Part shown: one piece after another, positions 1 to 64,000 of the stretch
Position numbering within the stretch: position 1 is the stretch's first letter
Layout of the letters: each line of letters begins with the position of its first letter
DNA from: an uncultured Gellertiella sp.
GTDB lineage: Bacteria; Pseudomonadota; Alphaproteobacteria; Rhizobiales; Rhizobiaceae
Length of the DNA stretch: 64,000 bases
NCBI RefSeq assembly: GCF_963457605.1
Contig: NZ_OY735139.1
Span: forward strand, 992,001 to 1,056,000
Direction of reading: 5' to 3'
The notes under the pieces: generated by a model
Told to the model about the DNA's origin: nothing
Database searches by the model: none
Seen by the model: only the letters and a program-made list of their open reading frames with translations
Made by a program: the position numbers and the translations under genes

Positions 1-204
1 GGCGGCGAGATCCTTGCCGTTCCCGCAGCGCGCGCGCAACAGGTCGTCGACACCACGGCGGCGGGCGACAGCTTTGACGGTGCCTTCATCGCCCGGCTGA
101 TGCAGGGCGACGGCGTCGGGCCCGCGATCCGCCGGGCGACGGAGGTCGCCGCCGAAGTCATCGCCCGGCCCGGTGCGCTGGTCACCCTGTCAAGAACTGC
201 GTGA
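1..204 (+). CDS. PfkB-family sugar kinase, C-terminal part (5' end outside window)
   Basis: The reading frame is open from the first base and ends at TGA 202-204. The 67 visible residues contain DTTAAGDSFDGAF, the C-terminal PfkB signature (DTxxAGDxF), whose Asp is the catalytic base that activates the sugar hydroxyl for ATP-dependent phosphorylation. The family includes 2-keto-3-deoxygluconate kinase (KdgK), ribokinase and fructokinase. The short tail after the signature suits KdgK, but the substrate-binding N-terminal part is not in the window, so the substrate cannot be called. The next gene begins about 100 bases downstream on the same strand. Confidence 0.8.
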   Translation, partial: GGEILAVPAARAQQVVDTTAAGDSFDGAFIARLMQGDGVGPAIRRATEVAAEVIARPGALVTLSRTA

Positions 205-306
205 CATCCGCCGCCGGTGTCATCCGTTTCTTACATTGCCCTGCCAGTCTCCGGTTGAGAGAATCGCCGGTCCTTTCCGCTGTCCGGCGTCAGGCGAGGC
301 CCCGCA

Positions 307-1389
307 ATGCATCGTATCACCATCGTCACCGACGCCTGGCATCCGCAGATCAATGGCGTTGTCCGCTCGATTGAAAACACCATCCTGCATCTCTCCGACA
401 TGGGGGCGGAGGTGATGCTGATCACGCCTTCCGGGTTTCGCAGCATTCCCTGCCCCACCTATCCGGAAATCCGCCTGTCGATCACCAGCTATGGCGCGGT
501 GGCGCGGGCGCTGGAGCGCTGCCGCCCGTCCTTCGTCCACATCGCCACCGAAGGGCCGCTGGGGCTGCTCGCCAGGTACTGGTGCATCCGCAATGGCCGA
601 CCCTTCACCACCTGCTACCACACCCGTTTCCCCGAATATGTGGCGGCGCGGTTTCCGGTGCCGGAGCGGCTGCTCTATGGCTTCGTGCGCTGGTTCCACA
701 ATGCCGGGGCGGCCTGCATGGTGGCGACGGAAAGTCTGGAACAGGAGCTTTCGGCAAGGGGCCTGAAGCGGCTGGTGCGCTGGACGCGGGGGATCGACAC
801 CGGCCATTTTCGTCCCCGCGAGCAAAGCCCCGAACCCTTCGGCCTGAAGCGGCCCCTGTTCGTCAGCATTGGCAGGGTCGCGCCGGAAAAGAACCTCACC
901 GCCTTTCTCGATCTCGACCTGCCGGGCTCCAAGATCGTTGTCGGCGACGGACCGGCACGGGCCAGCCTCCAGGCCCGCTATCCCGATGTGCATTTCGCCG
1001 GCATGCAGCATGGCGAGGCGCTGGCCCGCTATTTTGCCGAGGCGGATGTCTTCGTCTTCCCGTCCCGCACCGACACATTCGGCAATACCATTCTGGAAGC
1101 GCTTGCCTCCGGCGTGCCGGTGGCAGCCTTTCCCGTGACCGGGCCTTTCGACATATTGAAGGATCACCCTGACGCAGGCACCCTCGGCGAGGACCTGCAT
1201 GGTGCCTGCCTGCGCGCCCTCGGCTGCTCGCGCCAGGCGGCGCGGTCGCTGGCCGAAACCTACAGCTGGGAGGCGGCGAGCCGCCAGTTTCTGGATCAGG
1301 TGCTCTCGGCCAACCGGGCACCACGGCCCGGCATTCTCCGGCGGATCAGCGGCGCTTACGGCCTTCGAAGGGGTTTTCCGAAGCCTTGA
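307..1389 (+). CDS. GT4-family glycosyltransferase
   Basis: 360 aa, the normal size for a retaining GT-B glycosyltransferase of family GT4. The N-terminal acceptor domain starts with [18 protein letters not shown], typical of the MgtA/PimB-like branch. The C-terminal donor domain has [11 protein letters not shown] and the E-x7-E type nucleotide-sugar motif in [19 protein letters not shown], where NTILEALA carries the last conserved Glu. It probably transfers a sugar from a nucleotide donor to a lipid or polysaccharide at the inner membrane; donor and acceptor are unknown. The start is supported by GCGAGG seven bases upstream. The last 44 bases overlap the 3' end of der on the other strand. 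Confidence 0.85.
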
Positions 1390-2767
1390 AATGGATGCGG
1401 ATCGGCACGCCCGGCATGTTGAAATCGTTGCGCAAGCCGTTGGTGAGAAAGCGCGTATAGCTTTCCGGCAGCGCATCGGGTCGCGTGCAGGAAATCATGA
1501 AGGCGGGCGGGCGGGCCTTCACCTGGGTCATGTATTTCAGCTTCAGGCGACGGCCCGAAACCGCCGGTGGCGGATGCTGGACCTGCTGGGCTTCCAGCCA
1601 GCGGTTGAGCTTGGCGGTGGATATCCGCTTGTTCCATACCTTGTCGGTGTCGATGATCGCCTGCATCAGCCGGTCGAGCCCATCGCCGGTCTGGCCGGAC
1701 ATCGGCACGGCGCGGATGCCGCGGGCCTGCGGCAGCAGCCGCTCGGTCTTTTCGCGCAGATCCGCCAGCACCGCCTGCCGGTCCTCGATCAGATCCCACT
1801 TGTTGAAGGCAAGCACCGCCGCCCGGCCCTCGCGCAGCACGAGATCGACAAGCTGCAGATCCTGCTTTTCGAAGGGAATGGTCGAATCGAACACGATCAC
1901 CACGGTTTCGGCAAAGCGGATCGCGCGCAATCCGTCGGCCACCGACAGCTTTTCGAGCTTTTCGGTGACGCGTGCCTTGCGGCGCATGCCGGCGGTGTCG
2001 AACATCTTGATGGTGCGGCCGCGCCAGTCCCATTCGACCGAGATCGAATCGCGGGTAATGCCCGCCTCCGGGCCGGTCAGCAGCCGGTCCTCGCCGAGGA
2101 AGCGGTTGATCAGCGTCGACTTGCCGGCATTGGGGCGGCCGATGATGGCAACCCGGAGCGGCCTCGTCTCGTCATAGGCGGGCTCTTCCTCCACCTCTTC
2201 TGCCCCCGCTTCGGAACGCGGCAGAAGCACATCGGTCTCCGCCTCGTCATCCGGTTCGGGAAAGGCGACCTCCTCGCCGATCAGTTCGACGATGGCATCG
2301 CGCAGGTCGATCATGCCCTGGCCATGTTCGGCGGAAATAGCCACGGGATCGCCAAGGCCGAGGGTGAAGGCATCGTAGAAGCCGCCATCCGAGCCGCGCG
2401 CTTCCGACTTGTTGGCAACCAGTACCACCGGCTTGCCGCGCTTGCGCAGCAGTTCTGCAAGGGCGGTATCGACAGGGGTCAGGCCCGACTTGGCATCGAC
2501 CACGAACAGCGTCAGGTCGGCCTCGTCGATGGCCATTTCCGTCTGGGCGCGCATCCGGCCCTGAAGCGTTTCCGGCCCGGCCTCTTCCAGACCGGCGGTA
2601 TCTATGATCTGGAACCGGAGGTCGATGAGCTTGGCGTCGCCGGGGCGCCGGTCGCGGGTGACACCGGGCGTGTCGTCGACAAGCGCCAGCTTCTTGCCCA
2701 CCAGCCGGTTGAACAGCGTGGATTTGCCCACATTCGGACGGCCAACAATGGCAACGGTAAAGCTCAT
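1346..2767 (-). CDS. der: Ribosome biogenesis GTPase Der (EngA)
   Basis: 473 aa with two tandem GTPase domains, the hallmark of Der. The first P-loop is [14 protein letters not shown] near residue 9 and the second [14 protein letters not shown] near residue 210; each is followed by a DTAG switch II motif, and NKSE / NKWD supply the guanine-specificity motifs. A C-terminal KH-like domain ends in a basic tail (EGRKRR). Der is an essential GTPase of 50S subunit assembly. An acidic linker ([11 protein letters not shown]) separates the two GTPase domains. The 3' end overlaps the convergent glycosyltransferase gene by 44 bases. The membrane TPR protein lies upstream on the same strand, an order common in Rhizobiaceae. 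Confidence 0.97.
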
Positions 2768-2853
2768 CAGGCTTTTCTTTCCTGGGTTCTGGCCGGTTCC
2801 GGCTCTTTTATTCTTGTCGCCTGCGGCTGCGGACGAAAATGCGATGGAGACGA

Positions 2854-3525
2854 TCAGGGCGCCTTGCCGGAAGCGGCAATCACGTCCAGCATCATGCTCG
2901 CCCGCCTGCCGACATTGCGCGGCGTTTCGGGATCATTGGCAATGGCGGTGAACCACTCCTTGGCGCGCTTGACATCGCCGCCGTGATAGGCGGCAACGCC
3001 CAGCACTTCGCGGGCGGAATGGCGCAGCGGATTGGTGGTGGCGGTCAGCGCTTCGACCTCAGCCGAAACGTCGGGATAGGTACCGGTTTCCGACAGCAGC
3101 CATGCGGCACGCAGATGCGCGACATCCTGAATGGCCGGCGGAATGGTGCCGTCCTTGCCAATCGCACTGAAATCGGCGACGGCCCCGGCCTTGTCCCCCT
3201 TTTCCGCCTTCAGGGCGGCGGCACGCATGCGAGCCAGCACCGGATAGGCCCCAAAGCCGTCCTTTTCGAGCGCCGAAAAGGCGGCCAGCGCCTCATCCGG
3301 CTTGCTGGCCTTGGCAAGATCGATGGCGGCGAGAAACCTGTCGCCGGACACGGAGGCCTGGGACGAACTCCACCAGGCATAGGTGCGCTCGCCGGCCGTG
3401 CCGATCACGATGAAGGCCGCAAGCGCAATCACCGCCTTGCCATAGCGCTTCCAAGCCCCGCGAAACTGGTCGGATCGCAGTTCTTCATTGACTTCACGAA
3501 TGAAACTATCGTCGTTGAATGCCAT
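2854..3525 (-). CDS. Membrane-anchored TPR protein (YfgM-like)
   Basis: 223 aa from ATG 3525, which has GGAGACGAGA directly upstream; an in-frame start 12 codons earlier lacks such a site. The order is a short cytoplasmic N-terminus, one transmembrane helix (about residues 34-54, [19 protein letters not shown]) and a C-terminal part of TPR-like helix pairs. This is the layout of the YfgM/TPR_21 family, periplasmic chaperone-like partners of the Sec translocon in Escherichia coli. It sits 86 bases upstream of der on the same strand, matching the yfgM-bamB-der neighbourhood of other proteobacteria, except that bamB is absent. The exact role in this organism is inferred. Confidence 0.75.
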
Positions 3526-3625
3526 TCTCGTCTCCGGCTGCCCCTTGCGGGCCACTGTCATCGGCGGGTTCTACCCACATTTTGCGGGCTTTGTAAGCAA
3601 TTTTTCAAAATGCCCGGCGGGCGGA

Positions 3626-4231
3626 TCAACCGCCCATCGGGATGGCGACACCGATCAGCCAGAGATGCAGGCCCCTGATCAGCGCGATGGCAAGACCGAG
3701 GCCGATGACGATGGCGGCAAGATCCCAGATGCCGCTGACGAAAGGCCGCTCGACCACCTCGCCCGCCCGGCCCCGGCGTTTGACCGCGATGCGCAGCACC
3801 ACCGCCCAGGCAAGGAACGACACGAAGGTGAGGATCGCATAGGCCTCGCCATTCACCAGCAGATGCGCCAGTGCCCAGACCTTGACCGCCGTAATCATCG
3901 GATGGCGGGTTTTCGTGGCGATGTGACCGGCGGGAAGCACGCTTGCCACCAGCAACACCAGCGCCACCAGCATCAGGGTGACGGTGACATGCACCATCCA
4001 GGCCGGAGCGACATAGAGCGGCGCACCGCTCGCCAGCCGGGCCTGACCGAAACCATAGACCAGCAGGGCCAGCGTCAGCAGCGAAAGGAGGGAATAGAGA
4101 CCCATCCAGGCGGGCTTTCCAAGCCGGGCGATCATGCCGTCACGAAAGCCGGGGGCGACGACGCGGATCAGGTGAAACCCGAGAAACGCAATCAAACCGA
4201 TGATCAGCAGCAGCATCGACAATATCCTCAT
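3626..4231 (-). CDS. NnrU-family membrane protein
   Basis: 201 aa, almost entirely hydrophobic, with about six predicted transmembrane segments. The motif KTRHPMI near residue 108 and the preceding GHIATK are typical of the NnrU family. NnrU was first linked to nitric oxide and nitrite metabolism in Rhodobacter; plant relatives are 15-cis-zeta-carotene isomerases (Z-ISO), which use haem. No denitrification or carotenoid genes are seen nearby, so the role is open. The gene is monocistronic, in the same direction as the TPR gene and divergent from the deacetylase gene. Confidence 0.85.
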   Translation of the reverse strand: MRILSMLLLIIGLIAFLGFHLIRVVAPGFRDGMIARLGKPAWMGLYSLLSLLTLALLVYGFGQARLASGAPLYVAPAWMVHVTVTLMLVALVLLVASVLPAGHIATKTRHPMITAVKVWALAHLLVNGEAYAILTFVSFLAWAVVLRIAVKRRGRAGEVVERPFVSGIWDLAAIVIGLGLAIALIRGLHLWLIGVAIPMGG

Positions 4232-4361
4232 TTAAGACGGGTCGCCCGCATCCATGTCCGGGCTCTTGCCGTTCCTACCTTCAAAGCCGCAAAATGGAAA
4301 GGCTCAACAAAGCTTTGCCGCATTCCCTGCCCATGGTCCCTCCGCCATTCGAAGGATTGTC

Positions 4362-5381
4362 ATGCTCCCCCGTTGCCTTGCCCTGCCCGCCGCCCTCAGC
4401 GCAGCCCTGGCCGTCTCCGCCGCTTCCGCCGCGCAAAAGCCGGAGCAACTGGTCATCGTCTCCTTCGATGGCGCCCATGACAATGCGCTCTGGGTAAGGA
4501 GCCTCGACATGGCCGCCCGCGTCCATGCGCATGTCACCTATTTCTTCTCCTGCACCTATCTGATGACCAAGGGCTCGCCGATTGCGCAGGCCTACAAGGC
4601 CCCCGGCCACCGGCCGGGCACCTCGGCCACCGGCTTTGCCCAGAGCATTCCGGAGATCGCCGAACGGGTCGGCCATATCTGGCAGGCCCATCTTGCTGGC
4701 CACGATATCGCCAGCCATGCCTGCGGCCATTTCGATGGCGCAAGCTGGAGCGAGGCGGAATGGCAGCACGAATTTCAAGCCTTCACCGCAACCCTGCGGG
4801 ATGGCTGGAAAACCGGGGGAATTGCCGGTCAGGAGCCGAAAGGCTGGGCGGACTTCGTCACCCACGGGATCACCGGCTTTCGTGCCCCCTATCTGTCGAC
4901 CGGTCCGGCGCTTCAGGCCGCGATCCGCGAACACGGCTTTCGCTATGATGCGAGCCTGATCACCAGGGGACCTGCCTTGCCCGACATCACCCGGGGCCTC
5001 GTCCGGTTTGGATTGCCGCTGATCCCGGAAGGGCCGAAGCAGAAACCCGTCATCGCCATGGACTATAATCTCTATGTCCGCCATTCCGGGGCGAAGGAAG
5101 ATCTGGCGCAGGCGGCGACCTACGAGGCGCGCAGCCTCGCCGCCTACCGCGCCGCCTTCGCCCGGCAATACGACGGCAACCGCCTGCCGCTGCAACTCGG
5201 CTTCCACTTTGTCGCGATGAATGGCGGCGTCTACTGGCGGGCGCTCGACACGTTCCTTGCCGAAACCTGCCAGAAACCCGGCGTCGCCTGCGTCAGCTAT
5301 GCCGAGGCGCTCGACCGGCTGAAGCCCCGCAGCCCGGTCGAAAAAGCCGAAAACGGCACACCGGCAGCGCGCCATCTGTGA
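4362..5381 (+). CDS. Secreted polysaccharide deacetylase-like protein
   Basis: 339 aa from ATG 4362, chosen because GAAGGA lies five bases upstream and a clean signal peptide follows (hydrophobic core, cleavage likely after ASA near residue 23). The NodB-homology fold is recognisable: motif 1 SFDGAHDN, motif 2 SHACGH with two His metal ligands, and motif 3 GFRAPYL. The protein therefore probably acts in the periplasm or outside the cell as a metal-dependent carbohydrate deacetylase or a relative. Motif 1 departs from the usual TFDDG, so loss of activity or another substrate is possible. It is monocistronic and converges on bacA with only 16 bases between the stops. Confidence 0.75.
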   Translation: MLPRCLALPAALSAALAVSAASAAQKPEQLVIVSFDGAHDNALWVRSLDMAARVHAHVTYFFSCTYLMTKGSPIAQAYKAPGHRPGTSATGFAQSIPEIAERVGHIWQAHLAGHDIASHACGHFDGASWSEAEWQHEFQAFTATLRDGWKTGGIAGQEPKGWADFVTHGITGFRAPYLSTGPALQAAIREHGFRYDASLITRGPALPDITRGLVRFGLPLIPEGPKQKPVIAMDYNLYVRHSGAKEDLAQAATYEARSLAAYRAAFARQYDGNRLPLQLGFHFVAMNGGVYWRALDTFLAETCQKPGVACVSYAEALDRLKPRSPVEKAENGTPAARHL

Positions 5382-5397
5382 GGTTGCGCCACCTCAA

Positions 5398-6636
5398 TCA
5401 GGCATTGACCGGCTCGCGTTCGATCCCGGCGAGTGGCTCGTCTTCGATCTGCGCTTCGAAGGCGCGCAGGCGTTTGTAGATCGAGATCAGTTCGATGATC
5501 GTTGGCCAGACGCTGACCAGATATTGAAAGGACGACGCGACCTGTCCGAAGGCGCCCAATATCTGGTTAAGGGCACCAAGCGTGATTTTGCCAACGATGA
5601 TCGACGGGGCCAAAATCAGGAACGAAAACACGTTGTCAATTTGCTGATAGAATTTCCGCACAACGTTGAAATAGAGGTAGTGAAAATAAAGGCGGAAATA
5701 GTTGCTGCGGACACCATCAAACAGGCCGTGCATGGTGGTGAAATCGGCACGCTCGGCGGAATCCTCGCCATAGACCAGTTCCTTGCGATAGGCCGCCTCG
5801 ACGCGCTGGTTGCGGAACTCCAGACCGGGAAGCTTGATGCCGACAACAGCCAGCAGCACAGTGCCAAAAATCGACCAGAACAAGGCTGCGGACAACAGCG
5901 GATAGGGAATCGCGCCGACAACAGGCAATTCGGTGACATTGGCCGAGAGACGGATCAGCACAGGGGTAAAGGCAATCAGCGTCATGATGCTGTCAATCAG
6001 GCTGACACCGAGATTTTCGGTGGTGCGCGCAAAACGCATCGTATCTTCCTGCACGCGCTGCGAGGCCCCTTCCAGCGTGCGCAGCTTTGGCCAGTGCTCC
6101 ATGTAGTACCGGTTCATCGCGGTACGCCAGCGGAAAACATAGTGGCTGACAAAAAAGCTCGTAATCACCGAAACGGCGACGGCAATCAGCGCAATGGAGA
6201 GAAAGATCCAGACCTGACCGTAAAATTCGCCAGCCGTCACCACGCGTGACTTCGACACGGCGGCCTGGATCATGTCCCAGAACGGTCCGTACCAATTGTT
6301 GATCGCGACGCTGACCTGCACCTGAAAATAGGTGACGAAGATGATCGCAATCGAGCCAAGCACGGACCAGCGCTGCCACGGATGCGGCGACAGGATAATC
6401 CATGCGGCTGCAAACAATCCGGTCATCACGAAGAAATACAGGAAGAACCAGATGAAATCCGGCTGGACGAAGGTGCTGACGCCGATGATCTGCGGCGCAC
6501 CGGCTGCCGGTTGCGGCAAACCGATATGGGCGCCGAGATAGTCAACCCCCGAATACCAGAGCGCAATCGAAACGATGGTCCAAAGGACCGCACTGGAAAA
6601 GAAGATCTTCGGATTGGGGAAGAAGGATTTGAACAC
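5398..6636 (-). CDS. bacA: Peptide transporter BacA/SbmA
   Basis: 412 aa inner-membrane protein of the SbmA/BacA family, with about eight membrane segments and a conserved C-terminal region ([19 protein letters not shown]). It imports peptides such as bleomycin, microcins and plant NCR peptides, driven by the proton gradient. In Sinorhizobium and Brucella BacA is needed for chronic intracellular life and affects very-long-chain fatty acids of lipid A. The start is a GTG at 6636, which gives the MFxSFFP N-terminus typical of rhizobial BacA. There is no ATPase domain, which separates it from the fused BclA/Rv1819c type. It is monocistronic. Confidence 0.92.
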
Positions 6637-6776
6637 GGGCTCTGCTCTTTTTCAAAAGTATACCGGACCGACAGCATCCGGTTCATGAAGCGCGACCCTA
6701 AGCAAAGGCTTGCTTTTCAGCAAGTTCGCCCAAGCGTTTGTTGCGAAGATTTAATCCTCGGCCAGCCTGTGGAAGC

Positions 6777-7940
6777 TCAGGCCCGTCCGGGGGCAAGCAG
6801 GGCTCCGAGCGCCAGCGTGGCTGCGGCAATCAGGCTGGCGGCGAGATAGCTGCCGGTGTGGTCGACGATGACGCCGGCAATCACCGGGCCGATAATCTGG
6901 CCGATGCCGAACCCTGCCGTCATCAGGCCGATCACCCGGCGCGGGCTTTCCGGCGACAGCGCCCGTCCGATATTCAGCGCATGGGCGGTGACCACGATGA
7001 AGGTGCCGCCAAACAGCAGCCCGCCGACCAGCGGGGCGGCAGGCGATGGCAGCAGCACCATGGCAACGCTGCCCGCCGCCTCGACAAACAGCGCCAGCCG
7101 GTAGGCGGAATTCACCCCGAGCCGGGTCTGGAGCGGTGACCATGCAAACAGCGAACCCATGCCCGAAAGCCCCGTCACCAGCCAGCTCAGGCATTCCACG
7201 ACCGGGCCGGAGGCACTTGCCCGCGCCATCGCCACCAGAAAGGTGGCCGCCACCACATAGCCGAAGCCGAACAGCAGATAGGAAAGGATCACCCGCAGCA
7301 TCGGTGCCGACCAGGTCAATGCGGGCTCCGGCGCGGCGGGGCCTGCGCCCGCCTTCAGCTTCGGCAGAAACCGGATCACGAGCAGCCCGGCAAGCCCCAC
7401 CAGCCCCGCGCCGATCAGCCATTCCAGCCGCCAGGGATTGGCCCCCGGCCCGGCGATCCTGTTCACCTCGAAGCTGACCAGTGCCGAGAGCCCGATGCCA
7501 AGCCCGACCCCGCCGAAATGGGTTGCCTGCACCCGTGCATCGCCCGGCGCCGCTCCCAGCACCATGGCGGCGGCAAAGACCAGACCAAAGGCGCTGGCGA
7601 TGCCTGCCAGAAAGCGGACCAGCATGAAGGCGGGGAGGGTCGAGACCAGAGCCATCGCGGCCAGCAGAACGGCTGTCGCGCCAAGCGCTGCCAGCGCCAC
7701 CCGCCGTTCGCGGCCCGCCGCCCAGCGCCCGGAGGCAAGCAGCGCACCGGCGAGATAGCCGGCAAAATTCGCCGCCGCGATCAGCCCCGCCTGCCCTGCC
7801 GAAAGCTTCAGGTCCGCCATCATCACCGGCAGGATCGGCGTATAGGAAAACCGCCCGAAGCCCATGAAACAAGCCATGGCAAGCGCACCCGTCAGTCCGA
7901 GCCTCAGCCGCGTGGCCGCATCGAGTTGGTTCTGGATCAT
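6777..7940 (-). CDS. YbfB/YjiJ-family MFS transporter
   Basis: 387 aa with 12 predicted membrane helices. The N-terminus (MACFMGFGRFSYTPILPVMM) is characteristic of the YbfB/YjiJ subfamily of major facilitator proteins, which is uncharacterised but thought to export sugars or small metabolites. No transcription regulator is adjacent, so there is no clue to substrate or induction. It starts at ATG 7940 and is separated from map by about 100 bases. Confidence 0.85.
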   Translation of the reverse strand: MIQNQLDAATRLRLGLTGALAMACFMGFGRFSYTPILPVMMADLKLSAGQAGLIAAANFAGYLAGALLASGRWAAGRERRVALAALGATAVLLAAMALVSTLPAFMLVRFLAGIASAFGLVFAAAMVLGAAPGDARVQATHFGGVGLGIGLSALVSFEVNRIAGPGANPWRLEWLIGAGLVGLAGLLVIRFLPKLKAGAGPAAPEPALTWSAPMLRVILSYLLFGFGYVVAATFLVAMARASASGPVVECLSWLVTGLSGMGSLFAWSPLQTRLGVNSAYRLALFVEAAGSVAMVLLPSPAAPLVGGLLFGGTFIVVTAHALNIGRALSPESPRRVIGLMTAGFGIGQIIGPVIAGVIVDHTGSYLAASLIAAATLALGALLAPGRA

Positions 7941-8037
7941 GATCGTCTACCTGCGCGAACCGAAGCCCGATTGCAAATGCCATCAGGTGATGCCGCAATC
8001 AGAAAAATTGATCCGGCGGCACTCGTTGCGGCGGAGA

Positions 8038-8787
8038 TCATTCGGCGAGCGTCAGGATCACCGGCCCGTTGCGGGTGGCAATGACGGTATGCTCGAACTG
8101 CACGGTCAGCGCCTTCGGCTCGGCATAGAGCGTCCAGGGATCGTCGCCGCCTTCGGCCCAGACGCCTCCCGTCGACAGGAAGGGTTCGATGGTGAAGACC
8201 AGCCCCTCCTCCATGATCCTCGTCTCATCCGGATCGGGCCAGGTGGAGAGTTCGGCGGGTTCCTCATGCAGCGCGCGCCCGACGCCGTGGCTCGCCAGAT
8301 TGGTGATCAGCGTGTAGCGGTTCCGGGCGGCAAAGGCCCCGATGGCATTGCCGATCAGCGCCAGCGACTGGCCCGCCCGCACCTGGTTGAGGCCGATCCA
8401 CAGCGCCCGCTTGCCGTCGCGCACCAGACGGCCCGCCTTGCCCGCCACCGGCGGCACCGCAAGGGAGGCACCCGTATCGGAGAAGAACCCGTCCTTTACC
8501 GCCGACACATCGATATTGACGAGATCGCCCGGTGCAATCACCCGCTCACCCGGAATGCCATGCGCGACTTCCTCGTTGATGCTGATGCAGGTGGCACCGG
8601 GAAACTGGTAGCAGACCTCCGGAGCCGATTGCGCCCCCGCCTGTTCCAGCATCCGGCGGCCGATTGCGTCGAGTTCCGCCGTGGTGATGCCGGGCCGGAT
8701 GGCCGCGCCCATCGCCTTCAGCACCTCCCCGCAGATCCGGCCGATGGCCTTCAGCTTCTGCAATTCCTCGTCCGTCGTCACAATCAT
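8038..8787 (-). CDS. map: Type I methionine aminopeptidase
   Basis: 249 aa, full length for MetAP type Ia. The five metal ligands are visible in order: Asp in NIDVSAVKDG, Asp in FFSDTGAS, His in SHGVGRALHEEP, Glu in FTIEPFL and Glu in VQFEHTV. The enzyme removes the initiator methionine from nascent proteins in the cytoplasm. Rhizobia usually have a main map gene elsewhere, so this may be a paralogue; its neighbours have no link to translation. The substitution of the usual HGIG by HGVG is conservative. Confidence 0.93.
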   Translation of the reverse strand: MIVTTDEELQKLKAIGRICGEVLKAMGAAIRPGITTAELDAIGRRMLEQAGAQSAPEVCYQFPGATCISINEEVAHGIPGERVIAPGDLVNIDVSAVKDGFFSDTGASLAVPPVAGKAGRLVRDGKRALWIGLNQVRAGQSLALIGNAIGAFAARNRYTLITNLASHGVGRALHEEPAELSTWPDPDETRIMEEGLVFTIEPFLSTGGVWAEGGDDPWTLYAEPKALTVQFEHTVIATRNGPVILTLAE

Positions 8788-8839
8788 CGGTCGCCGCGCT
8801 CTGGTCCATTGCTGTTTGCGGCGATGTGGTCTGCCCGGC

Positions 8840-9874
8840 TCACGGCGTCAATGCCTTTCTGACCAGCGGCGCGACTTTGGTGCCGAAAAGCTCTATTCCC
8901 TTCAGGATGTCCGCATGCGGCATCGGGCCGATGGCCATCTGCAGCAGGAAGCGGTCATTGCGGAACAGCCTGTGATGGGCGACGATCTTTTCCGCCATCG
9001 CCTCGGGATCGCCGATGAAATAGGCCCCTTCCGGGCCGCGGGTCAGGTCGAATTCCCGCCTGCCGCCCGGCCCCCAGCCGCGCTCCGCGCCAATCCGGTT
9101 CATCACCTCGGTATGCGGCCCGAAATAGAGGTCGGCGGCTTCAGCCGTCGTCCCGGCGACAAAGCCATGCACGTTGATCGAGGTCTTCAGCGTTGCGGGA
9201 TCATGGCCCGCCCGGCGGGCGCTTTCGCGGTAGAGGTCGAAGAGCGGCGCAAACCGGCGCGGCTCGCCGCCGATGATCGCCAGCGCCAGCGGCAGCCCGA
9301 GGTGCCCGGCACGCGCTACCGATTGCGGCGTGCCGCCGACGGCGATCCACACCGGCAGTTTCTCCTGCAGCGGGCGCGGATAGACGCCCCTGCCATCGAC
9401 GGGCGCGCGGGTGGTGCCGGACCAGCTGAGCTTTTCCTGATCCCGGATCTGCAGCAGCATGTCGAGCTTTTCGGCAAACAGGATGTCGTAGTCCTCGAGA
9501 TCATAGCCGAACAGCGGGAAGGATTCGATGAAGGAGCCCCGCCCGGCCATCAGTTCGGCCCGCCCTTCGGACAGCAGGTCGAGCGTCGCAAATTGCTGGA
9601 ACACCCGCACCGGATCATCCGAACTCAGCACCGTCACCGCACTGGTGAGCCGTATCCGCCTGGTCCGCGCCGCAGCGGCGGCAAGGATCACGGCGGGGGC
9701 GGAGGCGGCATAATCAGGGCGGTGATGTTCGCCAAGCCCGAAGACATCGAGCCCGACCTGATCGGCAAGCTCGATTTCCTCGAGCAGATCCTTGAGCCGC
9801 CTGACCCCTTCCGGCCCCTTCGGCACGGCGGGATCGGGGTTCACATCGGCAAAGGTGTAAAGGCCAAGTTCCAT
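8840..9874 (-). CDS. LLM-class flavin-dependent oxidoreductase
   Basis: 344 aa from ATG 9874, preceded by CGGAGAGATGAC; a start 39 codons further upstream lacks a site and adds an unrelated basic leader. The sequence fits the luciferase-like monooxygenase TIM barrel: [11 protein letters not shown] at the start, GLGEHH near residue 55, and [21 protein letters not shown] in the middle. Such enzymes use FMNH2 or F420H2 to oxidise small organic compounds; rhizobial members of this branch are uncharacterised. It lies just beyond glpK on the same strand, with about 110 bases between, and may be read through from it. Confidence 0.85.
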
Positions 9875-9987
9875 GTCATCTCTCCGGATCGGCGACCGCC
9901 CGCGCGCCCACACCCGGTTCAGATAGTGTGTGCCGCCGGAGAAGGCAAAGGCCGCGCGGGAAAACGCAGCGTTCACCGGCGGATGGG

Positions 9988-11481
<1,494 letters not shown>

Positions 11482-11535
11482 GTTGTCTCCCCCCGAAGGC
11501 CACGGACCCGATGCAAAGAGCCCGATTTTCGCACC

Positions 11536-11580
11536 AGTCTCCAGATTGCAAAAACGAATGTCAAACGAAAATGAAACGAA
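11536..11580 (-). promoter_or_regulatory. glpK promoter and putative DeoR/GlpR-type operator
   Basis: On the plus strand AAACGAA occurs at 11552-11558, 11563-11569 and 11574-11580, exactly 11 bases apart, so all lie on one face of the helix. Read on the glpK strand this is repeated TTCGTTT, the kind of direct repeat bound by DeoR-family regulators such as GlpR. A TTGACA -35 (11564-11559, minus strand) falls between two copies, with GAGACT as a weak -10 17 bases on. Binding would block RNA polymerase. The regulator gene is not in the window, so its identity is inferred. Confidence 0.5.
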
Positions 11581-11730
11581 AGCGCGAGGGTGCCGGCTGC
11601 ACCGCCATCCCTGATGTTGCCGACGCATTTTAGACAATTGCCAGCAGCGCCGGTTTGGGCATAGTTTCGCCTCACCGGTCGCGCCGCGCAAGGGGCGAAG
11701 CGGGCATTTCGGAAAGCAGGGAGAACAGGC

Positions 11731-12504
11731 ATGACGAGAACAGCGGTGATCACGGGCTCGACGAGCGGCATCGGCCTTGCCATCGCCACCGCATTCGCCC
11801 GCTCCGGGGCAAATGTGGTGCTGAACGGATTTGGACCCGCAGAAGAGATTGCCGCCATCCGGCAAAGGCTCGAAGCCCTGGGCCATGGCGTGATCCATCA
11901 CGGGGCCGACATGACGAAGCCCGCCGAGATCGCCGACCTGATCGCAACGGCGGCCAGAACTTTCGGCACGGTGGATGTGCTGGTCAACAATGCCGGTATC
12001 CAGCATGTGGAGAAGATCGAGGATTTCCCCGTCGACAAATGGGACCAGATCATTGCCATCAACCTGTCGAGCGCCTTCCACACCATGCGCGCCACGATCC
12101 CGCTGATGAAGGCTGCAGGCAAGGGCCGGATCATCAACATCGCCTCCGCCCACGGACTGGTCGCATCGCCCTTCAAGGGGGCCTATGTCGCCGCCAAGCA
12201 CGGAATCATGGGCCTGACCAAGACCGCAGCACTGGAACTTGCCGAATTCGGCATCACCGTCAACGCCATCTGCCCCGGCTATGTGCTGACCCCGCTGGTC
12301 GAAAGGCAGATCCCCGACACCGCCCGCACCCGGGGGATCACCGAGGAGCAGGTGAAGAACGACGTGATGCTGAAATCCCAGCCGACCAGGGAATTCGTCT
12401 CGGTCGGGGAAGTGGCGGCGACCGCGCTGTTTCTGGCCAGCGACGAAGCCCGCCAGATCACCGGCACCCATATTTCCATCGACGGGGGCTGGACGGCCCA
12501 ATAA
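11731..12504 (+). CDS. bdhA: 3-hydroxybutyrate dehydrogenase
   Basis: 257 aa short-chain dehydrogenase. The NAD-binding TGSTSGIG motif begins near residue 8, NNAG near residue 87, and the catalytic Ser/Tyr/Lys set appears as S (IASAHG), Y and K (YVAAKHG). [15 protein letters not shown] and the C-terminal [14 protein letters not shown] are typical of BdhA. It oxidises D-3-hydroxybutyrate to acetoacetate with NAD, a step in degrading polyhydroxybutyrate. The start is supported by AGGGAGAA upstream. It is divergent from glpK, and the pair shares a 249-base intergenic region. Confidence 0.95.
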
Positions 12505-12650
12505 AGGGATTTTAAGCTCGAACGTCGCGCATTTCGCGGCCGTTTCTGCCTTTCTGCCGTACGATCATTCGATTTTCGCCCTATTTTGGCACCCAAGGGC
12601 CTTTCTGCCGCCTTTGCGAACCATGTCGAAAGAACAAGAACAGGACGACC

Positions 12651-14120
12651 ATGACATCGACAATCCGCTTTCTGCTGAATGGTGAGGAGCTTTCCCTGAC
12701 CCCGGTGTCGCCCACCGAAACCCTGCTGGATTTCCTGCGGCTGAAACGGCGGCTGACGGGCACCAAGGAAGGCTGCGCCGAGGGCGATTGCGGGGCCTGC
12801 ACGGTGCTGGTCGGACGGTTGCTCGATGGGGCGCTGGTCTATGAAAGCGTCAATGCCTGTATCCGCTTTCTGGGCTCGCTGTCCTGCACCCATGTGGTGA
12901 CCGTCGAACATCTTGCCGGTGCCAATGGCCAGCTGCATCCCGTCCAGCAGGCGCTGGTCGATTATCACGGCTCGCAATGCGGCTTCTGCACGCCGGGTTT
13001 CGTGATGTCGCTCTATGGTCTCTGGCTGTCGCAAGACAATCCCGGACGCTCCGGCATCGAGCGGGCGCTGCAGGGCAATCTCTGCCGCTGCACCGGCTAT
13101 GAGCCGATCGTCAAGGCCGCACTGGCGATCACCGCCGAGCGCCCGAGCGTGCTGTTCGACCCCCTGGAAAAGACCCGCACCGAGGTGATGGCAAGGCTCT
13201 GGGGGATGCAGACCCAAGACACCATCGACATGGAGAAGGACGGCAAGCGGCTGGTGGTGCCCGCCTCCGTTGCGGCCCTGGCCGAGGTTCTCGCCGACAA
13301 TCCCGGGGCCACCGTGGTCGCCGGATCGACCGATGTCGGGCTCTGGGTGACCAAGCAGATGCGCGACATCAACCCGGTCGTCTTCATCAACCACCTGCCC
13401 GAACTGCAGCGGATAACGGTCGGCAATGACAGCGTCAGCATCGGGGCCGGCGTCACCTATGCGCAGGCGATGGAAACGCTTGCCCGGCATATCCCGGGCC
13501 TTGCGGCGCTCTTGAACCGGCTGGGCGGCGAGCAGGTGCGCAACATGGGCACCATCGGCGGCAACATCGCCAATGGCTCGCCGATCGGCGACACGCCGCC
13601 GCCGCTGATTGCGCTCGGGGCGCAGGTGCAGCTTCGCTCGAAGGCGGGCGTGCGGACGCTCCGGCTCGAAGACTATTTCATCGCCTATGGCAAGCAGGAC
13701 CGCAAACCCGGCGAATTCGTCGAAAGCCTGACGGTGCCGCGCCCGGCGCGGGACGCGCATTTTGCCGTCTACAAGATTTCCAAGCGCCGTGACGAGGACA
13801 TTTCCGCCCTCTGCGGGGCCTTCCACGTGACGCTCGGGGCGGAGGGAAGGGTGGAGACCGCCCGCATCGCCTATGGCGGCATGGCAGCAACGCCGAAGCG
13901 GGCAAGGACGGTGGAGGCAGCCCTGGTCGGCAAGGCCTGGACGATGGAGACCATCGAGGCGGCGCGCGCCGGCTTCGACACCGATTACCAGCCGCTTTCC
14001 GACTGGCGGGCGACGGCGGCCTATCGCCAGCTGACGGCCAGGAACCTTCTCACCCGTTTCTTCCTTGAAACCACCGGCGCACCGCAGGAACTGAAGCGCT
14101 TTGCAGCCGGGGAGGCCTGA
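12651..14120 (+). CDS. xdhA: Xanthine dehydrogenase small subunit (Fe-S/FAD)
   Basis: 489 aa. The N-terminal part binds two [2Fe-2S] clusters: one through GCAEGDCGAC near residue 42, the second through CGFC and CRC in GSQCGFCTPG and GNLCRCTGYEP. Next come the FAD domain (NMGTIGGNIANGSPIGD near residue 300) and a C-terminal CO-dehydrogenase-flavoprotein domain. It passes electrons from the molybdenum subunit to NAD. It is the first gene of a plus-strand purine catabolic run; its stop lies five bases before the xdhB start. Confidence 0.97.
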   Translation: MTSTIRFLLNGEELSLTPVSPTETLLDFLRLKRRLTGTKEGCAEGDCGACTVLVGRLLDGALVYESVNACIRFLGSLSCTHVVTVEHLAGANGQLHPVQQALVDYHGSQCGFCTPGFVMSLYGLWLSQDNPGRSGIERALQGNLCRCTGYEPIVKAALAITAERPSVLFDPLEKTRTEVMARLWGMQTQDTIDMEKDGKRLVVPASVAALAEVLADNPGATVVAGSTDVGLWVTKQMRDINPVVFINHLPELQRITVGNDSVSIGAGVTYAQAMETLARHIPGLAALLNRLGGEQVRNMGTIGGNIANGSPIGDTPPPLIALGAQVQLRSKAGVRTLRLEDYFIAYGKQDRKPGEFVESLTVPRPARDAHFAVYKISKRRDEDISALCGAFHVTLGAEGRVETARIAYGGMAATPKRARTVEAALVGKAWTMETIEAARAGFDTDYQPLSDWRATAAYRQLTARNLLTRFFLETTGAPQELKRFAAGEA

Positions 14121-14124
14121 GACC

Positions 14125-16485
14125 ATGGACAGCAAGGTGATCGACAGTACTTCGGCAGACATGCTTTCCGAAATCAGGGGGCCGATGCACCGGTCGCTGC
14201 GCCATGATTCAGCACACAAGCATGTCAGCGGAAGTGCCGAATATATCGACGATATCCCGGAACCCGCAGGGCTGCTGCACGCCGCCCTCGGCCTCTCCGA
14301 CCGGGCGCATGCGGAAATCCTGGCGATGGACCTTTCCGCCGTTGCCGCAGCCCCCGGCGTGGTGCTGGTGCTGACCGGCAAGGATGTGCCGGGCGAAAAC
14401 GACGTCTCGCCCTCCGGCCGGCATGACGAGCCGCTGCTGGCCGAGAAGCTGGTGCAGTTCCACGGCCAGCCGATCTTTGCGGTGATCGGCGAGACCCGCG
14501 AGGCCGCCCGCCGCGCCGCACGGCTGGCGAAGGTCACCTGGCGCGACCTGCCCTTCTGGACAGATATCGACGGTGCACTCCTCAATGGCGCGCCGCTGGT
14601 GACAGAGCCGATGCAGCTGAAGCGCGGCGAACCGGAGGCGGCGCTTGAAGCGGCACCGCACCGGCTGAAGGGCCAGATGCGGATCGGCGGACAGGAGCAT
14701 TTCTATCTCGAGGGCCATATCGCCCTTGCCATTCCCGGCGAGGACGACGACGTCACCGTTTGGTCCTCCACCCAGCATCCGAGCGAAGTGCAGCATATGG
14801 TCGGCCATGCGCTGGGCATTCCGTCAAACGCGGTCACCGTCAACACCCGCCGGATGGGCGGCGGCTTCGGCGGCAAGGAAACGCAGGGCAACCAGTTTGC
14901 AGCCCTTGCCGCACTCGCCGCCAAGAAGCTCAACCGCGCCGTCAAGTTCCGCCCTGACCGCGACGAGGACATGACGGCGACCGGCAAGCGCCACGATTTT
15001 CTGGTGAGCTACGATGTCGGCTATCACGGGGACGGGCGGATCGAGGCGGTCAATGCCAATTTCGCCGCACGCTGCGGCTACTCGGCGGATCTGTCCGGTC
15101 CGGTCACCGATCGGGCGCTGTTCCACGCCGACAGCAGCTATTTCTACCCGCATGTGAAACTCACTTCGCAACCCCTGAAGACCCATACGGTTTCCAACAC
15201 CGCCTTTCGCGGCTTCGGCGGGCCGCAGGGCATGGTCGGCGGCGAGCGGATAATCGAGGAGATCGCCTATGCGCTGGGCCGGGACCCGCTGGAGATCCGC
15301 AAGGCGAATTTCTACGGCGAGAAGGGCTCGGGCCGCGACATCACCCCCTATCACCAGCAGGTGGAAGACAACATCATCCGCCGGGTGGTGGAGGAGCTGG
15401 AAATCTCCGCCGACTACCAGGACCGCCGCGAACGCATCCTGGCCTTCAACCGCGACAACCGGGTGATCAGGAAGGGCATTGCGCTCACCCCGGTGAAATT
15501 CGGCATCTCCTTCACGCTGACAGCCTTCAACCAGGCAGGCGCACTGGTGCATGTCTATTCCGATGGCTCGATCCACCTGAACCATGGCGGCACCGAAATG
15601 GGCCAGGGTCTCTATACCAAGGTGGCGCAGGTTCTGGCCGACAGTTTCCAGGTCGATATCGACCGGGTGAAGATCACCGCCACGACCACGGCCAAGGTGC
15701 CGAACACGTCGGCCACCGCCGCTTCGTCGGGCACCGACCTCAACGGCATGGCCGCCTTCGATGCGGCGCGCCAGATCAAGACCCGGCTGATTGCCTTTGC
15801 CGCCGAGCGCTGGAACGTGGTGCCGGAGCAGGTCCGCTTCGTCGCCAACCGGGTGGAAATCGGCAACAAGGAGACGATCCCCTTCCCGGATTTCGTCAAG
15901 CTCGCCTATTTCGCCCGGGTGCAGCTTTCGGCGGCAGGCTTCTACAAGACGCCGAAGATCCACTGGGACCGGGCGGCAGGCCGTGGCACGCCCTTCTATT
16001 ATTTCTCCTATGGTGCCTCGGTCTCGGAAGTCTCCATCGACACGCTGACCGGCGAATATCTGGTCGACCGGGTCGATATCCTGCACGATGTCGGCAAGTC
16101 GCTGAACCCGGCGCTCGACATAGGCCAGGTGGAAGGCGCCTTCGTGCAGGGCATGGGCTGGCTGACAACGGAGGAATTGTGGTGGGATGACAGGGGGCGG
16201 CTGCGCACCCACGCACCCTCGACCTACAAGATCCCGCTCGCCTCCGACCGCCCGAAGATCTTCAACACCAGGCTTGCCGAATGGTCGGAAAATGCCGAAG
16301 CCACCATCGGCAAGTCGAAGGCGGTCGGCGAGCCGCCGTTCATGCTGGCGATTTCCGTGCTGGAAGCCCTGTCGATGGCGGTGGCGAGTGTTGCCGACTA
16401 CCGGATCTCTCCGCGTCTCGATGCGCCCGCCACGCCGGAGCGGATCCTGATGGCGGTGGAACGGCTGAAGGCCGCAAGGGGCTGA
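14125..16485 (+). CDS. xdhB: Xanthine dehydrogenase molybdenum-binding subunit
   Basis: 786 aa from ATG 14125, with GGGGAGG nine bases upstream; a longer frame starting inside xdhA is less likely. It carries molybdopterin-binding motifs GGGFGGKETQ, FRGFGGPQG and GGTEMGQGLYTKV, and the catalytic Glu in GEPPFMLAISV. It hydroxylates hypoxanthine to xanthine and xanthine to urate. The spacing with xdhA and xdhC implies one transcript and coupled translation. Confidence 0.97.
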   Translation: MDSKVIDSTSADMLSEIRGPMHRSLRHDSAHKHVSGSAEYIDDIPEPAGLLHAALGLSDRAHAEILAMDLSAVAAAPGVVLVLTGKDVPGENDVSPSGRHDEPLLAEKLVQFHGQPIFAVIGETREAARRAARLAKVTWRDLPFWTDIDGALLNGAPLVTEPMQLKRGEPEAALEAAPHRLKGQMRIGGQEHFYLEGHIALAIPGEDDDVTVWSSTQHPSEVQHMVGHALGIPSNAVTVNTRRMGGGFGGKETQGNQFAALAALAAKKLNRAVKFRPDRDEDMTATGKRHDFLVSYDVGYHGDGRIEAVNANFAARCGYSADLSGPVTDRALFHADSSYFYPHVKLTSQPLKTHTVSNTAFRGFGGPQGMVGGERIIEEIAYALGRDPLEIRKANFYGEKGSGRDITPYHQQVEDNIIRRVVEELEISADYQDRRERILAFNRDNRVIRKGIALTPVKFGISFTLTAFNQAGALVHVYSDGSIHLNHGGTEMGQGLYTKVAQVLADSFQVDIDRVKITATTTAKVPNTSATAASSGTDLNGMAAFDAARQIKTRLIAFAAERWNVVPEQVRFVANRVEIGNKETIPFPDFVKLAYFARVQLSAAGFYKTPKIHWDRAAGRGTPFYYFSYGASVSEVSIDTLTGEYLVDRVDILHDVGKSLNPALDIGQVEGAFVQGMGWLTTEELWWDDRGRLRTHAPSTYKIPLASDRPKIFNTRLAEWSENAEATIGKSKAVGEPPFMLAISVLEALSMAVASVADYRISPRLDAPATPERILMAVERLKAARG

Positions 16486-16489
16486 GCCC

Positions 16490-17305
16490 ATGGGCGAGGA
16501 ACGGTCCGGGCCTGAAAGCGAGGCCCTTGCCCGCTTTCTGGAGCGCGGCGAGCCTGCCATCCTGACCACGCTTGCCCGGGTGGAGGGATCTGCCCCGCGC
16601 ACCGAAGGCACCACCATGCTGGTGAGCCCGACCGGCCTGCACGGCACCATCGGCGGCGGCTATGCCGAATTCGAGACCATCGCGCAGGCCCGCGCCATGC
16701 TCGCGGCAGGCGAGACGACCGGTCAGCGCCTGCTGATCCTCGGGCCCGACAGCGGCCAGTGTTGCGGCGGACGGCTGACCGTGGACTTCCACCGGCTGAC
16801 CCCCGGGCTCGTCGCCCGGCTCCGGGACGCGGCCCGCGCGGCAGACCGGCAGATGCGGCATGTGATGCTGTTCGGGGCAGGCCATGTCGGCAAGGCGCTG
16901 GCCGGGGCGCTGTCGCCGCTGCCCTTTGACATAAGCGTGGTGGAGACGCGCGGCGAAGAACTCGACGGACTGCCCGCGCGGGCAAGACCTGTTCTCTCGG
17001 CCCTGCCGGAGAGCGAAATCGCCAGACTTGCCCCCGGCTCCGCCGTGGTTATCCTGACCCACGATCACGCGCTGGATTTCCTGATCGGCCGCGAGGCGCT
17101 CAACCGGGACGACCTTGCCTATGTCGGCATGATCGGCTCGAAGACCAAGCGAGCGCGCTTTGCCGGTTTCTGGACCCGCGAAGGCGGCGATCCCGCCCGG
17201 CTTCAAAGACTGGTGCTGCCAATCGGCGGCAGCGAGGTGAAAGACAAGCGCCCGGCGGTGATCGCCGCACTGGTTGCGGCGGAACTGCTCAAGATCCGGT
17301 TTTGA
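16490..17305 (+). CDS. xdhC: Xanthine dehydrogenase accessory protein XdhC
   Basis: 271 aa, normal length. The XdhC/CoxI domain shows EGSAPRTEGTTMLV and GTIGGGYAEFE; the GQCCGG cysteine pair follows, and a Rossmann domain begins at LFGAGHVGKAL. XdhC binds the molybdenum cofactor, promotes its sulfuration and inserts it into the XdhB subunit. The gene starts four bases after xdhB ends. Confidence 0.95.
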   Translation: MGEERSGPESEALARFLERGEPAILTTLARVEGSAPRTEGTTMLVSPTGLHGTIGGGYAEFETIAQARAMLAAGETTGQRLLILGPDSGQCCGGRLTVDFHRLTPGLVARLRDAARAADRQMRHVMLFGAGHVGKALAGALSPLPFDISVVETRGEELDGLPARARPVLSALPESEIARLAPGSAVVILTHDHALDFLIGREALNRDDLAYVGMIGSKTKRARFAGFWTREGGDPARLQRLVLPIGGSEVKDKRPAVIAALVAAELLKIRF

Positions 17306-17425
17306 CGGCTCGTCGGCCTGGCGATCTCCCAAGCCCCCGCCATCCCCATAAATTCCGGCCTGCCCCCTTCCCTTTCCATGCAATATTTCGCACCTTGGGG
17401 GAAAAGACGGAAGGGGACGCTTGAG

Positions 17426-18670
17426 ATGTATGAATATGCCATTGCCTGGGAGTGGCTGGCCTTTGCCGTGCGCTGGTTGCATGTGGTAACGGCGATTGCC
17501 TGGATCGGTTCGTCCTTCTATTTCATCGCCCTCGATCTCGGGCTGGTGAAGCGCGACCATCTGCCGGCCGGTGCCTATGGCGAGGAATGGCAGGTGCATG
17601 GCGGCGGCTTCTATCACATCCAGAAATATCTGGTCGCCCCCGCCTCGATGCCCGAACACCTCACTTGGTTCAAATGGGAAAGCTATGTCACCTGGCTCTC
17701 CGGCTTTGCCATGCTGGCGGTCGTCTATTACGGCGGCGCGGACCTGTTCCTGATCGACCGGCATGTGCTCGATGTCAGCCCCTGGCAGGCGATCCTGCTG
17801 TCGATGGGTTCGCTCACCATCGGCTGGCTGATCTATGACCAATTGTGCAAGTCGCCGCTCGGCAAGCATCTCTGGGGGCTGATGGCGGTGCTCTATGTGG
17901 CGCTGGTCGCCATGGCCTGGGGCTATACGCAGATCTTCACCGGACGCGCCGCCTTCCTGCATCTCGGCGCCTTCACCGCGACGATCATGTCGGCCAATGT
18001 GTTCTTCATCATCATCCCCAACCAGAAGATCGTGGTCGCCGACCTGATTGCCGGACGCACGCCCGATCCGAAATTCGGCTTCATCGCCAAGCAGCGCTCG
18101 CTGCACAACAATTACCTGACGCTGCCCGTCATCTTCTTCATGCTGTCGAACCACTATCCGCTGGCCTTCGGAACCCAGTTCAACTGGCTGATTGCGGCAC
18201 TGGTCTTCCTGATAGGCGTCACCATCCGCCACTGGTTCAACACCACCCATGCCCGCAAGGGCCGCCCGACCTGGACCTGGATCGTGACGCTGATCCTGTT
18301 CATCCTGATCATGTGGCTGTCGACCGTGCCGAAACTCCTGACCGGCGAGACGGAAAAGGTTTCGGCGCTTTCGCCAATGGGCGCACGCTTTGTCGCCGAC
18401 GCGCATTTTCCCGCCGTCAGGCAAACCATCGCCACCCGCTGTTCGATGTGCCACGCAGCCGAGCCGGTCTGGGAAAGCCTTGCCCGTCCGCCGAAGGGCG
18501 TCAGGTTCGAGACCGACGACGAGATTGCTTCGCGGGCCCGCGACATCTATCTGCAGGCAGGCCGCAGCCATGCCATGCCGCCCGGCAATGTCACCGATGT
18601 GACGCCGCAGGAGCGGCAATTGCTGACGGCCTGGTATGAATCGACTGTTTCGGGAGCGACCACCCAATGA
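17426..18670 (+). CDS. puuD: Membrane urate hydroxylase PuuD with C-terminal cytochrome c domain
   Basis: 414 aa from ATG 17426 (AAGGGGA upstream). About eight to nine membrane helices in the first 310 residues make up the urate hydroxylase (DUF989/YjfL-like) domain, followed by a C-terminal soluble domain with a haem-binding CSMCH motif and a downstream Met. PuuD oxidises urate to 5-hydroxyisourate and passes electrons into the respiratory chain, in place of the soluble uricase, which makes hydrogen peroxide. It overlaps guaD by four bases, so the two are translationally coupled. The products of uraH and uraD, on the opposite strand, act next. Confidence 0.95.
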   Translation: MYEYAIAWEWLAFAVRWLHVVTAIAWIGSSFYFIALDLGLVKRDHLPAGAYGEEWQVHGGGFYHIQKYLVAPASMPEHLTWFKWESYVTWLSGFAMLAVVYYGGADLFLIDRHVLDVSPWQAILLSMGSLTIGWLIYDQLCKSPLGKHLWGLMAVLYVALVAMAWGYTQIFTGRAAFLHLGAFTATIMSANVFFIIIPNQKIVVADLIAGRTPDPKFGFIAKQRSLHNNYLTLPVIFFMLSNHYPLAFGTQFNWLIAALVFLIGVTIRHWFNTTHARKGRPTWTWIVTLILFILIMWLSTVPKLLTGETEKVSALSPMGARFVADAHFPAVRQTIATRCSMCHAAEPVWESLARPPKGVRFETDDEIASRARDIYLQAGRSHAMPPGNVTDVTPQERQLLTAWYESTVSGATTQ

Positions 18671-19986
18671 GTGCCCTTCTGCTGCGCGGCCGCCTGCTGT
18701 CCTTCAACCGCGCCCCCCTGTCGCGCGAGGATGCCGCAAGCTACAGCTACGAGGCCGATGGCGCGGTGCTTGTCGTCGATGGCAAGATCCAGGCGTCCGG
18801 CAGCTATGGCGAGGTCAAGGAAGAGGCCGATGACGGCATCCCCGAGATCGACCATCGCCCCGGCCTGATCCTGCCCGGCTTCATCGACACCCACCTGCAT
18901 TTTCCGCAGATGCAGGTGATTGGCTCCTATGCCGCCAATCTGCTGGAATGGCTGAACACCTATACATTCATCGAGGAGCAGCGCTTTGCCGATCCCGCCC
19001 ATGGCGCGCGGATCGGGGTGAAGTTCTTCGACGAGATGATGCGCCAGGGCACGACGACGGCGGTTGCCTATTGCTCCGTCCACAAGGCCTCCGCCGATGC
19101 CTTCTTTGCCGAGAGCCTGAAGCGCAACACGCTGATGATCGCCGGCAAGGTGATGATGGACCGCAACGCGCCGGAGGCGCTGCGCGACACGCCGCAGCAT
19201 GGCTATGACGAGACGAAGCAGGTGATTCGCGACTGGCATGGCAAGGGCCGTAACCACGTGGCAATCTCGCCGCGCTTTGCCATCACCTCGACGCCGGAGC
19301 AGATGGAAATGGCGGGCACGCTGGTGCGGGAGTTTCCCGATCTCCACATGCAGACGCATCTGTCCGAGAACCACGAGGAGATTGCCTTTACCTGCTCGCT
19401 CTATCCCGATGCCCGCGACTATACCGACATTTATGCCCGCTACGGGTTGCTCGGCCCGAAAAGCCTGTTCGGCCACTGCATCCATCTCTCCGACCGGGAG
19501 GCCGATGCGATGAGCGAGAGCGGCTCGGTGGCGGTCCACTGCCCGACCTCCAACCTGTTTCTCGGCTCCGGCCTGTTCCCGCTGCGCAAGCTGACCTTAC
19601 GGGAAAAGCCGGTGCGCGTCGGCTTTGCCACCGATATCGGCGGCGGCACCAGCTATTCGATGCTGCGCACGCTGGACGAGGCCTACAAGATCCAGCAATT
19701 GCTCGGCGAACGGCTGAACCCGCTCGAAAGCTTCTACCATGCCACCCTTGGCAATGCCGAAGCCCTGTCGCTCTCCGACCGGATCGGCACGCTGGATGCC
19801 GGCACCGATGCGGATCTGGTGGTGCTCGATGCCACCGCGACGCCTGCCATGGCACTGAAGATGGAGGTGGTCTCCAGCCTGTCGGAAGAGCTTTTCCTGC
19901 TGCAGACGCTCGGCGACGACCGCGCCATCGTCGAAACCTATGTGGCCGGACAGCCGTCGAAATCCACCATCGGCAAAGCCCCGTGA
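18667..19986 (+). CDS. guaD: Guanine deaminase
   Basis: 439 aa amidohydrolase. The metal-binding HLHFPQMQ motif, THLSEN and the Asp in FATDIGGGTS match guanine deaminases. It converts guanine to xanthine and so feeds xanthine dehydrogenase. ATGA overlap with puuD. It is the last gene of the plus-strand purine run and converges on uraH, with 68 bases between stops. Confidence 0.96.
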   Translation: MSALLLRGRLLSFNRAPLSREDAASYSYEADGAVLVVDGKIQASGSYGEVKEEADDGIPEIDHRPGLILPGFIDTHLHFPQMQVIGSYAANLLEWLNTYTFIEEQRFADPAHGARIGVKFFDEMMRQGTTTAVAYCSVHKASADAFFAESLKRNTLMIAGKVMMDRNAPEALRDTPQHGYDETKQVIRDWHGKGRNHVAISPRFAITSTPEQMEMAGTLVREFPDLHMQTHLSENHEEIAFTCSLYPDARDYTDIYARYGLLGPKSLFGHCIHLSDREADAMSESGSVAVHCPTSNLFLGSGLFPLRKLTLREKPVRVGFATDIGGGTSYSMLRTLDEAYKIQQLLGERLNPLESFYHATLGNAEALSLSDRIGTLDAGTDADLVVLDATATPAMALKMEVVSSLSEELFLLQTLGDDRAIVETYVAGQPSKSTIGKAP

Positions 19987-20054
19987 GCAGCAGGCTGGAC
20001 ACGGGGGGCGGCGCCCGGCGGGGTGACTGTCGACAGGCTGAAAGGCTGGCCCCC

Positions 20055-20411
20055 TCAACTCCCCCGATAGGTCGAATAGCCGTAGGGCGAGAGCAGCAGC
20101 GGCACATGGTAATGCGCGGTGATGTCGGAAATGCCGAAGCGGATCGGGATCACGTCGAGGAAGGCGGGGGTGGTGAGCGGGATGGCAAGACGCCGGAGAT
20201 AGGCGCCCGCGTGGAACACCAGTTCATAATCGCCGGTGACGAAACTGTCGCCGACAAGGATCGGTCCGCCATCGACCCGGCCATCATGATTGGTGAGCAC
20301 CGTTTTCAGCTTCTCGCGGGTCTCGCCGGAAATCCTGAAGAGATCGATCTGCAAGCCCTCGGCAGGCTTGCCAAGGGCGGTATCGAGAACATGGGTGGTA
20401 AGGCCGGTCAT
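20055..20411 (-). CDS. uraH: 5-hydroxyisourate hydrolase (transthyretin-like)
   Basis: 118 aa. It begins with [14 protein letters not shown] and ends with the diagnostic tetrapeptide YRGS; the catalytic His residues are in THVLD and AHYHVPL. It opens the ring of 5-hydroxyisourate to give OHCU. It is the last gene of the minus-strand operon puuE-uraD-allA-uraH, and its start overlaps the end of allA by four bases. Confidence 0.96.
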
Positions 20412-20911
20412 CGTCTTGGTTCCTCGATGAGATAGGGTGTGCCGAAGAAGAATTCTTCCAGATTGCTGCCGGGTCCCTGCCGGTCGACGACGAGGAAATC
20501 GCTGACCGCGCCAAGTGACATCAGCGGATGGTGCCAGACATTGCGCCGGTAGTTCACCCCCTGCCCGTCCTTTGCCAGAAACACCTCCGGCCTGCCGGGC
20601 CGTCCGCCTTCATCCGGGGCGACCACCACCAGGAAAGGCCGCGCCGAGAGCGGCGAAAAGCTCTGGCTGCCGAAGGGATGGCGTTCCATCATGTCGACGG
20701 CATAGGGAAATGTCCGGGGCTGGCCGCGGAAAATGTTGAGGATGACGCAGGCCCCTTCGCCCGTCGCCTCGGCTGCGGCCAGCGCATGGTAACGCTCGGT
20801 GGTGCCATTGTTGATCAGCCGCATCGAGGCAGGCTCGGGCTCGATCACCTCGCCATAGGCGGCAAAGGCTGTCCGTGTCAGCGGCCGGATTTCCAGAATA
20901 TCGGCCATCAT
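20408..20911 (-). CDS. allA: Ureidoglycolate lyase
   Basis: 167 aa cupin of the AllA family, with [19 protein letters not shown] near the start and the later metal-site region [13 protein letters not shown]. It splits ureidoglycolate into glyoxylate and urea. Its substrate would come from allantoate through allantoicase or an equivalent, which is not encoded in the window. It overlaps uraD and uraH by four bases on each side, so the four genes are one coupled unit. Confidence 0.92.
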
Positions 20912-21405
20912 CCCTCCGCAAACAGCGCTTCGAGGCGCAGCCGGGCGATCTTTTCCACCTGGGCGGAGGCTGTTGCCAGTTCCTCGGCAGCACTGTTGTC
21001 AAGCCGTGTCCCGAAGGCGGCGAGAATGTCGTGGCGGTTGAGGCCCCGCACGGCGATGATGAAGGGAAAGCCGAATTTCTCCACGTAGGCGGTGTTCAGC
21101 GCGGTGAAGCGGGCGTGCTCCTCCGGTGTCAGCCGGTCGAGCCCCGCACCCGCCTGTTCCTTGCGGCTGTCTTCCGTCAGGCCGCCGGATATGGCGAGCT
21201 TGCCCGCAAGGTCGGGATGGGCGCGCAGCACCCCCAGCCGCTCGGCCTCGCTCGCCGCACGGAATTTTTCCGTGAGAGCCGCATGGATGCCGGAGGCCGT
21301 CAGCGGTGCGCGGATCAGGCCCGCGTCGAAAGCCCGCTCGGCGATGAAGGGCGAGTGCTCGAACACCCCGCCATAGCGGGCGATGAAGCTGGCGCGGTCA
21401 GCCAT
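20908..21405 (-). CDS. uraD: OHCU decarboxylase
   Basis: 165 aa, full length. The catalytic His lies in [11 protein letters not shown], and the C-terminal [12 protein letters not shown] matches the family. It decarboxylates 2-oxo-4-hydroxy-4-carboxy-5-ureidoimidazoline to S-allantoin, so with UraH it gives stereospecific allantoin formation. The start codon shares one base with the puuE stop (TAATG). Confidence 0.96.
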
Positions 21406-22331
21406 TACAATGTCTCCGGCTTGTGGTGCTGGTGCCAGTGGCGGGCGATATCCGCCCGGCGCGGAATCCAGACCCTGTCATGGCTCTTGATGTAGTCGAT
21501 GAAGCGGCGCAGCCCCTCGATGCGGCCCGGACGCCCGACCAGACGGCAATGCAGGCCGATGCTCATCATCTTCGGCTTGCCATCCACCCCCTCGCGGTAG
21601 AGCGCATCGAAACTGTCCTTCAGGTAGGATTCGAAATGCGCACCGGTGTTGAACCCCTGCGGGGTGGCAAAACGCATGTCATTGGCGTCAAGCGTATAGG
21701 GAATGATCAGGTGCGGCTTGTCGGGGGTCTTGCCCTTGATCCAGTAGGGCAGATCGTCGGCATAGCTGTCGGAGGAATAGAGCAGCCCGCCATCTTCCAT
21801 CGCCAGCCGTTCCGTATGGATCGAGGCGCGGCCCGTATACCAGCCGAGCGGCCGCTCGCCGGTCACCGCGGTATGGATCTCCATCGCCTGCAGCATGTGC
21901 TCGCGCTCGGCCTCGTAGGTGTAATCCTTGTAGTCGATCCATTTCAGCCCGTGCGAGGCGATTTCCCAGCCCGCCTCCTTCATGCCCTCTACCGCATCCG
22001 GACTGCGGGCAATGGCGGTAGCGACGGCATAGACCGTGGCGGGCACGTCCTTTTCGGTCAGAAGCCGCCACAGCCGCCAGAAGCCGGCGCGCGATCCATA
22101 TTCATAGATCGATTCCATGTTGAAATGCCGCTGGCCCGGCCAGGGCTGCGCCCCGACGATTTCCGACAGGAAGGCTTCGGAAGCCGCGTCGCCGTGCAGG
22201 ATGTTGTTTTCGCCACCCTCTTCGTAATTGACGACGAATTGCACCGCGATGCGGGCCCCACCCGGCCAGGCGGCATCGGGCATATCACGGCCATAGCCAC
22301 GCATGTCACGGGGATAATTGCTGAAATCCAT
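21405..22331 (-). CDS. puuE: Allantoinase PuuE (polysaccharide-deacetylase type)
   Basis: 308 aa from ATG 22331, which gives MDFSNYPRDMRGYGRDMP, the usual PuuE N-terminus and length; an upstream in-frame start at 22382 is possible, as the ribosome-binding site at 22331 is weak. This NodB-fold allantoinase has EIASHGLKWIDY and lacks the usual metal ligand set, as in the metal-independent enzyme of Pseudomonas. It hydrolyses allantoin to allantoate. It is the first gene of the minus-strand purine operon. Confidence 0.93.
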   Translation of the reverse strand: MDFSNYPRDMRGYGRDMPDAAWPGGARIAVQFVVNYEEGGENNILHGDAASEAFLSEIVGAQPWPGQRHFNMESIYEYGSRAGFWRLWRLLTEKDVPATVYAVATAIARSPDAVEGMKEAGWEIASHGLKWIDYKDYTYEAEREHMLQAMEIHTAVTGERPLGWYTGRASIHTERLAMEDGGLLYSSDSYADDLPYWIKGKTPDKPHLIIPYTLDANDMRFATPQGFNTGAHFESYLKDSFDALYREGVDGKPKMMSIGLHCRLVGRPGRIEGLRRFIDYIKSHDRVWIPRRADIARHWHQHHKPETL

Positions 22332-22456
22332 ACCGGCACCCATTCGAAATAAAGCATTGTCAGATTGCCCTGACGGTAGCACTGCGGACGCGAAAGTCGA
22401 GACGATCCGGGCGCAAAACCGACAGCTTTTGTCCGTGAAGCGGTGGATAACCTGAA

Positions 22457-23671
22457 TTATGCGGGTCTGCCGCCCGCCAGATCGAGATGGGCCGATGGAT
22501 CGAAGCTTGCGGGCAGGCCGGTTTCCTCGCGCGCCCCTGCGATGACAGAAACCAGCGCCGCCGACAGCAGATGCGCAACGCCGAAACTGACCTTGAAGCC
22601 GCCCGTCAGCACCGAAAGCCGGGCATGGCCCGGAAGCGGGCCGACCATCGGGTCGCGCCCGATGGCCTTTGGCCGCAGACCCGCCCAGCGCTCGATCACA
22701 TCGGCCCCGGCAAGCCCCGGCATCAGCGCAACGGCAGCCGCGACCAGATCATCAAGGGCACTGTCGGTAGAAAAGGGCTCGGCAAAGCGGTTTTCGCTGG
22801 TGCTGCCGATGGCAACCTCGCCATTTTCATGCGGCACCACATAGAGCCCGTCACGATAGATCACCGGCATGTCGGGATCGAGACCGGCTCCGAGCAGCGC
22901 TGCCTGCCCCTTGACCGGCACCAGAACCGGCTTTGCAAACGGGCCGGACAGCGCCGCCAGCAGCGGTGCCGACCCCGCGCCCGCCGCAATGACGGCGTGA
23001 TGAAACGCAAGCTCGCTTCCGTCGGAGAGCACGGCGCGCCCGACCGCGCCGTCGAGCCGCGCCACGCCGGTCTGTTGCGAGATCGAAACGCCCCGGTCGG
23101 CTTCCAGCACCGCCCGCAGCACTGCGGTCAGGCGGCGGGGGCTGACCCTTGCGGCCAACGTGTCATGCACCCAGCCCGAGGCGATGGCCTCAGGGGCAAG
23201 CAGGTCCCCGGCAAAACCCTGATCCCGGACATGCCAGTAAAACGGCCGTCCGTCCTTCCGCCAGTGGGCCAGCGCATCCGCCTCGTGGCCAAGCGCGATG
23301 GTACGAAGATGCGGCTTGCCGAGCGGGATCAGCCGACCGGTGCGGCGATAGCCGGCCGAAAGTCCGGTTTCCGCTTCAAGCCGGGCAATCTCCGCTTCCA
23401 GCGAGACGAGCGCATCGAATTGCAGTTGCTTCTTGTCCGACCAGCGGTCCGGCATATGCGGCATCAGCGCGCCCAGCAGCCCGCCGCTCGCCCCGCCGCC
23501 GACCGGTCCGGCATCGGCCAGATGCACGCCCAACCCGGCCCGCCGGGCAAACAGCGCCGCCCACAACCCCATGATGCCGCCGCCAATGATCAGCAGGTCG
23601 ACGGTCCGGTACGACGGGAACGATGGCCCCGATTGACTGGCGCCGTCTGCGGCTTTATCGCCTGTGCTCAT
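22457..23671 (-). CDS. FAD-dependent oxidoreductase, probable separate MnmC FAD domain
   Basis: 404 aa DAO-fold protein. The FAD-binding motif LLIIGGGIMGLWAA begins near residue 26; GGGASGGLLGALMPHMP and the C-terminal ERWAGLRPKAIGRDPMVG / LSVLTGGFKVSFG fit the MnmC C-terminal domain, which removes the carboxymethyl group of cmnm5(s2)U at tRNA position 34. The neighbour is mnmD, the other half of bifunctional MnmC. The start ATG (23671-23669) uses the same CATG as the divergent mnmD start. A glycine-oxidase-like role is the alternative; the pairing with mnmD makes the tRNA role more likely. Confidence 0.75.
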   Translation of the reverse strand: MSTGDKAADGASQSGPSFPSYRTVDLLIIGGGIMGLWAALFARRAGLGVHLADAGPVGGGASGGLLGALMPHMPDRWSDKKQLQFDALVSLEAEIARLEAETGLSAGYRRTGRLIPLGKPHLRTIALGHEADALAHWRKDGRPFYWHVRDQGFAGDLLAPEAIASGWVHDTLAARVSPRRLTAVLRAVLEADRGVSISQQTGVARLDGAVGRAVLSDGSELAFHHAVIAAGAGSAPLLAALSGPFAKPVLVPVKGQAALLGAGLDPDMPVIYRDGLYVVPHENGEVAIGSTSENRFAEPFSTDSALDDLVAAAVALMPGLAGADVIERWAGLRPKAIGRDPMVGPLPGHARLSVLTGGFKVSFGVAHLLSAALVSVIAGAREETGLPASFDPSAHLDLAGGRPA

Positions 23672-24407
23672 GACCAGCTCCGATCTGCATCAAAATGCCG
23701 AGGCCCCCAAGGCTTTGCCGACTGAGGAACACCTCTCGTGGCGCGGGGGCGATATGCCCTATAGCGAGGCCTTTGGCGATCATTTTTATTGCCAGACCGA
23801 TGGCAGGCTGGAATGCGGCCATGTGTTTCTGGCGGGCAATGGCCTGCCGGACCGCTGGCAGGCGGGCGGCGATTTCCGGATCGGCGAGCTTGGTTTCGGC
23901 ACCGGCCTGAATTTCGCCGAGACCTTCCGGCAGTGGAAGATCCACCGCAGGCCCGCAGCCCACCTTGCCTTCACCTCTTTCGAACTGTTTCCGATGGCGG
24001 CAGAGGACATCGACCGGGCGCTGTCGCGCTGGCCGGAAATCGATGCGGAGCGCCGCCAGCTGGTCGAAAGCTGGCCGAAGGAGAGAACCGGCACCATCAC
24101 GCTGGATCTCGATCCGCAGACCCGGCTCAACGTCGTCTGCGGCCCGGCACTTTCAGGCGTGGCAGCCTCGACCGCAGAATTCGACGCCTGGTATCTCGAT
24201 GGCTTCGCGCCGTCGCGCAATGGCGAGATGTGGTCAGAAAGCCTGATGGGCGAGGTCTTCGCCCATACCGTGGATGGCGGGCGCTTTGCCACCTATGCGG
24301 CGGCGGGTTTCGTGCGGCGCAATCTTCAGGCCGCCGGTTTTTCGGTCGAGCGGCGGAAGGGTTTTGCGGGCAAGCGGGAAATGCTCACGGGCGTCAAGGC
24401 GGCCTGA
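23670..24407 (+). CDS. mnmD: tRNA (5-methylaminomethyl-2-thiouridine) methyltransferase, MnmD
   Basis: 245 aa from ATG 23670 (a GTG two codons earlier is possible). The N-terminus (SWRGGDMPYSEAFGDHFY) and GELGFGTGLNFAET, the SAM-binding loop, match the methyltransferase half of MnmC (DUF752); YLDGFAPSRNGEMW is the conserved D-G-F-P-like motif. It methylates nm5(s2)U34 to mnm5(s2)U34 in tRNAs. In enterobacteria this domain is fused to the FAD domain; here the two are separate and face away from each other. Confidence 0.88.
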   Translation: MTSSDLHQNAEAPKALPTEEHLSWRGGDMPYSEAFGDHFYCQTDGRLECGHVFLAGNGLPDRWQAGGDFRIGELGFGTGLNFAETFRQWKIHRRPAAHLAFTSFELFPMAAEDIDRALSRWPEIDAERRQLVESWPKERTGTITLDLDPQTRLNVVCGPALSGVAASTAEFDAWYLDGFAPSRNGEMWSESLMGEVFAHTVDGGRFATYAAAGFVRRNLQAAGFSVERRKGFAGKREMLTGVKAA

Positions 24408-24413
24408 CCCGCC

Positions 24414-27400
24414 CTATTCGGCAAGTTGCGCGACCGGCTCCGCCGATTCCAGCCAGCGGCAAAGCTTTTCTTCCAGCATCTCCGGGCTGACCGGCTTGGC
24501 CAGATAGTCATCCATGCCATGCGACAGGCAGAGATCACGGTCGGCAGCCGTATCATGGGCGGTGACCGCGATGATGGCGACCGGTGCGAGATCGGCGACC
24601 CGCTCCATGTGGCGAATGCGCCGGGTCGCCTCCAGCCCGTCCATCACCGGCATCGAGATATCCATCAGGATCACGTCCGGGGCGTGCTGCTGCCAGAGCG
24701 CGATGGCCTGCTGGCCATTGCCCGCAAGCGCGAAACGATAGCCAGCAGCGCTGAGGATCTGGCTGAAAACGATGGCATTGACCTCATTGTCCTCGGCAAC
24801 CACGATCTGGATGCGGCCCCCGGCATCCCGCTCCGCGTCAGGATGAGCCGCAGCGGGAAGGTCGATGTCCCGGATGGCGTGGCGGGGTGCGACGGCTTCG
24901 GGCGCTTCAGGGCTGTCGCCCTTTTCGCGCCGGGCATGGCGGGCGCGCAGCACTTCGATCACCGTGTTCTGCAGGATATTGGCGCGCACCGGCTTGGTCA
25001 GATGCGCCTGCACTTGCAGCCCCTCGACCAGCGTCAGATCGGTTGCGGCGTCCATGGACGCCATCAGCATCAGCGCAGGCCCCGCCAGCTCCTTGTCGGC
25101 GCGGATCTTCCGGCACAGCGTGTTGCCATCCATGTCGGGCAACCGGTTGTCGATCAGCACCGCGTCAACCGGCACGCCGAGATCCCGCGCCGTGGTGAGG
25201 ATATCAAGCGCGGTCTGACCAAGATCGGCAGCACAGCAATCAAACCCCCAGGCATCGAGGTGATCGACGAGGATGGACCGGCTGATGTCATTGTCGTCGA
25301 CGACAAGAATGCGGGCACCGCGCACCAGGGTCGGGACCGGGCGCGACGAGTCGAGGCTTTGAACGACCGCCATCGGCAATCTGGCCGTAAAGGCGGAGCC
25401 GAAGCCCGGCTCGCTCTCCACCCCGATACTGCCGCCAAACAGTGCGACCAGACCGGAGGTGATGGCAAGGCCCAGGCCAGTGCCCTCGCTGCTGCGGTTC
25501 TGCGACGCGCCTGCGTGCGAGAATTTGTCGAACACCGTCTGCATCTGGTGCGGGTCCATGCCGATCCCGGTATCTTCCACCCGGATGCTGAGCGTGACCT
25601 CGCCAGGCGTCACCTCGCCCGGTTTTCCCTCGGCGATGCCGAGATCGACCAGAACATGGCCCTTTTCGGTGTGACGGATGGCATTGCTGACGAAATTGCC
25701 GACAATCTGGCGGAACCGCCCGGCATCGCCGACCACTCTTTTCGGCAGGCCAGGGGCGGCGCGCACCATCAGGTCGATATTCTTCTCCGCCGCAGCGGAG
25801 GAATGCAGCGAGCAGACATCTTCCACCGCATCCAGCGGGTCGAAGGGGGCGGGCTTCAGCTGCATCTGTCCGGAATCGATTTTCGAAAAATCGAGGATGT
25901 CGTTGAAGATTGTCAGCAGGGTCGCAGCGGATTTGCTGATGATGTCGGTGAAGGTGCGCTGGCGGGCGTCGAGATTGGTCTTGGCCAGCAATTCGGTCAT
26001 GCCGAGAACGCCATTGATCGGGGTACGGATTTCATGACCCATATTGGCGAGGAAATCGGTCTTGGCGCGATCCGCCGCCTCGCTGCGGGCCAGCAGCCGC
26101 TCCAGTTCCTCCTCGCGCTGCTTCATGCCGGTCAGGTCGTTGAACACGACCATGATATGGCCCGCCTCGCTCAGCGTCACCACAAACTGGACGAAGGCCT
26201 CGCCTGCCGCCGTGAAAGTCTCGGTCAGCGAGCCCGTGGTGCGAATTGTGTCCGTCCATTGGCGCAACGTTTGCAGCGCCTCGTCCTGGCTGCCGAAATC
26301 GCCGCGCGCCACGCAATGGGCAAAAATGGTGCTCCAGTTGCTGCCGGGTGCGATCAGTCCGGGCGGCAGGCGCATGATTTCGGCAGCGGCCGGGTTCGAC
26401 AGGATGATCACGTCATTTTCAATGATGAACAGGCCCTGCGACATCACGCGGGCGGCGTCCTGCATGAACTGGCCGATATTTTCGAGCTGCCGCTGCGCCT
26501 CGGTAATCTCGCGCTCCTGCTTTCGCAGCGCCGACAGGTCGGCAAAGGTCAGAAGCGTCTTGCCGCCTGGAAGATTGCGGCTGGCGGCGGCCACGGAACG
26601 ACCACCCCGCGTGGCAAATTCCAGCGTCGCCTCGCTGCCCCGTTCAAACAGCAGCGACAGCTGTTCCGGCACGCAGATTTCATCCCCTTCCGGCCACAGG
26701 CCATTGACATGGATCGCCTCAATCGCCCGATGCACCGGCGCACCCTGCAGCGTCAAGGCGGGTCCGAGATCGCAGGCCTCGAAAAAGGCATCATTGACAT
26801 AGTCGATGCGCAGCTGCTCGTTGAACACCAGCACGCCGGTCGGCAGCGCCCCCAGAATGCCCGCCAGATCATGGCTGAGGGATTCGGTGTGGGCCTGCGC
26901 CTCGCGCAAGGCCTCCTCGCGGGATTTCAGCACCGAGACATCGATGACAGAGCCGATCAGATAGGTCGCGCCATCCTCGGTCGAGACCCGGCTGGTGCGG
27001 GTCATGGCGGCGAAGGGCTGGCCTGCGGAATTGCTCAGGTCTTCCTCGATGCAGGAGGCATCGCCACCCGCCAGCACCCGTTCATTGTTGGCATAGATCA
27101 CCTCGCCCCGCGCACCGTGGATGTCCAGTTCCGTATGCCCGATCACCGCCTCGCGGGCATGGCCGAACAGCGTTGCATAGGCCGCATTGGCAAAGACCAT
27201 GCGGTGGTCGCGGTCGCGGGCGAAAACCGCAACCGGCAGTTCCTCGATGATCGAATGATAGAGCCGGTTGCGACCGACATGCTCGCGCAACTGCATTTCC
27301 TGCGACTTGATATCGCTGACATCCAGCCGCACGATCAGCAGCAGGCCATTGTCCAGCCGCCGGTTGAGGCTGCGCAGCCAGCGCCCGTCGCAGGCCTGAT

Positions 27401-28061
27401 CGGTGGTTTCGGTAAAGGGTTGCTGGCACTGGGATAGCTTCAGCGCCACCCAGTCCTCCCGGTCCGGCAATCTGGTCGCCATCAGCTCGGGCACTGTCTT
27501 CATTCCATAGGCATAGATCTCGTCGAAGAAATCCCGCAGCGGCATGCCTTCGTGTAGTCCGCCGACCACAGGGCCGTAGAGCTTTTGCATATGGCCGTTG
27601 CGATAGATCAGCCGGTCGCCGCCGTCGAAGACGGCAATGCCCACATCCAGCATGTCGAGCGCGTTCTCGACGGATTGCCGGACATCCGGGCCGCTGCCAG
27701 GACGCCTGCCTTGCGCCGGCGGCGGCATCTGGCCGAACAGACAGAGGGCACCATTCTCGGTGATGAAACGCTCGACGTCCGCCGTCCCGAGCCGCCTGCC
27801 CGCCGCATCGGTGATCTCAACCCGTTCTTCCGCCGCGCGAAACAGGGCGCGACGCTCCAGCGCCTCCCGTTTTGTCAGCAAATCGTCGGTGGTCCGGCTT
27901 CGGGTCTCTGAAAGGCCTGGTGCGCTGTCCCCAAACAGGCAGGCATAGGCATCATTCACAGCCACATAGCGCAGCATGTGATCCTTGATGAAGGCCGGCC
28001 TGTCCAGATCTCGGATCCGGTCACAGGCCAACGCAAGCAAGTCGGCCTTTGCCTGTGTCAA
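24414..28061 (-). CDS. Soluble multi-PAS hybrid histidine kinase with two receiver domains
   Basis: 1215 aa from a TTG at 28061 (GGAG ten bases upstream). No membrane helix is seen. About five PAS-type modules fill residues 1-650 (for example VFANAAYATLFGHA and VNDAFFEACDL). A HisKA domain follows with the phospho-acceptor His near residue 676 in NMGHEIRTPINGV, then an HATPase domain (NAIRHTEKG near 790, DTGIGMD, GTGLGLA). Two receiver domains come last, with phospho-acceptor Asp near 969 (LIDNRLPDMDG) and 1132 (LMDISMPVMDG). It probably senses an internal signal such as redox state or a ligand. No histidine phosphotransfer protein or output regulator is adjacent. Divergent from the mttB-like gene. 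Confidence 0.9.
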   Translation of the reverse strand: MTQAKADLLALACDRIRDLDRPAFIKDHMLRYVAVNDAYACLFGDSAPGLSETRSRTTDDLLTKREALERRALFRAAEERVEITDAAGRRLGTADVERFITENGALCLFGQMPPPAQGRRPGSGPDVRQSVENALDMLDVGIAVFDGGDRLIYRNGHMQKLYGPVVGGLHEGMPLRDFFDEIYAYGMKTVPELMATRLPDREDWVALKLSQCQQPFTETTDQACDGRWLRSLNRRLDNGLLLIVRLDVSDIKSQEMQLREHVGRNRLYHSIIEELPVAVFARDRDHRMVFANAAYATLFGHAREAVIGHTELDIHGARGEVIYANNERVLAGGDASCIEEDLSNSAGQPFAAMTRTSRVSTEDGATYLIGSVIDVSVLKSREEALREAQAHTESLSHDLAGILGALPTGVLVFNEQLRIDYVNDAFFEACDLGPALTLQGAPVHRAIEAIHVNGLWPEGDEICVPEQLSLLFERGSEATLEFATRGGRSVAAASRNLPGGKTLLTFADLSALRKQEREITEAQRQLENIGQFMQDAARVMSQGLFIIENDVIILSNPAAAEIMRLPPGLIAPGSNWSTIFAHCVARGDFGSQDEALQTLRQWTDTIRTTGSLTETFTAAGEAFVQFVVTLSEAGHIMVVFNDLTGMKQREEELERLLARSEAADRAKTDFLANMGHEIRTPINGVLGMTELLAKTNLDARQRTFTDIISKSAATLLTIFNDILDFSKIDSGQMQLKPAPFDPLDAVEDVCSLHSSAAAEKNIDLMVRAAPGLPKRVVGDAGRFRQIVGNFVSNAIRHTEKGHVLVDLGIAEGKPGEVTPGEVTLSIRVEDTGIGMDPHQMQTVFDKFSHAGASQNRSSEGTGLGLAITSGLVALFGGSIGVESEPGFGSAFTARLPMAVVQSLDSSRPVPTLVRGARILVVDDNDISRSILVDHLDAWGFDCCAADLGQTALDILTTARDLGVPVDAVLIDNRLPDMDGNTLCRKIRADKELAGPALMLMASMDAATDLTLVEGLQVQAHLTKPVRANILQNTVIEVLRARHARREKGDSPEAPEAVAPRHAIRDIDLPAAAHPDAERDAGGRIQIVVAEDNEVNAIVFSQILSAAGYRFALAGNGQQAIALWQQHAPDVILMDISMPVMDGLEATRRIRHMERVADLAPVAIIAVTAHDTAADRDLCLSHGMDDYLAKPVSPEMLEEKLCRWLESAEPVAQLAE

Positions 28062-28181
28062 AACTGAACGCTCCAGAGGTCCCCTGCCCCGTAATCAACC
28101 GATAACATGATGAGCTTGAACAAGCAGTTAACCCTGGCCGCATTGATTATATCAAATAACGTTTGAGCCTGAAGTCGTGAC

Positions 28182-28200
28182 TGGAACACTCACTGTTCCA
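28182..28200. promoter_or_regulatory. Inverted repeat TGGAAC-N7-GTTCCA in the kinase/methyltransferase gap
   Basis: TGGAAC (28182-28187) and GTTCCA (28195-28200) form perfect six-base arms with a seven-base spacer, near the middle of the 227-base region between two divergent genes. Such symmetry suits a dimeric repressor or activator site. The -35 and -10 elements are not clear on either side, and no regulator gene is adjacent. It is an operator candidate on symmetry and position only. Confidence 0.35.
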
Positions 28201-28288
28201 ACAAAGTCAGAAACCTGTCGCAATTGATCATGTCGAATTCCCGCGAATTCTGCCACACTTCTGTCGAGGAAATGATAGCGGGTAATCC

Positions 28289-29887
28289 ATGAGCGACATT
28301 TTGCTTTCCACTTCGGCACCCGAAGGCCAATCCACCCGGGAGGGCGCTGCGGCGGGCGCGCGGGGCCGTCGTACCGGAGGTCGCGGCGGCGACAGGGTCC
28401 GCAAGGCACCAGCAGCGGCCTATCTCAACATCCGCAATACCCTGGCCCGCACCGAGCTTCTCTCCGCCGAGGCGCTGGAAGACATCCACGACGCCTCCCT
28501 GCAGATCCTCGAGGAGATCGGCATGGACGTGATGCTGCCGCAAGCCCGCGAGATCATGAAGGCTGCCGGAGCCCATGTGGTTGAAGGCAGCGAGCGGGTG
28601 CGCTTCGACCGGGGCCTGATCCTGGAGATGATGAGCCACGCGCCCTCGAACTTCACGCTGCATGCCCGCAATCCCTCCCGCAATGTCGAGATGGGCGGCA
28701 ACAATCTGGTCTTTGCCCAGATCGCCAGCGCCCCCTTCGTCGCCGACCGCGAAGGCGGCAGGCGGGCAGGCAACAGGGCCGATTTCCGCAAGCTGCTCAA
28801 GCTGATGCAGAGCTATGACGTGGTGCATGTCAATGGCGGCTATCCGGTCGAACCGATCGACATCCATGCCTCGATCCGGCATCTCGAATGCCTGTCCGAC
28901 ATCGTCACGCTGACCGACAAGCCGTTCCACGCCTATTCGCTCGGCAAGCAGCGCAATGTCGATGCGCTGGAAATCGCCCGCATCGCGCGCGGCATAACCG
29001 CCGAGCAGATGGAGCGGGAACCGTCGCTTTTCACCATCATCAACTCCAATTCGCCGCTGCGCCTCGACATTCCGATGCTGCAGGGCATCATCGAGATGGC
29101 GTCGCGCAACCAGGTGGTGATCCTCACCCCCTTCACGCTGGCGGGGGCGATGGCACCGGTGACCATCGCCGGGGCGCTGGTGCAGCAGAATGCCGAAGCG
29201 CTCTGCGGACTGTCCTTCGCCCAGATGGTGCGCAAGGGTGCCCCCGTCGTCTATGGCGGATTCACCTCGAATGTCGACATGAAGACCGGCGCGCCGGCCT
29301 TCGGCACGCCCGAATACATGAAGGCGGTGATTGCCGGTGGCCAGCTTGCCCGGCGCTATGGCGTGCCCTACCGCACCTCCAACACCAATGCCGCCAACAC
29401 GCTCGACGCCCAGTCGGCCTATGAATCCGCCCTGTCGCTCTGGGCGGTGACGCAGGGCGGCGGCAATTTCGTCATGCATGCGGCCGGCTGGAGCGAGGGC
29501 GGGCTCACCGCCTCCTTCGAGAAATTCATCCTCGACGTCGACCTCCTGCAGATGGTTGCGGAATTCCTGAAGCCGCTTGATGTCAGCAAGGAGGCGCTCG
29601 GCCTCGACGCGATCCGCGATGTCGGGCCGGGCGGCCATTATTTCGGCACCCAGCACACGCTCGACCGTTACGAGACCGCCTTCTACTCGCCGCTTCTCTC
29701 CGACTGGCGGAATTTCGAGACCTGGACGGAAGCCGGCCGCCCCACCACCTATGACCATGCCAACCGGATCTACAAGGAAACGCTGGACCGTTACGAGATG
29801 CCGCCGATGGACCCCGCCATTGCCGAGGAGCTTGCCGCATTCGTCGCCCGCCGCAGCCAGGAAGGCGGCATCGCCACGGATTTCTGA
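28289..29887 (+). CDS. Trimethylamine methyltransferase (MttB) family protein, no pyrrolysine
   Basis: 532 aa. After a Gly/Arg-rich, low-complexity leader (residues 15-40) the rest matches the MttB TIM-barrel superfamily: LSAEALEDIHDASLQILEEIG, IINSNSPLRLD, TPFTLAGAMAPVT. Archaeal MttB uses pyrrolysine (an in-frame TAG); none is present here, so this is a non-Pyl member. Characterised non-Pyl members move methyl groups from glycine betaine or similar quaternary amines to a corrinoid protein. No corrinoid protein gene is nearby, so it must use a partner encoded elsewhere, or do something else. A DUF1905 gene follows 18 bases later. Confidence 0.85.
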   Translation: MSDILLSTSAPEGQSTREGAAAGARGRRTGGRGGDRVRKAPAAAYLNIRNTLARTELLSAEALEDIHDASLQILEEIGMDVMLPQAREIMKAAGAHVVEGSERVRFDRGLILEMMSHAPSNFTLHARNPSRNVEMGGNNLVFAQIASAPFVADREGGRRAGNRADFRKLLKLMQSYDVVHVNGGYPVEPIDIHASIRHLECLSDIVTLTDKPFHAYSLGKQRNVDALEIARIARGITAEQMEREPSLFTIINSNSPLRLDIPMLQGIIEMASRNQVVILTPFTLAGAMAPVTIAGALVQQNAEALCGLSFAQMVRKGAPVVYGGFTSNVDMKTGAPAFGTPEYMKAVIAGGQLARRYGVPYRTSNTNAANTLDAQSAYESALSLWAVTQGGGNFVMHAAGWSEGGLTASFEKFILDVDLLQMVAEFLKPLDVSKEALGLDAIRDVGPGGHYFGTQHTLDRYETAFYSPLLSDWRNFETWTEAGRPTTYDHANRIYKETLDRYEMPPMDPAIAEELAAFVARRSQEGGIATDF

Positions 29888-29905
29888 CGGGCGGACAGAC
29901 AAGCC

Positions 29906-30208
29906 ATGGGACCGGATCTCCACCTCAGCTTCCAAGCCCTGCTCTGGCTCTACCCGGGCAAGGCCGCCTGGCATTTCCTCACGCTGCCGGAAGCCGAGGG
30001 CGGGCTGATCCGCATGGCGACAGGACCGCGTCACGGCTTCGGCTCGGTACGGGTGCTGGCGAGCATCGGCGCGACCAGCTGGAAGACCTCGATCTTCCCC
30101 GACAAGGCAAGCGGCTCCTTTCTGCTGCCGGTGAAAGCCGAGGTGCGCAAGCGGGAAAAACTGGTGGCGGGCGTTCCGGTACCAGTCTCCCTCATCGTCA
30201 ATGCCTGA
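29906..30208 (+). CDS. DUF1905 domain protein
   Basis: 100 aa, a single small beta-rich domain. The pattern WHFLTLPEAEG, then GFGSVRVLASIGATSWKTS and FLLPVKAEVRKREKL, is that of DUF1905 (function unknown; often found beside or fused to YdeI-type proteins). It starts 18 bases after the MttB-family gene and is probably co-transcribed with it. The ribosome-binding site is weak, which also suggests coupling. Confidence 0.75.
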   Translation: MGPDLHLSFQALLWLYPGKAAWHFLTLPEAEGGLIRMATGPRHGFGSVRVLASIGATSWKTSIFPDKASGSFLLPVKAEVRKREKLVAGVPVPVSLIVNA

Positions 30209-30246
30209 CGGCAGTCGGCTACTCCGGTGGATGACGCTGTCGCGAC

Positions 30247-30283
30247 AAATGTCAGGGAAATGTCAGTTCACCCATGCTAGCAT
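30247..30283 (+). promoter_or_regulatory. Direct-repeat response-regulator box and -10 before the PepSY operon
   Basis: AAATGTCAG occurs twice, at 30247-30255 and 30258-30266, 11 bases apart, followed after 11 bases by TAGCAT (30278-30283), a plausible -10. This is the geometry of OmpR/PhoP-family sites, in which a regulator dimer binds a direct repeat in place of a -35. The response regulator encoded two genes on is the obvious candidate (autoregulation). The predicted transcript start would fall close to the ATG at 30291. Confidence 0.5.
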
Positions 30284-30290
30284 GACCGGC

Positions 30291-30629
30291 ATGAGAATTC
30301 CGTTTGTCTGCCTCCGACTGTTGCCGATCCTGCTGCCGCTGGCCATCCTCCTGTCCGGCGGGCCGCTTCGCGCCGATGATGACGATGGCGACGAGGGCGC
30401 GACCATCGACGCCATCCATGCCGCCGTCGAAAAGGGCGAGATCAGGCCGCTTGGCGACCTGAAGGATATCGTCCGTAAAAGATTTCCCGGCGATATCGTC
30501 CATATCGATACCAGCATGGCAGGCGGCACCATCAAGTATGAATTCCGGGTGCTGGAGCCGGAAGGCAATCTGGTCGAGATCGAGATGGACGCGGCGAGCG
30601 GCAGGATACTCGAGGTCGAGAACGAATAA
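30291..30629 (+). CDS. PepSY-domain periplasmic protein
   Basis: 112 aa from ATG 30291. A signal peptide (hydrophobic LLPILLPLAILLSGG, cleavage after LRA near residue 28) is followed by an acidic stretch (DDDDGDEG) and one PepSY domain (IRPLGDLKDIVRKRFPGDI, EIEMDAASGRILEVENE). Small secreted PepSY proteins often sit with two-component systems and are thought to modulate the sensor or a protease. Its TAA overlaps the next ATG (TAATG). No ribosome-binding site is visible, fitting a leaderless message. Confidence 0.85.
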   Translation: MRIPFVCLRLLPILLPLAILLSGGPLRADDDDGDEGATIDAIHAAVEKGEIRPLGDLKDIVRKRFPGDIVHIDTSMAGGTIKYEFRVLEPEGNLVEIEMDAASGRILEVENE

Positions 30630-31288
30630 TGCGGGTGCTGCTTGTCGAAGACGATATGCGGATTGCCCGCGATATCACCACCCATCTCGAGCGTGACGGC
30701 TATATCGTCCAGCACGAACGGGAGGGCGAATCCGGCTGGTATGCCGGTGACAGCGAGGAATTTGGCGCGGCAATCCTGGATCTCGGCCTGCCCGTCATGG
30801 ACGGGATGAGCGTGCTGAAGCGCTGGCGCAAGGATGGCCGCAGCTTTCCGGTACTGGTGCTGACGGCGCGCGGCAACTGGGAACAGCGGGTGGAAGGCAT
30901 CGATGCCGGGGCCGACGATTACCTCGCCAAACCGTTCCAGATGGCCGAAGTGCTGGCGCGACTGCGCGCCATCCTGCGCCGGGCCGCCGGTCAGGCCAAT
31001 CCGGTTCTCGTCGCAGGCCGGCTGTCGCTCGACCCGCGCACCAAAAGCGTGACACTCGGTGGCACCCCCGTCGAACTTTCACCGCTCGAATATCGCTGTG
31101 TGCTCACCCTGCTGCAGAACCGCGACCGGCATGTCAGCCAGCTGGAACTGACCGAACAGCTCTATGCGCAGGATTTCGGGCGCGACAGCAATTCGGTCGA
31201 AGTGCTGATCGGCAGGCTGCGCCGCAAGCTTGGCAAGGATGCCATCGACACCAGGCGCGGCTTTGGCTACCGGATCGGCAGTCCATGA
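30629..31288 (+). CDS. OmpR/PhoP-family response regulator
   Basis: 219 aa. The receiver domain (residues 1-115) has the acidic pair VEDD, the phospho-acceptor Asp in AILDLGLPVMDG near residue 51, and the Lys in YLAKPF. The C-terminal winged helix (YRCVLTLLQNRDRHVSQLELTEQLY, VEVLIGRLRRKLG) binds DNA. It is co-transcribed with the PepSY gene and overlaps the sensor kinase gene by four bases. The closest well-known type is PhoP/QseB-like; the signal is unknown. Confidence 0.95.
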   Translation: MRVLLVEDDMRIARDITTHLERDGYIVQHEREGESGWYAGDSEEFGAAILDLGLPVMDGMSVLKRWRKDGRSFPVLVLTARGNWEQRVEGIDAGADDYLAKPFQMAEVLARLRAILRRAAGQANPVLVAGRLSLDPRTKSVTLGGTPVELSPLEYRCVLTLLQNRDRHVSQLELTEQLYAQDFGRDSNSVEVLIGRLRRKLGKDAIDTRRGFGYRIGSP

Positions 31289-32646
31289 GATTTCCCGCCT
31301 CGATCCGTGGCCGCTTTCTGCTGATGTCGGCGCTGTCAGTGGGGCTGGCACTGGCACTGACCTCGCTGCTGCTGGTGTCGCTGTTCTCCGCCAATATCGC
31401 CAAGCGGATCGAAACCGAACTGACCGGCCATCTCAACACGCTGGCGGGTGTGATCGGCTTCGACACGGACGGCAATGTCGCAAGGCCGAAGGGCCTTGCC
31501 GACCAGCGCTTCAGCCAGCCCTATGGCGGCCTCTACTGGCAGATCGGGGATGAAGCGCGGGGACGGACGCTGCGCTCCGCCTCGCTCTGGGATTTTCGCC
31601 TGGCGCTTCCCGGGGGCGGCCATCCGGATGGCACGGTTGATCACTACCGCCTGCCAGGCCCGGAGGGAGCGAGCCTCATCGTTGAGGAGCGGACGATCAC
31701 CGTTTCCGCGCCGGAGGGGCCTCGCCTCTTGCGCCTTGCCGTTGCCATCAATGCGAGATCGCTGACCGAGGCGCGCGAAGGCTTTGCCCGCGATATCCTG
31801 CCCGCACTTGCCATTCTCGCCCTGTTCCTGATCGGCGCCTCGATTGCCCAGCTTGCCTTCGGGCTAAAATCGCTGACCTCGCTCAGCGACGGGGTCGACC
31901 GGATCCGCGAACGCAAGGATATCAGGCTGTCGGGTCCCTACCCCGCCGAATTCGAGAGCACGGTGACCGCTGTCAACCAGTTGCTCGAAACCCAGGCGCA
32001 GATGATCGACAAGGCACGCAGCCGGGCAGCCGACCTCGCCCATGGCCTGCGCACACCGCTCACCGTGCTTTCCAATGACGCGCTGACACTGCGCGAAAAG
32101 GGCGAGACCGGGCTTGCCGACGAGCTGGACCACCTCGCCGCCGTGATGCGCAACCATGTCGAGCGCGAGCTGACGCTGTCCCGGATTTCCGTCAGCCCCG
32201 AACTGCGCCGGGCCGATACCGACCTCGACACCGTCATCCGCGCCATCCTGCGCACCCTGAAGCGCACCCCTGCGGGCGAAGCACTGGAGTTCGCAATCGA
32301 CGGGCCGCAGCCGATGATGGTGCCGGTCGACCCCGATGATTGCCGCGAACTGGTCGGCAATCTCCTCGAAAACGCCATCAAATGGGCAAGCACTGTCGTC
32401 ACCGTGCACTGGGCCTGGACGGGTGGTCAGGTGACGCTTGTGATCACCGACGACGGCCCCGGCGTGCCGGAGGCGGAAATTGACAATCTCACCCGGCGCG
32501 GCTGGCGGCTCGACACTGAAAAGCCCGGCACCGGCCTCGGCCTGTCCATCGTCCGCGAAATCGCCGAGGTCTATGCGCTCGGTTTTACCGTCGCCAACCG
32601 CCCGGACGGCGGCGGCCCGGGGCTGGTGGTGTCATTAACCTTCTGA
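31285..32646 (+). CDS. Sensor histidine kinase, partner of the preceding regulator
   Basis: 453 aa. Two membrane helices (about residues 11-33 and 172-195) flank a periplasmic domain of about 135 residues. Then come a HAMP-like linker, HisKA with the phospho-acceptor His in DLAHGLRTPLTVL, and an HATPase domain (NLLENAIKWA, DDGPGVPE, GTGLGLSIV). This is the PhoQ/QseC architecture. It probably senses cations, peptides or envelope stress in the periplasm, with the PepSY protein as a modulator (inference). Confidence 0.93.
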   Translation: MRFPASIRGRFLLMSALSVGLALALTSLLLVSLFSANIAKRIETELTGHLNTLAGVIGFDTDGNVARPKGLADQRFSQPYGGLYWQIGDEARGRTLRSASLWDFRLALPGGGHPDGTVDHYRLPGPEGASLIVEERTITVSAPEGPRLLRLAVAINARSLTEAREGFARDILPALAILALFLIGASIAQLAFGLKSLTSLSDGVDRIRERKDIRLSGPYPAEFESTVTAVNQLLETQAQMIDKARSRAADLAHGLRTPLTVLSNDALTLREKGETGLADELDHLAAVMRNHVERELTLSRISVSPELRRADTDLDTVIRAILRTLKRTPAGEALEFAIDGPQPMMVPVDPDDCRELVGNLLENAIKWASTVVTVHWAWTGGQVTLVITDDGPGVPEAEIDNLTRRGWRLDTEKPGTGLGLSIVREIAEVYALGFTVANRPDGGGPGLVVSLTF

Positions 32647-32986
32647 GGCGACTTGCCCCCTGCCGGAAGCCTGTTTCCGAAATAAGCCTTGACTTTCCGT
32701 GCGTCAGGGCCCACATGCGGCTCAGCTTTCATCCCTTGGCCGCCGCGTGAGCGTGCCGCGCGACATCACCATGCTCGCAACAGGGAACCGGTGGCCGATC
32801 TGACTGACCCCGCGCCCTGCTCCGGCAGACGCATAAGCGGCAGTTAAACTTTAGACATGGCGCCGTGTAAGCCCAATCCAACTTGCAAGTTCCCAAATCA
32901 CGCGGGGTTCTTGATGCCAATGACGAACCGCTGCAGGCAATGGTGCCTGGCGGACCATTCGTGTTGGCACCCCGAAAGGTACTGAA
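32647..32986 (+). promoter_or_regulatory. 340-base gap, probable long 5' leader of the helicase gene
   Basis: No credible gene is seen here. A CTTGAC element at 32688-32693 could be a -35, with CACATG (32712-32717) as a poor -10, which would give a leader of about 265 bases. Long structured leaders are usual for cold-inducible DEAD-box helicase genes and for autoregulation at the mRNA level. AAAGGT at 32975-32980 is the ribosome-binding site for the TTG start. No known riboswitch pattern was recognised. Confidence 0.4.
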
Positions 32987-34495
32987 TTGACCGATTTTCT
33001 CTCGCTTGGACTGTCCAGGCAAATCGTCGAGACGCTGACTGCCAACGGCTATGAAAAGCCGACCCCGATCCAGGAACAGGGCATTCCGCTGGTTCTCGCC
33101 CGCCATGACCTGATCGGCCTCGCCCAGACCGGCACCGGCAAGACCGCCGCCTTCGGCCTGCCGATCATCGAAATGCTGATCGCCGAAAACAAGCCGGTCG
33201 AGCACCGCTCCTGCCGCACGCTGATCCTTGCCCCGACCCGCGAACTGGTGAACCAGATCGCCGCCAACCTGAAGATCTTCGTGCGCAAGACGCCGCTGAA
33301 GGTCGGCGTCGTCGTCGGCGGCGTGTCGATCAACAAGCAGCAGGAACAGATGTCGCGCGGCGTCGACATTCTCGTTTCGACCCCGGGCCGCCTGCTCGAC
33401 CTCATCTCGCGCCGGGCGCTGACGCTCTCCAAGGTCACCCATCTCGTGCTCGACGAAGCCGACCAGATGCTCGACCTCGGCTTCATCCACGACCTGCGCA
33501 AGATTTCCAAGATGGTTCCGGCCAAGCGCCAGACCCTGCTGTTCTCGGCCACCATGCCCAAGGCGATTGCCGAGCTTGCCGGTGCCTATCTGACCGATCC
33601 CAAGCGCGTCGAAGTCACGCCTGCCGGCAAGGCTGCCGACAAGATCGAACAGTCGGTGATTTTCGTCGGTGGCAAGAACGACAAGACCTCGCTGCTCAAG
33701 ACCTCGCTCGACGCCAATCCCGATGGCCGCGCCATCGTCTTCCTGCGCACCAAGCATGGCGCGGAAAAGCTGATGAAGCATCTCGACAGCGTCGGCTACA
33801 AGGTCGCCTCGATCCATGGCAACAAGAGCCAGGGCCAGCGCGAGCGGGCGTTGAAGGCCTTCAAGGATGGTGACGTCAAGATCCTCGTCGCCACCGACGT
33901 TGCCGCCCGCGGCATCGACATTCCGGCGATCAGCCATGTCTACAACTACGACCTGCCGGAAGTGCCGGATGCCTATATCCACCGCATCGGCCGCACCGCG
34001 CGCGCCGGTCGCGACGGTCTGGCGATTGCCTTCTGCGCCCCCGACGAATACCGCCTGCTGCGCGACATCGAAAAGCTGATGGGCTTTGCGATCACTGTCG
34101 CCGGTGGCGAAGCCCCGACCGGCCACGTGCCGGCCTCCAGGGACAATACCCGCCGCAACAACAATCGCGGTCGTGGCGAGGGCCGTCCGGAAGGTCGTGG
34201 TGAAAACAGGGCTCCGCGCAGCGAGACCCGTGGCCAGCGCGGTGCCGGTCATCGCGGCCAGCGTCCGCGCGGCGGCGAAGAAGCCGTTGCTGCCGCCGGT
34301 CCGGACAACGATCTGGTTTCGACCTCGGATTTCCGCCCGGCCAAGAAGGTGCAGGGCGCCAATGCCGGGCGTCCCGGTCAGGGCCGTCCCGGCCAGAAGC
34401 CCGGCCAGAACCGTGGTCCCCGCCGTCCCGGTGAAAATCGCGGCGAGCGCGGTCGCCCCCAGCAGGGCGGTGGCCGCAAGCGCGAAACCGCCTGA
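32987..34495 (+). CDS. DEAD-box RNA helicase (RhlE-type) with RG-rich tail
   Basis: 502 aa from a TTG at 32987, supported by the helicase Q-motif spacing from the N-terminus and AAAGGT upstream. Helicase motifs in order: Q motif (KPTPIQEQG), I (AQTGTGKT), Ia (PTRELV), Ib (TPGR), II (DEAD in LDEADQML), III (SAT), V (ATDVAARGID) and VI (HRIGRTARAG). Residues 385-502 are rich in Arg, Gly, Pro and Asn, an unstructured RNA-binding tail. Such proteins remodel RNA in ribosome assembly and mRNA decay, often in the cold. RhlE-like. Confidence 0.93.
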   Translation: MTDFLSLGLSRQIVETLTANGYEKPTPIQEQGIPLVLARHDLIGLAQTGTGKTAAFGLPIIEMLIAENKPVEHRSCRTLILAPTRELVNQIAANLKIFVRKTPLKVGVVVGGVSINKQQEQMSRGVDILVSTPGRLLDLISRRALTLSKVTHLVLDEADQMLDLGFIHDLRKISKMVPAKRQTLLFSATMPKAIAELAGAYLTDPKRVEVTPAGKAADKIEQSVIFVGGKNDKTSLLKTSLDANPDGRAIVFLRTKHGAEKLMKHLDSVGYKVASIHGNKSQGQRERALKAFKDGDVKILVATDVAARGIDIPAISHVYNYDLPEVPDAYIHRIGRTARAGRDGLAIAFCAPDEYRLLRDIEKLMGFAITVAGGEAPTGHVPASRDNTRRNNNRGRGEGRPEGRGENRAPRSETRGQRGAGHRGQRPRGGEEAVAAAGPDNDLVSTSDFRPAKKVQGANAGRPGQGRPGQKPGQNRGPRRPGENRGERGRPQQGGGRKRETA

Positions 34496-34612
34496 GCCCC
34501 TGATCGCTTCGATCTGAAACCGGAATGACATCACGGCGGGTGAGCATGGCTCCCCCGCCGTTTTCATATGTTCGCTCCAGCCGCTGCAAACCGGATGCCA
34601 GAGCAATGCGCC

Positions 34613-34647
34613 TTGCCAAATGGCATTTTTTCTCTATATTCTTGCCA
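34613..34647 (+). promoter_or_regulatory. Promoter and probable autoregulatory site of the RES-Xre operon
   Basis: TTGCCA (34613-34618) and TATATT (34635-34640), 16 bases apart, make a good sigma-70-type promoter. The -35 overlaps a small inverted repeat, TGCCA-AA-TGGCA (34614-34625), and TTGCCA recurs at 34642-34647. Antitoxins of this family usually repress their own operon, so these are the likely binding sites. Confidence 0.5.
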
Positions 34648-34662
34648 TAGAAGGAGAGAAAA

Positions 34663-35076
34663 ATGCGCCTGGAACCGGTTCAAGCCACGCCATTCGAGCC
34701 CACGGTGCCGGAGATTTCCGATGTCGAGGCGGCCGCCCTTGCCCGCACGACGGTGAATCTTTTCCATGCCTGGAAACTGTCCGATCTGCAGGCCTGCATC
34801 CTGCTCGGCGGCCTCTCCGCCCGTACCTGGGCACGCTGGAAGGAGGGGAATGCCGGACGCGTCAGCCGCGACCTGAAAATGCGGATGGCGCATCTGATGG
34901 GCATTCACAAGGGGCTTCGCCATCTCTTCAGGGACCCCTCGCGGGGCTATGAGTGGATCAGGGCGGAAAACAGCGCCTTTGCGGGCAAATCGGCCCTGGA
35001 GATGATGCTGCGGGGCGAGCTTTCGGACCTCGCGGCCATGCGCGAATGGCTCGATGCGGAACGGGGTGCATGGTAG
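34663..35076 (+). CDS. Xre/MbcA/ParS-type antitoxin (DUF2384)
   Basis: 137 aa. An N-terminal helical region with an HTH-like segment (LSDLQACILLGGLSARTWARWKEG split across two helices) is followed by the C-terminal DUF2384 domain (LMGIHKGLRHLF, YEWIRAENSAFAGKSALEMML). The last part binds and blocks the toxin active site in known complexes. AAGGAGAG precedes the ATG. The stop overlaps the toxin start (ATGGTAG), so translation is coupled, with the antitoxin made first. Confidence 0.88.
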   Translation: MRLEPVQATPFEPTVPEISDVEAAALARTTVNLFHAWKLSDLQACILLGGLSARTWARWKEGNAGRVSRDLKMRMAHLMGIHKGLRHLFRDPSRGYEWIRAENSAFAGKSALEMMLRGELSDLAAMREWLDAERGAW

Positions 35077-35789
35077 AGGTGCCAGGCGGCCGTGCCGTCC
35101 GCTCCCCTGTCCGGTGGCCCAGAACCTTCCGCATCATTCGGTCCATCTATCCGCCTGTTGATCTGTTCGAAGACATCGCCGATCCGCGCGACTGGGAAGC
35201 CCTTGTGGCGGTGGAGGCCAAGAGCAATCCGCGCATAAGGCTTGAGGTGGGCGATCTCGGCAAGGTCCCTGCCCACCGTCGCGTCTCCGGCCCCGGCGCC
35301 AGCTATCTGATGGCGCCCTTTGTCCACTGTTCGACGGCGCGACCGGGACGCTTCACGGATGGCAGCTATGGCATCTATTATGCAGGCGAAAGCGAAGAGG
35401 TCGCCCTCGCCGAAACGATCCACCATCATCAGGCCTTCATGCGGCAAACGCCGCAGGCACCGGGATGGACCTCGGATTTCCGGGTTCTGGTTGGCAGCAT
35501 CGACCGAAGCCTGCACGACGTGAATGGCGTGCCCGGTGTCCGGCACCCTGAGGACTATACGGCCTCGCAGATTGAAGGACGCAGCCTTCGGGCGGCGGGA
35601 AGCGACGGCCTCGTATGGCGCAGCGTTCGCATGCCGCGACACTCCTGCATTGGCATCTTCTGGCCGGATGTCCTGCCCGTTCCGGTGCAGGGACAGCACT
35701 ATTGCTATCACTGGAATGGCAGGAACGTCGATTTCGTCCGCCAATACGATACGGGGACGATCCTGGCGGTGAAGGATGCAGGCGCGTGA
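35070..35789 (+). CDS. RES-domain toxin (NAD-degrading type II TA toxin)
   Basis: 239 aa from ATG 35070, overlapping the antitoxin stop. The RES fold is shown by RPGRFTDGSYGIYYAGESEEVALAE, split here as GRFTDGSYGIYYAG and EEVALAE, containing the Arg, Tyr and Glu of the active site, and by the later SLRAAGSDGLVWRSVR segment with the conserved Ser. Characterised RES toxins (ParT, Res, MbcT) destroy NAD by hydrolysis or phosphorolysis, or ADP-ribosylate a target, and halt growth until the antitoxin returns. All key residues appear intact, so the module may be active. Confidence 0.87.
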   Translation: MVEVPGGRAVRSPVRWPRTFRIIRSIYPPVDLFEDIADPRDWEALVAVEAKSNPRIRLEVGDLGKVPAHRRVSGPGASYLMAPFVHCSTARPGRFTDGSYGIYYAGESEEVALAETIHHHQAFMRQTPQAPGWTSDFRVLVGSIDRSLHDVNGVPGVRHPEDYTASQIEGRSLRAAGSDGLVWRSVRMPRHSCIGIFWPDVLPVPVQGQHYCYHWNGRNVDFVRQYDTGTILAVKDAGA

Positions 35790-35811
35790 CGTCAGCCAGA
35801 TGGATGACGCC

Positions 35812-36687
35812 TCAGCCCGCCTTGCGGTTGGTGAGGTAGACACCGGCCACCACGACGAGGGCACCGGTGACGATGGCGGGGCTCAAGGGTTCTGCAAACA
35901 GCAGGGCGGCCTCAATGGCGACCAGCGGCGGCATCAGGTAGATCAGCGAGGCGGCGCGGCTCACCTGTCCGCGACGCAGCATCACCAGCAACAGCCCGAT
36001 ACCCCCCATCGACAGCACCAGCACCGACCAGCCAAGCGACAGGTTGACCGACAGGCTGCCGTCATAATGCCAGTTACCGAACAGCAGGGTGGCGGGCAGC
36101 AGCACCAGCACCGCCCCGACATATTGCAGCGCGGCGATGGCGCGCAGGTCGCCGCTGTGGAGAAAGCGCTTCTGGTAAAGCGTCCCGGCCGTTACCGACA
36201 CCATACCGAGCAGGTTGGCGATCAGCGGCACGGATTGCGTTTCGAGCGCGGCCATATCGAAACCGTGGAATTTCGGCGAAATGGCAATGGCGATGCCGAT
36301 GAACCCGGTGACGAGACCGAGCTTCTGGCCGCGCGACAGGTTTTCGTTGAGCAGCAGCGCTGCGGAAATGGCCGTCAGCAGCGGCTGCAACCCGGCAATG
36401 ATGCCGGACAGGCCCGCCGGAACCCCCTGCCCGATCGCCCACCAGAGCGGCGCCAGATAGAGCCCGTGCAAAAAGACGCCGGAGAGCACCGCATGGCCGA
36501 TCAGCGCCGGGCGCTTCGGCCAGTTGACCCGGCTCGCCAGGCAGAACAGCGCAAAGGCCAGGGCCGACAGGCTGAAGCGAATCAGCAGGAAAAACAGCGG
36601 ATCGGCATGGAAAGACGCATATTTCGCCACGATCCAGCCCGAGGTCCAGATCAGCACGAACAGCGCCGGGGCGAGCCGGTCAAACAT
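35812..36687 (-). CDS. EamA-family (DMT) transporter
   Basis: 291 aa from ATG 36687 (GGAGAA upstream). Ten membrane helices in two EamA repeats; the start FDRLAPALFVLIWTSGWIVAK and RFSLSALAFALF are typical of the RhaT/YdcZ-like drug/metabolite exporters. Substrate unknown; relatives export amino acids or metabolites. It converges on the RES toxin and is divergent from the ATP-grasp gene. Confidence 0.9.
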   Translation of the reverse strand: MFDRLAPALFVLIWTSGWIVAKYASFHADPLFFLLIRFSLSALAFALFCLASRVNWPKRPALIGHAVLSGVFLHGLYLAPLWWAIGQGVPAGLSGIIAGLQPLLTAISAALLLNENLSRGQKLGLVTGFIGIAIAISPKFHGFDMAALETQSVPLIANLLGMVSVTAGTLYQKRFLHSGDLRAIAALQYVGAVLVLLPATLLFGNWHYDGSLSVNLSLGWSVLVLSMGGIGLLLVMLRRGQVSRAASLIYLMPPLVAIEAALLFAEPLSPAIVTGALVVVAGVYLTNRKAG

Positions 36688-36947
36688 GGAATTCTCCGGA
36701 TTGGACACATGCGCCAGACATGATCTCGATGACCCCGCCTGCGGGAACCGGGCGGAGGCGGCAAAGCAGCCACCCCATTCCATAGCCGCCCCCTCCGCTC
36801 AGGTCAAAGCTTCAGATCCGGCCTCTCCTGAGCGTGAAGCTGCGAGCACCAGGCCGGGCTTTCAGACCAACCCCCGGTGGCCGCGATCTTTCTCCTGCCA
36901 GCACCAGCACAAGATTTTTAAGAAGCCGCTTGCATTGGCCCCGACAA

Positions 36948-38392
36948 TGTCCTTTGATGGCAAAAAAAGGGGAAATCTTGCGTTGGCATTCAATGAGATG
37001 ATGGATGCGGACGGCAGTCCGCGACAACCTTACGTCAACTACCATGAGTGGTATTCCCAGCAGGACCCGGCGCTGCTTGCCGCCAAGTCCCGGGAGGCGG
37101 AGAACATCTTTCGCAAGACCGGCATCACCTTCAATGTCTATGGCCATGCCGACAGTTCGGAAAAGCTGATCCCCTTCGACATCGTGCCGCGCATCATCTC
37201 CGGCAAGGAGTGGCGGCGGCTGGCCCAGGGCATCGAGCAGCGGGTGCTGGCGCTCAATGCCTTCCTCTATGACATCTACCACAAGCAGGAAATCATCCGG
37301 GCGGGACGCATTCCGCGCCAGCTGATCTCCAACAATGTCGCCTTCCTGCCGGAAATGATCGGCATGCGGCCACCGGGCGGTGTCTACACCCATATTGTCG
37401 GTACCGACATCGTGCGCACCGCGGAAAACGAATTCTACGTGCTGGAAGACAATGCCCGCACCCCCTCCGGCGTCAGCTACATGCTGGAAAACCGCGAAAC
37501 CATGCTGCAGATGTTCCCGGAACTGTTCCACCAGAACAAGGTGCAGCGGGTCGAGGACTATCCCTATCTGCTGCGCCAGAGCCTGCAATCGCTGGCCCCT
37601 CCGGGCTGCAGCGGCACGCCGCGCGTCGCCATCCTGACCCCCGGCATCTACAATTCCGCCTATTACGAACACTCCTTCCTCGCCGACATGATGGGCGTCG
37701 AGCTGGTCGAGGGATCGGATCTGAGGGTCATCGACGGCAAGGTGAAGATGCGCACGACGCGCGGCTATCAGGCCATTGATGTGCTCTACCGCCGGGTGGA
37801 TGACGACTATCTCGATCCGATGACCTTCAGGCCGGACAGCGCGCTCGGCGTGCCGGGGATCATGGATGTCTACCGGTCCGGCAACATCACCATTGCCAAT
37901 GCGCCGGGCACCGGCATTTCCGACGACAAGGCGATCTATTCCTACATGCCGGAGATCGTCGAATTCTACACGGGCCGCAAGGCGCTGCTCGAAAACGTGC
38001 CGACCTGGCGCTGCTCGGAAGCCGACAGCCTCGCCTATGTGCTGGATCACCTGGCCGAACTGGTGGTGAAGGAAGTGCATGGCTCCGGCGGCTATGGCAT
38101 GCTGGTCGGCCCCGCTGCCTCGAAAGGCGAGCTCGACCTGTTCGCCGCCAAGCTTAAAGCCCGGCCCGACAATTACATCGCCCAGCCGACCCTGTCGCTC
38201 TCCACCGTGCCGGTGCTGGTCGACAGCGGCATTGCGCCCCGGCATGTGGATCTGCGGCCCTATGTGCTGGTGGGCGACCGCGTCAAGATCATTCCGGGCG
38301 GCCTCACCCGCGTGGCGCTGAAGGAGGGCTCGCTGGTGGTCAATTCCAGCCAGGGCGGCGGCACGAAGGACACCTGGGTGCTGGAGGACTGA
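36948..38392 (+). CDS. Circularly permuted ATP-grasp protein
   Basis: 481 aa if started at ATG 36948. A TTG at 36978 with AAGGGGA just upstream is an equally good start and would give 471 aa, closer to relatives. The sequence matches the type 2 circularly permuted ATP-grasp family (DUF404/407): FRKTGITFNVYGHAD, PRIISGKEWRRLAQGIEQR, FYVLEDNARTPSGVSY, LVVKEVHGSGGYGM. These are predicted to form amide bonds in a peptide-synthesis pathway. It is the first of a three-gene set with an alpha-E protein and a transglutaminase-like protein, an order conserved widely in bacteria; the product is unknown. Confidence 0.9.
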
Positions 38393-38393
38393 C

Positions 38394-39335
38394 ATGCTCG
38401 GACGAACGGCCGACGGGCTCTACTGGATGTTTCGCTCCATCGAACGGGCGGAGAATATTGCCCGGCTGGTGGATGCGGGCCTGCGCGTCGCCATGACCCG
38501 CAGCGGGGCCACCGATGACGACTGGGACGGCGTGCTGCAGAGTGCCGGCGTGCGCGAGGCCTATGCGGCCCGCCATCCGGTGCTGACCACGGCAGATGCG
38601 GTGGATTTCCTGCTGCGCGACACGTCGAACCCGTCAAGCGTGCTCTCCTGCATCGAAAACGGCCGCAACAATGCCCGCATGGTGCGCACGGCGCTGACCC
38701 GCGACACCTGGGAGGCGACCAACGAATGCTGGATCGAGCTGAAGGCGATCCTGTCGAAGCCGCTGAAGGCCAAGGAACTGCCGGAGATCATCCACGCCAT
38801 CAAGCAGCGCACCGGCCTGATCCGCGGCGCCTTCCATGGCTCGATGCTGCGCAACGAGATCTATCATTTCGCCAGCATCGGCACCTATACCGAGCGGGCC
38901 GACAATACGAGCCGCATCCTCGACGTCAAATATTACGTGCTCCTGCCCTCGGTTTCCTCGGTCGGCACCTCGCTCGACAATGTCCAGTGGGAATCGATCC
39001 TGCGCTCGGTCTCGGCGCACCGCTCCTATGGCTGGGTCTATGATGGCGGCTACCGTGCCGCCAATATCGCCGATTTCCTGATCCTCAACGCCCAGATGCC
39101 CCGGTCGCTGGCCCATTGCTACGAGAAGATCGTCGGCGATCTCGGCCATCTCGCCACCGATTATGGCACCCGGCACCGGGCACATGACACGGCGGATGCC
39201 ATCTACAATTCGCTGCGGAGCTGCAATATCCGCGATATCATGGATCAGGGCCTGCACGAATTCCTCAAGGGCTTCATCCGCAGCAACAACCAGCTTGGCC
39301 AGGAGATCAGCGAGGGCTACCGTTTCTACACATGA
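38394..39335 (+). CDS. Alpha-E domain protein
   Basis: 313 aa of mostly helical sequence, beginning LGRTADGLYWMFRSIERAENIARL, shortened here to GLYWMFRSIERAENIA, the hallmark of the alpha-E (DUF403) family. Members always occur with the circularly permuted ATP-grasp protein and a transglutaminase-like protein, sometimes fused to the former. The start is one base after the preceding stop, so the two are coupled. Biochemical function unknown. Confidence 0.92.
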   Translation: MLGRTADGLYWMFRSIERAENIARLVDAGLRVAMTRSGATDDDWDGVLQSAGVREAYAARHPVLTTADAVDFLLRDTSNPSSVLSCIENGRNNARMVRTALTRDTWEATNECWIELKAILSKPLKAKELPEIIHAIKQRTGLIRGAFHGSMLRNEIYHFASIGTYTERADNTSRILDVKYYVLLPSVSSVGTSLDNVQWESILRSVSAHRSYGWVYDGGYRAANIADFLILNAQMPRSLAHCYEKIVGDLGHLATDYGTRHRAHDTADAIYNSLRSCNIRDIMDQGLHEFLKGFIRSNNQLGQEISEGYRFYT

Positions 39336-39414
39336 GCCCGTTCCTGCGCCCCGTTCCCATGAATGCCCTGTCCAACGGCGAGAAAACCGCCGGCACCGGG
39401 CATTGGAGGCTCCC

Positions 39415-40248
39415 ATGCATCTGAAGATCAGCCACACCACCGGGTATCATTATGACCAGCCGGTGCATTATGCCCTGCAACGGCTGCGGCTGACGCCGCT
39501 CTCCGGTCCCGGCCAGAAGGTGATCAGCTGGTCGCTCAGGATGGACCACGCCAGCCAGCAGGCAAGCTTCATCGATCATTTCGGCAACCGCACCGAACTC
39601 TGGTCGACCGTCGAGCAGCCGAAGGAAACCTTCATCATTGCCGAAGGCGAGATCGAGACCGAGGACCGGGCGGGCGTGGTCGGTGCCCATGGCGGCTTCT
39701 GCCCGCTCTGGCTGTTCCTGCGCGACACGCCGCTGACCACCCCCGGCGACCATATCCGGGCGCTCGCGTCAGAGCTTGCCGGGATCGCCGATCCGCTGGC
39801 CTGCATGCACGGGCTGATGGGACGGCTGAACGACGCGATTGCCTACCGGACCGGCGAGACCCATTCGGAAACCACGGCGGAAGAGGCGCTGGCGAGCGGT
39901 GCAGGCGTCTGCCAGGACCATGCCCATGCGATGATCGCCACCGCCCGGCTGCTCGATATCCCGGCCCGCTATGTCTCGGGCTATCTCTACATGGACGGGA
40001 TCGAGAGCCAGACGGCAAGCCATGCCTGGGCGGAAGTGCATCTGCCGGGGCTCGGCTGGGTCGGCTTTGACGCGGCCAACCGGATCTGCCCCGACGGGCG
40101 CTATGTCAGGATCGCCACCGGGCTCGATTACCAGGGCGCTGCCCCGGTCTCCGGCCTCAGGTTGAGCGCCGCCAGCGAAAGGCTGAGCGTGGCACTGACC
40201 GTGAGGGACCAGAACCTCCCCCAGGGTCAGGCGCAGAGCCAGAGCTGA
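39415..40248 (+). CDS. Transglutaminase-like cysteine peptidase family protein
   Basis: 277 aa from ATG 39415, with TTGGAGG ideally placed; the frame is open further upstream inside the alpha-E gene, but no site is there. An N-terminal beta-domain (LKISHTTGYHYDQPVHY) is followed by the transglutaminase core with catalytic Cys (GAGVCQDHAHAMIA), His (ASHAWAEVHLPG) and Asp (VGFDAANRI). It probably cleaves or transfers the peptide made by the ATP-grasp enzyme. It is the third gene of the set. Confidence 0.92.
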   Translation: MHLKISHTTGYHYDQPVHYALQRLRLTPLSGPGQKVISWSLRMDHASQQASFIDHFGNRTELWSTVEQPKETFIIAEGEIETEDRAGVVGAHGGFCPLWLFLRDTPLTTPGDHIRALASELAGIADPLACMHGLMGRLNDAIAYRTGETHSETTAEEALASGAGVCQDHAHAMIATARLLDIPARYVSGYLYMDGIESQTASHAWAEVHLPGLGWVGFDAANRICPDGRYVRIATGLDYQGAAPVSGLRLSAASERLSVALTVRDQNLPQGQAQSQS

Positions 40249-40336
40249 GCCCTCCCCTTGCGCAAGCCTCGCGCAAGCTTCGGCGCTGATCATGGCAGCC
40301 CCGCGCGATTTCCCCCGCGACAACAAGGTCTGCGCC

Positions 40337-40840
40337 ATGCTGTTTGGCACATCGCTGTTTGCCTCGGTGCTGAAAAGGATCGAGGACGAGGAGCCGCCGC
40401 CCGATGAAGAGGAATTGACGCACCGGATCCGGGGCCTGTCCACCGGCTTCGTCGCCCCGGCGATGGAAGGTGTCTCGGTCAGCATGGCGCGGGTGGATGA
40501 TGCCTATCTGGCGCTGCAGCCGGAAGAGACAGGGATGGCGCAGGCCGCCCCGCCGGTTCCCGAAGCCCCGGCCGAGACGGTCCCGCCGCCGCTTCCCGCC
40601 TTCCTCGCCCGTATCCGCCCGAACGAAATCGCCGCCGATCTCGGCCTTGGGCCGAAAGACACCGCAGCCGACCTCAACGAGCGCCGCCGTGCCTTTGCCC
40701 GCGACAACCATCCCGATATCGTCCACCCCGCCCACCGGATCGCTGCCACCGAACGGATGATGATCGCCAATCTCCTGATCGACCGGGCACTTGCCCGGAT
40801 TGCCGCGATGGAACGGTTCGGGCTGCGGAGCGGGCGCTAG
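40337..40840 (+). CDS. DnaJ-like (J-domain) protein; stop codon lies in a repeat element
   Basis: 167 aa from ATG 40337 (AAGGT upstream); an ATG at 40292 is possible but lacks a site. The first 80 residues are acidic and Pro-rich. The C-terminal part is J-domain-like, with the HPD tripeptide in ARDNHPDIVHPAHRI, which in J-proteins stimulates DnaK ATPase. No zinc-finger or substrate domain is present. The TAG stop (40838-40840) is the first triplet of repeat copy A, so the original C-terminus may have been different. Confidence 0.7.
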   Translation: MLFGTSLFASVLKRIEDEEPPPDEEELTHRIRGLSTGFVAPAMEGVSVSMARVDDAYLALQPEETGMAQAAPPVPEAPAETVPPPLPAFLARIRPNEIAADLGLGPKDTAADLNERRRAFARDNHPDIVHPAHRIAATERMMIANLLIDRALARIAAMERFGLRSGR

Positions 40841-41052
40841 AGTTTGTCAGGGAAAAGTGGAATCCGGTTTTCCCGCTCAAACTTGTTTGAGCGCTCAAAC
40901 TTGTTTGAGCGAAAAGACAAACTGGCTGCGCCCCAACAGACAACGCAAGCAGGATATGCTTCTCAACAAGGGGAGCCAGAGTCTGGCTGGTTCAATATGA
41001 ACCTGACAGACTCTAGACGCTGTCCGGTCCATTGCGAACCTGACAGACTCCA
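40838..41052 (+). repeat. Palindromic repeat element, copy A
   Basis: The left end is TAGAGTTTGTCAGGG. Two tandem 18-base palindromes with arms GCTCAAAC / GTTTGAGC follow (40875-40892 and 40893-40910), then GAAAAGACAAAC and a less similar stretch. The right end is a hairpin with arms AGAGTCTG...GGTTCA and TGAACC...CAGACTCT (40978-41014), ending CTCTA at 41015. A second, more degenerate right-end hairpin follows directly (about 41016-41052), so the right module is duplicated. The rest of the gap to the next gene (41053-41323) shows nothing convincing. Confidence 0.85.
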
Positions 41053-41323
41053 GAAACTCTTGTTTCCGGCCAGGACGGATGCTAGGTCTTGTGCCGGAAA
41101 GGGAGCCGCACAATGACAATTCCGTTCTGGTCCGATCATCGCTTTGGCCCCCGCTTTGCCCTGCAGATGCGTTTGCAGGGCTGACCAGACCTTTCCCAGA
41201 CATATCCGGTCAGTCTTCCCGGCAAGGGGCCACGCTATCCCGTGTGCCTTCCTGCCAGTCATCCATGCCGCACGCTCGCCACAGCACAGGCTGCGAGGTG
41301 CCGTATCGAAACGGATATTGACC

Positions 41324-42841
41324 ATGACTTTGCTTGGCATGAACGACCTTGGCGTAACGCTGGTCGAGCCGCTGTTTTCCCAACTCAACCTGACCGTCAG
41401 GGCCGGTGACCGGCTCGGTATCGCCGCCGCCAATGGCCGGGGTAAGACCACGCTGCTGCGGGTACTGGCCGGACAGTTGGAACCGACGACCGGTTCCGTG
41501 CAGCGGGCCCGGTCGCTGAAAACCGGTTTCATGGAACAGGATGTGCCCGAACGCCTGCTTGCCCTCGCCTTCCGTGACGCCCTGCTCGATGCGCTCCCCG
41601 AGGAGGAACGGCTTTACGAGGGCTGGAAGACCGACATCGCCATGGACGCGCTCGAGGTGCCGGAGGAGATCCGCGACAGGCCGCTCGGAAAGCTGAGCGG
41701 CGGCTGGCAGCGGCTCGCCCTGCTGGCACGGCTGGCCGTCAGCGAACCCGACGTGCTGTTGCTCGACGAGCCGACCAACCATCTCGATCTCGGCAAGATC
41801 CTGGTGCTGGAGCGCTTTCTTACCAACCTGCCGAAGGCGAGTGCCGTGGTGATGACCAGCCACGACCGCGCTTTCCTCGATTGCGCCACCAACCGCACCC
41901 TGTTCCTGCGCCATCCTCTCTCCGTCGGCTTCTCCCTGCCCTATGGCGCAGCGCGCGCGGCGCTGGAAGAGGCGGACGCGGCCCGGGCACGCAAATATGC
42001 AAACGACATGAAGACCGCAGACCAATTGCGCCGTCAGGCCGCCAAGCTCAACAATATCGGCATCAATTCCGGCAGCGACCTGCTGGTGGTCAAGACAAGG
42101 CAGCTGAAGGCCCGCGCCGAACGGCTGGAGGGCGAGGCCGAGGCCGCCCACAAGGAGCGCTCCGCCGGAACGATTGCCCTTGCCGGCGGCGAAAGCCATG
42201 CGCGCGTGCTGATCCGGCTCGAACCGCTTGAGGTCACCACGCCTGACGGGCGATTGCTGTTCAAATCCGGTCCGCTGTTTGTCGAGCAGGGCGACCGGAT
42301 CGTGCTGCTGGGCGTCAATGGTGCGGGCAAGAGCCGGTTCGTCGAACGGTTGCGCACCGCCATCGCCAGCCCCGGCAGCGACCCCGCGCTGCGCCCGACC
42401 GCCTCGCTGAAGCCCGGCTATGTCGATCAGGCGCTGGCGCTGCTGAAGGATCGCGACACGCCGCTTGTCACCTTGACGGCGCGTTTCACGCTCAGCGAAA
42501 TCAGGGCCCGGTCGCTGCTGTCGGGAGCAGGCATTGCCATCGAACAGCAGGCCCGCCCGCTCGCCAGTCTCTCCGGCGGCCAGAAGGCGCGGCTGGCGCT
42601 GCTGATGCTCCGGCTGATGGAGCCGAATTTCTTCCTGCTCGACGAACCCACCAACCATCTCGACATCGACGGGCAGGATGCGCTTTGCGAAGAGTTGCTG
42701 CGGGAACATGCGGCTGCGCTGATCATATCCCATGACCGGGCCTTCGTGCGCAACGTCGCCAGCCGGTTCTGGCTGATCGAAAACCGGCGGCTCAGGGACG
42801 TGGATGATGCGGACGGTTTCTTCCGGTCGCTGTCTGCATGA
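41324..42841 (+). CDS. ABC-F family ATPase
   Basis: 505 aa from ATG 41324. Two ABC domains in one chain without membrane segments: Walker A AANGRGKTT and GVNGAGKS, signatures LSGGWQRLALL and LSGGQKARLALL, Walker B LLLDEPTNHLD twice, and H-loops TSHDRAF and ISHDRAF. ABC-F proteins act on the ribosome (translation factors, antibiotic protection). The inter-domain linker (about residues 225-290) carries the charged P-site tRNA-interacting helices but is short, so an antibiotic-resistance role is unlikely to be inferable. Monocistronic, just beyond repeat copy A. Confidence 0.9.
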   Translation: MTLLGMNDLGVTLVEPLFSQLNLTVRAGDRLGIAAANGRGKTTLLRVLAGQLEPTTGSVQRARSLKTGFMEQDVPERLLALAFRDALLDALPEEERLYEGWKTDIAMDALEVPEEIRDRPLGKLSGGWQRLALLARLAVSEPDVLLLDEPTNHLDLGKILVLERFLTNLPKASAVVMTSHDRAFLDCATNRTLFLRHPLSVGFSLPYGAARAALEEADAARARKYANDMKTADQLRRQAAKLNNIGINSGSDLLVVKTRQLKARAERLEGEAEAAHKERSAGTIALAGGESHARVLIRLEPLEVTTPDGRLLFKSGPLFVEQGDRIVLLGVNGAGKSRFVERLRTAIASPGSDPALRPTASLKPGYVDQALALLKDRDTPLVTLTARFTLSEIRARSLLSGAGIAIEQQARPLASLSGGQKARLALLMLRLMEPNFFLLDEPTNHLDIDGQDALCEELLREHAAALIISHDRAFVRNVASRFWLIENRRLRDVDDADGFFRSLSA

Positions 42842-42860
42842 CCGGGGAGCCCGACCGGTC

Positions 42861-43082
42861 TCAGGGCTGGTCGGGCGTGTCCGGCTTTTCCGCTGCGTCG
42901 CTTGCCGGAAAGCGGAAAAGCAGCACATAGGCGCTGTAAAGGGTGAGCGCCCCGACGATGACCAGCCAGAAGGACTTGCCGTTCAGCAGTTCCACCCCGA
43001 ACCAGGCCGCGCAAACCGCCACGATCAGCACCCGGACCCAGAGCGGCCGGTAGAACTTGTGGGTGGGATCGATCAGTTGCAT
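42861..43082 (-). CDS. Small two-helix membrane protein
   Basis: 73 aa from ATG 43082. Two predicted membrane helices (about residues 15-32 and 36-54, VLIVAVCAAWFGVELL and FWLVIVGALTLYSAYVLLF) and a short acidic cytoplasmic tail. Small rhizobial proteins of this layout (start LIDPTHKFYRPLWVRV) are listed as uncharacterised, possibly DUF3329. It is divergent from idhA across a 258-base gap and converges on the ABC-F gene with 19 bases between stops. Function not recognised. Confidence 0.65.
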   Translation of the reverse strand: MQLIDPTHKFYRPLWVRVLIVAVCAAWFGVELLNGKSFWLVIVGALTLYSAYVLLFRFPASDAAEKPDTPDQP

Positions 43083-43093
43083 GCTTTCCTCGC

Positions 43094-43129
43094 TTGACGG
43101 CCCGGCCTGAAATATGGAATATTTATTCC
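43094..43129 (+). promoter_or_regulatory. idhA promoter with IolR-type GGAA-N6-TTCC operator
   Basis: GGAA (43116-43119), six bases, TTCC (43126-43129): exactly the palindrome reported for the RpiR-family repressor IolR of Sinorhizobium meliloti, which controls inositol genes. The symmetry extends to arms GGAATA / TATTCC. A TTGACG -35 (43094-43099) and GAATAT -10 (43117-43122), 17 bases apart, place the operator over the -10. The idhA start is about 210 bases downstream. Repression relieved by an inositol intermediate is expected. Confidence 0.6.
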
Positions 43130-43340
43130 GAAATCTACGCAAATCGTTTGTTTGTTCCATTTCGTGCCGGAGCACGAGGCGACGGGTCCACAGTGCGGTT
43201 TCCCGGCGCGTCTGGCAAGCCTCGCCTCCCCAGGGCCTGGCAGATCCCCGCGCCTTGCGACAGACAGCATCCACGGGAACGATGGCCGGTCGGTGCAGGA
43301 AATCACGGCTGCCCGGCCGCAACACAAGAGAGTGAGAGAC

Positions 43341-44333
43341 ATGACGGTAAGATTTGGTCTTCTGGGTGCCGGACGGATCGGCAAGGTCCATGCCAAAGCG
43401 GTCAGCGCCAATGGCGACGCGCGGCTGGTGGCGGTTGCCGACGCCTTTCCCGCGGCTGCCGAAGCGATAGCCGCTGCCTATGGCTGCGCGGTGCGCAGCA
43501 TAGAGGAGATCGAGGCGGCGGGTGACATCGATGCGGTGGTGATCTGCACCCCGACCGATACCCATGCCGACCTGATCGAGCGTTTCGCCCGCGCCGGCAA
43601 GGCGATCTTCTGCGAAAAGCCGGTGGATCTCGACGCGGCGCGGGTGCGCGCCTGCCTTGAGGTGGTGAAAAGCACCAAAGCCAAGCTGATGGTCGGCTTC
43701 AATCGCCGCTTCGACCCGCATTTTGCCGCCCTCAAGGCGGCAATCGACGCCGGCAAGATCGGCACCGTCGAGATGGTGACCATCACCTCCCGCGATCCCG
43801 GCGCTCCGCCGGTCGACTATATCAGGCGGTCCGGCGGCATCTTCCGCGACATGACCATCCATGACTTCGACATGGCCCGCTTCCTGCTTGGCGAAGAGCC
43901 GGTGGCGGTGACCGCCCATGCCGCCGTGCTGGTCGACAAGGCGATTGGCGACGCTGGCGATTTCGACAGCGCCTCGCTGATTCTGGAGACCGCATCGGGC
44001 AGGCAATGCATGATTTCCAACTCCCGCCGCGCCACCTATGGCTATGACCAGCGGATCGAGGTGCATGGTTCGAAGGGCATGGTGGCCGCCGAAAACCAGC
44101 GCGCCGTCTCCATCGAAGTCGCGACTGCCGATGGCTATACCCGCCCGCCGCTGCATGATTTCTTCATGACCCGCTACACCGAAGCCTATGCCGCCGAAAT
44201 CGCGAGCTTCATCGCCGCCATCGAAAAGGGGGCACCGATCACCCCCGACGGCACCGACGGCCTCGCCGCCCTCCTCCTTGCCGATGCCGCCCTGCAGGCG
44301 GTGAAGGAAAAGCGGCAGATCCGGATCGGCTGA
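43341..44333 (+). CDS. idhA: Inositol 2-dehydrogenase
   Basis: 330 aa from ATG 43341 (AGTGAGAG upstream). GFO/IDH/MocA fold: NAD-binding GLLGAGRIGKVHA at the start, the catalytic Lys in EKPVDLD, and IHDFDMARFLLGEEP with the active-site Asp/His pair. It oxidises myo-inositol to scyllo-inosose, the first step of inositol catabolism, which matters for rhizobial competitiveness and rhizopine use. The iol genes for later steps are not in the window. The upstream operator supports the assignment. Confidence 0.93.
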   Translation: MTVRFGLLGAGRIGKVHAKAVSANGDARLVAVADAFPAAAEAIAAAYGCAVRSIEEIEAAGDIDAVVICTPTDTHADLIERFARAGKAIFCEKPVDLDAARVRACLEVVKSTKAKLMVGFNRRFDPHFAALKAAIDAGKIGTVEMVTITSRDPGAPPVDYIRRSGGIFRDMTIHDFDMARFLLGEEPVAVTAHAAVLVDKAIGDAGDFDSASLILETASGRQCMISNSRRATYGYDQRIEVHGSKGMVAAENQRAVSIEVATADGYTRPPLHDFFMTRYTEAYAAEIASFIAAIEKGAPITPDGTDGLAALLLADAALQAVKEKRQIRIG

Positions 44334-44339
44334 TCGCAG

Positions 44340-44360
44340 GGGGCGCATATAAAGCGCCCC
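44340..44360. terminator. Hairpin between convergent idhA and ROK genes
   Basis: GGGGCGC (44340-44346) and GCGCCCC (44354-44360) form a perfect seven-base stem with the AT-only loop ATATAAA. It fills almost the entire 27-base gap between two convergent stop codons, so it could end transcription from both sides. There is no T tract on either strand, so intrinsic termination is uncertain. Confidence 0.4.
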
Positions 44361-45590
44361 TCACCCCGCCAAACCGCTCCCCACCGCGTTGCGGTCCATA
44401 TGCGACAGGGCGAGATCCATATGCCCGGCAAAGACCAGCGCCGTCTCGTCCAGAATGACATGCAGGTCAGGCTGGCCCTCGCGGCGGATGGTGCGGGACT
44501 GGCTCAGGCCGTCGGTCAGGCCCTTTTCCATCAGATCGTAGAAGCGCACGCCGGGCCCGGTGATATAGACCGGCATCTTCTCGTTCAGGCTCTGCATCCG
44601 CCCGAGGCCCTGCCCGAGCGCAATCCCGGCCTGGCGGAAGGCAAGCTGCGCCTTGCGGTCACCCCGCCGGGCATTGGCGGCGAGCTTTTCCATTTCGATG
44701 AGCGGGATGAAGCGGGCGGGGATGGTATCGGCGGGCACGTCGAAAGCGATGCGCAGGATGCCGTAGAAACCCGCCGTCGCCTCGATGCAGCCGACCGATC
44801 CGCAGCGGCAAAGGCCGCCATTGGCCACATGCAGCATATGGCCGAAATCCGGGGCCGAGACCTGATATTCACCCGAGGCTTCGCGCCGGGCAATGCCAAG
44901 GCCGATGCCGTGGCCAAGCGACAGGGCGCAGAGCGCGCGCGGCGGGTCTGGCCCCTCGTCCCCCCCCTGGTTTTCGACAATCCGGGCCAGTGCCGCCGCC
45001 ACCAGACGCGTCTCGTTGCTGAGGATGACATCGGGCTGCAGGTCGCCGCCGCGAATCCGGTCGAAATCAATGCTGTCGGCCCCGAAGACCGGCGACCACA
45101 GCAGCACAGGCACCACGGGATCGACCAGCCCCTTGCTCGAGATCGAGACGACCAGGATCCGCTCCAGCCCGAGCCCGGACCGGGCCGCAAGCCGCTCGAT
45201 GGCGGCACGCACGATGCCGGTGAACAGCAAAGCCTGGCCGGCATCCCCCTGCCGGTTTTCCTCGATCCGGTCAATCAGCGTGCCGCCGTAATCGACCAGC
45301 GAATATTGCAGCATGTCGGAGGAAATCCTCAGCGCCACCATGTAGCCGCAGCCCCGCCGCTGGACGAAGGAGACCCGGGGCCGCCCCCGCCCGGCGGGCG
45401 AGGCCTGTTCCTGGCGCTCGATCACCTGTTGGCGCTCAAGCTCGGCGGTAATGGCGGACACGGTGGCGGAAGACAGATGGGTACGGTCGGAAAGTTCGGT
45501 ATGGGCGAGGGGTCCGTGACGCCTCAAAGCCGCGAGCACGAGCCCGCTGTTTTGCTGGCGCACGATTTCCGTACTCGACTTCGCCAGCAT
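44361..45590 (-). CDS. ROK-family transcriptional repressor (XylR-like)
   Basis: 409 aa from ATG 45590, which has GGGAGAGGG at proper distance; an ATG at 45611 is in frame but its AGGA is only two bases away. An N-terminal winged helix (LAHTELSDRTHLSSATVSAI) precedes a sugar-kinase-like ROK domain with the zinc motif CRCGSVGCIEA. It is divergent from xylFHG, and a palindrome lies between, so it most likely represses the xylose transporter genes until a sugar binds. The usual ROK kinase activity is not expected. Confidence 0.88.
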   Translation of the reverse strand: MLAKSSTEIVRQQNSGLVLAALRRHGPLAHTELSDRTHLSSATVSAITAELERQQVIERQEQASPAGRGRPRVSFVQRRGCGYMVALRISSDMLQYSLVDYGGTLIDRIEENRQGDAGQALLFTGIVRAAIERLAARSGLGLERILVVSISSKGLVDPVVPVLLWSPVFGADSIDFDRIRGGDLQPDVILSNETRLVAAALARIVENQGGDEGPDPPRALCALSLGHGIGLGIARREASGEYQVSAPDFGHMLHVANGGLCRCGSVGCIEATAGFYGILRIAFDVPADTIPARFIPLIEMEKLAANARRGDRKAQLAFRQAGIALGQGLGRMQSLNEKMPVYITGPGVRFYDLMEKGLTDGLSQSRTIRREGQPDLHVILDETALVFAGHMDLALSHMDRNAVGSGLAG

Positions 45591-45691
45591 TGCTGGAGCC
45601 CTCTCCCTCATTTTCCTGTGGATTTTCCACCGGCAGACGCCACCTCCTATAGCGTCGGCCCGCTGTCAACATCGAGCCGCTGAACGGCGTG

Positions 45692-45741
45692 TTGACAGGG
45701 TGCAAAAACTCTGACATTTATTTTCTCGACTGTCGAGAAAA
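45692..45741 (+). promoter_or_regulatory. xylF promoter and probable ROK-regulator operator
   Basis: TTGACA (45692-45697) is a perfect -35; 17 bases later CATTTA (45715-45720) is a weak -10. Immediately downstream lies a 21-base palindrome (45721-45741), with perfect ten-base arms TTTTCTCGAC and GTCGAGAAAA around one central base. It covers the predicted transcript start, an ideal repressor position. Its length and symmetry fit a ROK dimer. Confidence 0.65.
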
Positions 45742-45821
45742 AGATTTTCCAAGACAGCAATCCAAGAAAGCCGGGGCTGTGGGGAGGCCGCACAGCATCG
45801 GCAACCACCTGGGAGGACCCT

Positions 45822-46862
45822 ATGAAGAAATTGACTCTGGCGCTGACAAGCGCCGTTTTTGCGATGTCTGTTGCTGGCCATGCCATGGCCAAGGACAAGG
45901 TGATCGGTGTCTCGTGGAAGATCTTCCAGGAAGAGCGCTGGAAGACTGACGAAGCCGTCATCAAGAAAATCGTCGAAGCCAATGGCGACAAGTACATCTC
46001 GGCTGACGCCCAGGGCTCGGCTGCCAAGCAGCTGACCGACGTGGAATCGCTGATTTCGCAGGGTGCCAACGTTCTGCTGATCGTGCCTTACGATTCCGAA
46101 GCCATTCTGCCGGCCGTGCAGAAGGCCTCCTCGGAAGGTATTCCGATCATTGCCTATGACGTGCAGATCGAAGATCCGAACGTCCTCTACATGACCTTCG
46201 ACAACGTCGGCGTTGGCCGCCTGATGGCGCAGGAAATGCTGAAGGTGAAGGACAAGGGCAACTTCGCCATCGTCAACGGCGACAAGGGCGACCCGAACGC
46301 CTCGTTCCTCAACCGCGGCTTCAAGGAAGTGCTGCAGCCGAAGCTCGATTCCGGCGATATCAAGATCGTCGGCGAAGCCTCGTCGGATGGCTGGAAGCCG
46401 GAAAATGCCCAGAAGAACATGGAGCAGATCCTGACCGCCAACAACAACGCTGTTGACGCGGTCCTGTCCGAAAACGACGGCATGGCCGGCGGTGTCGTGG
46501 CAGCGCTTGCCGCCCAGGGTCTTGCCGGTTCCGTACCGGTCACCGGCCAGGACGGCGACAAGGCCGCTCTGAACCGCGTCGCCCTCGGCACCCAGCTGGT
46601 GTCGATCTGGAAGGACAGCCGCGCGCTCGGCAAGGTCGCAGCCGAAGCTGCCCTGATGCTGGCTGACGGCAAGAAGATGACCGATGTCCCGAATGTCGGC
46701 AAGTTCAAGGATGGGGCAAAGGGCGTTGAAATGAACGCCGTTCTGCTCACCCCTGACGCGATCACCAAGAGCAACCTCAAGGACGTTCTGGACGCCAACT
46801 GGATCGACAAGGCGACGCTTTGCGCCGGTGTTGACGCAGCTGCGGTTGCCGACTGCAAGTAA
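45822..46862 (+). CDS. xylF: D-xylose-type ABC transporter substrate-binding protein
   Basis: 346 aa. A signal peptide (cleavage after AMA near residue 23) is followed by a periplasmic-binding-protein family 1 fold. Long stretches align with XylF: ERWKTDEAVIKK, LLIVPYDSEAILPAV, SFDNVGVG-like MTFDNVGVGRLMA, DGWKPENAQKNMEQILTANNN, and VTGQDGDKAALNR. It binds xylose or a similar sugar in the periplasm and delivers it to the permease. GGGAGGA precedes the ATG. A strong terminator-like hairpin follows it. Confidence 0.9.
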   Translation: MKKLTLALTSAVFAMSVAGHAMAKDKVIGVSWKIFQEERWKTDEAVIKKIVEANGDKYISADAQGSAAKQLTDVESLISQGANVLLIVPYDSEAILPAVQKASSEGIPIIAYDVQIEDPNVLYMTFDNVGVGRLMAQEMLKVKDKGNFAIVNGDKGDPNASFLNRGFKEVLQPKLDSGDIKIVGEASSDGWKPENAQKNMEQILTANNNAVDAVLSENDGMAGGVVAALAAQGLAGSVPVTGQDGDKAALNRVALGTQLVSIWKDSRALGKVAAEAALMLADGKKMTDVPNVGKFKDGAKGVEMNAVLLTPDAITKSNLKDVLDANWIDKATLCAGVDAAAVADCK

Positions 46863-46896
46863 TCCGGTTTTCTGACCGATCTTTGCTGACCAGACA

Positions 46897-46930
46897 CCGC
46901 GCCGCTTCTCAACAAGCGGCGCGGTTTTTT
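46897..46930 (+). terminator. Rho-independent terminator after xylF
   Basis: CCGCGCCGCTT (46897-46907), loop CTCAAC, AAGCGGCGCGG (46914-46924), then six T. An 11-base perfect stem with T tract. Placed between the binding-protein gene and the permease gene, it would let most transcripts stop after xylF, giving excess binding protein over membrane components, as is common for ABC importers; read-through or another promoter would feed xylHG. Confidence 0.9.
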
Positions 46931-47115
46931 AAAAGCGACATTGCGCCTCGCCGCGCGCGGATCCGGTTGAGCCCCGCGGGCAAACGTGATGAGGCGCTCA
47001 CACCCTCTTTGAGGTGATGCATATTCCCCGATGTGAGGCAGGAAGCGCGGGCAAATGCCCGAAACGGTCAGACCGCAGGCTTTCTCAAGGACAGGGGCAC
47101 AAGGGAGAAGTACCC

Positions 47116-48438
47116 ATGAACCAAATAACTCAAAGCAGTGCCGGACCGGGCATGGTCGAGGAAAACCCGATCAGGGCCTTTCTGCGCGCAACCGAAATTG
47201 ATACCCGCATGCTCGGCATGTTCGGGGCGCTGATCCTGATCTGGGTCGGCTTCCAGGCCTATGGCGAAGTCTATAACGGCTTCGGCGCCTTCCTCACCTA
47301 CCGCAACATGTGGAACCTGTCGGTGCAGACCTCGTCCATCGCCGTGATGGCGACGGGCATGGTGCTGATCATCGTCACCCGCCACATCGACCTGTCCGTC
47401 GGTTCCGTGCTCGGCATCACCGCCATGCTGATGGGCGTGTTCCAGGTGTGGATCCTGCCCAACTATCTCGGCCTCGGCAATCCGATGATCTGGATCCTGA
47501 CGGTTCTGTTCGGCCTGATGGTCGGAACCCTGATCGGGTCGTTTCAGGGCTTCCTGATTGCCTATATGGAGATCCCCTCCTTCATCGTCACGCTGGGCGG
47601 ATTGCTGGTCTGGCGCGGTGCGGCCTGGTGGGTGGCACGCGGCGAAACGATTTCGCCCGTCGACGCGCATTTCGCCCTGATCGGCGGCGGCCCCTACGGC
47701 TCGATCGGCTATTGGGGAACCTGGCTGGTGGCAGCGCTTGGCTGCGTGGCCGTGGTTCTGATGCTCGCCTCGGGACGCCGCCAGCGGGCGCGCTTCGGCT
47801 TTCCGCTGCGTCCGCTCTGGGCCGAGCAGTTCCTCGCGATCCTCAGTGGCGGAATGATCATCGGTGCAGCCTATATCGCCAACAAATATTACTGGCCGGT
47901 CGGCATCGTGAAGCAATATGCCGCCGCCCATAACATCACCATTCCGGAAGGCGGGCTGGAAATCTCGCACGGCTTTGCCATTCCGGTGCTGATTGCCGCC
48001 TTCGTCTGCATCGCCATGACCTTCATGGCCACCCGCACCCGCTTCGGCCGCTATGTCTTTGCCATCGGCGGCAATCCCGAAGCGGCCGAACTCGCCGGCA
48101 TCAACACCAAGCGCATGACGATGATGATCTTCGCGCTGATGGGCTTCCTCGTCGGGATCTCGGCGACCATCTCCTCGGCGCGCCTGAACTCGGCCACCAA
48201 TGCACTCGGCCAGTTCGACGAACTCTACGTGATTGCCGCCACCGTTATTGGCGGAACCTCGCTCGCGGGCGGCATGGGCACCATCTACGGTGCGATGCTG
48301 GGGGCCGTGGTCATGCAATCGCTGCAATCCGGGATGGTGCTTGTCGGCTTCGATTCCGCCGTGCAGCAAATGGTCGTTGGGGGTGTGCTTGTCGTGGCTG
48401 TCTGGCTCGACACGATCTACCGCCGGCGTGTGAAGTAA
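47116..48438 (+). CDS. xylH: Xylose ABC transporter permease
   Basis: 440 aa from ATG 47116 (AGGGAGAAG upstream). About 10-12 membrane helices; the RbsC/XylH signature appears as GIINLSVG-like [29 protein letters not shown], and [15 protein letters not shown]. At 440 residues it is longer than ribose-type permeases (about 330) and similar to XylH, with an extra hydrophilic stretch near residues 190-240. It forms the channel with XylG. The gap before it holds the xylF terminator. Confidence 0.92.
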
Positions 48439-48449
48439 GGAGGCCAGCC

Positions 48450-49256
48450 ATGAGCGCTACAGCTGAACACATCCGCACCGAGGCCGCGACACCTCTGGTG
48501 GAACTCAAAGACATCTCGATCGCCTTCGGCGGCATCAAGGCCGTGGATCACGCCTCCGTGGAGCTTTTCCCCGGCGAAGTGGTGGGCCTGCTCGGCCATA
48601 ACGGCGCGGGCAAATCGACGCTGATCAAGATCCTCTCCGGTGCCTATCCGCGGGATGGCGGCTCGATCATGATCAATGGCGAGGAAGCCACGATCAACAA
48701 TCCGCGCGACGCCAAGTCCTATGGCATCGAGACCATCTACCAGACCCTGGCGCTGGCCGACAATGTCGATGCCGCCGCCAATCTCTTCCTCGGCCGCGAG
48801 TTGCTCACCCCCTGGGGAACGCTCGACGATGCCGCCATGGAAGCTGAAGCCCGCAAGGTGATGGGCCGCCTCAACCCGAACTTCCGCCGCTTCAAGGAGC
48901 CGGTGAAGGCACTGTCAGGCGGTCAGCGCCAGTCGGTGGCCATCGCCCGCGCCATCCTGTTCAACGCCCGCATCCTGATCATGGACGAGCCGACGGCAGC
49001 GCTGGGGCCGCAGGAGACAGCTCAGGTGGGCGAACTGATCAAGGAGTTGAAGAAGGATGGCATCGGCATCTTCCTGATCAGCCACGACATCCACGATGTC
49101 TTCGATCTCGCGGACCGCGTGACGGTGATGAAAAACGGCCAGGTGGTCGGCCATGCCCGCACGGAAGATGTCACCAAGGACGAAGTGCTGGGGATGATCA
49201 TCCTCGGCAAATGCCCGCCAGGAGCGATCCCCGGTCCGGGTGCCAGCAAGTCCTGA
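48450..49256 (+). CDS. xylG: Sugar ABC transporter ATP-binding protein, single domain
   Basis: 268 aa. One complete ABC ATPase: Walker [10 protein letters not shown], signature [10 protein letters not shown], Walker [14 protein letters not shown]-loop ISHDIHD. Enterobacterial XylG has two ATPase domains in about 510 residues; this half-size form, as in rhizobial FrcA, must work as a dimer. It starts 11 bases after xylH (AAGGAGGCC site). The end is 105 bases before repeat copy B. Confidence 0.92.
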
Positions 49257-49361
49257 TCCGGCCGGAGTATCCGCACCGCGCCCGCGCGAAGCTGTCAGGT
49301 TCAACTTGATCCGGACAGCCTCGCGCGGGCGCGGTGTTCCATTGTTGCTGCATGCCGCGAC

Positions 49362-49500
49362 TAGAGTTTGTCAGGGAAAAGTGGAATCCGGTTTTCCCGC
49401 TCAAACTCGTTTGAGCGCTCAAACTCGTTTGAGCGAAAAGACAAACGAAAACAAATTTGCTTGGAGTCTGTCAGGTTCTATATGAACCTGACAGACTCCA
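49362..49500 (+). repeat. Palindromic repeat element, copy B
   Basis: The left end is TAGAGTTTGTCAGGG. Two tandem palindromes with arms GCTCAAAC / GTTTGAGC follow (49399-49416, 49417-49434), then GAAAAGACAAACG. The right end is a hairpin with perfect 16-base arms (GGAGTCTGTCAGGTTC, 49463-49478, and its complement, 49484-49499). It is the tidiest copy and a good reference for the family. As RNA it would form three hairpins in a row just behind the xylFHG operon and could act as a transcript-stabilising or terminating structure. Confidence 0.88.
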
Positions 49501-49548
49501 GGGGCTGTGCCATTTTCAGAAGACCGCCCCAATCATCCGGCAAAATAA

Positions 49549-49574
49549 GAAGCCCACTCGAGAGAGGGCCTTTC
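49549..49574 (+). terminator. Possible weak terminator between repeat copies B and C
   Basis: AAGCCCACTC (49549-49558) pairs with GAGAGGGCCTT-like sequence (49563-49572) through CCC/GGG and CTC/GAG, with an A-A mismatch, followed by only TTTC. It could be the original terminator of xylFHG, pushed away by insertion of copy B. Weak; offered as a possibility. Confidence 0.25.
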
Positions 49575-49596
49575 GCAATGGCGTCTGCCAGTTTCC

Positions 49597-49780
49597 TGGA
49601 GTTTGTCAGGGAAAACACGCAAACGACATATTGCGTTTGGAATCCCGTTTTCCCGCTCAAACTTGTTTGAGCGGGAAAACGGGTTTGAGCGCGCAAACAA
49701 GCTTGAGCGCGCGAACAGGTTCGCGCGGGAAAACCGGGCTCCAAACGCACGACTTCGTTTGCGTGTTTTCCCGGACAAGC
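49597..49780 (+). repeat. Palindromic repeat element, copy C (large fold-back)
   Basis: The left end TGGAGTTTGTCAGGG resembles copies A and B, but here both outer arms extend to about 59 bases (49597-49655 and 49722-49780). Each runs from a TTTTCCC-type end through CGTTTG and CCAAACGCA-type blocks to a GGGAAAAC block. The middle carries several copies of the CAAAC / GTTTG motif in altered form (TTGAGCGCGC units). The element could fold into one long branched hairpin. The rest of the 638-base gap between xylG and the MarR gene (49257-49361, 49501-49596, 49781-49894) shows no gene. Confidence 0.75.
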
Positions 49781-49894
49781 TTTATACACATGATGTGCTC
49801 AAGTAGGAGCCCGAACCACGAAATTGTGGTCTCCTGAACAGGGATCAGGAGACATCGGCAGGCAGGGCTTTGCTTGCCGATGTTCCGCCCCGCT

Positions 49895-50338
49895 TCAGTA
49901 GGAAAGACGGGTTAGCAACTCCACCAGTTGATCCCGCTCCACGATGCCGCCGAGCCGGGCAATGATGCGGGCTTCGTGCTGGCGCCATTTGCTGCTGGTT
50001 TCCACAACGAAATCGGTGCCCTGACGCGTCAGGAACAGGGCCTGCACCCGCCGGTCGCTGTCAGGTTTGCGCCGTTCGGCCAGCCCCCTCTGCTGCAGGG
50101 CATCCACCAGGGCAACAAAGTTTGCCCGCTGGATACCGAGGATCTCCGCAGCATCCGATTGCTTGATCCCTGGCTGGCTTCCAAGAAGCATCAGCAGAGA
50201 AAATTCAGCCGGCCGGAGATCGTAGGATGCAAAGGTTTCGCTGAAATCATGCAAAACCGTCTGCTGGGCTCGGCGCAACCAATAGCCGATGCCGTCTTCT
50301 ACTGTGGAACTGCTCATATCAATGGATATATTCATCAC
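49895..50338 (-). CDS. MarR-family transcriptional regulator
   Basis: 147 aa with the MarR winged helix: FSLLMLLGSQPGIKQSDAAEILGI, RANFVALVDALQQRGLAERR, and the wing KPDSDRRVQALFLTRQG. Regulators of this type usually respond to phenolics or stress and repress an adjacent gene. No target gene is adjacent; the region upstream of it is an AT-rich stretch. Its codon use is somewhat less GC-biased than that of its neighbours, hinting at later acquisition. Confidence 0.9.
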   Translation of the reverse strand: MMNISIDMSSSTVEDGIGYWLRRAQQTVLHDFSETFASYDLRPAEFSLLMLLGSQPGIKQSDAAEILGIQRANFVALVDALQQRGLAERRKPDSDRRVQALFLTRQGTDFVVETSSKWRQHEARIIARLGGIVERDQLVELLTRLSY

Positions 50339-50620
50339 TCTATCCTCATTTATAGCAAAAAAACGTTTTTTAAAATTTGACCCGATGGTTACTCGTTAAC
50401 AAAAGCTTCGAGACAATGTTTTATTCAGCGCATCGGTCGCTGTCACCAAGGTAATATATATATACTCAAAAAGATAACGGATATGCTAATTTTAACTCCA
50501 AAGTTCTTATTATTTATAAATTATAAAGCATAACCATTGAGACCTATACTTTAATGTTATATCTTACGCATAAATCAGATGCGAACGTTATAAATTATAT
50601 ATGTCAAAATATCACATCCG
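50339..50620. other. AT-rich intergenic stretch
   Basis: About 280 bases upstream of the marR-type gene with runs such as TATATATATAC, TTATTATTTATAAATTATAAAG and AAATTATATATG (shortened here), in a genome segment that is otherwise strongly GC-rich. No credible reading frame is seen. It could be a promoter region under control of a xenogeneic silencer such as MucR or an acquired fragment. The following 200 bases (50621-50824) return to normal composition and show no gene. Confidence 0.5.
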
Positions 50621-50824
50621 GCAACGCCCGCAGCGCTGCGCCACAAATCACCCGCGAATCACCTGTGCTGCCTGCCAGATTTCCGCAATGCCCGGCAACC
50701 CGCCATGGCCGCTTTCAGGCAGATCCGGAATTCGACGCCCGAAAGCGAAATTAATCATTGAAGACGGGAGACAGCTGAGCTAAGTACGCCTTCACCGGCG
50801 CAACGCAACAGCCTGCCCCGGAGA

Positions 50825-50901
50825 GCACCCGTAGCTCAGCTGGATAGAGTGTTGGATTCCGATTCCAAAGGTCACAGGTTCGAATCCTGTCGGGTGCGCC
50901 A
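50825..50901 (+). tRNA. tRNA-Arg (anticodon CCG)
   Basis: 77 bases including the encoded CCA. Acceptor stem GCACCCG / CGGGTGC, discriminator G, D-loop AGCTCAGCTGGATAGAGT, anticodon stem TTGGA / TCCAA with loop TTCCGAT (anticodon 50859-50861), and T-loop GTTCGAATC. It reads CGG codons, common in GC-rich genomes. No integrase gene or repeated 3' end is visible nearby, so use as an attachment site is not shown. Confidence 0.95.
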
Positions 50902-50975
50902 TTTCATCAGAACCATGAATTACACATAAACGGGTGCGGTGTAGCTAGCGCACATCCTGCACCGGATCAGGCCTT

Positions 50976-51133
50976 TGCAGGTCGAACCGGCAGATGCGGT
51001 TTCTGGAGGGGGACGGAAGGCGCGCAAACTCCTGATCGGCAGCCTGCGTGGCCACCGGCGGATGATCGCGTCTGATGCCTCGGATTTCCGTGCGCAAACC
51101 GGACCTCCAGCCGCATCGGCGTTCAACCTGAAG
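50976..51133. repeat. Imperfect long inverted repeat between tRNA-Arg and csp
   Basis: AGGTCGAACC...GATGCGG...CTGGAGG (about 50976-51007) is matched on the other strand by AGGTTGAACG...GATGCGG...TGGAGG (about 51103-51133), and inner blocks around ACGGAA also pair. Folded, it gives an imperfect hairpin of about 155 bases. The similarity to the A-D repeat family is not evident. It could be an intergenic mosaic element or a structured RNA; no protein gene is seen in the 280 bases. Confidence 0.4.
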
Positions 51134-51184
51134 CCCGCTCCTGCACCTGTTCGTCACATTCTCCCGCATCCGAAAAACTAAAAG

Positions 51185-51359
51185 TTGACAAAGCCCCCGG
51201 GGCGTCCTACATAGGGTTTGTCGATATTTGCTTGTTTGACTTTTGTTATCGCACTTTTTGAAAGTGCCCTGGACGAACTTCCCCCTTCAAATTCGAGCTA
51301 ACCGCGCCGTGTCGTTTTGGCATGTCGTTTATTCCAATGTTGCTATGAAAGGGTTCGTT
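51185..51359 (+). promoter_or_regulatory. Cold-shock gene promoter and structured 5' leader
   Basis: TTGACA (51185-51190) and TACATA (51208-51213), exactly 17 bases apart, form a strong promoter. Transcription from about 51220 gives a leader of about 140 bases, typical of cold-shock genes. Within it GCACTTT-TTG-AAAGTGC (51251-51267) forms a tight hairpin. AAAGGG (51348-51353) is the ribosome-binding site. Confidence 0.7.
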
Positions 51360-51569
51360 ATGGCCACTGGCACAGTTAAATGGTTCAATTCCACAAAAGG
51401 CTTCGGCTTCATTCAGCCTGACAACGGCGGCCCGGATGTGTTCGTTCACATCTCCGCAGTTGAGCGCGCTGGCATGCGCGAAATCGTAGAAGGTCAGAAG
51501 ATCGGCTACGAAATGGAACGCGACAACAAGTCGGGCAAGATGTCCGCTTGTCAGCTCCAGGCTGCTTAA
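51360..51569 (+). CDS. cspA: Cold-shock protein (CspA family)
   Basis: 69 aa, one cold-shock domain: [17 protein letters not shown] with RNP1 KGFGFI, and VFVHIS as RNP2. It binds single-stranded RNA and DNA and melts RNA structure. The start at 51360 is set by the family N-terminus and AAAGGG six bases upstream. The promoter, leader and terminator are all visible, so it is probably a single-gene transcript. Confidence 0.96.
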
Positions 51570-51637
51570 ATAGGACGTCGTATTCGGACGGTGACCACGG
51601 ATGTACTGGCACTGTCACAGGATATGAGCGCCCCGGG

Positions 51638-51666
51638 AAGGTCAGGCAGATTGTCTGGCCTTTTTT
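51638..51666 (+). terminator. Terminator after the cold-shock gene
   Basis: AAGGTCAG (51638-51645) pairs with CTGGCCTT (51655-51662, one G-T wobble) around a nine-base loop and runs into six T (51661-51666). A standard rho-independent terminator about 70 bases behind the stop. Confidence 0.75.
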
Positions 51667-51809
51667 ATTTCCGCCGCAAAGACGGCGCGACAGACTGAAT
51701 GGCGTGAAAGAGACGCGCCGTTGCTCCGAAGACAGCATATTCCTCGTCTCATGGCCGACCCCTTGATGTCGGCGGGGTCTGCACAATCTGCATGACAGGA
51801 TAAATCACA

Positions 51810-52031
51810 ATGGCCCAGAATTTTGGAAAAGCGCGGGAGCAGGCGGAAACCGCCTTTGGCAAGACCCAGTCGCAATTCATGGCCCGCGACCGCATTCTTT
51901 CCGAACAGGATGCCCTCGTCCAGGCCCGCGACGAGAAGACCGCACGGTTACGCGAATTGCGCATGGCAAAAGAAGCCAGCGCGACCCCCGCGACCGCCAC
52001 TCCCAAACGCAGCGCCAAACGCAAGAGCTGA
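51810..52031 (+). CDS. Small charged helical protein
   Basis: 73 aa, rich in Ala, Glu, Gln, Lys and Arg, predicted to be one long helix (KAREQAETAFGKTQSQFMAR...) with a basic tail of Pro/Ala/Lys. No known domain recognised. It has AGGA ten bases before the ATG and lies between the cold-shock gene and the DUF6481 gene, all on one strand. Possibly an RNA- or membrane-associated accessory protein; this is speculation. Confidence 0.55.
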   Translation: MAQNFGKAREQAETAFGKTQSQFMARDRILSEQDALVQARDEKTARLRELRMAKEASATPATATPKRSAKRKS

Positions 52032-52118
52032 AGCCTGCGCCTCAAACGACCGGCACGCACGGACTGAAAGGCCCACCGGCCACTGTCCCGATGCCCCTCT
52101 CCAATGGATTGATCGAAC

Positions 52119-52499
52119 TTGAAGAACACCCGCGACAATGGCTTGTCAGACCGCCGCCAGGCATCGATAGAAGCCAAAAAAGCCCAGCTTGAAAATTTCA
52201 GGACCGCCCAGAAGGCTGCCGAACCCAGCCAGGCGATTCGCCAGGCCGAGCGTCTGGCGATGGCCGAAGCCCGCGAGGCACGCCGCGCCGCCCAGGCGGA
52301 AGCAAAGCGCGCCGAACAGGCCCGCCGCCAGCAGGAAGAGGCACTGCGGCTTGAAACCGCTGCCGCCGATGCTGAAGCTGCCGAGGCCGCCCGCATTCAG
52401 GCCGAAGCCGACCAGGCCGCCCGCCTGATCGAGGAAGAAGCCGCCCGCAAGGCCGAGCGCGACCGCCGCTACGCCAGCCGCAAGGCCCGCCAGTCCTGA
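52119..52499 (+). CDS. DUF6481-family coiled-coil protein
   Basis: 126 aa starting at TTG 52119, which gives MKNTRDNGLSDRRQ, the family-type N-terminus. Nearly the whole chain is a charged, Ala-rich helix with strong coiled-coil character (AEAREARRAAQAEAKRAEQ) and a basic end (RKARQS). Such proteins occur near cold-shock genes in Rhizobiaceae; their function is unknown. Its composition resembles that of the preceding 73-residue protein. Confidence 0.7.
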   Translation: MKNTRDNGLSDRRQASIEAKKAQLENFRTAQKAAEPSQAIRQAERLAMAEAREARRAAQAEAKRAEQARRQQEEALRLETAAADAEAAEAARIQAEADQAARLIEEEAARKAERDRRYASRKARQS

Positions 52500-52645
52500 C
52501 AGGAATTCCAGGAGCCGCGTCATCGGCTCCTGACCAGCCACGGCTTGCTCAGGTTTCCACCAGGCATGGCTCAAATGCCTGTTGGCAAGCCGTGCCCCAT
52601 CGCAAAACCGCTTCACACTTTTGCGCGACATGCGATAGGTAGGAC

Positions 52646-53911
52646 ATGGCCTTTCGCTTCATCCATACCGCCGATATCCATCTCGACAGTCCGCTGCGCT
52701 CGCTGTCGCTGCGCAATCCCGAGCTTGCCAGCCTGATTGGCGATGCCACCCGGCAGGCCTTCGTGCGGATCATCGATATCGCGCTCGACGAACAGGTGGA
52801 TGCGCTGGTCATTGCCGGCGATCTCTATGATGGCGAGCAGACGTCGATGAAGACCGCCCGCTTTCTCGCCACCCAATTGCAGCGGCTGGATCAGGCGGGC
52901 ATCCGCACCTTCGTCATCCGCGGCAACCACGATGCACTGTCGAAAGTCACCCAGGAACTGGTGCTGCCCCCCTCCGTCAAGCTTTTTGGCGGCAGGGCTG
53001 AAGCGGTGGAACTTATGGGCGGCGGCCTGCCCCTCGCCTTTCACGGCATCAGCTTTGCCAGGCCGCAGGCGCCGGAAAGCCTGCTGCCGAAATTCCGCGC
53101 GCCCGTCGCCGATGCGGTCAATATCGGCATTCTCCACACCAGCCTTGCCGGTGCCCCCGGTCACGATCCCTATGCGCCCTGCACCGCCAGCGATCTGCAC
53201 GGCTTCGGTTTCGACTACTGGGCGCTCGGCCATATCCACCAGCGCAGCCATCATGCAGGACCGAAAACCGTGGTGATGCCAGGCATGCCGCAGGGCCGGG
53301 ATATCAACGAAGCCGGACCAAAAAGCCTGTCGCTGGTGACCGTCCATGCTGATCGCCGCATTTCGGTCGAGGAACGGCTGACCAGCGTTGCGGAATTCTG
53401 CCGGGTTTCAGTCGATGTCTCATCGGCCAGCGACTGGCGCGACCTGATCGGGCTGATCGGCGGAAAACTCGAACAGGCCCGCGAAAACACCCGCTCGGAG
53501 CATATGGTCGCCCGCGTCAGGCTGACGGGCGCGACCGGGCTTTCCTTTCAGCTTCGCCGCGACCTCGACCTGTTGCAGCAGGATATCGAGCACCGCGCGG
53601 AGGGCATCGGCAGGAGCTTTGTCGAAAAGCTGGAACTTGCCGTCACTGCCCCCGCCACCGCATCCCCCGGCAGCGGCGACCCGGTTGCCGAACTCGGACA
53701 TCTCCTGCGCGACGAGATCCTGACACGCCACGGCTTTCGCGAGGACATCCGCGAGATGATCATCGAACTGCGCGACGGCCTGCCGCGCGAGGCACGCGGC
53801 TTCAGCGGCGCAAGCGATGCCGAGCTGGATGCCTTCATCGAGACGCTGCTTTGCGAAAGCGGCGAGGATATCATCGCCCTGATGTCGGCCCCTGCCCGCG
53901 AGGATCTCTGA
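52646..53911 (+). CDS. SbcD/YhaO-like DNA repair exonuclease
   Basis: 421 aa calcineurin-like phosphoesterase with the Mre11/SbcD motif order: HTADIHLD, AGDLYDGE, GNHDA, ILHTS and GHIHQRS, which carry the Asp, His and Asn ligands of two Mn ions. It is closer to Bacillus YhaO than to classical SbcD. The next gene, overlapping by one base, encodes the matching large ATPase, so the two probably form an SbcCD/Mre11-Rad50-like complex that processes DNA ends or hairpins. Confidence 0.9.
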   Translation: MAFRFIHTADIHLDSPLRSLSLRNPELASLIGDATRQAFVRIIDIALDEQVDALVIAGDLYDGEQTSMKTARFLATQLQRLDQAGIRTFVIRGNHDALSKVTQELVLPPSVKLFGGRAEAVELMGGGLPLAFHGISFARPQAPESLLPKFRAPVADAVNIGILHTSLAGAPGHDPYAPCTASDLHGFGFDYWALGHIHQRSHHAGPKTVVMPGMPQGRDINEAGPKSLSLVTVHADRRISVEERLTSVAEFCRVSVDVSSASDWRDLIGLIGGKLEQARENTRSEHMVARVRLTGATGLSFQLRRDLDLLQQDIEHRAEGIGRSFVEKLELAVTAPATASPGSGDPVAELGHLLRDEILTRHGFREDIREMIIELRDGLPREARGFSGASDAELDAFIETLLCESGEDIIALMSAPAREDL

Positions 53912-56900
53912 TGCGGCTGAAACGGCTCGACCTCACCCGCTTCGGCAAATTTACCGATGCCTGCCTCGATTTCGGTGACAAGCCGCCGCAAGGCCCGGAT
54001 CTGCACATCGTCTACGGGCTGAACGAGGCAGGCAAATCCACCGCCTTTGCCGCCTATATGGATCTGCTGTTCGGCATTCCGATGAAGAGTGCTTACGATT
54101 TCCTGCACCCCTACAGCAGCATGCAGATCGGCGGGCTGCTGGAATTCGATGGCAAGGCGCATGAACTGATCCGGATGAAGCGCAACAGCAATTCGCTGCT
54201 TGATGCAAACGGTCAGCCGGTCAACGAGGCCCTGCTTGCCGCAGCGCTCGGCGGCATCAGCCGTGATGCCTATCGCACCATGTTCTCGCTCGATGAGGAC
54301 ACGCTGAAAAAGGGCGGCGTCGACATCGAGGCCAGCAAGGGCGATCTCGGCGCGCTGCTGTTTGGCGCCAGCGCCGGGCTGTCCGATATCGGCAAGGTGC
54401 TGACGACCCTCTCCGGCGAGGCGGAGGGCCTCTACCGCAAGCGCGGCAGCACGACGCAGCTTGCCCAGCTGAAGCAGAAACATGCAGCCCTGCTCGAAAG
54501 GCGGGCGGCGCTCGACACCCAGGCTTCGGCCTATGCCCAGCTGGTAACGGCCGAAAAGCAGGCGGAATCCGCCCATGAGCAGGTCGGTGCCGAACTTGCC
54601 GCCGCGCGGGAACGTCAGGCGCTGCAGTCCCGCCTTGCCCGCGCCGTGCCGCTGGCCGCCGACCTTTCCCGCCTGAAGGAACGCCTGCGGGCCCTTGCCC
54701 ATCTGCCCCGCCCGGCGCGGGACAGCGTCGCCATGCTGCCGCAGCGGATCCGCGACGAGACCCGGCTCCTCACCCGCCAGGCCGGGATCGAAGACCGGCA
54801 ACGCCAGCGACAGGACGCGCTTGACGCGGTTGCCGTCGATGACGCCCTGCTGGCGCTGGGGCCGCGAATCACGGCGCTTGAGGATATCAGGGCCCGCTAC
54901 CGCACCGCCGAGGCCGACCTGCCCCGGCGGCAGCAGGAGCTTTCGGAAAAGAACGGTGCGCTGCGCCTGCTGCTGGCCGCGCTCGGCAGGGATGCGCAGG
55001 CCAGCGCCGCAAGCCTGCTGCTGCCCGCGCCCGTTACCGGCACGCTGCGCGACCTGATCGAACAGCGCTCCGGCATCGAGGCCGGGCTGAAGACCGCCGC
55101 CCGCGAGCGGCAGCGGATCGACAGCCAGCTCGAAGAGGTCAGCCAGGCGCTCGCAGCCCTCGAATGCCCGGCCGCCACGGTCTCCGCCGCGCTCCTGCGC
55201 CGGATGCAGGCGGCCATCGACCGGTTGCAACGGGGTGATCTTCAGGCGCGCCTGTCGGTCGAAGAGCGCGAGGTGCAGAAGCACCGCGCCGCCGTTGCCC
55301 GCAGCCTTTCCGGCCTGCTGCCCTGGCAGGGCGACAGTGCCGCGCTGGAAAGCCTCACCCTGCCCGACCGGCACCAGTTCGACCGCTGGCGTGGCGAGGC
55401 CGCCGAGCTTGCACGGCGACTGGCCACCCATCGCGACCAGATCCGCACGCTTGAAACCGGGCTTGGACAGGCCCGCGCCCGCATCCTGCTGCTGAAAGAG
55501 GGCGGCAGCGACATCGATGACGCCAGTGCCCGGCGCGCAAGGTCGGAGCGGGACGGGCTCTGGCAGGCGCATCGCGCCACGCTGGACGCCGCCTCCGCCG
55601 CCCGGTTCGAAGCCGCCATGAAGGCCGATGATGCGGTGACGGAAGCCAGGCTTGCGCGCTCCGGCGATCTCGCCGCCCTGCGCCAGCTGGAACAGGAGAT
55701 GACGCTGAACGAGGTCGGGCTTGCCCGGCAGGACGAGCTTTTCCGCGAGGCAAGTGCCGAGCATCAGGCGCTGACCGGGCTGATCCGGTCGCGCATGCCT
55801 TTTGTGCCCGATGGCGCGGACACCGCACCGGACGAACTCATCGCCGGCTTGCAGCGCTGGATGGAGGGCCGCGGCGACTGCCTGTCGGCGGCCCATGATC
55901 TTCATGAGGCCGAAGAGCGGCTGGCCGCATTGACGCGCGAGCGCGATGCGGATTGCGCGGCCCTTGCCGCCTGTCTTGGCGAGGCCGGCATTCCCGTTGC
56001 CGACCAGCCGCCCGCGCAGGTGCTGCTGGCGCTTGCCGAAAATTTCCTTGACCGGGTGGAGGGCGCGGCGAGCGGGCGGAGCACGCTGGAAAAACGGCTG
56101 TCGGACCTGAAAGCCGAAGCGGGCGACCGCGAGCGGGATCTGCGCGACACCGAAGCGGCAGCAACCGACTGGCAGACGCGCTGGATGGCGGCTCTCGGCA
56201 AGACCTGGTTTGGTGACGGGGCCTCGGTGGTGGAGGTCCGCGCCCTCCTGGACACGCTCTCCGGCCTGCCCGCCCTGCTTGGCGAATGCGAGCAGCAGGC
56301 ACAGCGCATCACCAAGATGGAGCTCGACCAGACCGCTTTTGTCGAGGAGATCAGGGCGCTGCACGCCGGGCTTGGCCTGACCTTCGACGACCGGGAGGCC
56401 CGGCAGGCCGACGAGCGCCTGAAACAGGCCTTCGACGCCGCCAGCCGCGCGGCGGAAGAGCGCCAGCGCCTGCAACAGGAGCTTGAGGGGCTGGAGGACG
56501 AACGCCGGGCGCTTGCCCTCGACCGGGCAGAGCATGACGCGGCAAAAGCCCGGCTTAACGATGCCTTCGGGGTCGAGACGCTGGAACGGGCAGAAGCGAT
56601 CACCGGCGACCTCAAGGAACGTGACCTGCTGGAGGAGAAGATCGCGGAAACCAGCCAGTCGCTTTTGGCCGAGCTGCGGGCAGCCGATCTTGACGAGGCC
56701 GGGCGGATGGTCGCCGATGCCGATCCCGACCGCACCGAGGCGGAACTCGCCGCCCTTGCCGACACCATCGACCGGCTGACGCAGCGTGCCCAGGAACACT
56801 ATGGGGCCCTGACGCTGGCGCGCGATCAGCTGAACCGGGTTGGCGGCGACCGGGAAGTGGCGATGATCGAGAGCGAGCGGGCAACCGTGCTGCTCGAAAT

Positions 56901-57387
56901 CCAGGATGTGGCGCTGCGCTATCTCAGGCTCAAGACCGGTATTCTCGCCGCCGGCAGCGCCCTCGACCTCTACCGCGAAAGGCACAGGAGCTCGATGATG
57001 GCGCGCGCCTCGGACGCCTTCCGCCAGATCACCCGGGGCGAATATTCCGGACTTGCCGCCCGCCCCGACAAGACGGGCGAGGTGCTGATCGGCCTGACCC
57101 GGGAGGGCGGGTCGCGGCTTTCGGACGCGATGTCGACCGGCACCCGCTACCAGCTCTATCTGGCGCTGCGGCTTGCCGGCTACGAGGAATTTGCCGCCGT
57201 CCGCCCGCCGGTGCCCTTCATTGCCGACGACATCATGGAAACCTTCGACGAATTGCGCTCCGAAGAGGTGTTCCGGCTGTTTGCCGCCATGGCGGGGATC
57301 GGTCAGGTCATCTACCTCACCCATCACCGCCACCTCTGCGACATCGCCGAGACGGTGGTGCCCGGCGTCCGCATCCACCAGCTCTGA
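53911..57387 (+). CDS. YhaN-like SMC/Rad50-type ATPase
   Basis: 1158 aa. Walker A GLNEAGKST near residues 36-44; then about 900 residues of coiled coil; the C-terminal half of the ATPase has GTRYQLYLALRLA in place of the ABC signature, Walker B VPFIADDIMETFDE and H-loop YLTHHRHL. No CxxC zinc hook is seen at the coiled-coil apex, unlike Rad50/SbcC. It starts in the stop of the nuclease gene (TGATG), so the pair is coupled. It presumably provides ATP-driven clamping for the nuclease. Confidence 0.92.
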   Translation: MRLKRLDLTRFGKFTDACLDFGDKPPQGPDLHIVYGLNEAGKSTAFAAYMDLLFGIPMKSAYDFLHPYSSMQIGGLLEFDGKAHELIRMKRNSNSLLDANGQPVNEALLAAALGGISRDAYRTMFSLDEDTLKKGGVDIEASKGDLGALLFGASAGLSDIGKVLTTLSGEAEGLYRKRGSTTQLAQLKQKHAALLERRAALDTQASAYAQLVTAEKQAESAHEQVGAELAAARERQALQSRLARAVPLAADLSRLKERLRALAHLPRPARDSVAMLPQRIRDETRLLTRQAGIEDRQRQRQDALDAVAVDDALLALGPRITALEDIRARYRTAEADLPRRQQELSEKNGALRLLLAALGRDAQASAASLLLPAPVTGTLRDLIEQRSGIEAGLKTAARERQRIDSQLEEVSQALAALECPAATVSAALLRRMQAAIDRLQRGDLQARLSVEEREVQKHRAAVARSLSGLLPWQGDSAALESLTLPDRHQFDRWRGEAAELARRLATHRDQIRTLETGLGQARARILLLKEGGSDIDDASARRARSERDGLWQAHRATLDAASAARFEAAMKADDAVTEARLARSGDLAALRQLEQEMTLNEVGLARQDELFREASAEHQALTGLIRSRMPFVPDGADTAPDELIAGLQRWMEGRGDCLSAAHDLHEAEERLAALTRERDADCAALAACLGEAGIPVADQPPAQVLLALAENFLDRVEGAASGRSTLEKRLSDLKAEAGDRERDLRDTEAAATDWQTRWMAALGKTWFGDGASVVEVRALLDTLSGLPALLGECEQQAQRITKMELDQTAFVEEIRALHAGLGLTFDDREARQADERLKQAFDAASRAAEERQRLQQELEGLEDERRALALDRAEHDAAKARLNDAFGVETLERAEAITGDLKERDLLEEKIAETSQSLLAELRAADLDEAGRMVADADPDRTEAELAALADTIDRLTQRAQEHYGALTLARDQLNRVGGDREVAMIESERATVLLEIQDVALRYLRLKTGILAAGSALDLYRERHRSSMMARASDAFRQITRGEYSGLAARPDKTGEVLIGLTREGGSRLSDAMSTGTRYQLYLALRLAGYEEFAAVRPPVPFIADDIMETFDELRSEEVFRLFAAMAGIGQVIYLTHHRHLCDIAETVVPGVRIHQL

Positions 57388-57402
57388 CAAAGGGAACCCG
57401 GC

Positions 57403-58005
57403 GTGACCGCTGCCCGCCTCGCACAGCTTGCCCTCTCCGCCCTCCTCCTTGCCCTGCCGGTCGGGGCCGAAGCCGGTGGCGTGACACGGGAACGGATCGT
57501 CACCTACCCGATCCACGGCCAATCCGGCATCGCGCTTTACCGGGATATCGGCCTCAAAGGCCCCGTGGTCGCGGGCTCGATCCGGGCGATTGCCCATACC
57601 GGTTTCAAGCTGACCTGGACCCGCAGATACGAAAACCGGGATGGTGCCTGCGTGCTGGCCTCCGCCGTGCCCAGGCTCACCATCACCTATACCCTGCCCA
57701 GACCCGCAAACCCGCTCCCCTCGCCCACTGCAGAGAACTGGCAGACCTTCCTCGACGGCATCGCCCGCCACGAACGCGGCCATGGCGACCTGATCAGGGC
57801 GATGGTCAAGGACATCGAACAGGCCAGCATCGGCCTCACCGTCGCCAACGATCCCGGTTGCCGCAGGATCAGGACAGAACTCACCCGCCGCCTCGGCGCG
57901 CTGTCCAGGGCCGAGCAGAAGAAGAGCAATGGCTATGACCGGGCGGAGATGGGCAGGGACGGCAACATACCAAGGCTGGTGCTGGCGCTGGTGAACGGGG
58001 GGTGA
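57403..58005 (+). CDS. Secreted DUF922 (predicted zinc peptidase) protein
   Basis: 200 aa from GTG 57403 (AGGGA upstream). A signal peptide is followed by a DUF922 domain: IHGQSGIALYRDIG, FKLTWTRRYENRDGACVLAS and the HERGHGD motif, an HExxH-like pattern (HERGH) expected to bind zinc. Function unknown; a periplasmic peptidase is inferred. Sixteen bases after the ATPase gene and probably on its transcript, though a link to DNA repair is not expected. Confidence 0.82.
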   Translation: MTAARLAQLALSALLLALPVGAEAGGVTRERIVTYPIHGQSGIALYRDIGLKGPVVAGSIRAIAHTGFKLTWTRRYENRDGACVLASAVPRLTITYTLPRPANPLPSPTAENWQTFLDGIARHERGHGDLIRAMVKDIEQASIGLTVANDPGCRRIRTELTRRLGALSRAEQKKSNGYDRAEMGRDGNIPRLVLALVNGG

Positions 58006-58095
58006 GGATGGTAGAACATTGACAGGCTTGCTTCATGGGAGGCCCAAAGGGTTACAGACAGGTCCTCCGGTGAATGAGGTCAAGGAACTATAGCC

Positions 58096-58543
58096 ATGGC
58101 AAGAACCTGCATATGCTGCGACGCCAATGCGTCCATGACGCGTTTTGAAGCGGAAACCCTTGAGGTCACCTATCGCGGCTTGAAGAAGGATGTTGGCGGC
58201 TTGTCCGGATATCGTTGCTAGAGTCTGTCAGGTTCATATTGAACCAGACAGACTCTAGGGCCCTTTGTTTTCGTTTGTCTTTTCGGGAAAACCGGATTCC
58301 ACTTTTCCCTGACAAACTCTAAAGCTGCAGCGAGATCGAATTCGACGCTGAAAGCGCGATCCGTTATGCCGAGGCGGGCGACGCCTTGGTGGTCTAAACA
58401 CGGGTAGCGGCGGAACCGGAACTTGCGCCGCATCCGCAAAAAGCCAAATCTCAATCAGGCTCAGGCATTGTGTCCGCCGCCGTTGTAAACCTCTTTCGCT
58501 CCGTGATGTGGGAGAAACCCAAGCTCCAGGATCAAGGCGATAA
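58096..58543 (+). pseudogene. MqsA-family antitoxin gene, interrupted by repeat copy D and frameshifted
   Basis: From ATG 58096 (AAGGA nine bases upstream) 41 codons read like the N-terminal zinc domain of MqsA: CICC near the start, then EVTYRGLKKDVGGLSGYRC. The frame is closed by TAG of copy D. After the copy, 58326-58397 reads CSEIEFDAESAIRYAEAGDALVV, given here as IEFDAESAIRY and AEAGDALVV, the second half of the CxxC domain. After a further frame change, 58423-58467 reads LRRIRKKPNLNQAQA, the helix-turn-helix, and near 58500-58543 RDVGETQAPGS resembles the family's RYExGExxAP. No toxin gene is recognisable upstream. The gene is dead. Confidence 0.75.
58219..58321 (-). repeat. Palindromic repeat element, copy D (inverted, shortest)
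   Basis: 103 bases from TAGAGTCTG to ACTCTA, in the opposite orientation to copies A and B. Read on the minus strand: left end TAGAGTTTGTCAGGGAAAAG, a GGTTTTCCCG block, no internal CTCAAAC palindromes at all, AAAAGACAAACG, and the right hairpin with GTTCAATATGAAC core. It is the minimal form of the family. It splits the CxxC codons of the MqsA pseudogene. Confidence 0.88.
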
Positions 58544-58612
58544 AACAACAAATGATCCCGTGTGGCTCAAGGGCAGCCATGGCGTCCAGCGGGAGTTGGG
58601 CAATCGCAGTTC

Positions 58613-58984
58613 CTAACCCGCCGCGAGCGGTCCGCCGTAGGAATTTTGATCGGCGGACTTCAGTTCCAGCTCGGTGCGCCATTCACGCGTCACATCGGCT
58701 GAATATTTCAGCGGCAAGTTGGATATGAACAACCAGGCGCTTTCGAGCGGAACCTCGACAAGCGCAGAGGCCAGCCGGGAGGCAGAAATCTGCTCCCAGG
58801 CCCGGGCCATTCGCAAATCATCGGCGATACAGCCGATATGGTCATTGATCGCGCCACCATCGAGTGTGGCTTGCGTAAGCACAGCGGCAAGGCTCGACAG
58901 GATTTCGCCGGTCTGTGCAGCAGAAAGTCTTACCCCGGCGAGCTGCCTGATTTCCGATGGCTTCAGCATTGCTACGTCAATCAT
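58613..58984 (-). CDS. Unknown protein, second gene of a two-gene operon
   Basis: 123 aa from ATG 58984, four bases after the stop of the upstream gene. Predicted mostly helical in the first 80 residues (LKPSEIRQLAGVRLS, ILSSLAAVLTQATL), then ALVEVPLESAWLFIS and a hydrophilic tail. No signal peptide or membrane helix. No family recognised. The tight spacing indicates that it works with the 183-residue protein. It ends next to the degraded antitoxin region. Confidence 0.6.
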   Translation of the reverse strand: MIDVAMLKPSEIRQLAGVRLSAAQTGEILSSLAAVLTQATLDGGAINDHIGCIADDLRMARAWEQISASRLASALVEVPLESAWLFISNLPLKYSADVTREWRTELELKSADQNSYGGPLAAG

Positions 58985-58988
58985 TCCA

Positions 58989-59540
58989 TCACACCTGCTC
59001 TCTTGGCGTTATATGATAGACACCCAATCTTATCTGGTAAGCACTAAATAATTTCGCAACATTGCGAAGCTGCGCCTCGCCGATACCCCGGCGAATTCCA
59101 AACCGGCCCGAGCGATTGGAAATGACCCAGGGACCATCTTCGTGCCCGGGGTCAAAGGTGATCTCGCCCGCAATTCTGGCCGTCACATATCCATCCCTAT
59201 AGCCCAAAACGGCGGGATGGCCAAGTTTCTCCTCTCCTGCCTGCATTTTCACATAGGAATGGGGCAGCAGATAGCGCAATTTTCCAGAGGTCTTTTCCAC
59301 CACTTCTTCGTGGGCAAACATGATCGCCCCTGCCTCATTCATCACCCAGAGAATGGGGGAAGTTTCATGCACGACGCTCGACAGCCGGGTGACAAGATGG
59401 GAATCCATATAGGCCTTGAGCGAGGCGGCGCTTGCAGCATCAAGACTATTCAGGCTCCGGGGCTGGTAGCGCTGTTCGGATTCGGTCACCGCGGCCAGCG
59501 GCTTGGTGGGGCGACCATAAATATCGTCTAAATTAGCCAT
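58989..59540 (-). CDS. Unknown protein with GEI...SNRSGRFG segment
   Basis: 183 aa from ATG 59540 (GGGAGG upstream; a GTG three bases earlier is too close to that site). The first 40 residues look disordered; the rest alternates short helices and strands. The most distinctive part is HPAVLGYRDGYVTARIAGEI followed by WVISNRSGRFG, then a helix (GEAQLRNVAKLFSAYQIRL split here). Segments like AGEI...SGR/HY occur in some bacterial effector and toxin-associated proteins, but I cannot assign a family. It is the first gene of the pair. Confidence 0.6.
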   Translation of the reverse strand: MANLDDIYGRPTKPLAAVTESEQRYQPRSLNSLDAASAASLKAYMDSHLVTRLSSVVHETSPILWVMNEAGAIMFAHEEVVEKTSGKLRYLLPHSYVKMQAGEEKLGHPAVLGYRDGYVTARIAGEITFDPGHEDGPWVISNRSGRFGIRRGIGEAQLRNVAKLFSAYQIRLGVYHITPREQV

Positions 59541-59584
59541 CACGCCTCCCGGTCACTCTCGTATATGAGGTGTTTCCGGGAGAA

Positions 59585-61096
59585 TCAAGACACCCGCATT
59601 TCCCCCTGCCCGCCATGCCCCTCCTCGCGCCTGATCAGGTCCCGCACCGCCTCCACGCAATCGGAAAGCGGACTGTCATCGGCATAGGGGGGAACGAGGG
59701 CGCGGATGCGGCGGTGGAGGGTGTCGGTGCCTTCGGCCCTTTTCCCGGCAGGCTCGCGGAAATCATGGGCCTGGGCGGCCGCGAGGAATTCGATGGCAAG
59801 CACATATTCGGCATCATCGACGATCGTCAGCAGCTTGGCCGCCGCAGCGGTCGGGTTGGCGAGAAAGTCTTCCTGAAGCCCTGACGTGATGCCGCCATCG
59901 GTGGAGGCGGGCATGGCCTGACGCCTGATGCCGTTCACAAGGCCTGCGGCGGTATATTGGGCGATCATCAGGCCGGAATGGCTGCCGGCATCGCTGGCGA
60001 GAAAGGCCGGGAGGTCGCTGACCAGAGGATTGATCAGCCGGTCGAGCCGCCTTTCGCTGATCATCGCCACCTGCGCCAGCGCCACCGACAGGCTGTCGGC
60101 GGCAAGCGCCAGCGCCGGGGCAACCGCATGGGCTTCCGACGAGACGAGAGGCGCATCGGGCGTGCCGGAAAGGGCGGGATTGTCGGTGACCGAGGCAAGT
60201 TCCTGATCCACCACCCGGGAAGAACCGGCAAAGACATCGCGGGCCGCGCCATGCACATGCGGCACGGCGCGAAGGCTCAGCGCATCCTGCGTCCGGCGGC
60301 CTTCGGCGGCTGCGATCAGGCCGCTGCCGTCGAGAAGCCGCCGCAGCGTTGCGGCAACGTTAGCCATGCCCGGCGACGGGCGAAGCGCGATGACATCGGC
60401 ACGGAAGGCCGCCATCTGGCAGCCAGCCGCTTCCAGCGTCAGCGCGGCAATGTGATCGGCCCAGTCGAGAAGCCGCGCGGCACGGGCAAGCGCCAGCGCC
60501 GACAATCCGGTGGCGCAGGCCGAGCCATTGACGAGGCTCAGGCCCTCCTTGGCGCGCAGCGTCAGCGGCTGAAGGCCGATGGCAGCGAGCGCATCGCGCC
60601 CGGAAAGCCTTGCCCCCCGGACCCGCGCCCGGCCTTCGCCGATCAGCAGCAGGGCAATCGCCGCATTGTGCTGGAGATAGCCGACCGAGCCTTTCGAAGG
60701 CACCTCGGGCACCAGATCATGGTCCAGAAAGCCGAGATAATGCCGCAGGATTTCAGGCCGCACGCCGGAATGGCCATGGGCGAAATTGGCGATCTGCGCG
60801 GCGATGATCGCCCGGACCTCCGGCGCTGGCAACAGCGGACCGACGCCGGTCGCATGGCTGAACAGGATATGCCGGGACAGGGCTGCCTGCTGGTCGCGGC
60901 TGACCACGGTGTCGCTGAGCGCCCCGACGCCGGTATTGATGCCATAGGCCCGGACACCGCTTTCGACGATGCGCTCGACGATCAGCGCTGCCTTTTCCAC
61001 CCGCGCCCAGGCGTCGGGCGACAGCGACAGGCTTTCGCCTTCGGCGATGCGCGCGACATCGCGCCAGCCGAGACCACGATCAAGGACAATGGCCAT
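59585..61096 (-). CDS. Histidine/aromatic ammonia-lyase homologue lacking the MIO Ala-Ser-Gly triad
   Basis: 503 aa, normal length and overall fold for the family. Conserved: YGINTGVG (Tyr51), SHATGVG (His81), SLVNGS (Asn190), SLRAVP (Arg276), SVTDNP and LQED (Glu409). But where classical enzymes read GASGDLAPL and cyclise Ala-Ser-Gly to the MIO electrophile, this protein reads GSVGYLQHNAAIAL (residues 136-149), with no Ser available and about three residues missing; the Tyr equivalent to 280 is Leu273. It cannot work as ordinary HutH. It ends an amino acid transporter operon, one base after the ATPase gene; hutU, hutI and hutG are absent. Confidence 0.85.
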   Translation of the reverse strand: MAIVLDRGLGWRDVARIAEGESLSLSPDAWARVEKAALIVERIVESGVRAYGINTGVGALSDTVVSRDQQAALSRHILFSHATGVGPLLPAPEVRAIIAAQIANFAHGHSGVRPEILRHYLGFLDHDLVPEVPSKGSVGYLQHNAAIALLLIGEGRARVRGARLSGRDALAAIGLQPLTLRAKEGLSLVNGSACATGLSALALARAARLLDWADHIAALTLEAAGCQMAAFRADVIALRPSPGMANVAATLRRLLDGSGLIAAAEGRRTQDALSLRAVPHVHGAARDVFAGSSRVVDQELASVTDNPALSGTPDAPLVSSEAHAVAPALALAADSLSVALAQVAMISERRLDRLINPLVSDLPAFLASDAGSHSGLMIAQYTAAGLVNGIRRQAMPASTDGGITSGLQEDFLANPTAAAAKLLTIVDDAEYVLAIEFLAAAQAHDFREPAGKRAEGTDTLHRRIRALVPPYADDSPLSDCVEAVRDLIRREEGHGGQGEMRVS

Positions 61097-61097
61097 G

Positions 61098-61868
61098 TCA
61101 GCTCCCGAAATTGCCGATGAACTGCCGGAAGGCGGGCGTCGCCCCCTCGCCGAACATCACCTCCGGCGCGCCGGAGCTTTCGATCAGGCCTTCCTTCATG
61201 AACACCACCCGGTTGGAGACATTGCGGGCAAAGCTCATTTCATGGGTGACGACGAGCATGGTCATCCCCTCCTCCGCCAGCGCCCGCATGACGCGCAGCA
61301 CTTCGCCGACCAGTTCCGGATCGAGCGCCGAGGTCGGCTCGTCAAACAGCATCACCTTCGGCTTCATCGCCAAAGCCCGGGCAATTGCCGCGCGCTGCTG
61401 CTGGCCGCCGGAGAGATGGGCGGGATAGGCATGGCGCTTGTCGGCAATGCCGACCTTTTCCAGCAACTGTTCGGCCTCCGCGATGCAGTCGGCGCGCGGC
61501 CGTTTCAGCACATGCACCGGCCCTTCGATGAGGTTCTCGAGGATGGTCATGTGGGACCAGAGATTGAAGGACTGGAACACCATGCCAAGCTCGGAGCGGA
61601 TATGATCCACCTGCTTCTGGCTTTCCGGGCGGCTCCTGCCATTCCTGTGCACCATGCGGATCACCTCGCCATCGACGAGAATCTCGCCGGCATTGGCGAT
61701 TTCGAGCAGGTTGATGCAGCGCAGGAAGGTGGATTTGCCCGAGCCGGAGGCCCCGAGCAGCGAGATCACGTCGCCATCCCTGGCATCGAGCGACAGGCCC
61801 TTCAGCACTTCGAGCTGGCCGAAACTCTTGCGGATATTGCGGACGGAAAGGCGGATTGCTTCGGACAT
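61098..61868 (-). CDS. Polar amino acid ABC transporter ATP-binding protein (HisP-like)
   Basis: 256 aa from ATG 61868, the usual HisP/GlnQ length. Walker [13 protein letters not shown]-loop VFQSFNLW, signature [15 protein letters not shown], Walker [16 protein letters not shown]-loop VTHEMSFA. It powers uptake of a polar amino acid through the two permeases encoded upstream. One base separates its stop from the start of the ammonia-lyase homologue. Confidence 0.95.
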
Positions 61869-61902
61869 GATGGTTTGAGATCCTGAAAGGGGGCGGACGG
61901 GC

Positions 61903-62610
61903 TCAGCCATGGGAAACTGCCGGGGCGGCGCGCAGATGCCGGGAGAGCCTGTGTTCCAGCAGGCCAAGCGCCTGCAGGATGAGGAAATTCAGCGCGAGAT
62001 AGATGAGGGCGGCGCAGAGAAACACTTCCGTGGTGCGATAGGTCTCGTGGATCAGCTTCTGGGCAATGCCGGTGACCTCCCAGACGGTGACGAGGCTGGC
62101 AAGCGCCGTCGATTTCATCATCAGCACGATTTCGGTCGAATAGGCGGGCAAGGCGTGGCGAAAGGCGATCGGCGCCAGGATGCGGCGCACCAGCAGGAAG
62201 CCCGACATGCCGACCGAGCGTGCCGCCTCGATATCGCGGGGCGAGACGGCACGAATGCCGCCGCGAAAGATTTCCGCCGAATAGCCCGCCGTGCAGAGCG
62301 CCAGCGACAGCACCGCGCAGACGAAGGGCTCGCGCAAGAGCGGCCAGAGGAAGCTGTAGCGGATGACGGCAAACTGCCCGAGCCCGTAGAAGATCAGGAA
62401 CATCTGGATCAGCAGCGGCGAGCCGCGAAAGACGAAGATATAGGCCCGGGCAATGGCACCCAGCAGCGGATTGCCACCAACCCGCATCCAGACGATCAGC
62501 AGTGCCAGCAGCCCGCCTGTCGCGACCGACAGCGAAAACAGCCCGAGCGTCATCGGCACGGCCTTGAGCAGGGTGATCAGCGTCGAGGAGAGAAAGTCCA
62601 GATCCATCAT
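61903..62610 (-). CDS. Amino acid ABC transporter permease (HisM-like)
   Basis: 235 aa with about five membrane helices. The cytoplasmic EAA loop reads [22 protein letters not shown], shortened to [14 protein letters not shown], and contacts the ATPase; [16 protein letters not shown] is typical of the HisM/GlnP family. The C-terminus falls outside the membrane ([11 protein letters not shown]). Seven bases after the other permease gene. Confidence 0.93.
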
Positions 62611-62617
62611 CCCGCTC

Positions 62618-63346
62618 CTACGCCTTGCCCATCGCCGCGGACGGCATGCTCTTGTTCGCCCGCCGCTCCGCCCGGTTGAACACCTGGTCGGAAAAGCTGG
62701 TCAGCAGCAGGTAGAGACAGCCGCCGACAATGAAGAACAAGAAATACTGGCGCGTCGAGCCTGCGGCGACCTGGCTGGTGCGCATCAGTTCGGCAAGGCC
62801 GGTGACCGATATCAGGGCGGAATCCTTGAGGCTCAGCTGCCAGACATTGCCAAGACCGGGAATGGAGAGCCGCAGCACCTGCGGAATGATGATCCGGCGA
62901 AAGCGCAGGCTCCGGCCCATGCCGATGGCGGAGGCCGCTTCCAGTTCACCTTTGGCAATGGCCAGATAGGCACCGCGAAACACTTCCGCCTGATAGGCTC
63001 CAGAAATGATGCCGACGGCCAGTGCGCCGGCGGCAAAGGAGGGCAGGCCGAGAAAGCTTTCATAGCCCATCCATTGCCCGAAGGCGGTGACCGCGGAGGA
63101 GCCGCCGAAATAGATGAGATAGATCACCAGCAGTTCCGGCACGCCGCGAAACACCGTCGTATAGGCATTACCGATGGCACCCAGAACCGCAATGCCCGAC
63201 AGCCGCGCCGAGGCGACGAGAGCGCCAAGCACCGCGCCGATGGCAAGCGCCGCCGCCGTGACCGCGAGCGTGGTGAGCGTTGCAAGAACCAGCAGCGCCC
63301 CCCAGCCATTTTCGCCAAAGCCGATCAGGCCCAACAACTGCATCAC
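62618..63346 (-). CDS. Amino acid ABC transporter permease (HisQ-like)
   Basis: 242 aa with about five membrane helices, FRGVPELLVIYLIYFGG and the EAA loop ELEAASAIGMGRSLRF. It pairs with the HisM-like protein to form the channel. It follows the binding-protein gene after a 67-base gap that contains a stable hairpin. Confidence 0.93.
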   Translation of the reverse strand: MMQLLGLIGFGENGWGALLVLATLTTLAVTAAALAIGAVLGALVASARLSGIAVLGAIGNAYTTVFRGVPELLVIYLIYFGGSSAVTAFGQWMGYESFLGLPSFAAGALAVGIISGAYQAEVFRGAYLAIAKGELEAASAIGMGRSLRFRRIIIPQVLRLSIPGLGNVWQLSLKDSALISVTGLAELMRTSQVAAGSTRQYFLFFIVGGCLYLLLTSFSDQVFNRAERRANKSMPSAAMGKA

Positions 63347-63374
63347 CCTGTTCCCCGCCCGCAGAAGAGATGAG

Positions 63375-63403
63375 GACCGGCAGACCCACAGGGCCTGCCG
63401 GTC
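63375..63403 (-). terminator. Intercistronic hairpin behind the binding-protein gene
   Basis: GACCGGCAG (63375-63383) and CTGCCGGTC (63395-63403) form a perfect nine-base stem with an 11-base loop, between the stop of the binding-protein gene and the first permease gene. There is no T tract, so it is more likely a 3'-end stabiliser or partial stop that raises binding-protein levels over the membrane parts. Confidence 0.55.
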
Positions 63404-63413
63404 TGCGAGAGCC

Positions 63414-64000
63414 TTATTTCGGGCTCACATCCGTCTTGAACCACTTTTCAGACAGGCTCTTCACCGTGCCATCGGCAAGTGCCGACTTGATGGCTGTGCT
63501 GAACAGGTCGCGCAGGTCCGTATCGGCCTTGCGCACGCCGAGCCCCTCGCCCTCGCCCCAGATCGAACCGGCAATCTGCGGGCCGGTAAAGACCATCGCC
63601 CCCTTGGCGGCATCGAAGGCGCTGGTGAGGTAGACCGCATCGTCAAATACCAGATCGATACGGCCGCTCTGCACGTCGAGATCGCGGTCGGCGCTGGTCT
63701 TGTATTCGCGGATGGTGGCGACATCGCCGAAATTGTCGTCGATGAACTTGGCATAGACGGTGGCGGTCTGGATGCCGATGGTCTTGCCCTTGAAGGCTTC
63801 CTTCAGCGCCGCGATTTCCTTCACGCCGGTCTGGCCTGTCGTCATGGAAATGGTGGCACCGGTGCCGACCGCATTGGCAAGCGGGCTGTCCTTGGCGGTG
63901 GCGAATGCAGCAGGCGTTGCCGCATAGGGAACGGTGAAATCGATGACCTTCCTGCGCTCGTCGGTGATCGACAGCGCATCCATGATGACGTCGAACTTGC
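63414..64000 (-). CDS. Amino acid ABC transporter substrate-binding protein (5' end outside window)
   Basis: 195 C-terminal residues of a family-3 periplasmic binding protein; the frame runs off the window end. KFDVIMDALSITDERRKVIDF, shortened here to MDALSITDERRKVIDF, carries the Arg that holds the ligand carboxylate, followed by AYAATP-like FTVPYAATPAAF, TIGIQTATVYA and LVFDDAVYLTSAF. Lysine/arginine/ornithine/histidine-type members share these motifs. It is the first visible gene of the operon, and its ligand would tell what the ammonia-lyase homologue acts on. Confidence 0.92.
   Translation of the reverse strand, partial: KFDVIMDALSITDERRKVIDFTVPYAATPAAFATAKDSPLANAVGTGATISMTTGQTGVKEIAALKEAFKGKTIGIQTATVYAKFIDDNFGDVATIREYKTSADRDLDVQSGRIDLVFDDAVYLTSAFDAAKGAMVFTGPQIAGSIWGEGEGLGVRKADTDLRDLFSTAIKSALADGTVKSLSEKWFKTDVSPK

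Follow-up and report, generated by a model that had tools for sequence, protein, structure and literature searches.

A separate histidase-like clade without the MIO-forming Ala-Ser-Gly, predicted to release trimethylamine from hercynine in Pseudomonadota

We predict that a histidase-like protein encoded beside an ABC importer in an uncultured Gellertiella sp. is a trimethylamine-lyase that acts on hercynine and gives urocanate, which is the explanation that best fits the evidence and, in our judgment, probably the correct one. The gene lies in the window, by which we mean the whole 64,000-nucleotide stretch of contig NZ_OY735139.1 (assembly GCF_963457605.1) that was analysed. Hercynine (N-alpha-trimethylhistidine, histidine betaine) is the precursor of ergothioneine. 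A broader proposal, for which we see the chances as even, is that the Hut pathway has a widespread, undescribed branch. In Pseudomonadota, hercynine would be used by means of a trimethylamine-lyase in which MIO was lost separately from its loss in ergothionase and a GYLxH loop took its place. This same enzyme would be encoded by the hutH1 that Pseudomonas can do without and by the rhizobial hutH copies beside hutXWV-type importers, and some rhizobia would burn the trimethylamine by Tmm and Tdm, encoded once in the same cluster.

The features on which the argument draws are as follows.

59585..61096, minus strand: HAL-fold lyase without MIO, of the HutH1-type clade (503 aa; PF00221, 473 bits), predicted hercynine trimethylamine-lyase
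60650..60691, minus strand: codons for residues 136-149, GSVGYLQHNAAIAL, which replace the MIO-forming GSVGASGDLAPL loop
60278..60280, minus strand: codon for Leu273, equivalent to HAL Tyr280 and Leu in Treponema denticola ergothionase too
61098..61967, minus strand: ATPase of an ABC importer of the polar amino acid type, HisP-like (327 bits, under the equivalog cut-off of 466); the coordinates are those of the first-start ORF, and translation probably begins at a more internal codon
61903..62610, minus strand: permease of the same importer type
62618..63346, minus strand: permease of the same importer type
63414..63998, minus strand: substrate-binding protein, truncated at the window end (complete gene, L017:5415-6449)
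L017:6448-7209, outside the window and past the binding-protein gene: divergent HutC-type repressor (TIGR02018, 293 bits, cut-off 220)
L019:3317-10751 (G000:C2, about 2,625,300-2,632,750), in the window's genome: apparently complete ergothioneine-use operon

The MIO-forming serine is absent from the window lyase, since GSVGYLQHN stands where histidase has GSVGASGDL. In the alignment to histidine ammonia-lyase (HAL) of Pseudomonas putida, Ala142 becomes Tyr140, the three residues Ser143-Gly144-Asp145 are deleted, Leu273 stands at Tyr280, and Tyr53, His83, Asn195, Arg283 and Glu414 correspond to Tyr51, His81, Asn190, Arg276 and Glu409. The initial annotation had read this loop as lacking Ala-Ser-Gly (without stating the strand, which is minus), had found no equivalent of Ser143 and about three residues deleted, and had listed Leu273 and the five retained residues; the alignment agrees with it throughout. 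It was also right that the frame is intact (ATG start, no internal stop) and that the gene follows the transporter ATPase gene by one base, the ATPase ORF ending at 61098 and the lyase starting at 61096. Behind the lyase lies a 184-aa ORF (58989-59543, minus strand) with no Pfam matches, whose sole NCBIfam match (19 bits against a cut-off of 220) means little.

Profile matching and structure comparison both assign the lyase to the aromatic amino acid lyase fold (PF00221). Its AlphaFold model has high confidence (mean pLDDT 89.9) and lies nearest to HAL in a Foldseek search (P. putida 1b8f, TM 0.91), with ergothionase 6s7j at TM 0.88. The window protein also scores higher against HAL chains (224 bits) than against ergothionase (187 bits). 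The window protein misses both NCBIfam HutH cut-offs (440 vs 539 and 449 vs 524 bits). One of four further clade members scanned, L063 of the Pseudomonas group, passes them narrowly (541.7 vs 539.15 and 552 vs 524), and the other three fail. The NCBIfam models matched by these five proteins are confined to HutH and other aromatic amino acid lyases or mutases.

Across the 34 aligned proteins out of 60 in the clade, Tyr51, His81, Asn190, Gln270, Arg276 and Glu409 are invariant. In every one of these rows Tyr stands at Ala142, Leu at Tyr280, Ala or Pro at Phe329 and Tyr at Val386, and Ser143, Gly144 and Asp145 are deleted; Leu at position 280 is likewise found in T. denticola ergothionase and in all six of its relatives. 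With the residue roles that we take from the HAL literature (imidazole, carboxylate and amine-side contacts), the contacts to the imidazole and carboxylate are kept in the 34 rows and the amine-side residues are changed. The substrate should therefore be a histidine that is changed at its amino group. The initial annotation had supposed a chemistry other than that of histidase without settling on one; the best candidate would be a trimethylamine-lyase for histidine betaine.

The clade is a separate, conserved subfamily tied to the adjacent importer, as tree, conservation and neighbourhoods agree and as the initial annotation had supposed. The loop pattern GS[VA]GY[LI]xH is common to all 60 members collected, which stand at 45-72% identity and come from 58 genomes, the window's among them, and 2 plasmids; this rules out a one-off mutation, chance, and the sequencing or assembly error that had been named as a possible refutation. 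Among 199 Rhizobiaceae genomes, 31 carry a member at 512 bits or more, and the next best match scores 266 bits; within the window's genus, four of five genomes carry one. The clade extends to other Alphaproteobacteria and other classes of the phylum: at E<=1e-90 it was found in 9 of 385 genomes drawn from the class and 23 of 398 drawn from the phylum, where both draws count the window's genome and some other genomes recur in the phylum draw. Matches at 60-80% occur in at least 159 plasmid records, two of which were taken into the neighbourhood set. In annotated plasmids the group is named HutH, the filing that had been foreseen. One clade relative (G013:C23:285326-286828) has an in-frame TGA.

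In a tree of 34 of the 60 clade proteins, 25 ASG-type HutH proteins and 7 ergothionase-type proteins, with the loop columns dropped, the loop-sharing homologues form a single clade (support 100/98) apart from both other groups, the separation from MIO-bearing HutH that the initial annotation had proposed to check. Because the root was placed by choice on the ergothionase-type rows, two of which are long branches, the branching order among these groups is less certain than the clade, and for that reason we infer, rather than observe, that MIO was lost in the clade independently of ergothionase.

Gene context connects the clade to import and to histidine use. Neighbourhoods of up to 25 kb were collected for 53 of the 58 clade genomes (absent are G362, G460, G886, G836 and G463) and for the two plasmids; neighbour families were formed by BLAST clustering and each named from one representative, HutD from existing annotation. 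The initial annotation had suggested that the homologues always sit with the same transporter, which did not hold: three unrelated kinds of importer lie upstream, namely PAAT (polar amino acid type) in 25 of the 55 neighbourhoods, QAT (glycine-betaine type) in 18 and BCCT in 2, the last two assigned from one representative per protein, and none was recognised in 10. Importer type changed at least three times on the tree, counted on the 28 of 34 rows with a recognised importer. A quaternary amine is the substrate feature shared by QAT and BCCT importers.

At least one hut gene occurs in 47 of the 55 neighbourhoods, 16 of which, the window's included, have a HutC-family gene alone; HutU, HutI, HutF or HutG is encoded in 31, and no hut gene was found within the 25 kb or less of the remaining 8. 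The HutU of Rhizobium etli is a genuine HutU (973 bits against a cut-off of 375) and falls short of the thiourocanate hydratase cut-off (686 vs 930). Since hut and HutC genes surround the clade genes, the product would be urocanate. Members L055-L058 of genus g150 have a different context: a PhyH-domain gene and MacB/HlyD exporter genes occur in all three neighbourhoods seen (L117, L122, L123), a LysR regulator in two, and hut genes in none of the three. Because of this difference, the g150 group may act on another substrate.

The clade enzyme is hardly needed as a histidase, because 56 of the 58 clade genomes carry a HutH-scoring gene besides it (ASG was checked in those that were placed in the tree). 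The two exceptions are G002, which is 77% complete, and G855. The latter, rated 100% complete, has the clade gene with a BCCT transporter and hut genes and no close HutH (L205, L207, L209); its L207 is an ASG-bearing relative at 36% identity, and its L209, roughly 3 kb away from the clade gene, is a further HAL-like gene whose loop reads GSLGAADL.

In named Pseudomonas loci the two genes stand side by side. The order hutX, hutW, hutV, clade gene, HutH occurs in 80 of 80 loci, with the ASG-type HutH about 1.5 kb downstream of the clade gene, and an NCS1-type transporter gene occupies the hutTu place in 79; these loci are the best of 465 confirmed matches to a Pseudomonas query, several from one species, and so are no sample of the genus. 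In L107, L118 and L120, three loci from a different genus of the same family, HutH is placed elsewhere in the cluster. Median dN/dS, calculated on motif-anchored, ungapped stretches (2846 of 3160 pairs usable), was 0.094 for the clade gene and 0.052 for HutH. The Pseudomonas clade gene is under purifying selection, with somewhat weaker constraint than HutH, and a decaying gene is thereby ruled out for this part of the clade. Passages of a review (PMC8871633) give hutTu, hutXWV and hutH1 between hutU and hutH in P. fluorescens SBW25 and describe hutH1 as dispensable for growth on histidine. Judging from its relatives, SBW25 HutH1 would have a loop without ASG. We take PA5093 to be a histidase-like gene. 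It is named hutG in passages of PMC12772324, where its deletion leads to growth defects on histidine and urocanate. The discrepancy would come from a disputed name or from a polar effect of the deletion. A Sinorhizobium meliloti hutH2 mutant reportedly grows somewhat more poorly on histidine.

Some clade genomes also encode the means to use trimethylamine. In one Rhizobiaceae locus (L082), the lyase is followed on the same strand by a SolA-family gene, an ORF without a family match and a TMAO demethylase gene (1275 bits, cut-off 1100), and a trimethylamine monooxygenase gene (827 bits, cut-off 675) lies on the opposite strand 6.6 kb from the lyase. Among the 199 Rhizobiaceae genomes, the monooxygenase is present in 14 of the 31 that carry the clade gene compared to 19 of 168 others (Fisher p = 3e-5, uncorrected for genome size), and the demethylase in 14 of 31 compared to 29 of 168 (p = 0.001). 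Counted by genus, the monooxygenase figures are 9 of 20 compared to 10 of 89 (p = 0.001); eight genera have both states, and the four that are informative are all concordant for monooxygenase and clade. Across all 21 clade genomes with a monooxygenase gene, its distance from the clade gene is less than 20 kb in one (G120), about 24 kb in G171 and G097, and about 1 Mb in the window's genome. The monooxygenase was not found in 20 of the 24 clade genomes outside Rhizobiaceae.

We favour hercynine because the altered amine side of the active site, the hut context, the QAT and BCCT importers and the trimethylamine genes point to it together. The importer next to the lyase gene would bring in hercynine, the lyase would eliminate trimethylamine to give trans-urocanate without MIO, and the ordinary Hut enzymes would take urocanate on to glutamate, with HutC controlling the unit in response to urocanate. 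In the active site, Tyr51 would remove the beta proton, and Tyr140, His143 and Tyr381 may line the space vacated by MIO. No electrophile would be required in this elimination, since a quaternary amine leaves more readily. By analogy with ergothionase, loss of trimethylamine from hercynine would fit the loss of MIO. Several observations count against this reading: the window's own importer is of the PAAT type, the most frequent one, and has opine-binding relatives; the monooxygenase is seldom close to the clade gene and is mostly missing outside Rhizobiaceae; 8 neighbourhoods show no hut gene and 10 no recognised importer; and growth defects are reported for the PA5093 deletion and the S. meliloti hutH2 mutant.

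Three other readings are kept beside hercynine because the importer in the window is of the PAAT type and has an opine-binding relative. The lyase might act on N-alpha-methyl- or N-alpha,N-alpha-dimethylhistidine and release methylamine or dimethylamine with urocanate. A SolA-like gene (N-methyl amino acid oxidase family) in 8 of the 55 neighbourhoods points to N-methyl amino acids, and the 25 polar amino acid importers suit a substrate that is not quaternary. We nevertheless regard this as unlikely, given the betaine-type importers in 20 neighbourhoods, the trimethylated substrate of the MIO-less precedent and, on general chemical grounds, the fact that a secondary or primary amine would presumably be scarcely better as a leaving group than ammonia. 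The binding protein in the window is nearest to octopine- and nopaline-binding proteins, not to betaine binders; among solved structures the octopine-binding protein 5ore comes closest to it, and in R. etli CIAT 652 the importer genes carry the annotation occ. These observations would suit cleavage of histopine or some other histidine opine, or of a histidine with a different N-alpha substituent, into urocanate and an amino acid. However, QAT and BCCT importers adjoin other clade members, the clade reaches Pseudomonas, where crown-gall opines would not be expected, and protonated secondary amines are presumably poor leaving groups without MIO, so that such a substrate seems improbable. A non-catalytic paralogue, for example a sensor or a partner of HutH, would account for the missing ASG triad and, from passages of PMC8871633, for the dispensability of SBW25 hutH1 on histidine. 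It would be hard to reconcile with the invariance of the Tyr53, Arg283 and Glu414 equivalents in 34 of 34 rows, with the dN/dS of 0.094 against 0.052 for HutH in the same 80 Pseudomonas loci, or with the repeated changes of importer type, and we give it little credence. An ordinary histidine ammonia-lyase, either MIO-free or with MIO formed from other residues, is very improbable: the PF00221 match and the score of L063 speak for it, but the serine and the two residues that follow are missing and not replaced, and nearly all of the genomes have a HutH-scoring gene besides.

The remaining candidate is ergothionase, acting on ergothioneine, its sulfonate or its S-methyl form. Passages of PMC13405746 describe T. 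denticola ergothionase (6s7j) as a MIO-less HAL relative that releases trimethylamine, and, citing another paper, ascribe ergothioneine sulfonate breakdown to Agrobacterium radiobacter. The clade shares its fold, its lack of MIO and Leu at HAL position 280, but HAL chains outscore it against the window protein, and the clade stands apart in the tree from the seven ergothionase-type rows, the two long branches among them. Tyr replaces ergothionase Lys383, and Asn195, which is Ser in the T. denticola enzyme, is kept. The window's genome moreover has its own Ert operon, which encodes another MIO-less, ergothionase-type lyase (L003, loop GSIGCADIG) together with thiourocanate hydratase, thiohydantoin desulfurase, hydantoin-5-propionate amidohydrolase and N-carbamyl-glutamate amidohydrolase (ErtD and ErtE among them), all four over NCBIfam cut-offs. 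Thiourocanate hydratase is over its cut-off in 15 of the 58 clade genomes and is never near the clade gene, lying on another contig in 13 and at least 0.7 Mb away in 2, and the one HutU tested beside a clade gene, that of R. etli, is of the urocanate type. The separate operon with its own lyase rules out ergothionase by context, and overall we hold this assignment to be quite unlikely. Another HAL relative without ASG (L012, loop MSVGASDIVAMSQ) has ergothionase as its nearest PDB entry.

If the hercynine assignment is correct, it gives a substrate to a family that annotated Rhizobium plasmids list as HutH and explains why one of the two hutH genes of Pseudomonas is dispensable on histidine. 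It would also open a bacterial route for hercynine, add a source of trimethylamine, and provide a second working histidase fold that is free of MIO, in which the need for MIO could be tested by varying the leaving group alone. A literature search for hercynine with urocanate and trimethylamine gave no matches, and no hercynine lyase was among the literature matches listed, with subscription papers mostly outside the search; one may already be published.

Compared with known systems, the clade resembles HutH (P. putida 1b8f; EC 4.3.1.3) in its fold, its imidazole and carboxylate contacts and its hut context, and differs in the missing ASG, in the substitutions at Tyr280, Phe329 and Val386 and in forming its own clade. 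Passages of PMC8871633 place SBW25 hutH1 in the same gene order as is found in the named Pseudomonas clade loci. T. denticola ergothionase is similar as a HAL fold from which the ASG residues are absent, with Leu at 280, and loss of a trimethylated amine is presumed for the clade as well. Unlike the clade, ergothionase has a loop deletion of one residue rather than three, and its Lys383 and Arg57 are absent from the clade, whose neighbours are Hut and not Ert genes. Finally, S. meliloti HutH2, which we take to be encoded in an operon with hutXWV, resembles the clade in having a second 'histidase' gene behind a QAT importer, an arrangement shared by 10 of the 11 loci L094-L104, and the S. meliloti hutXWV importer is specific for betaines.
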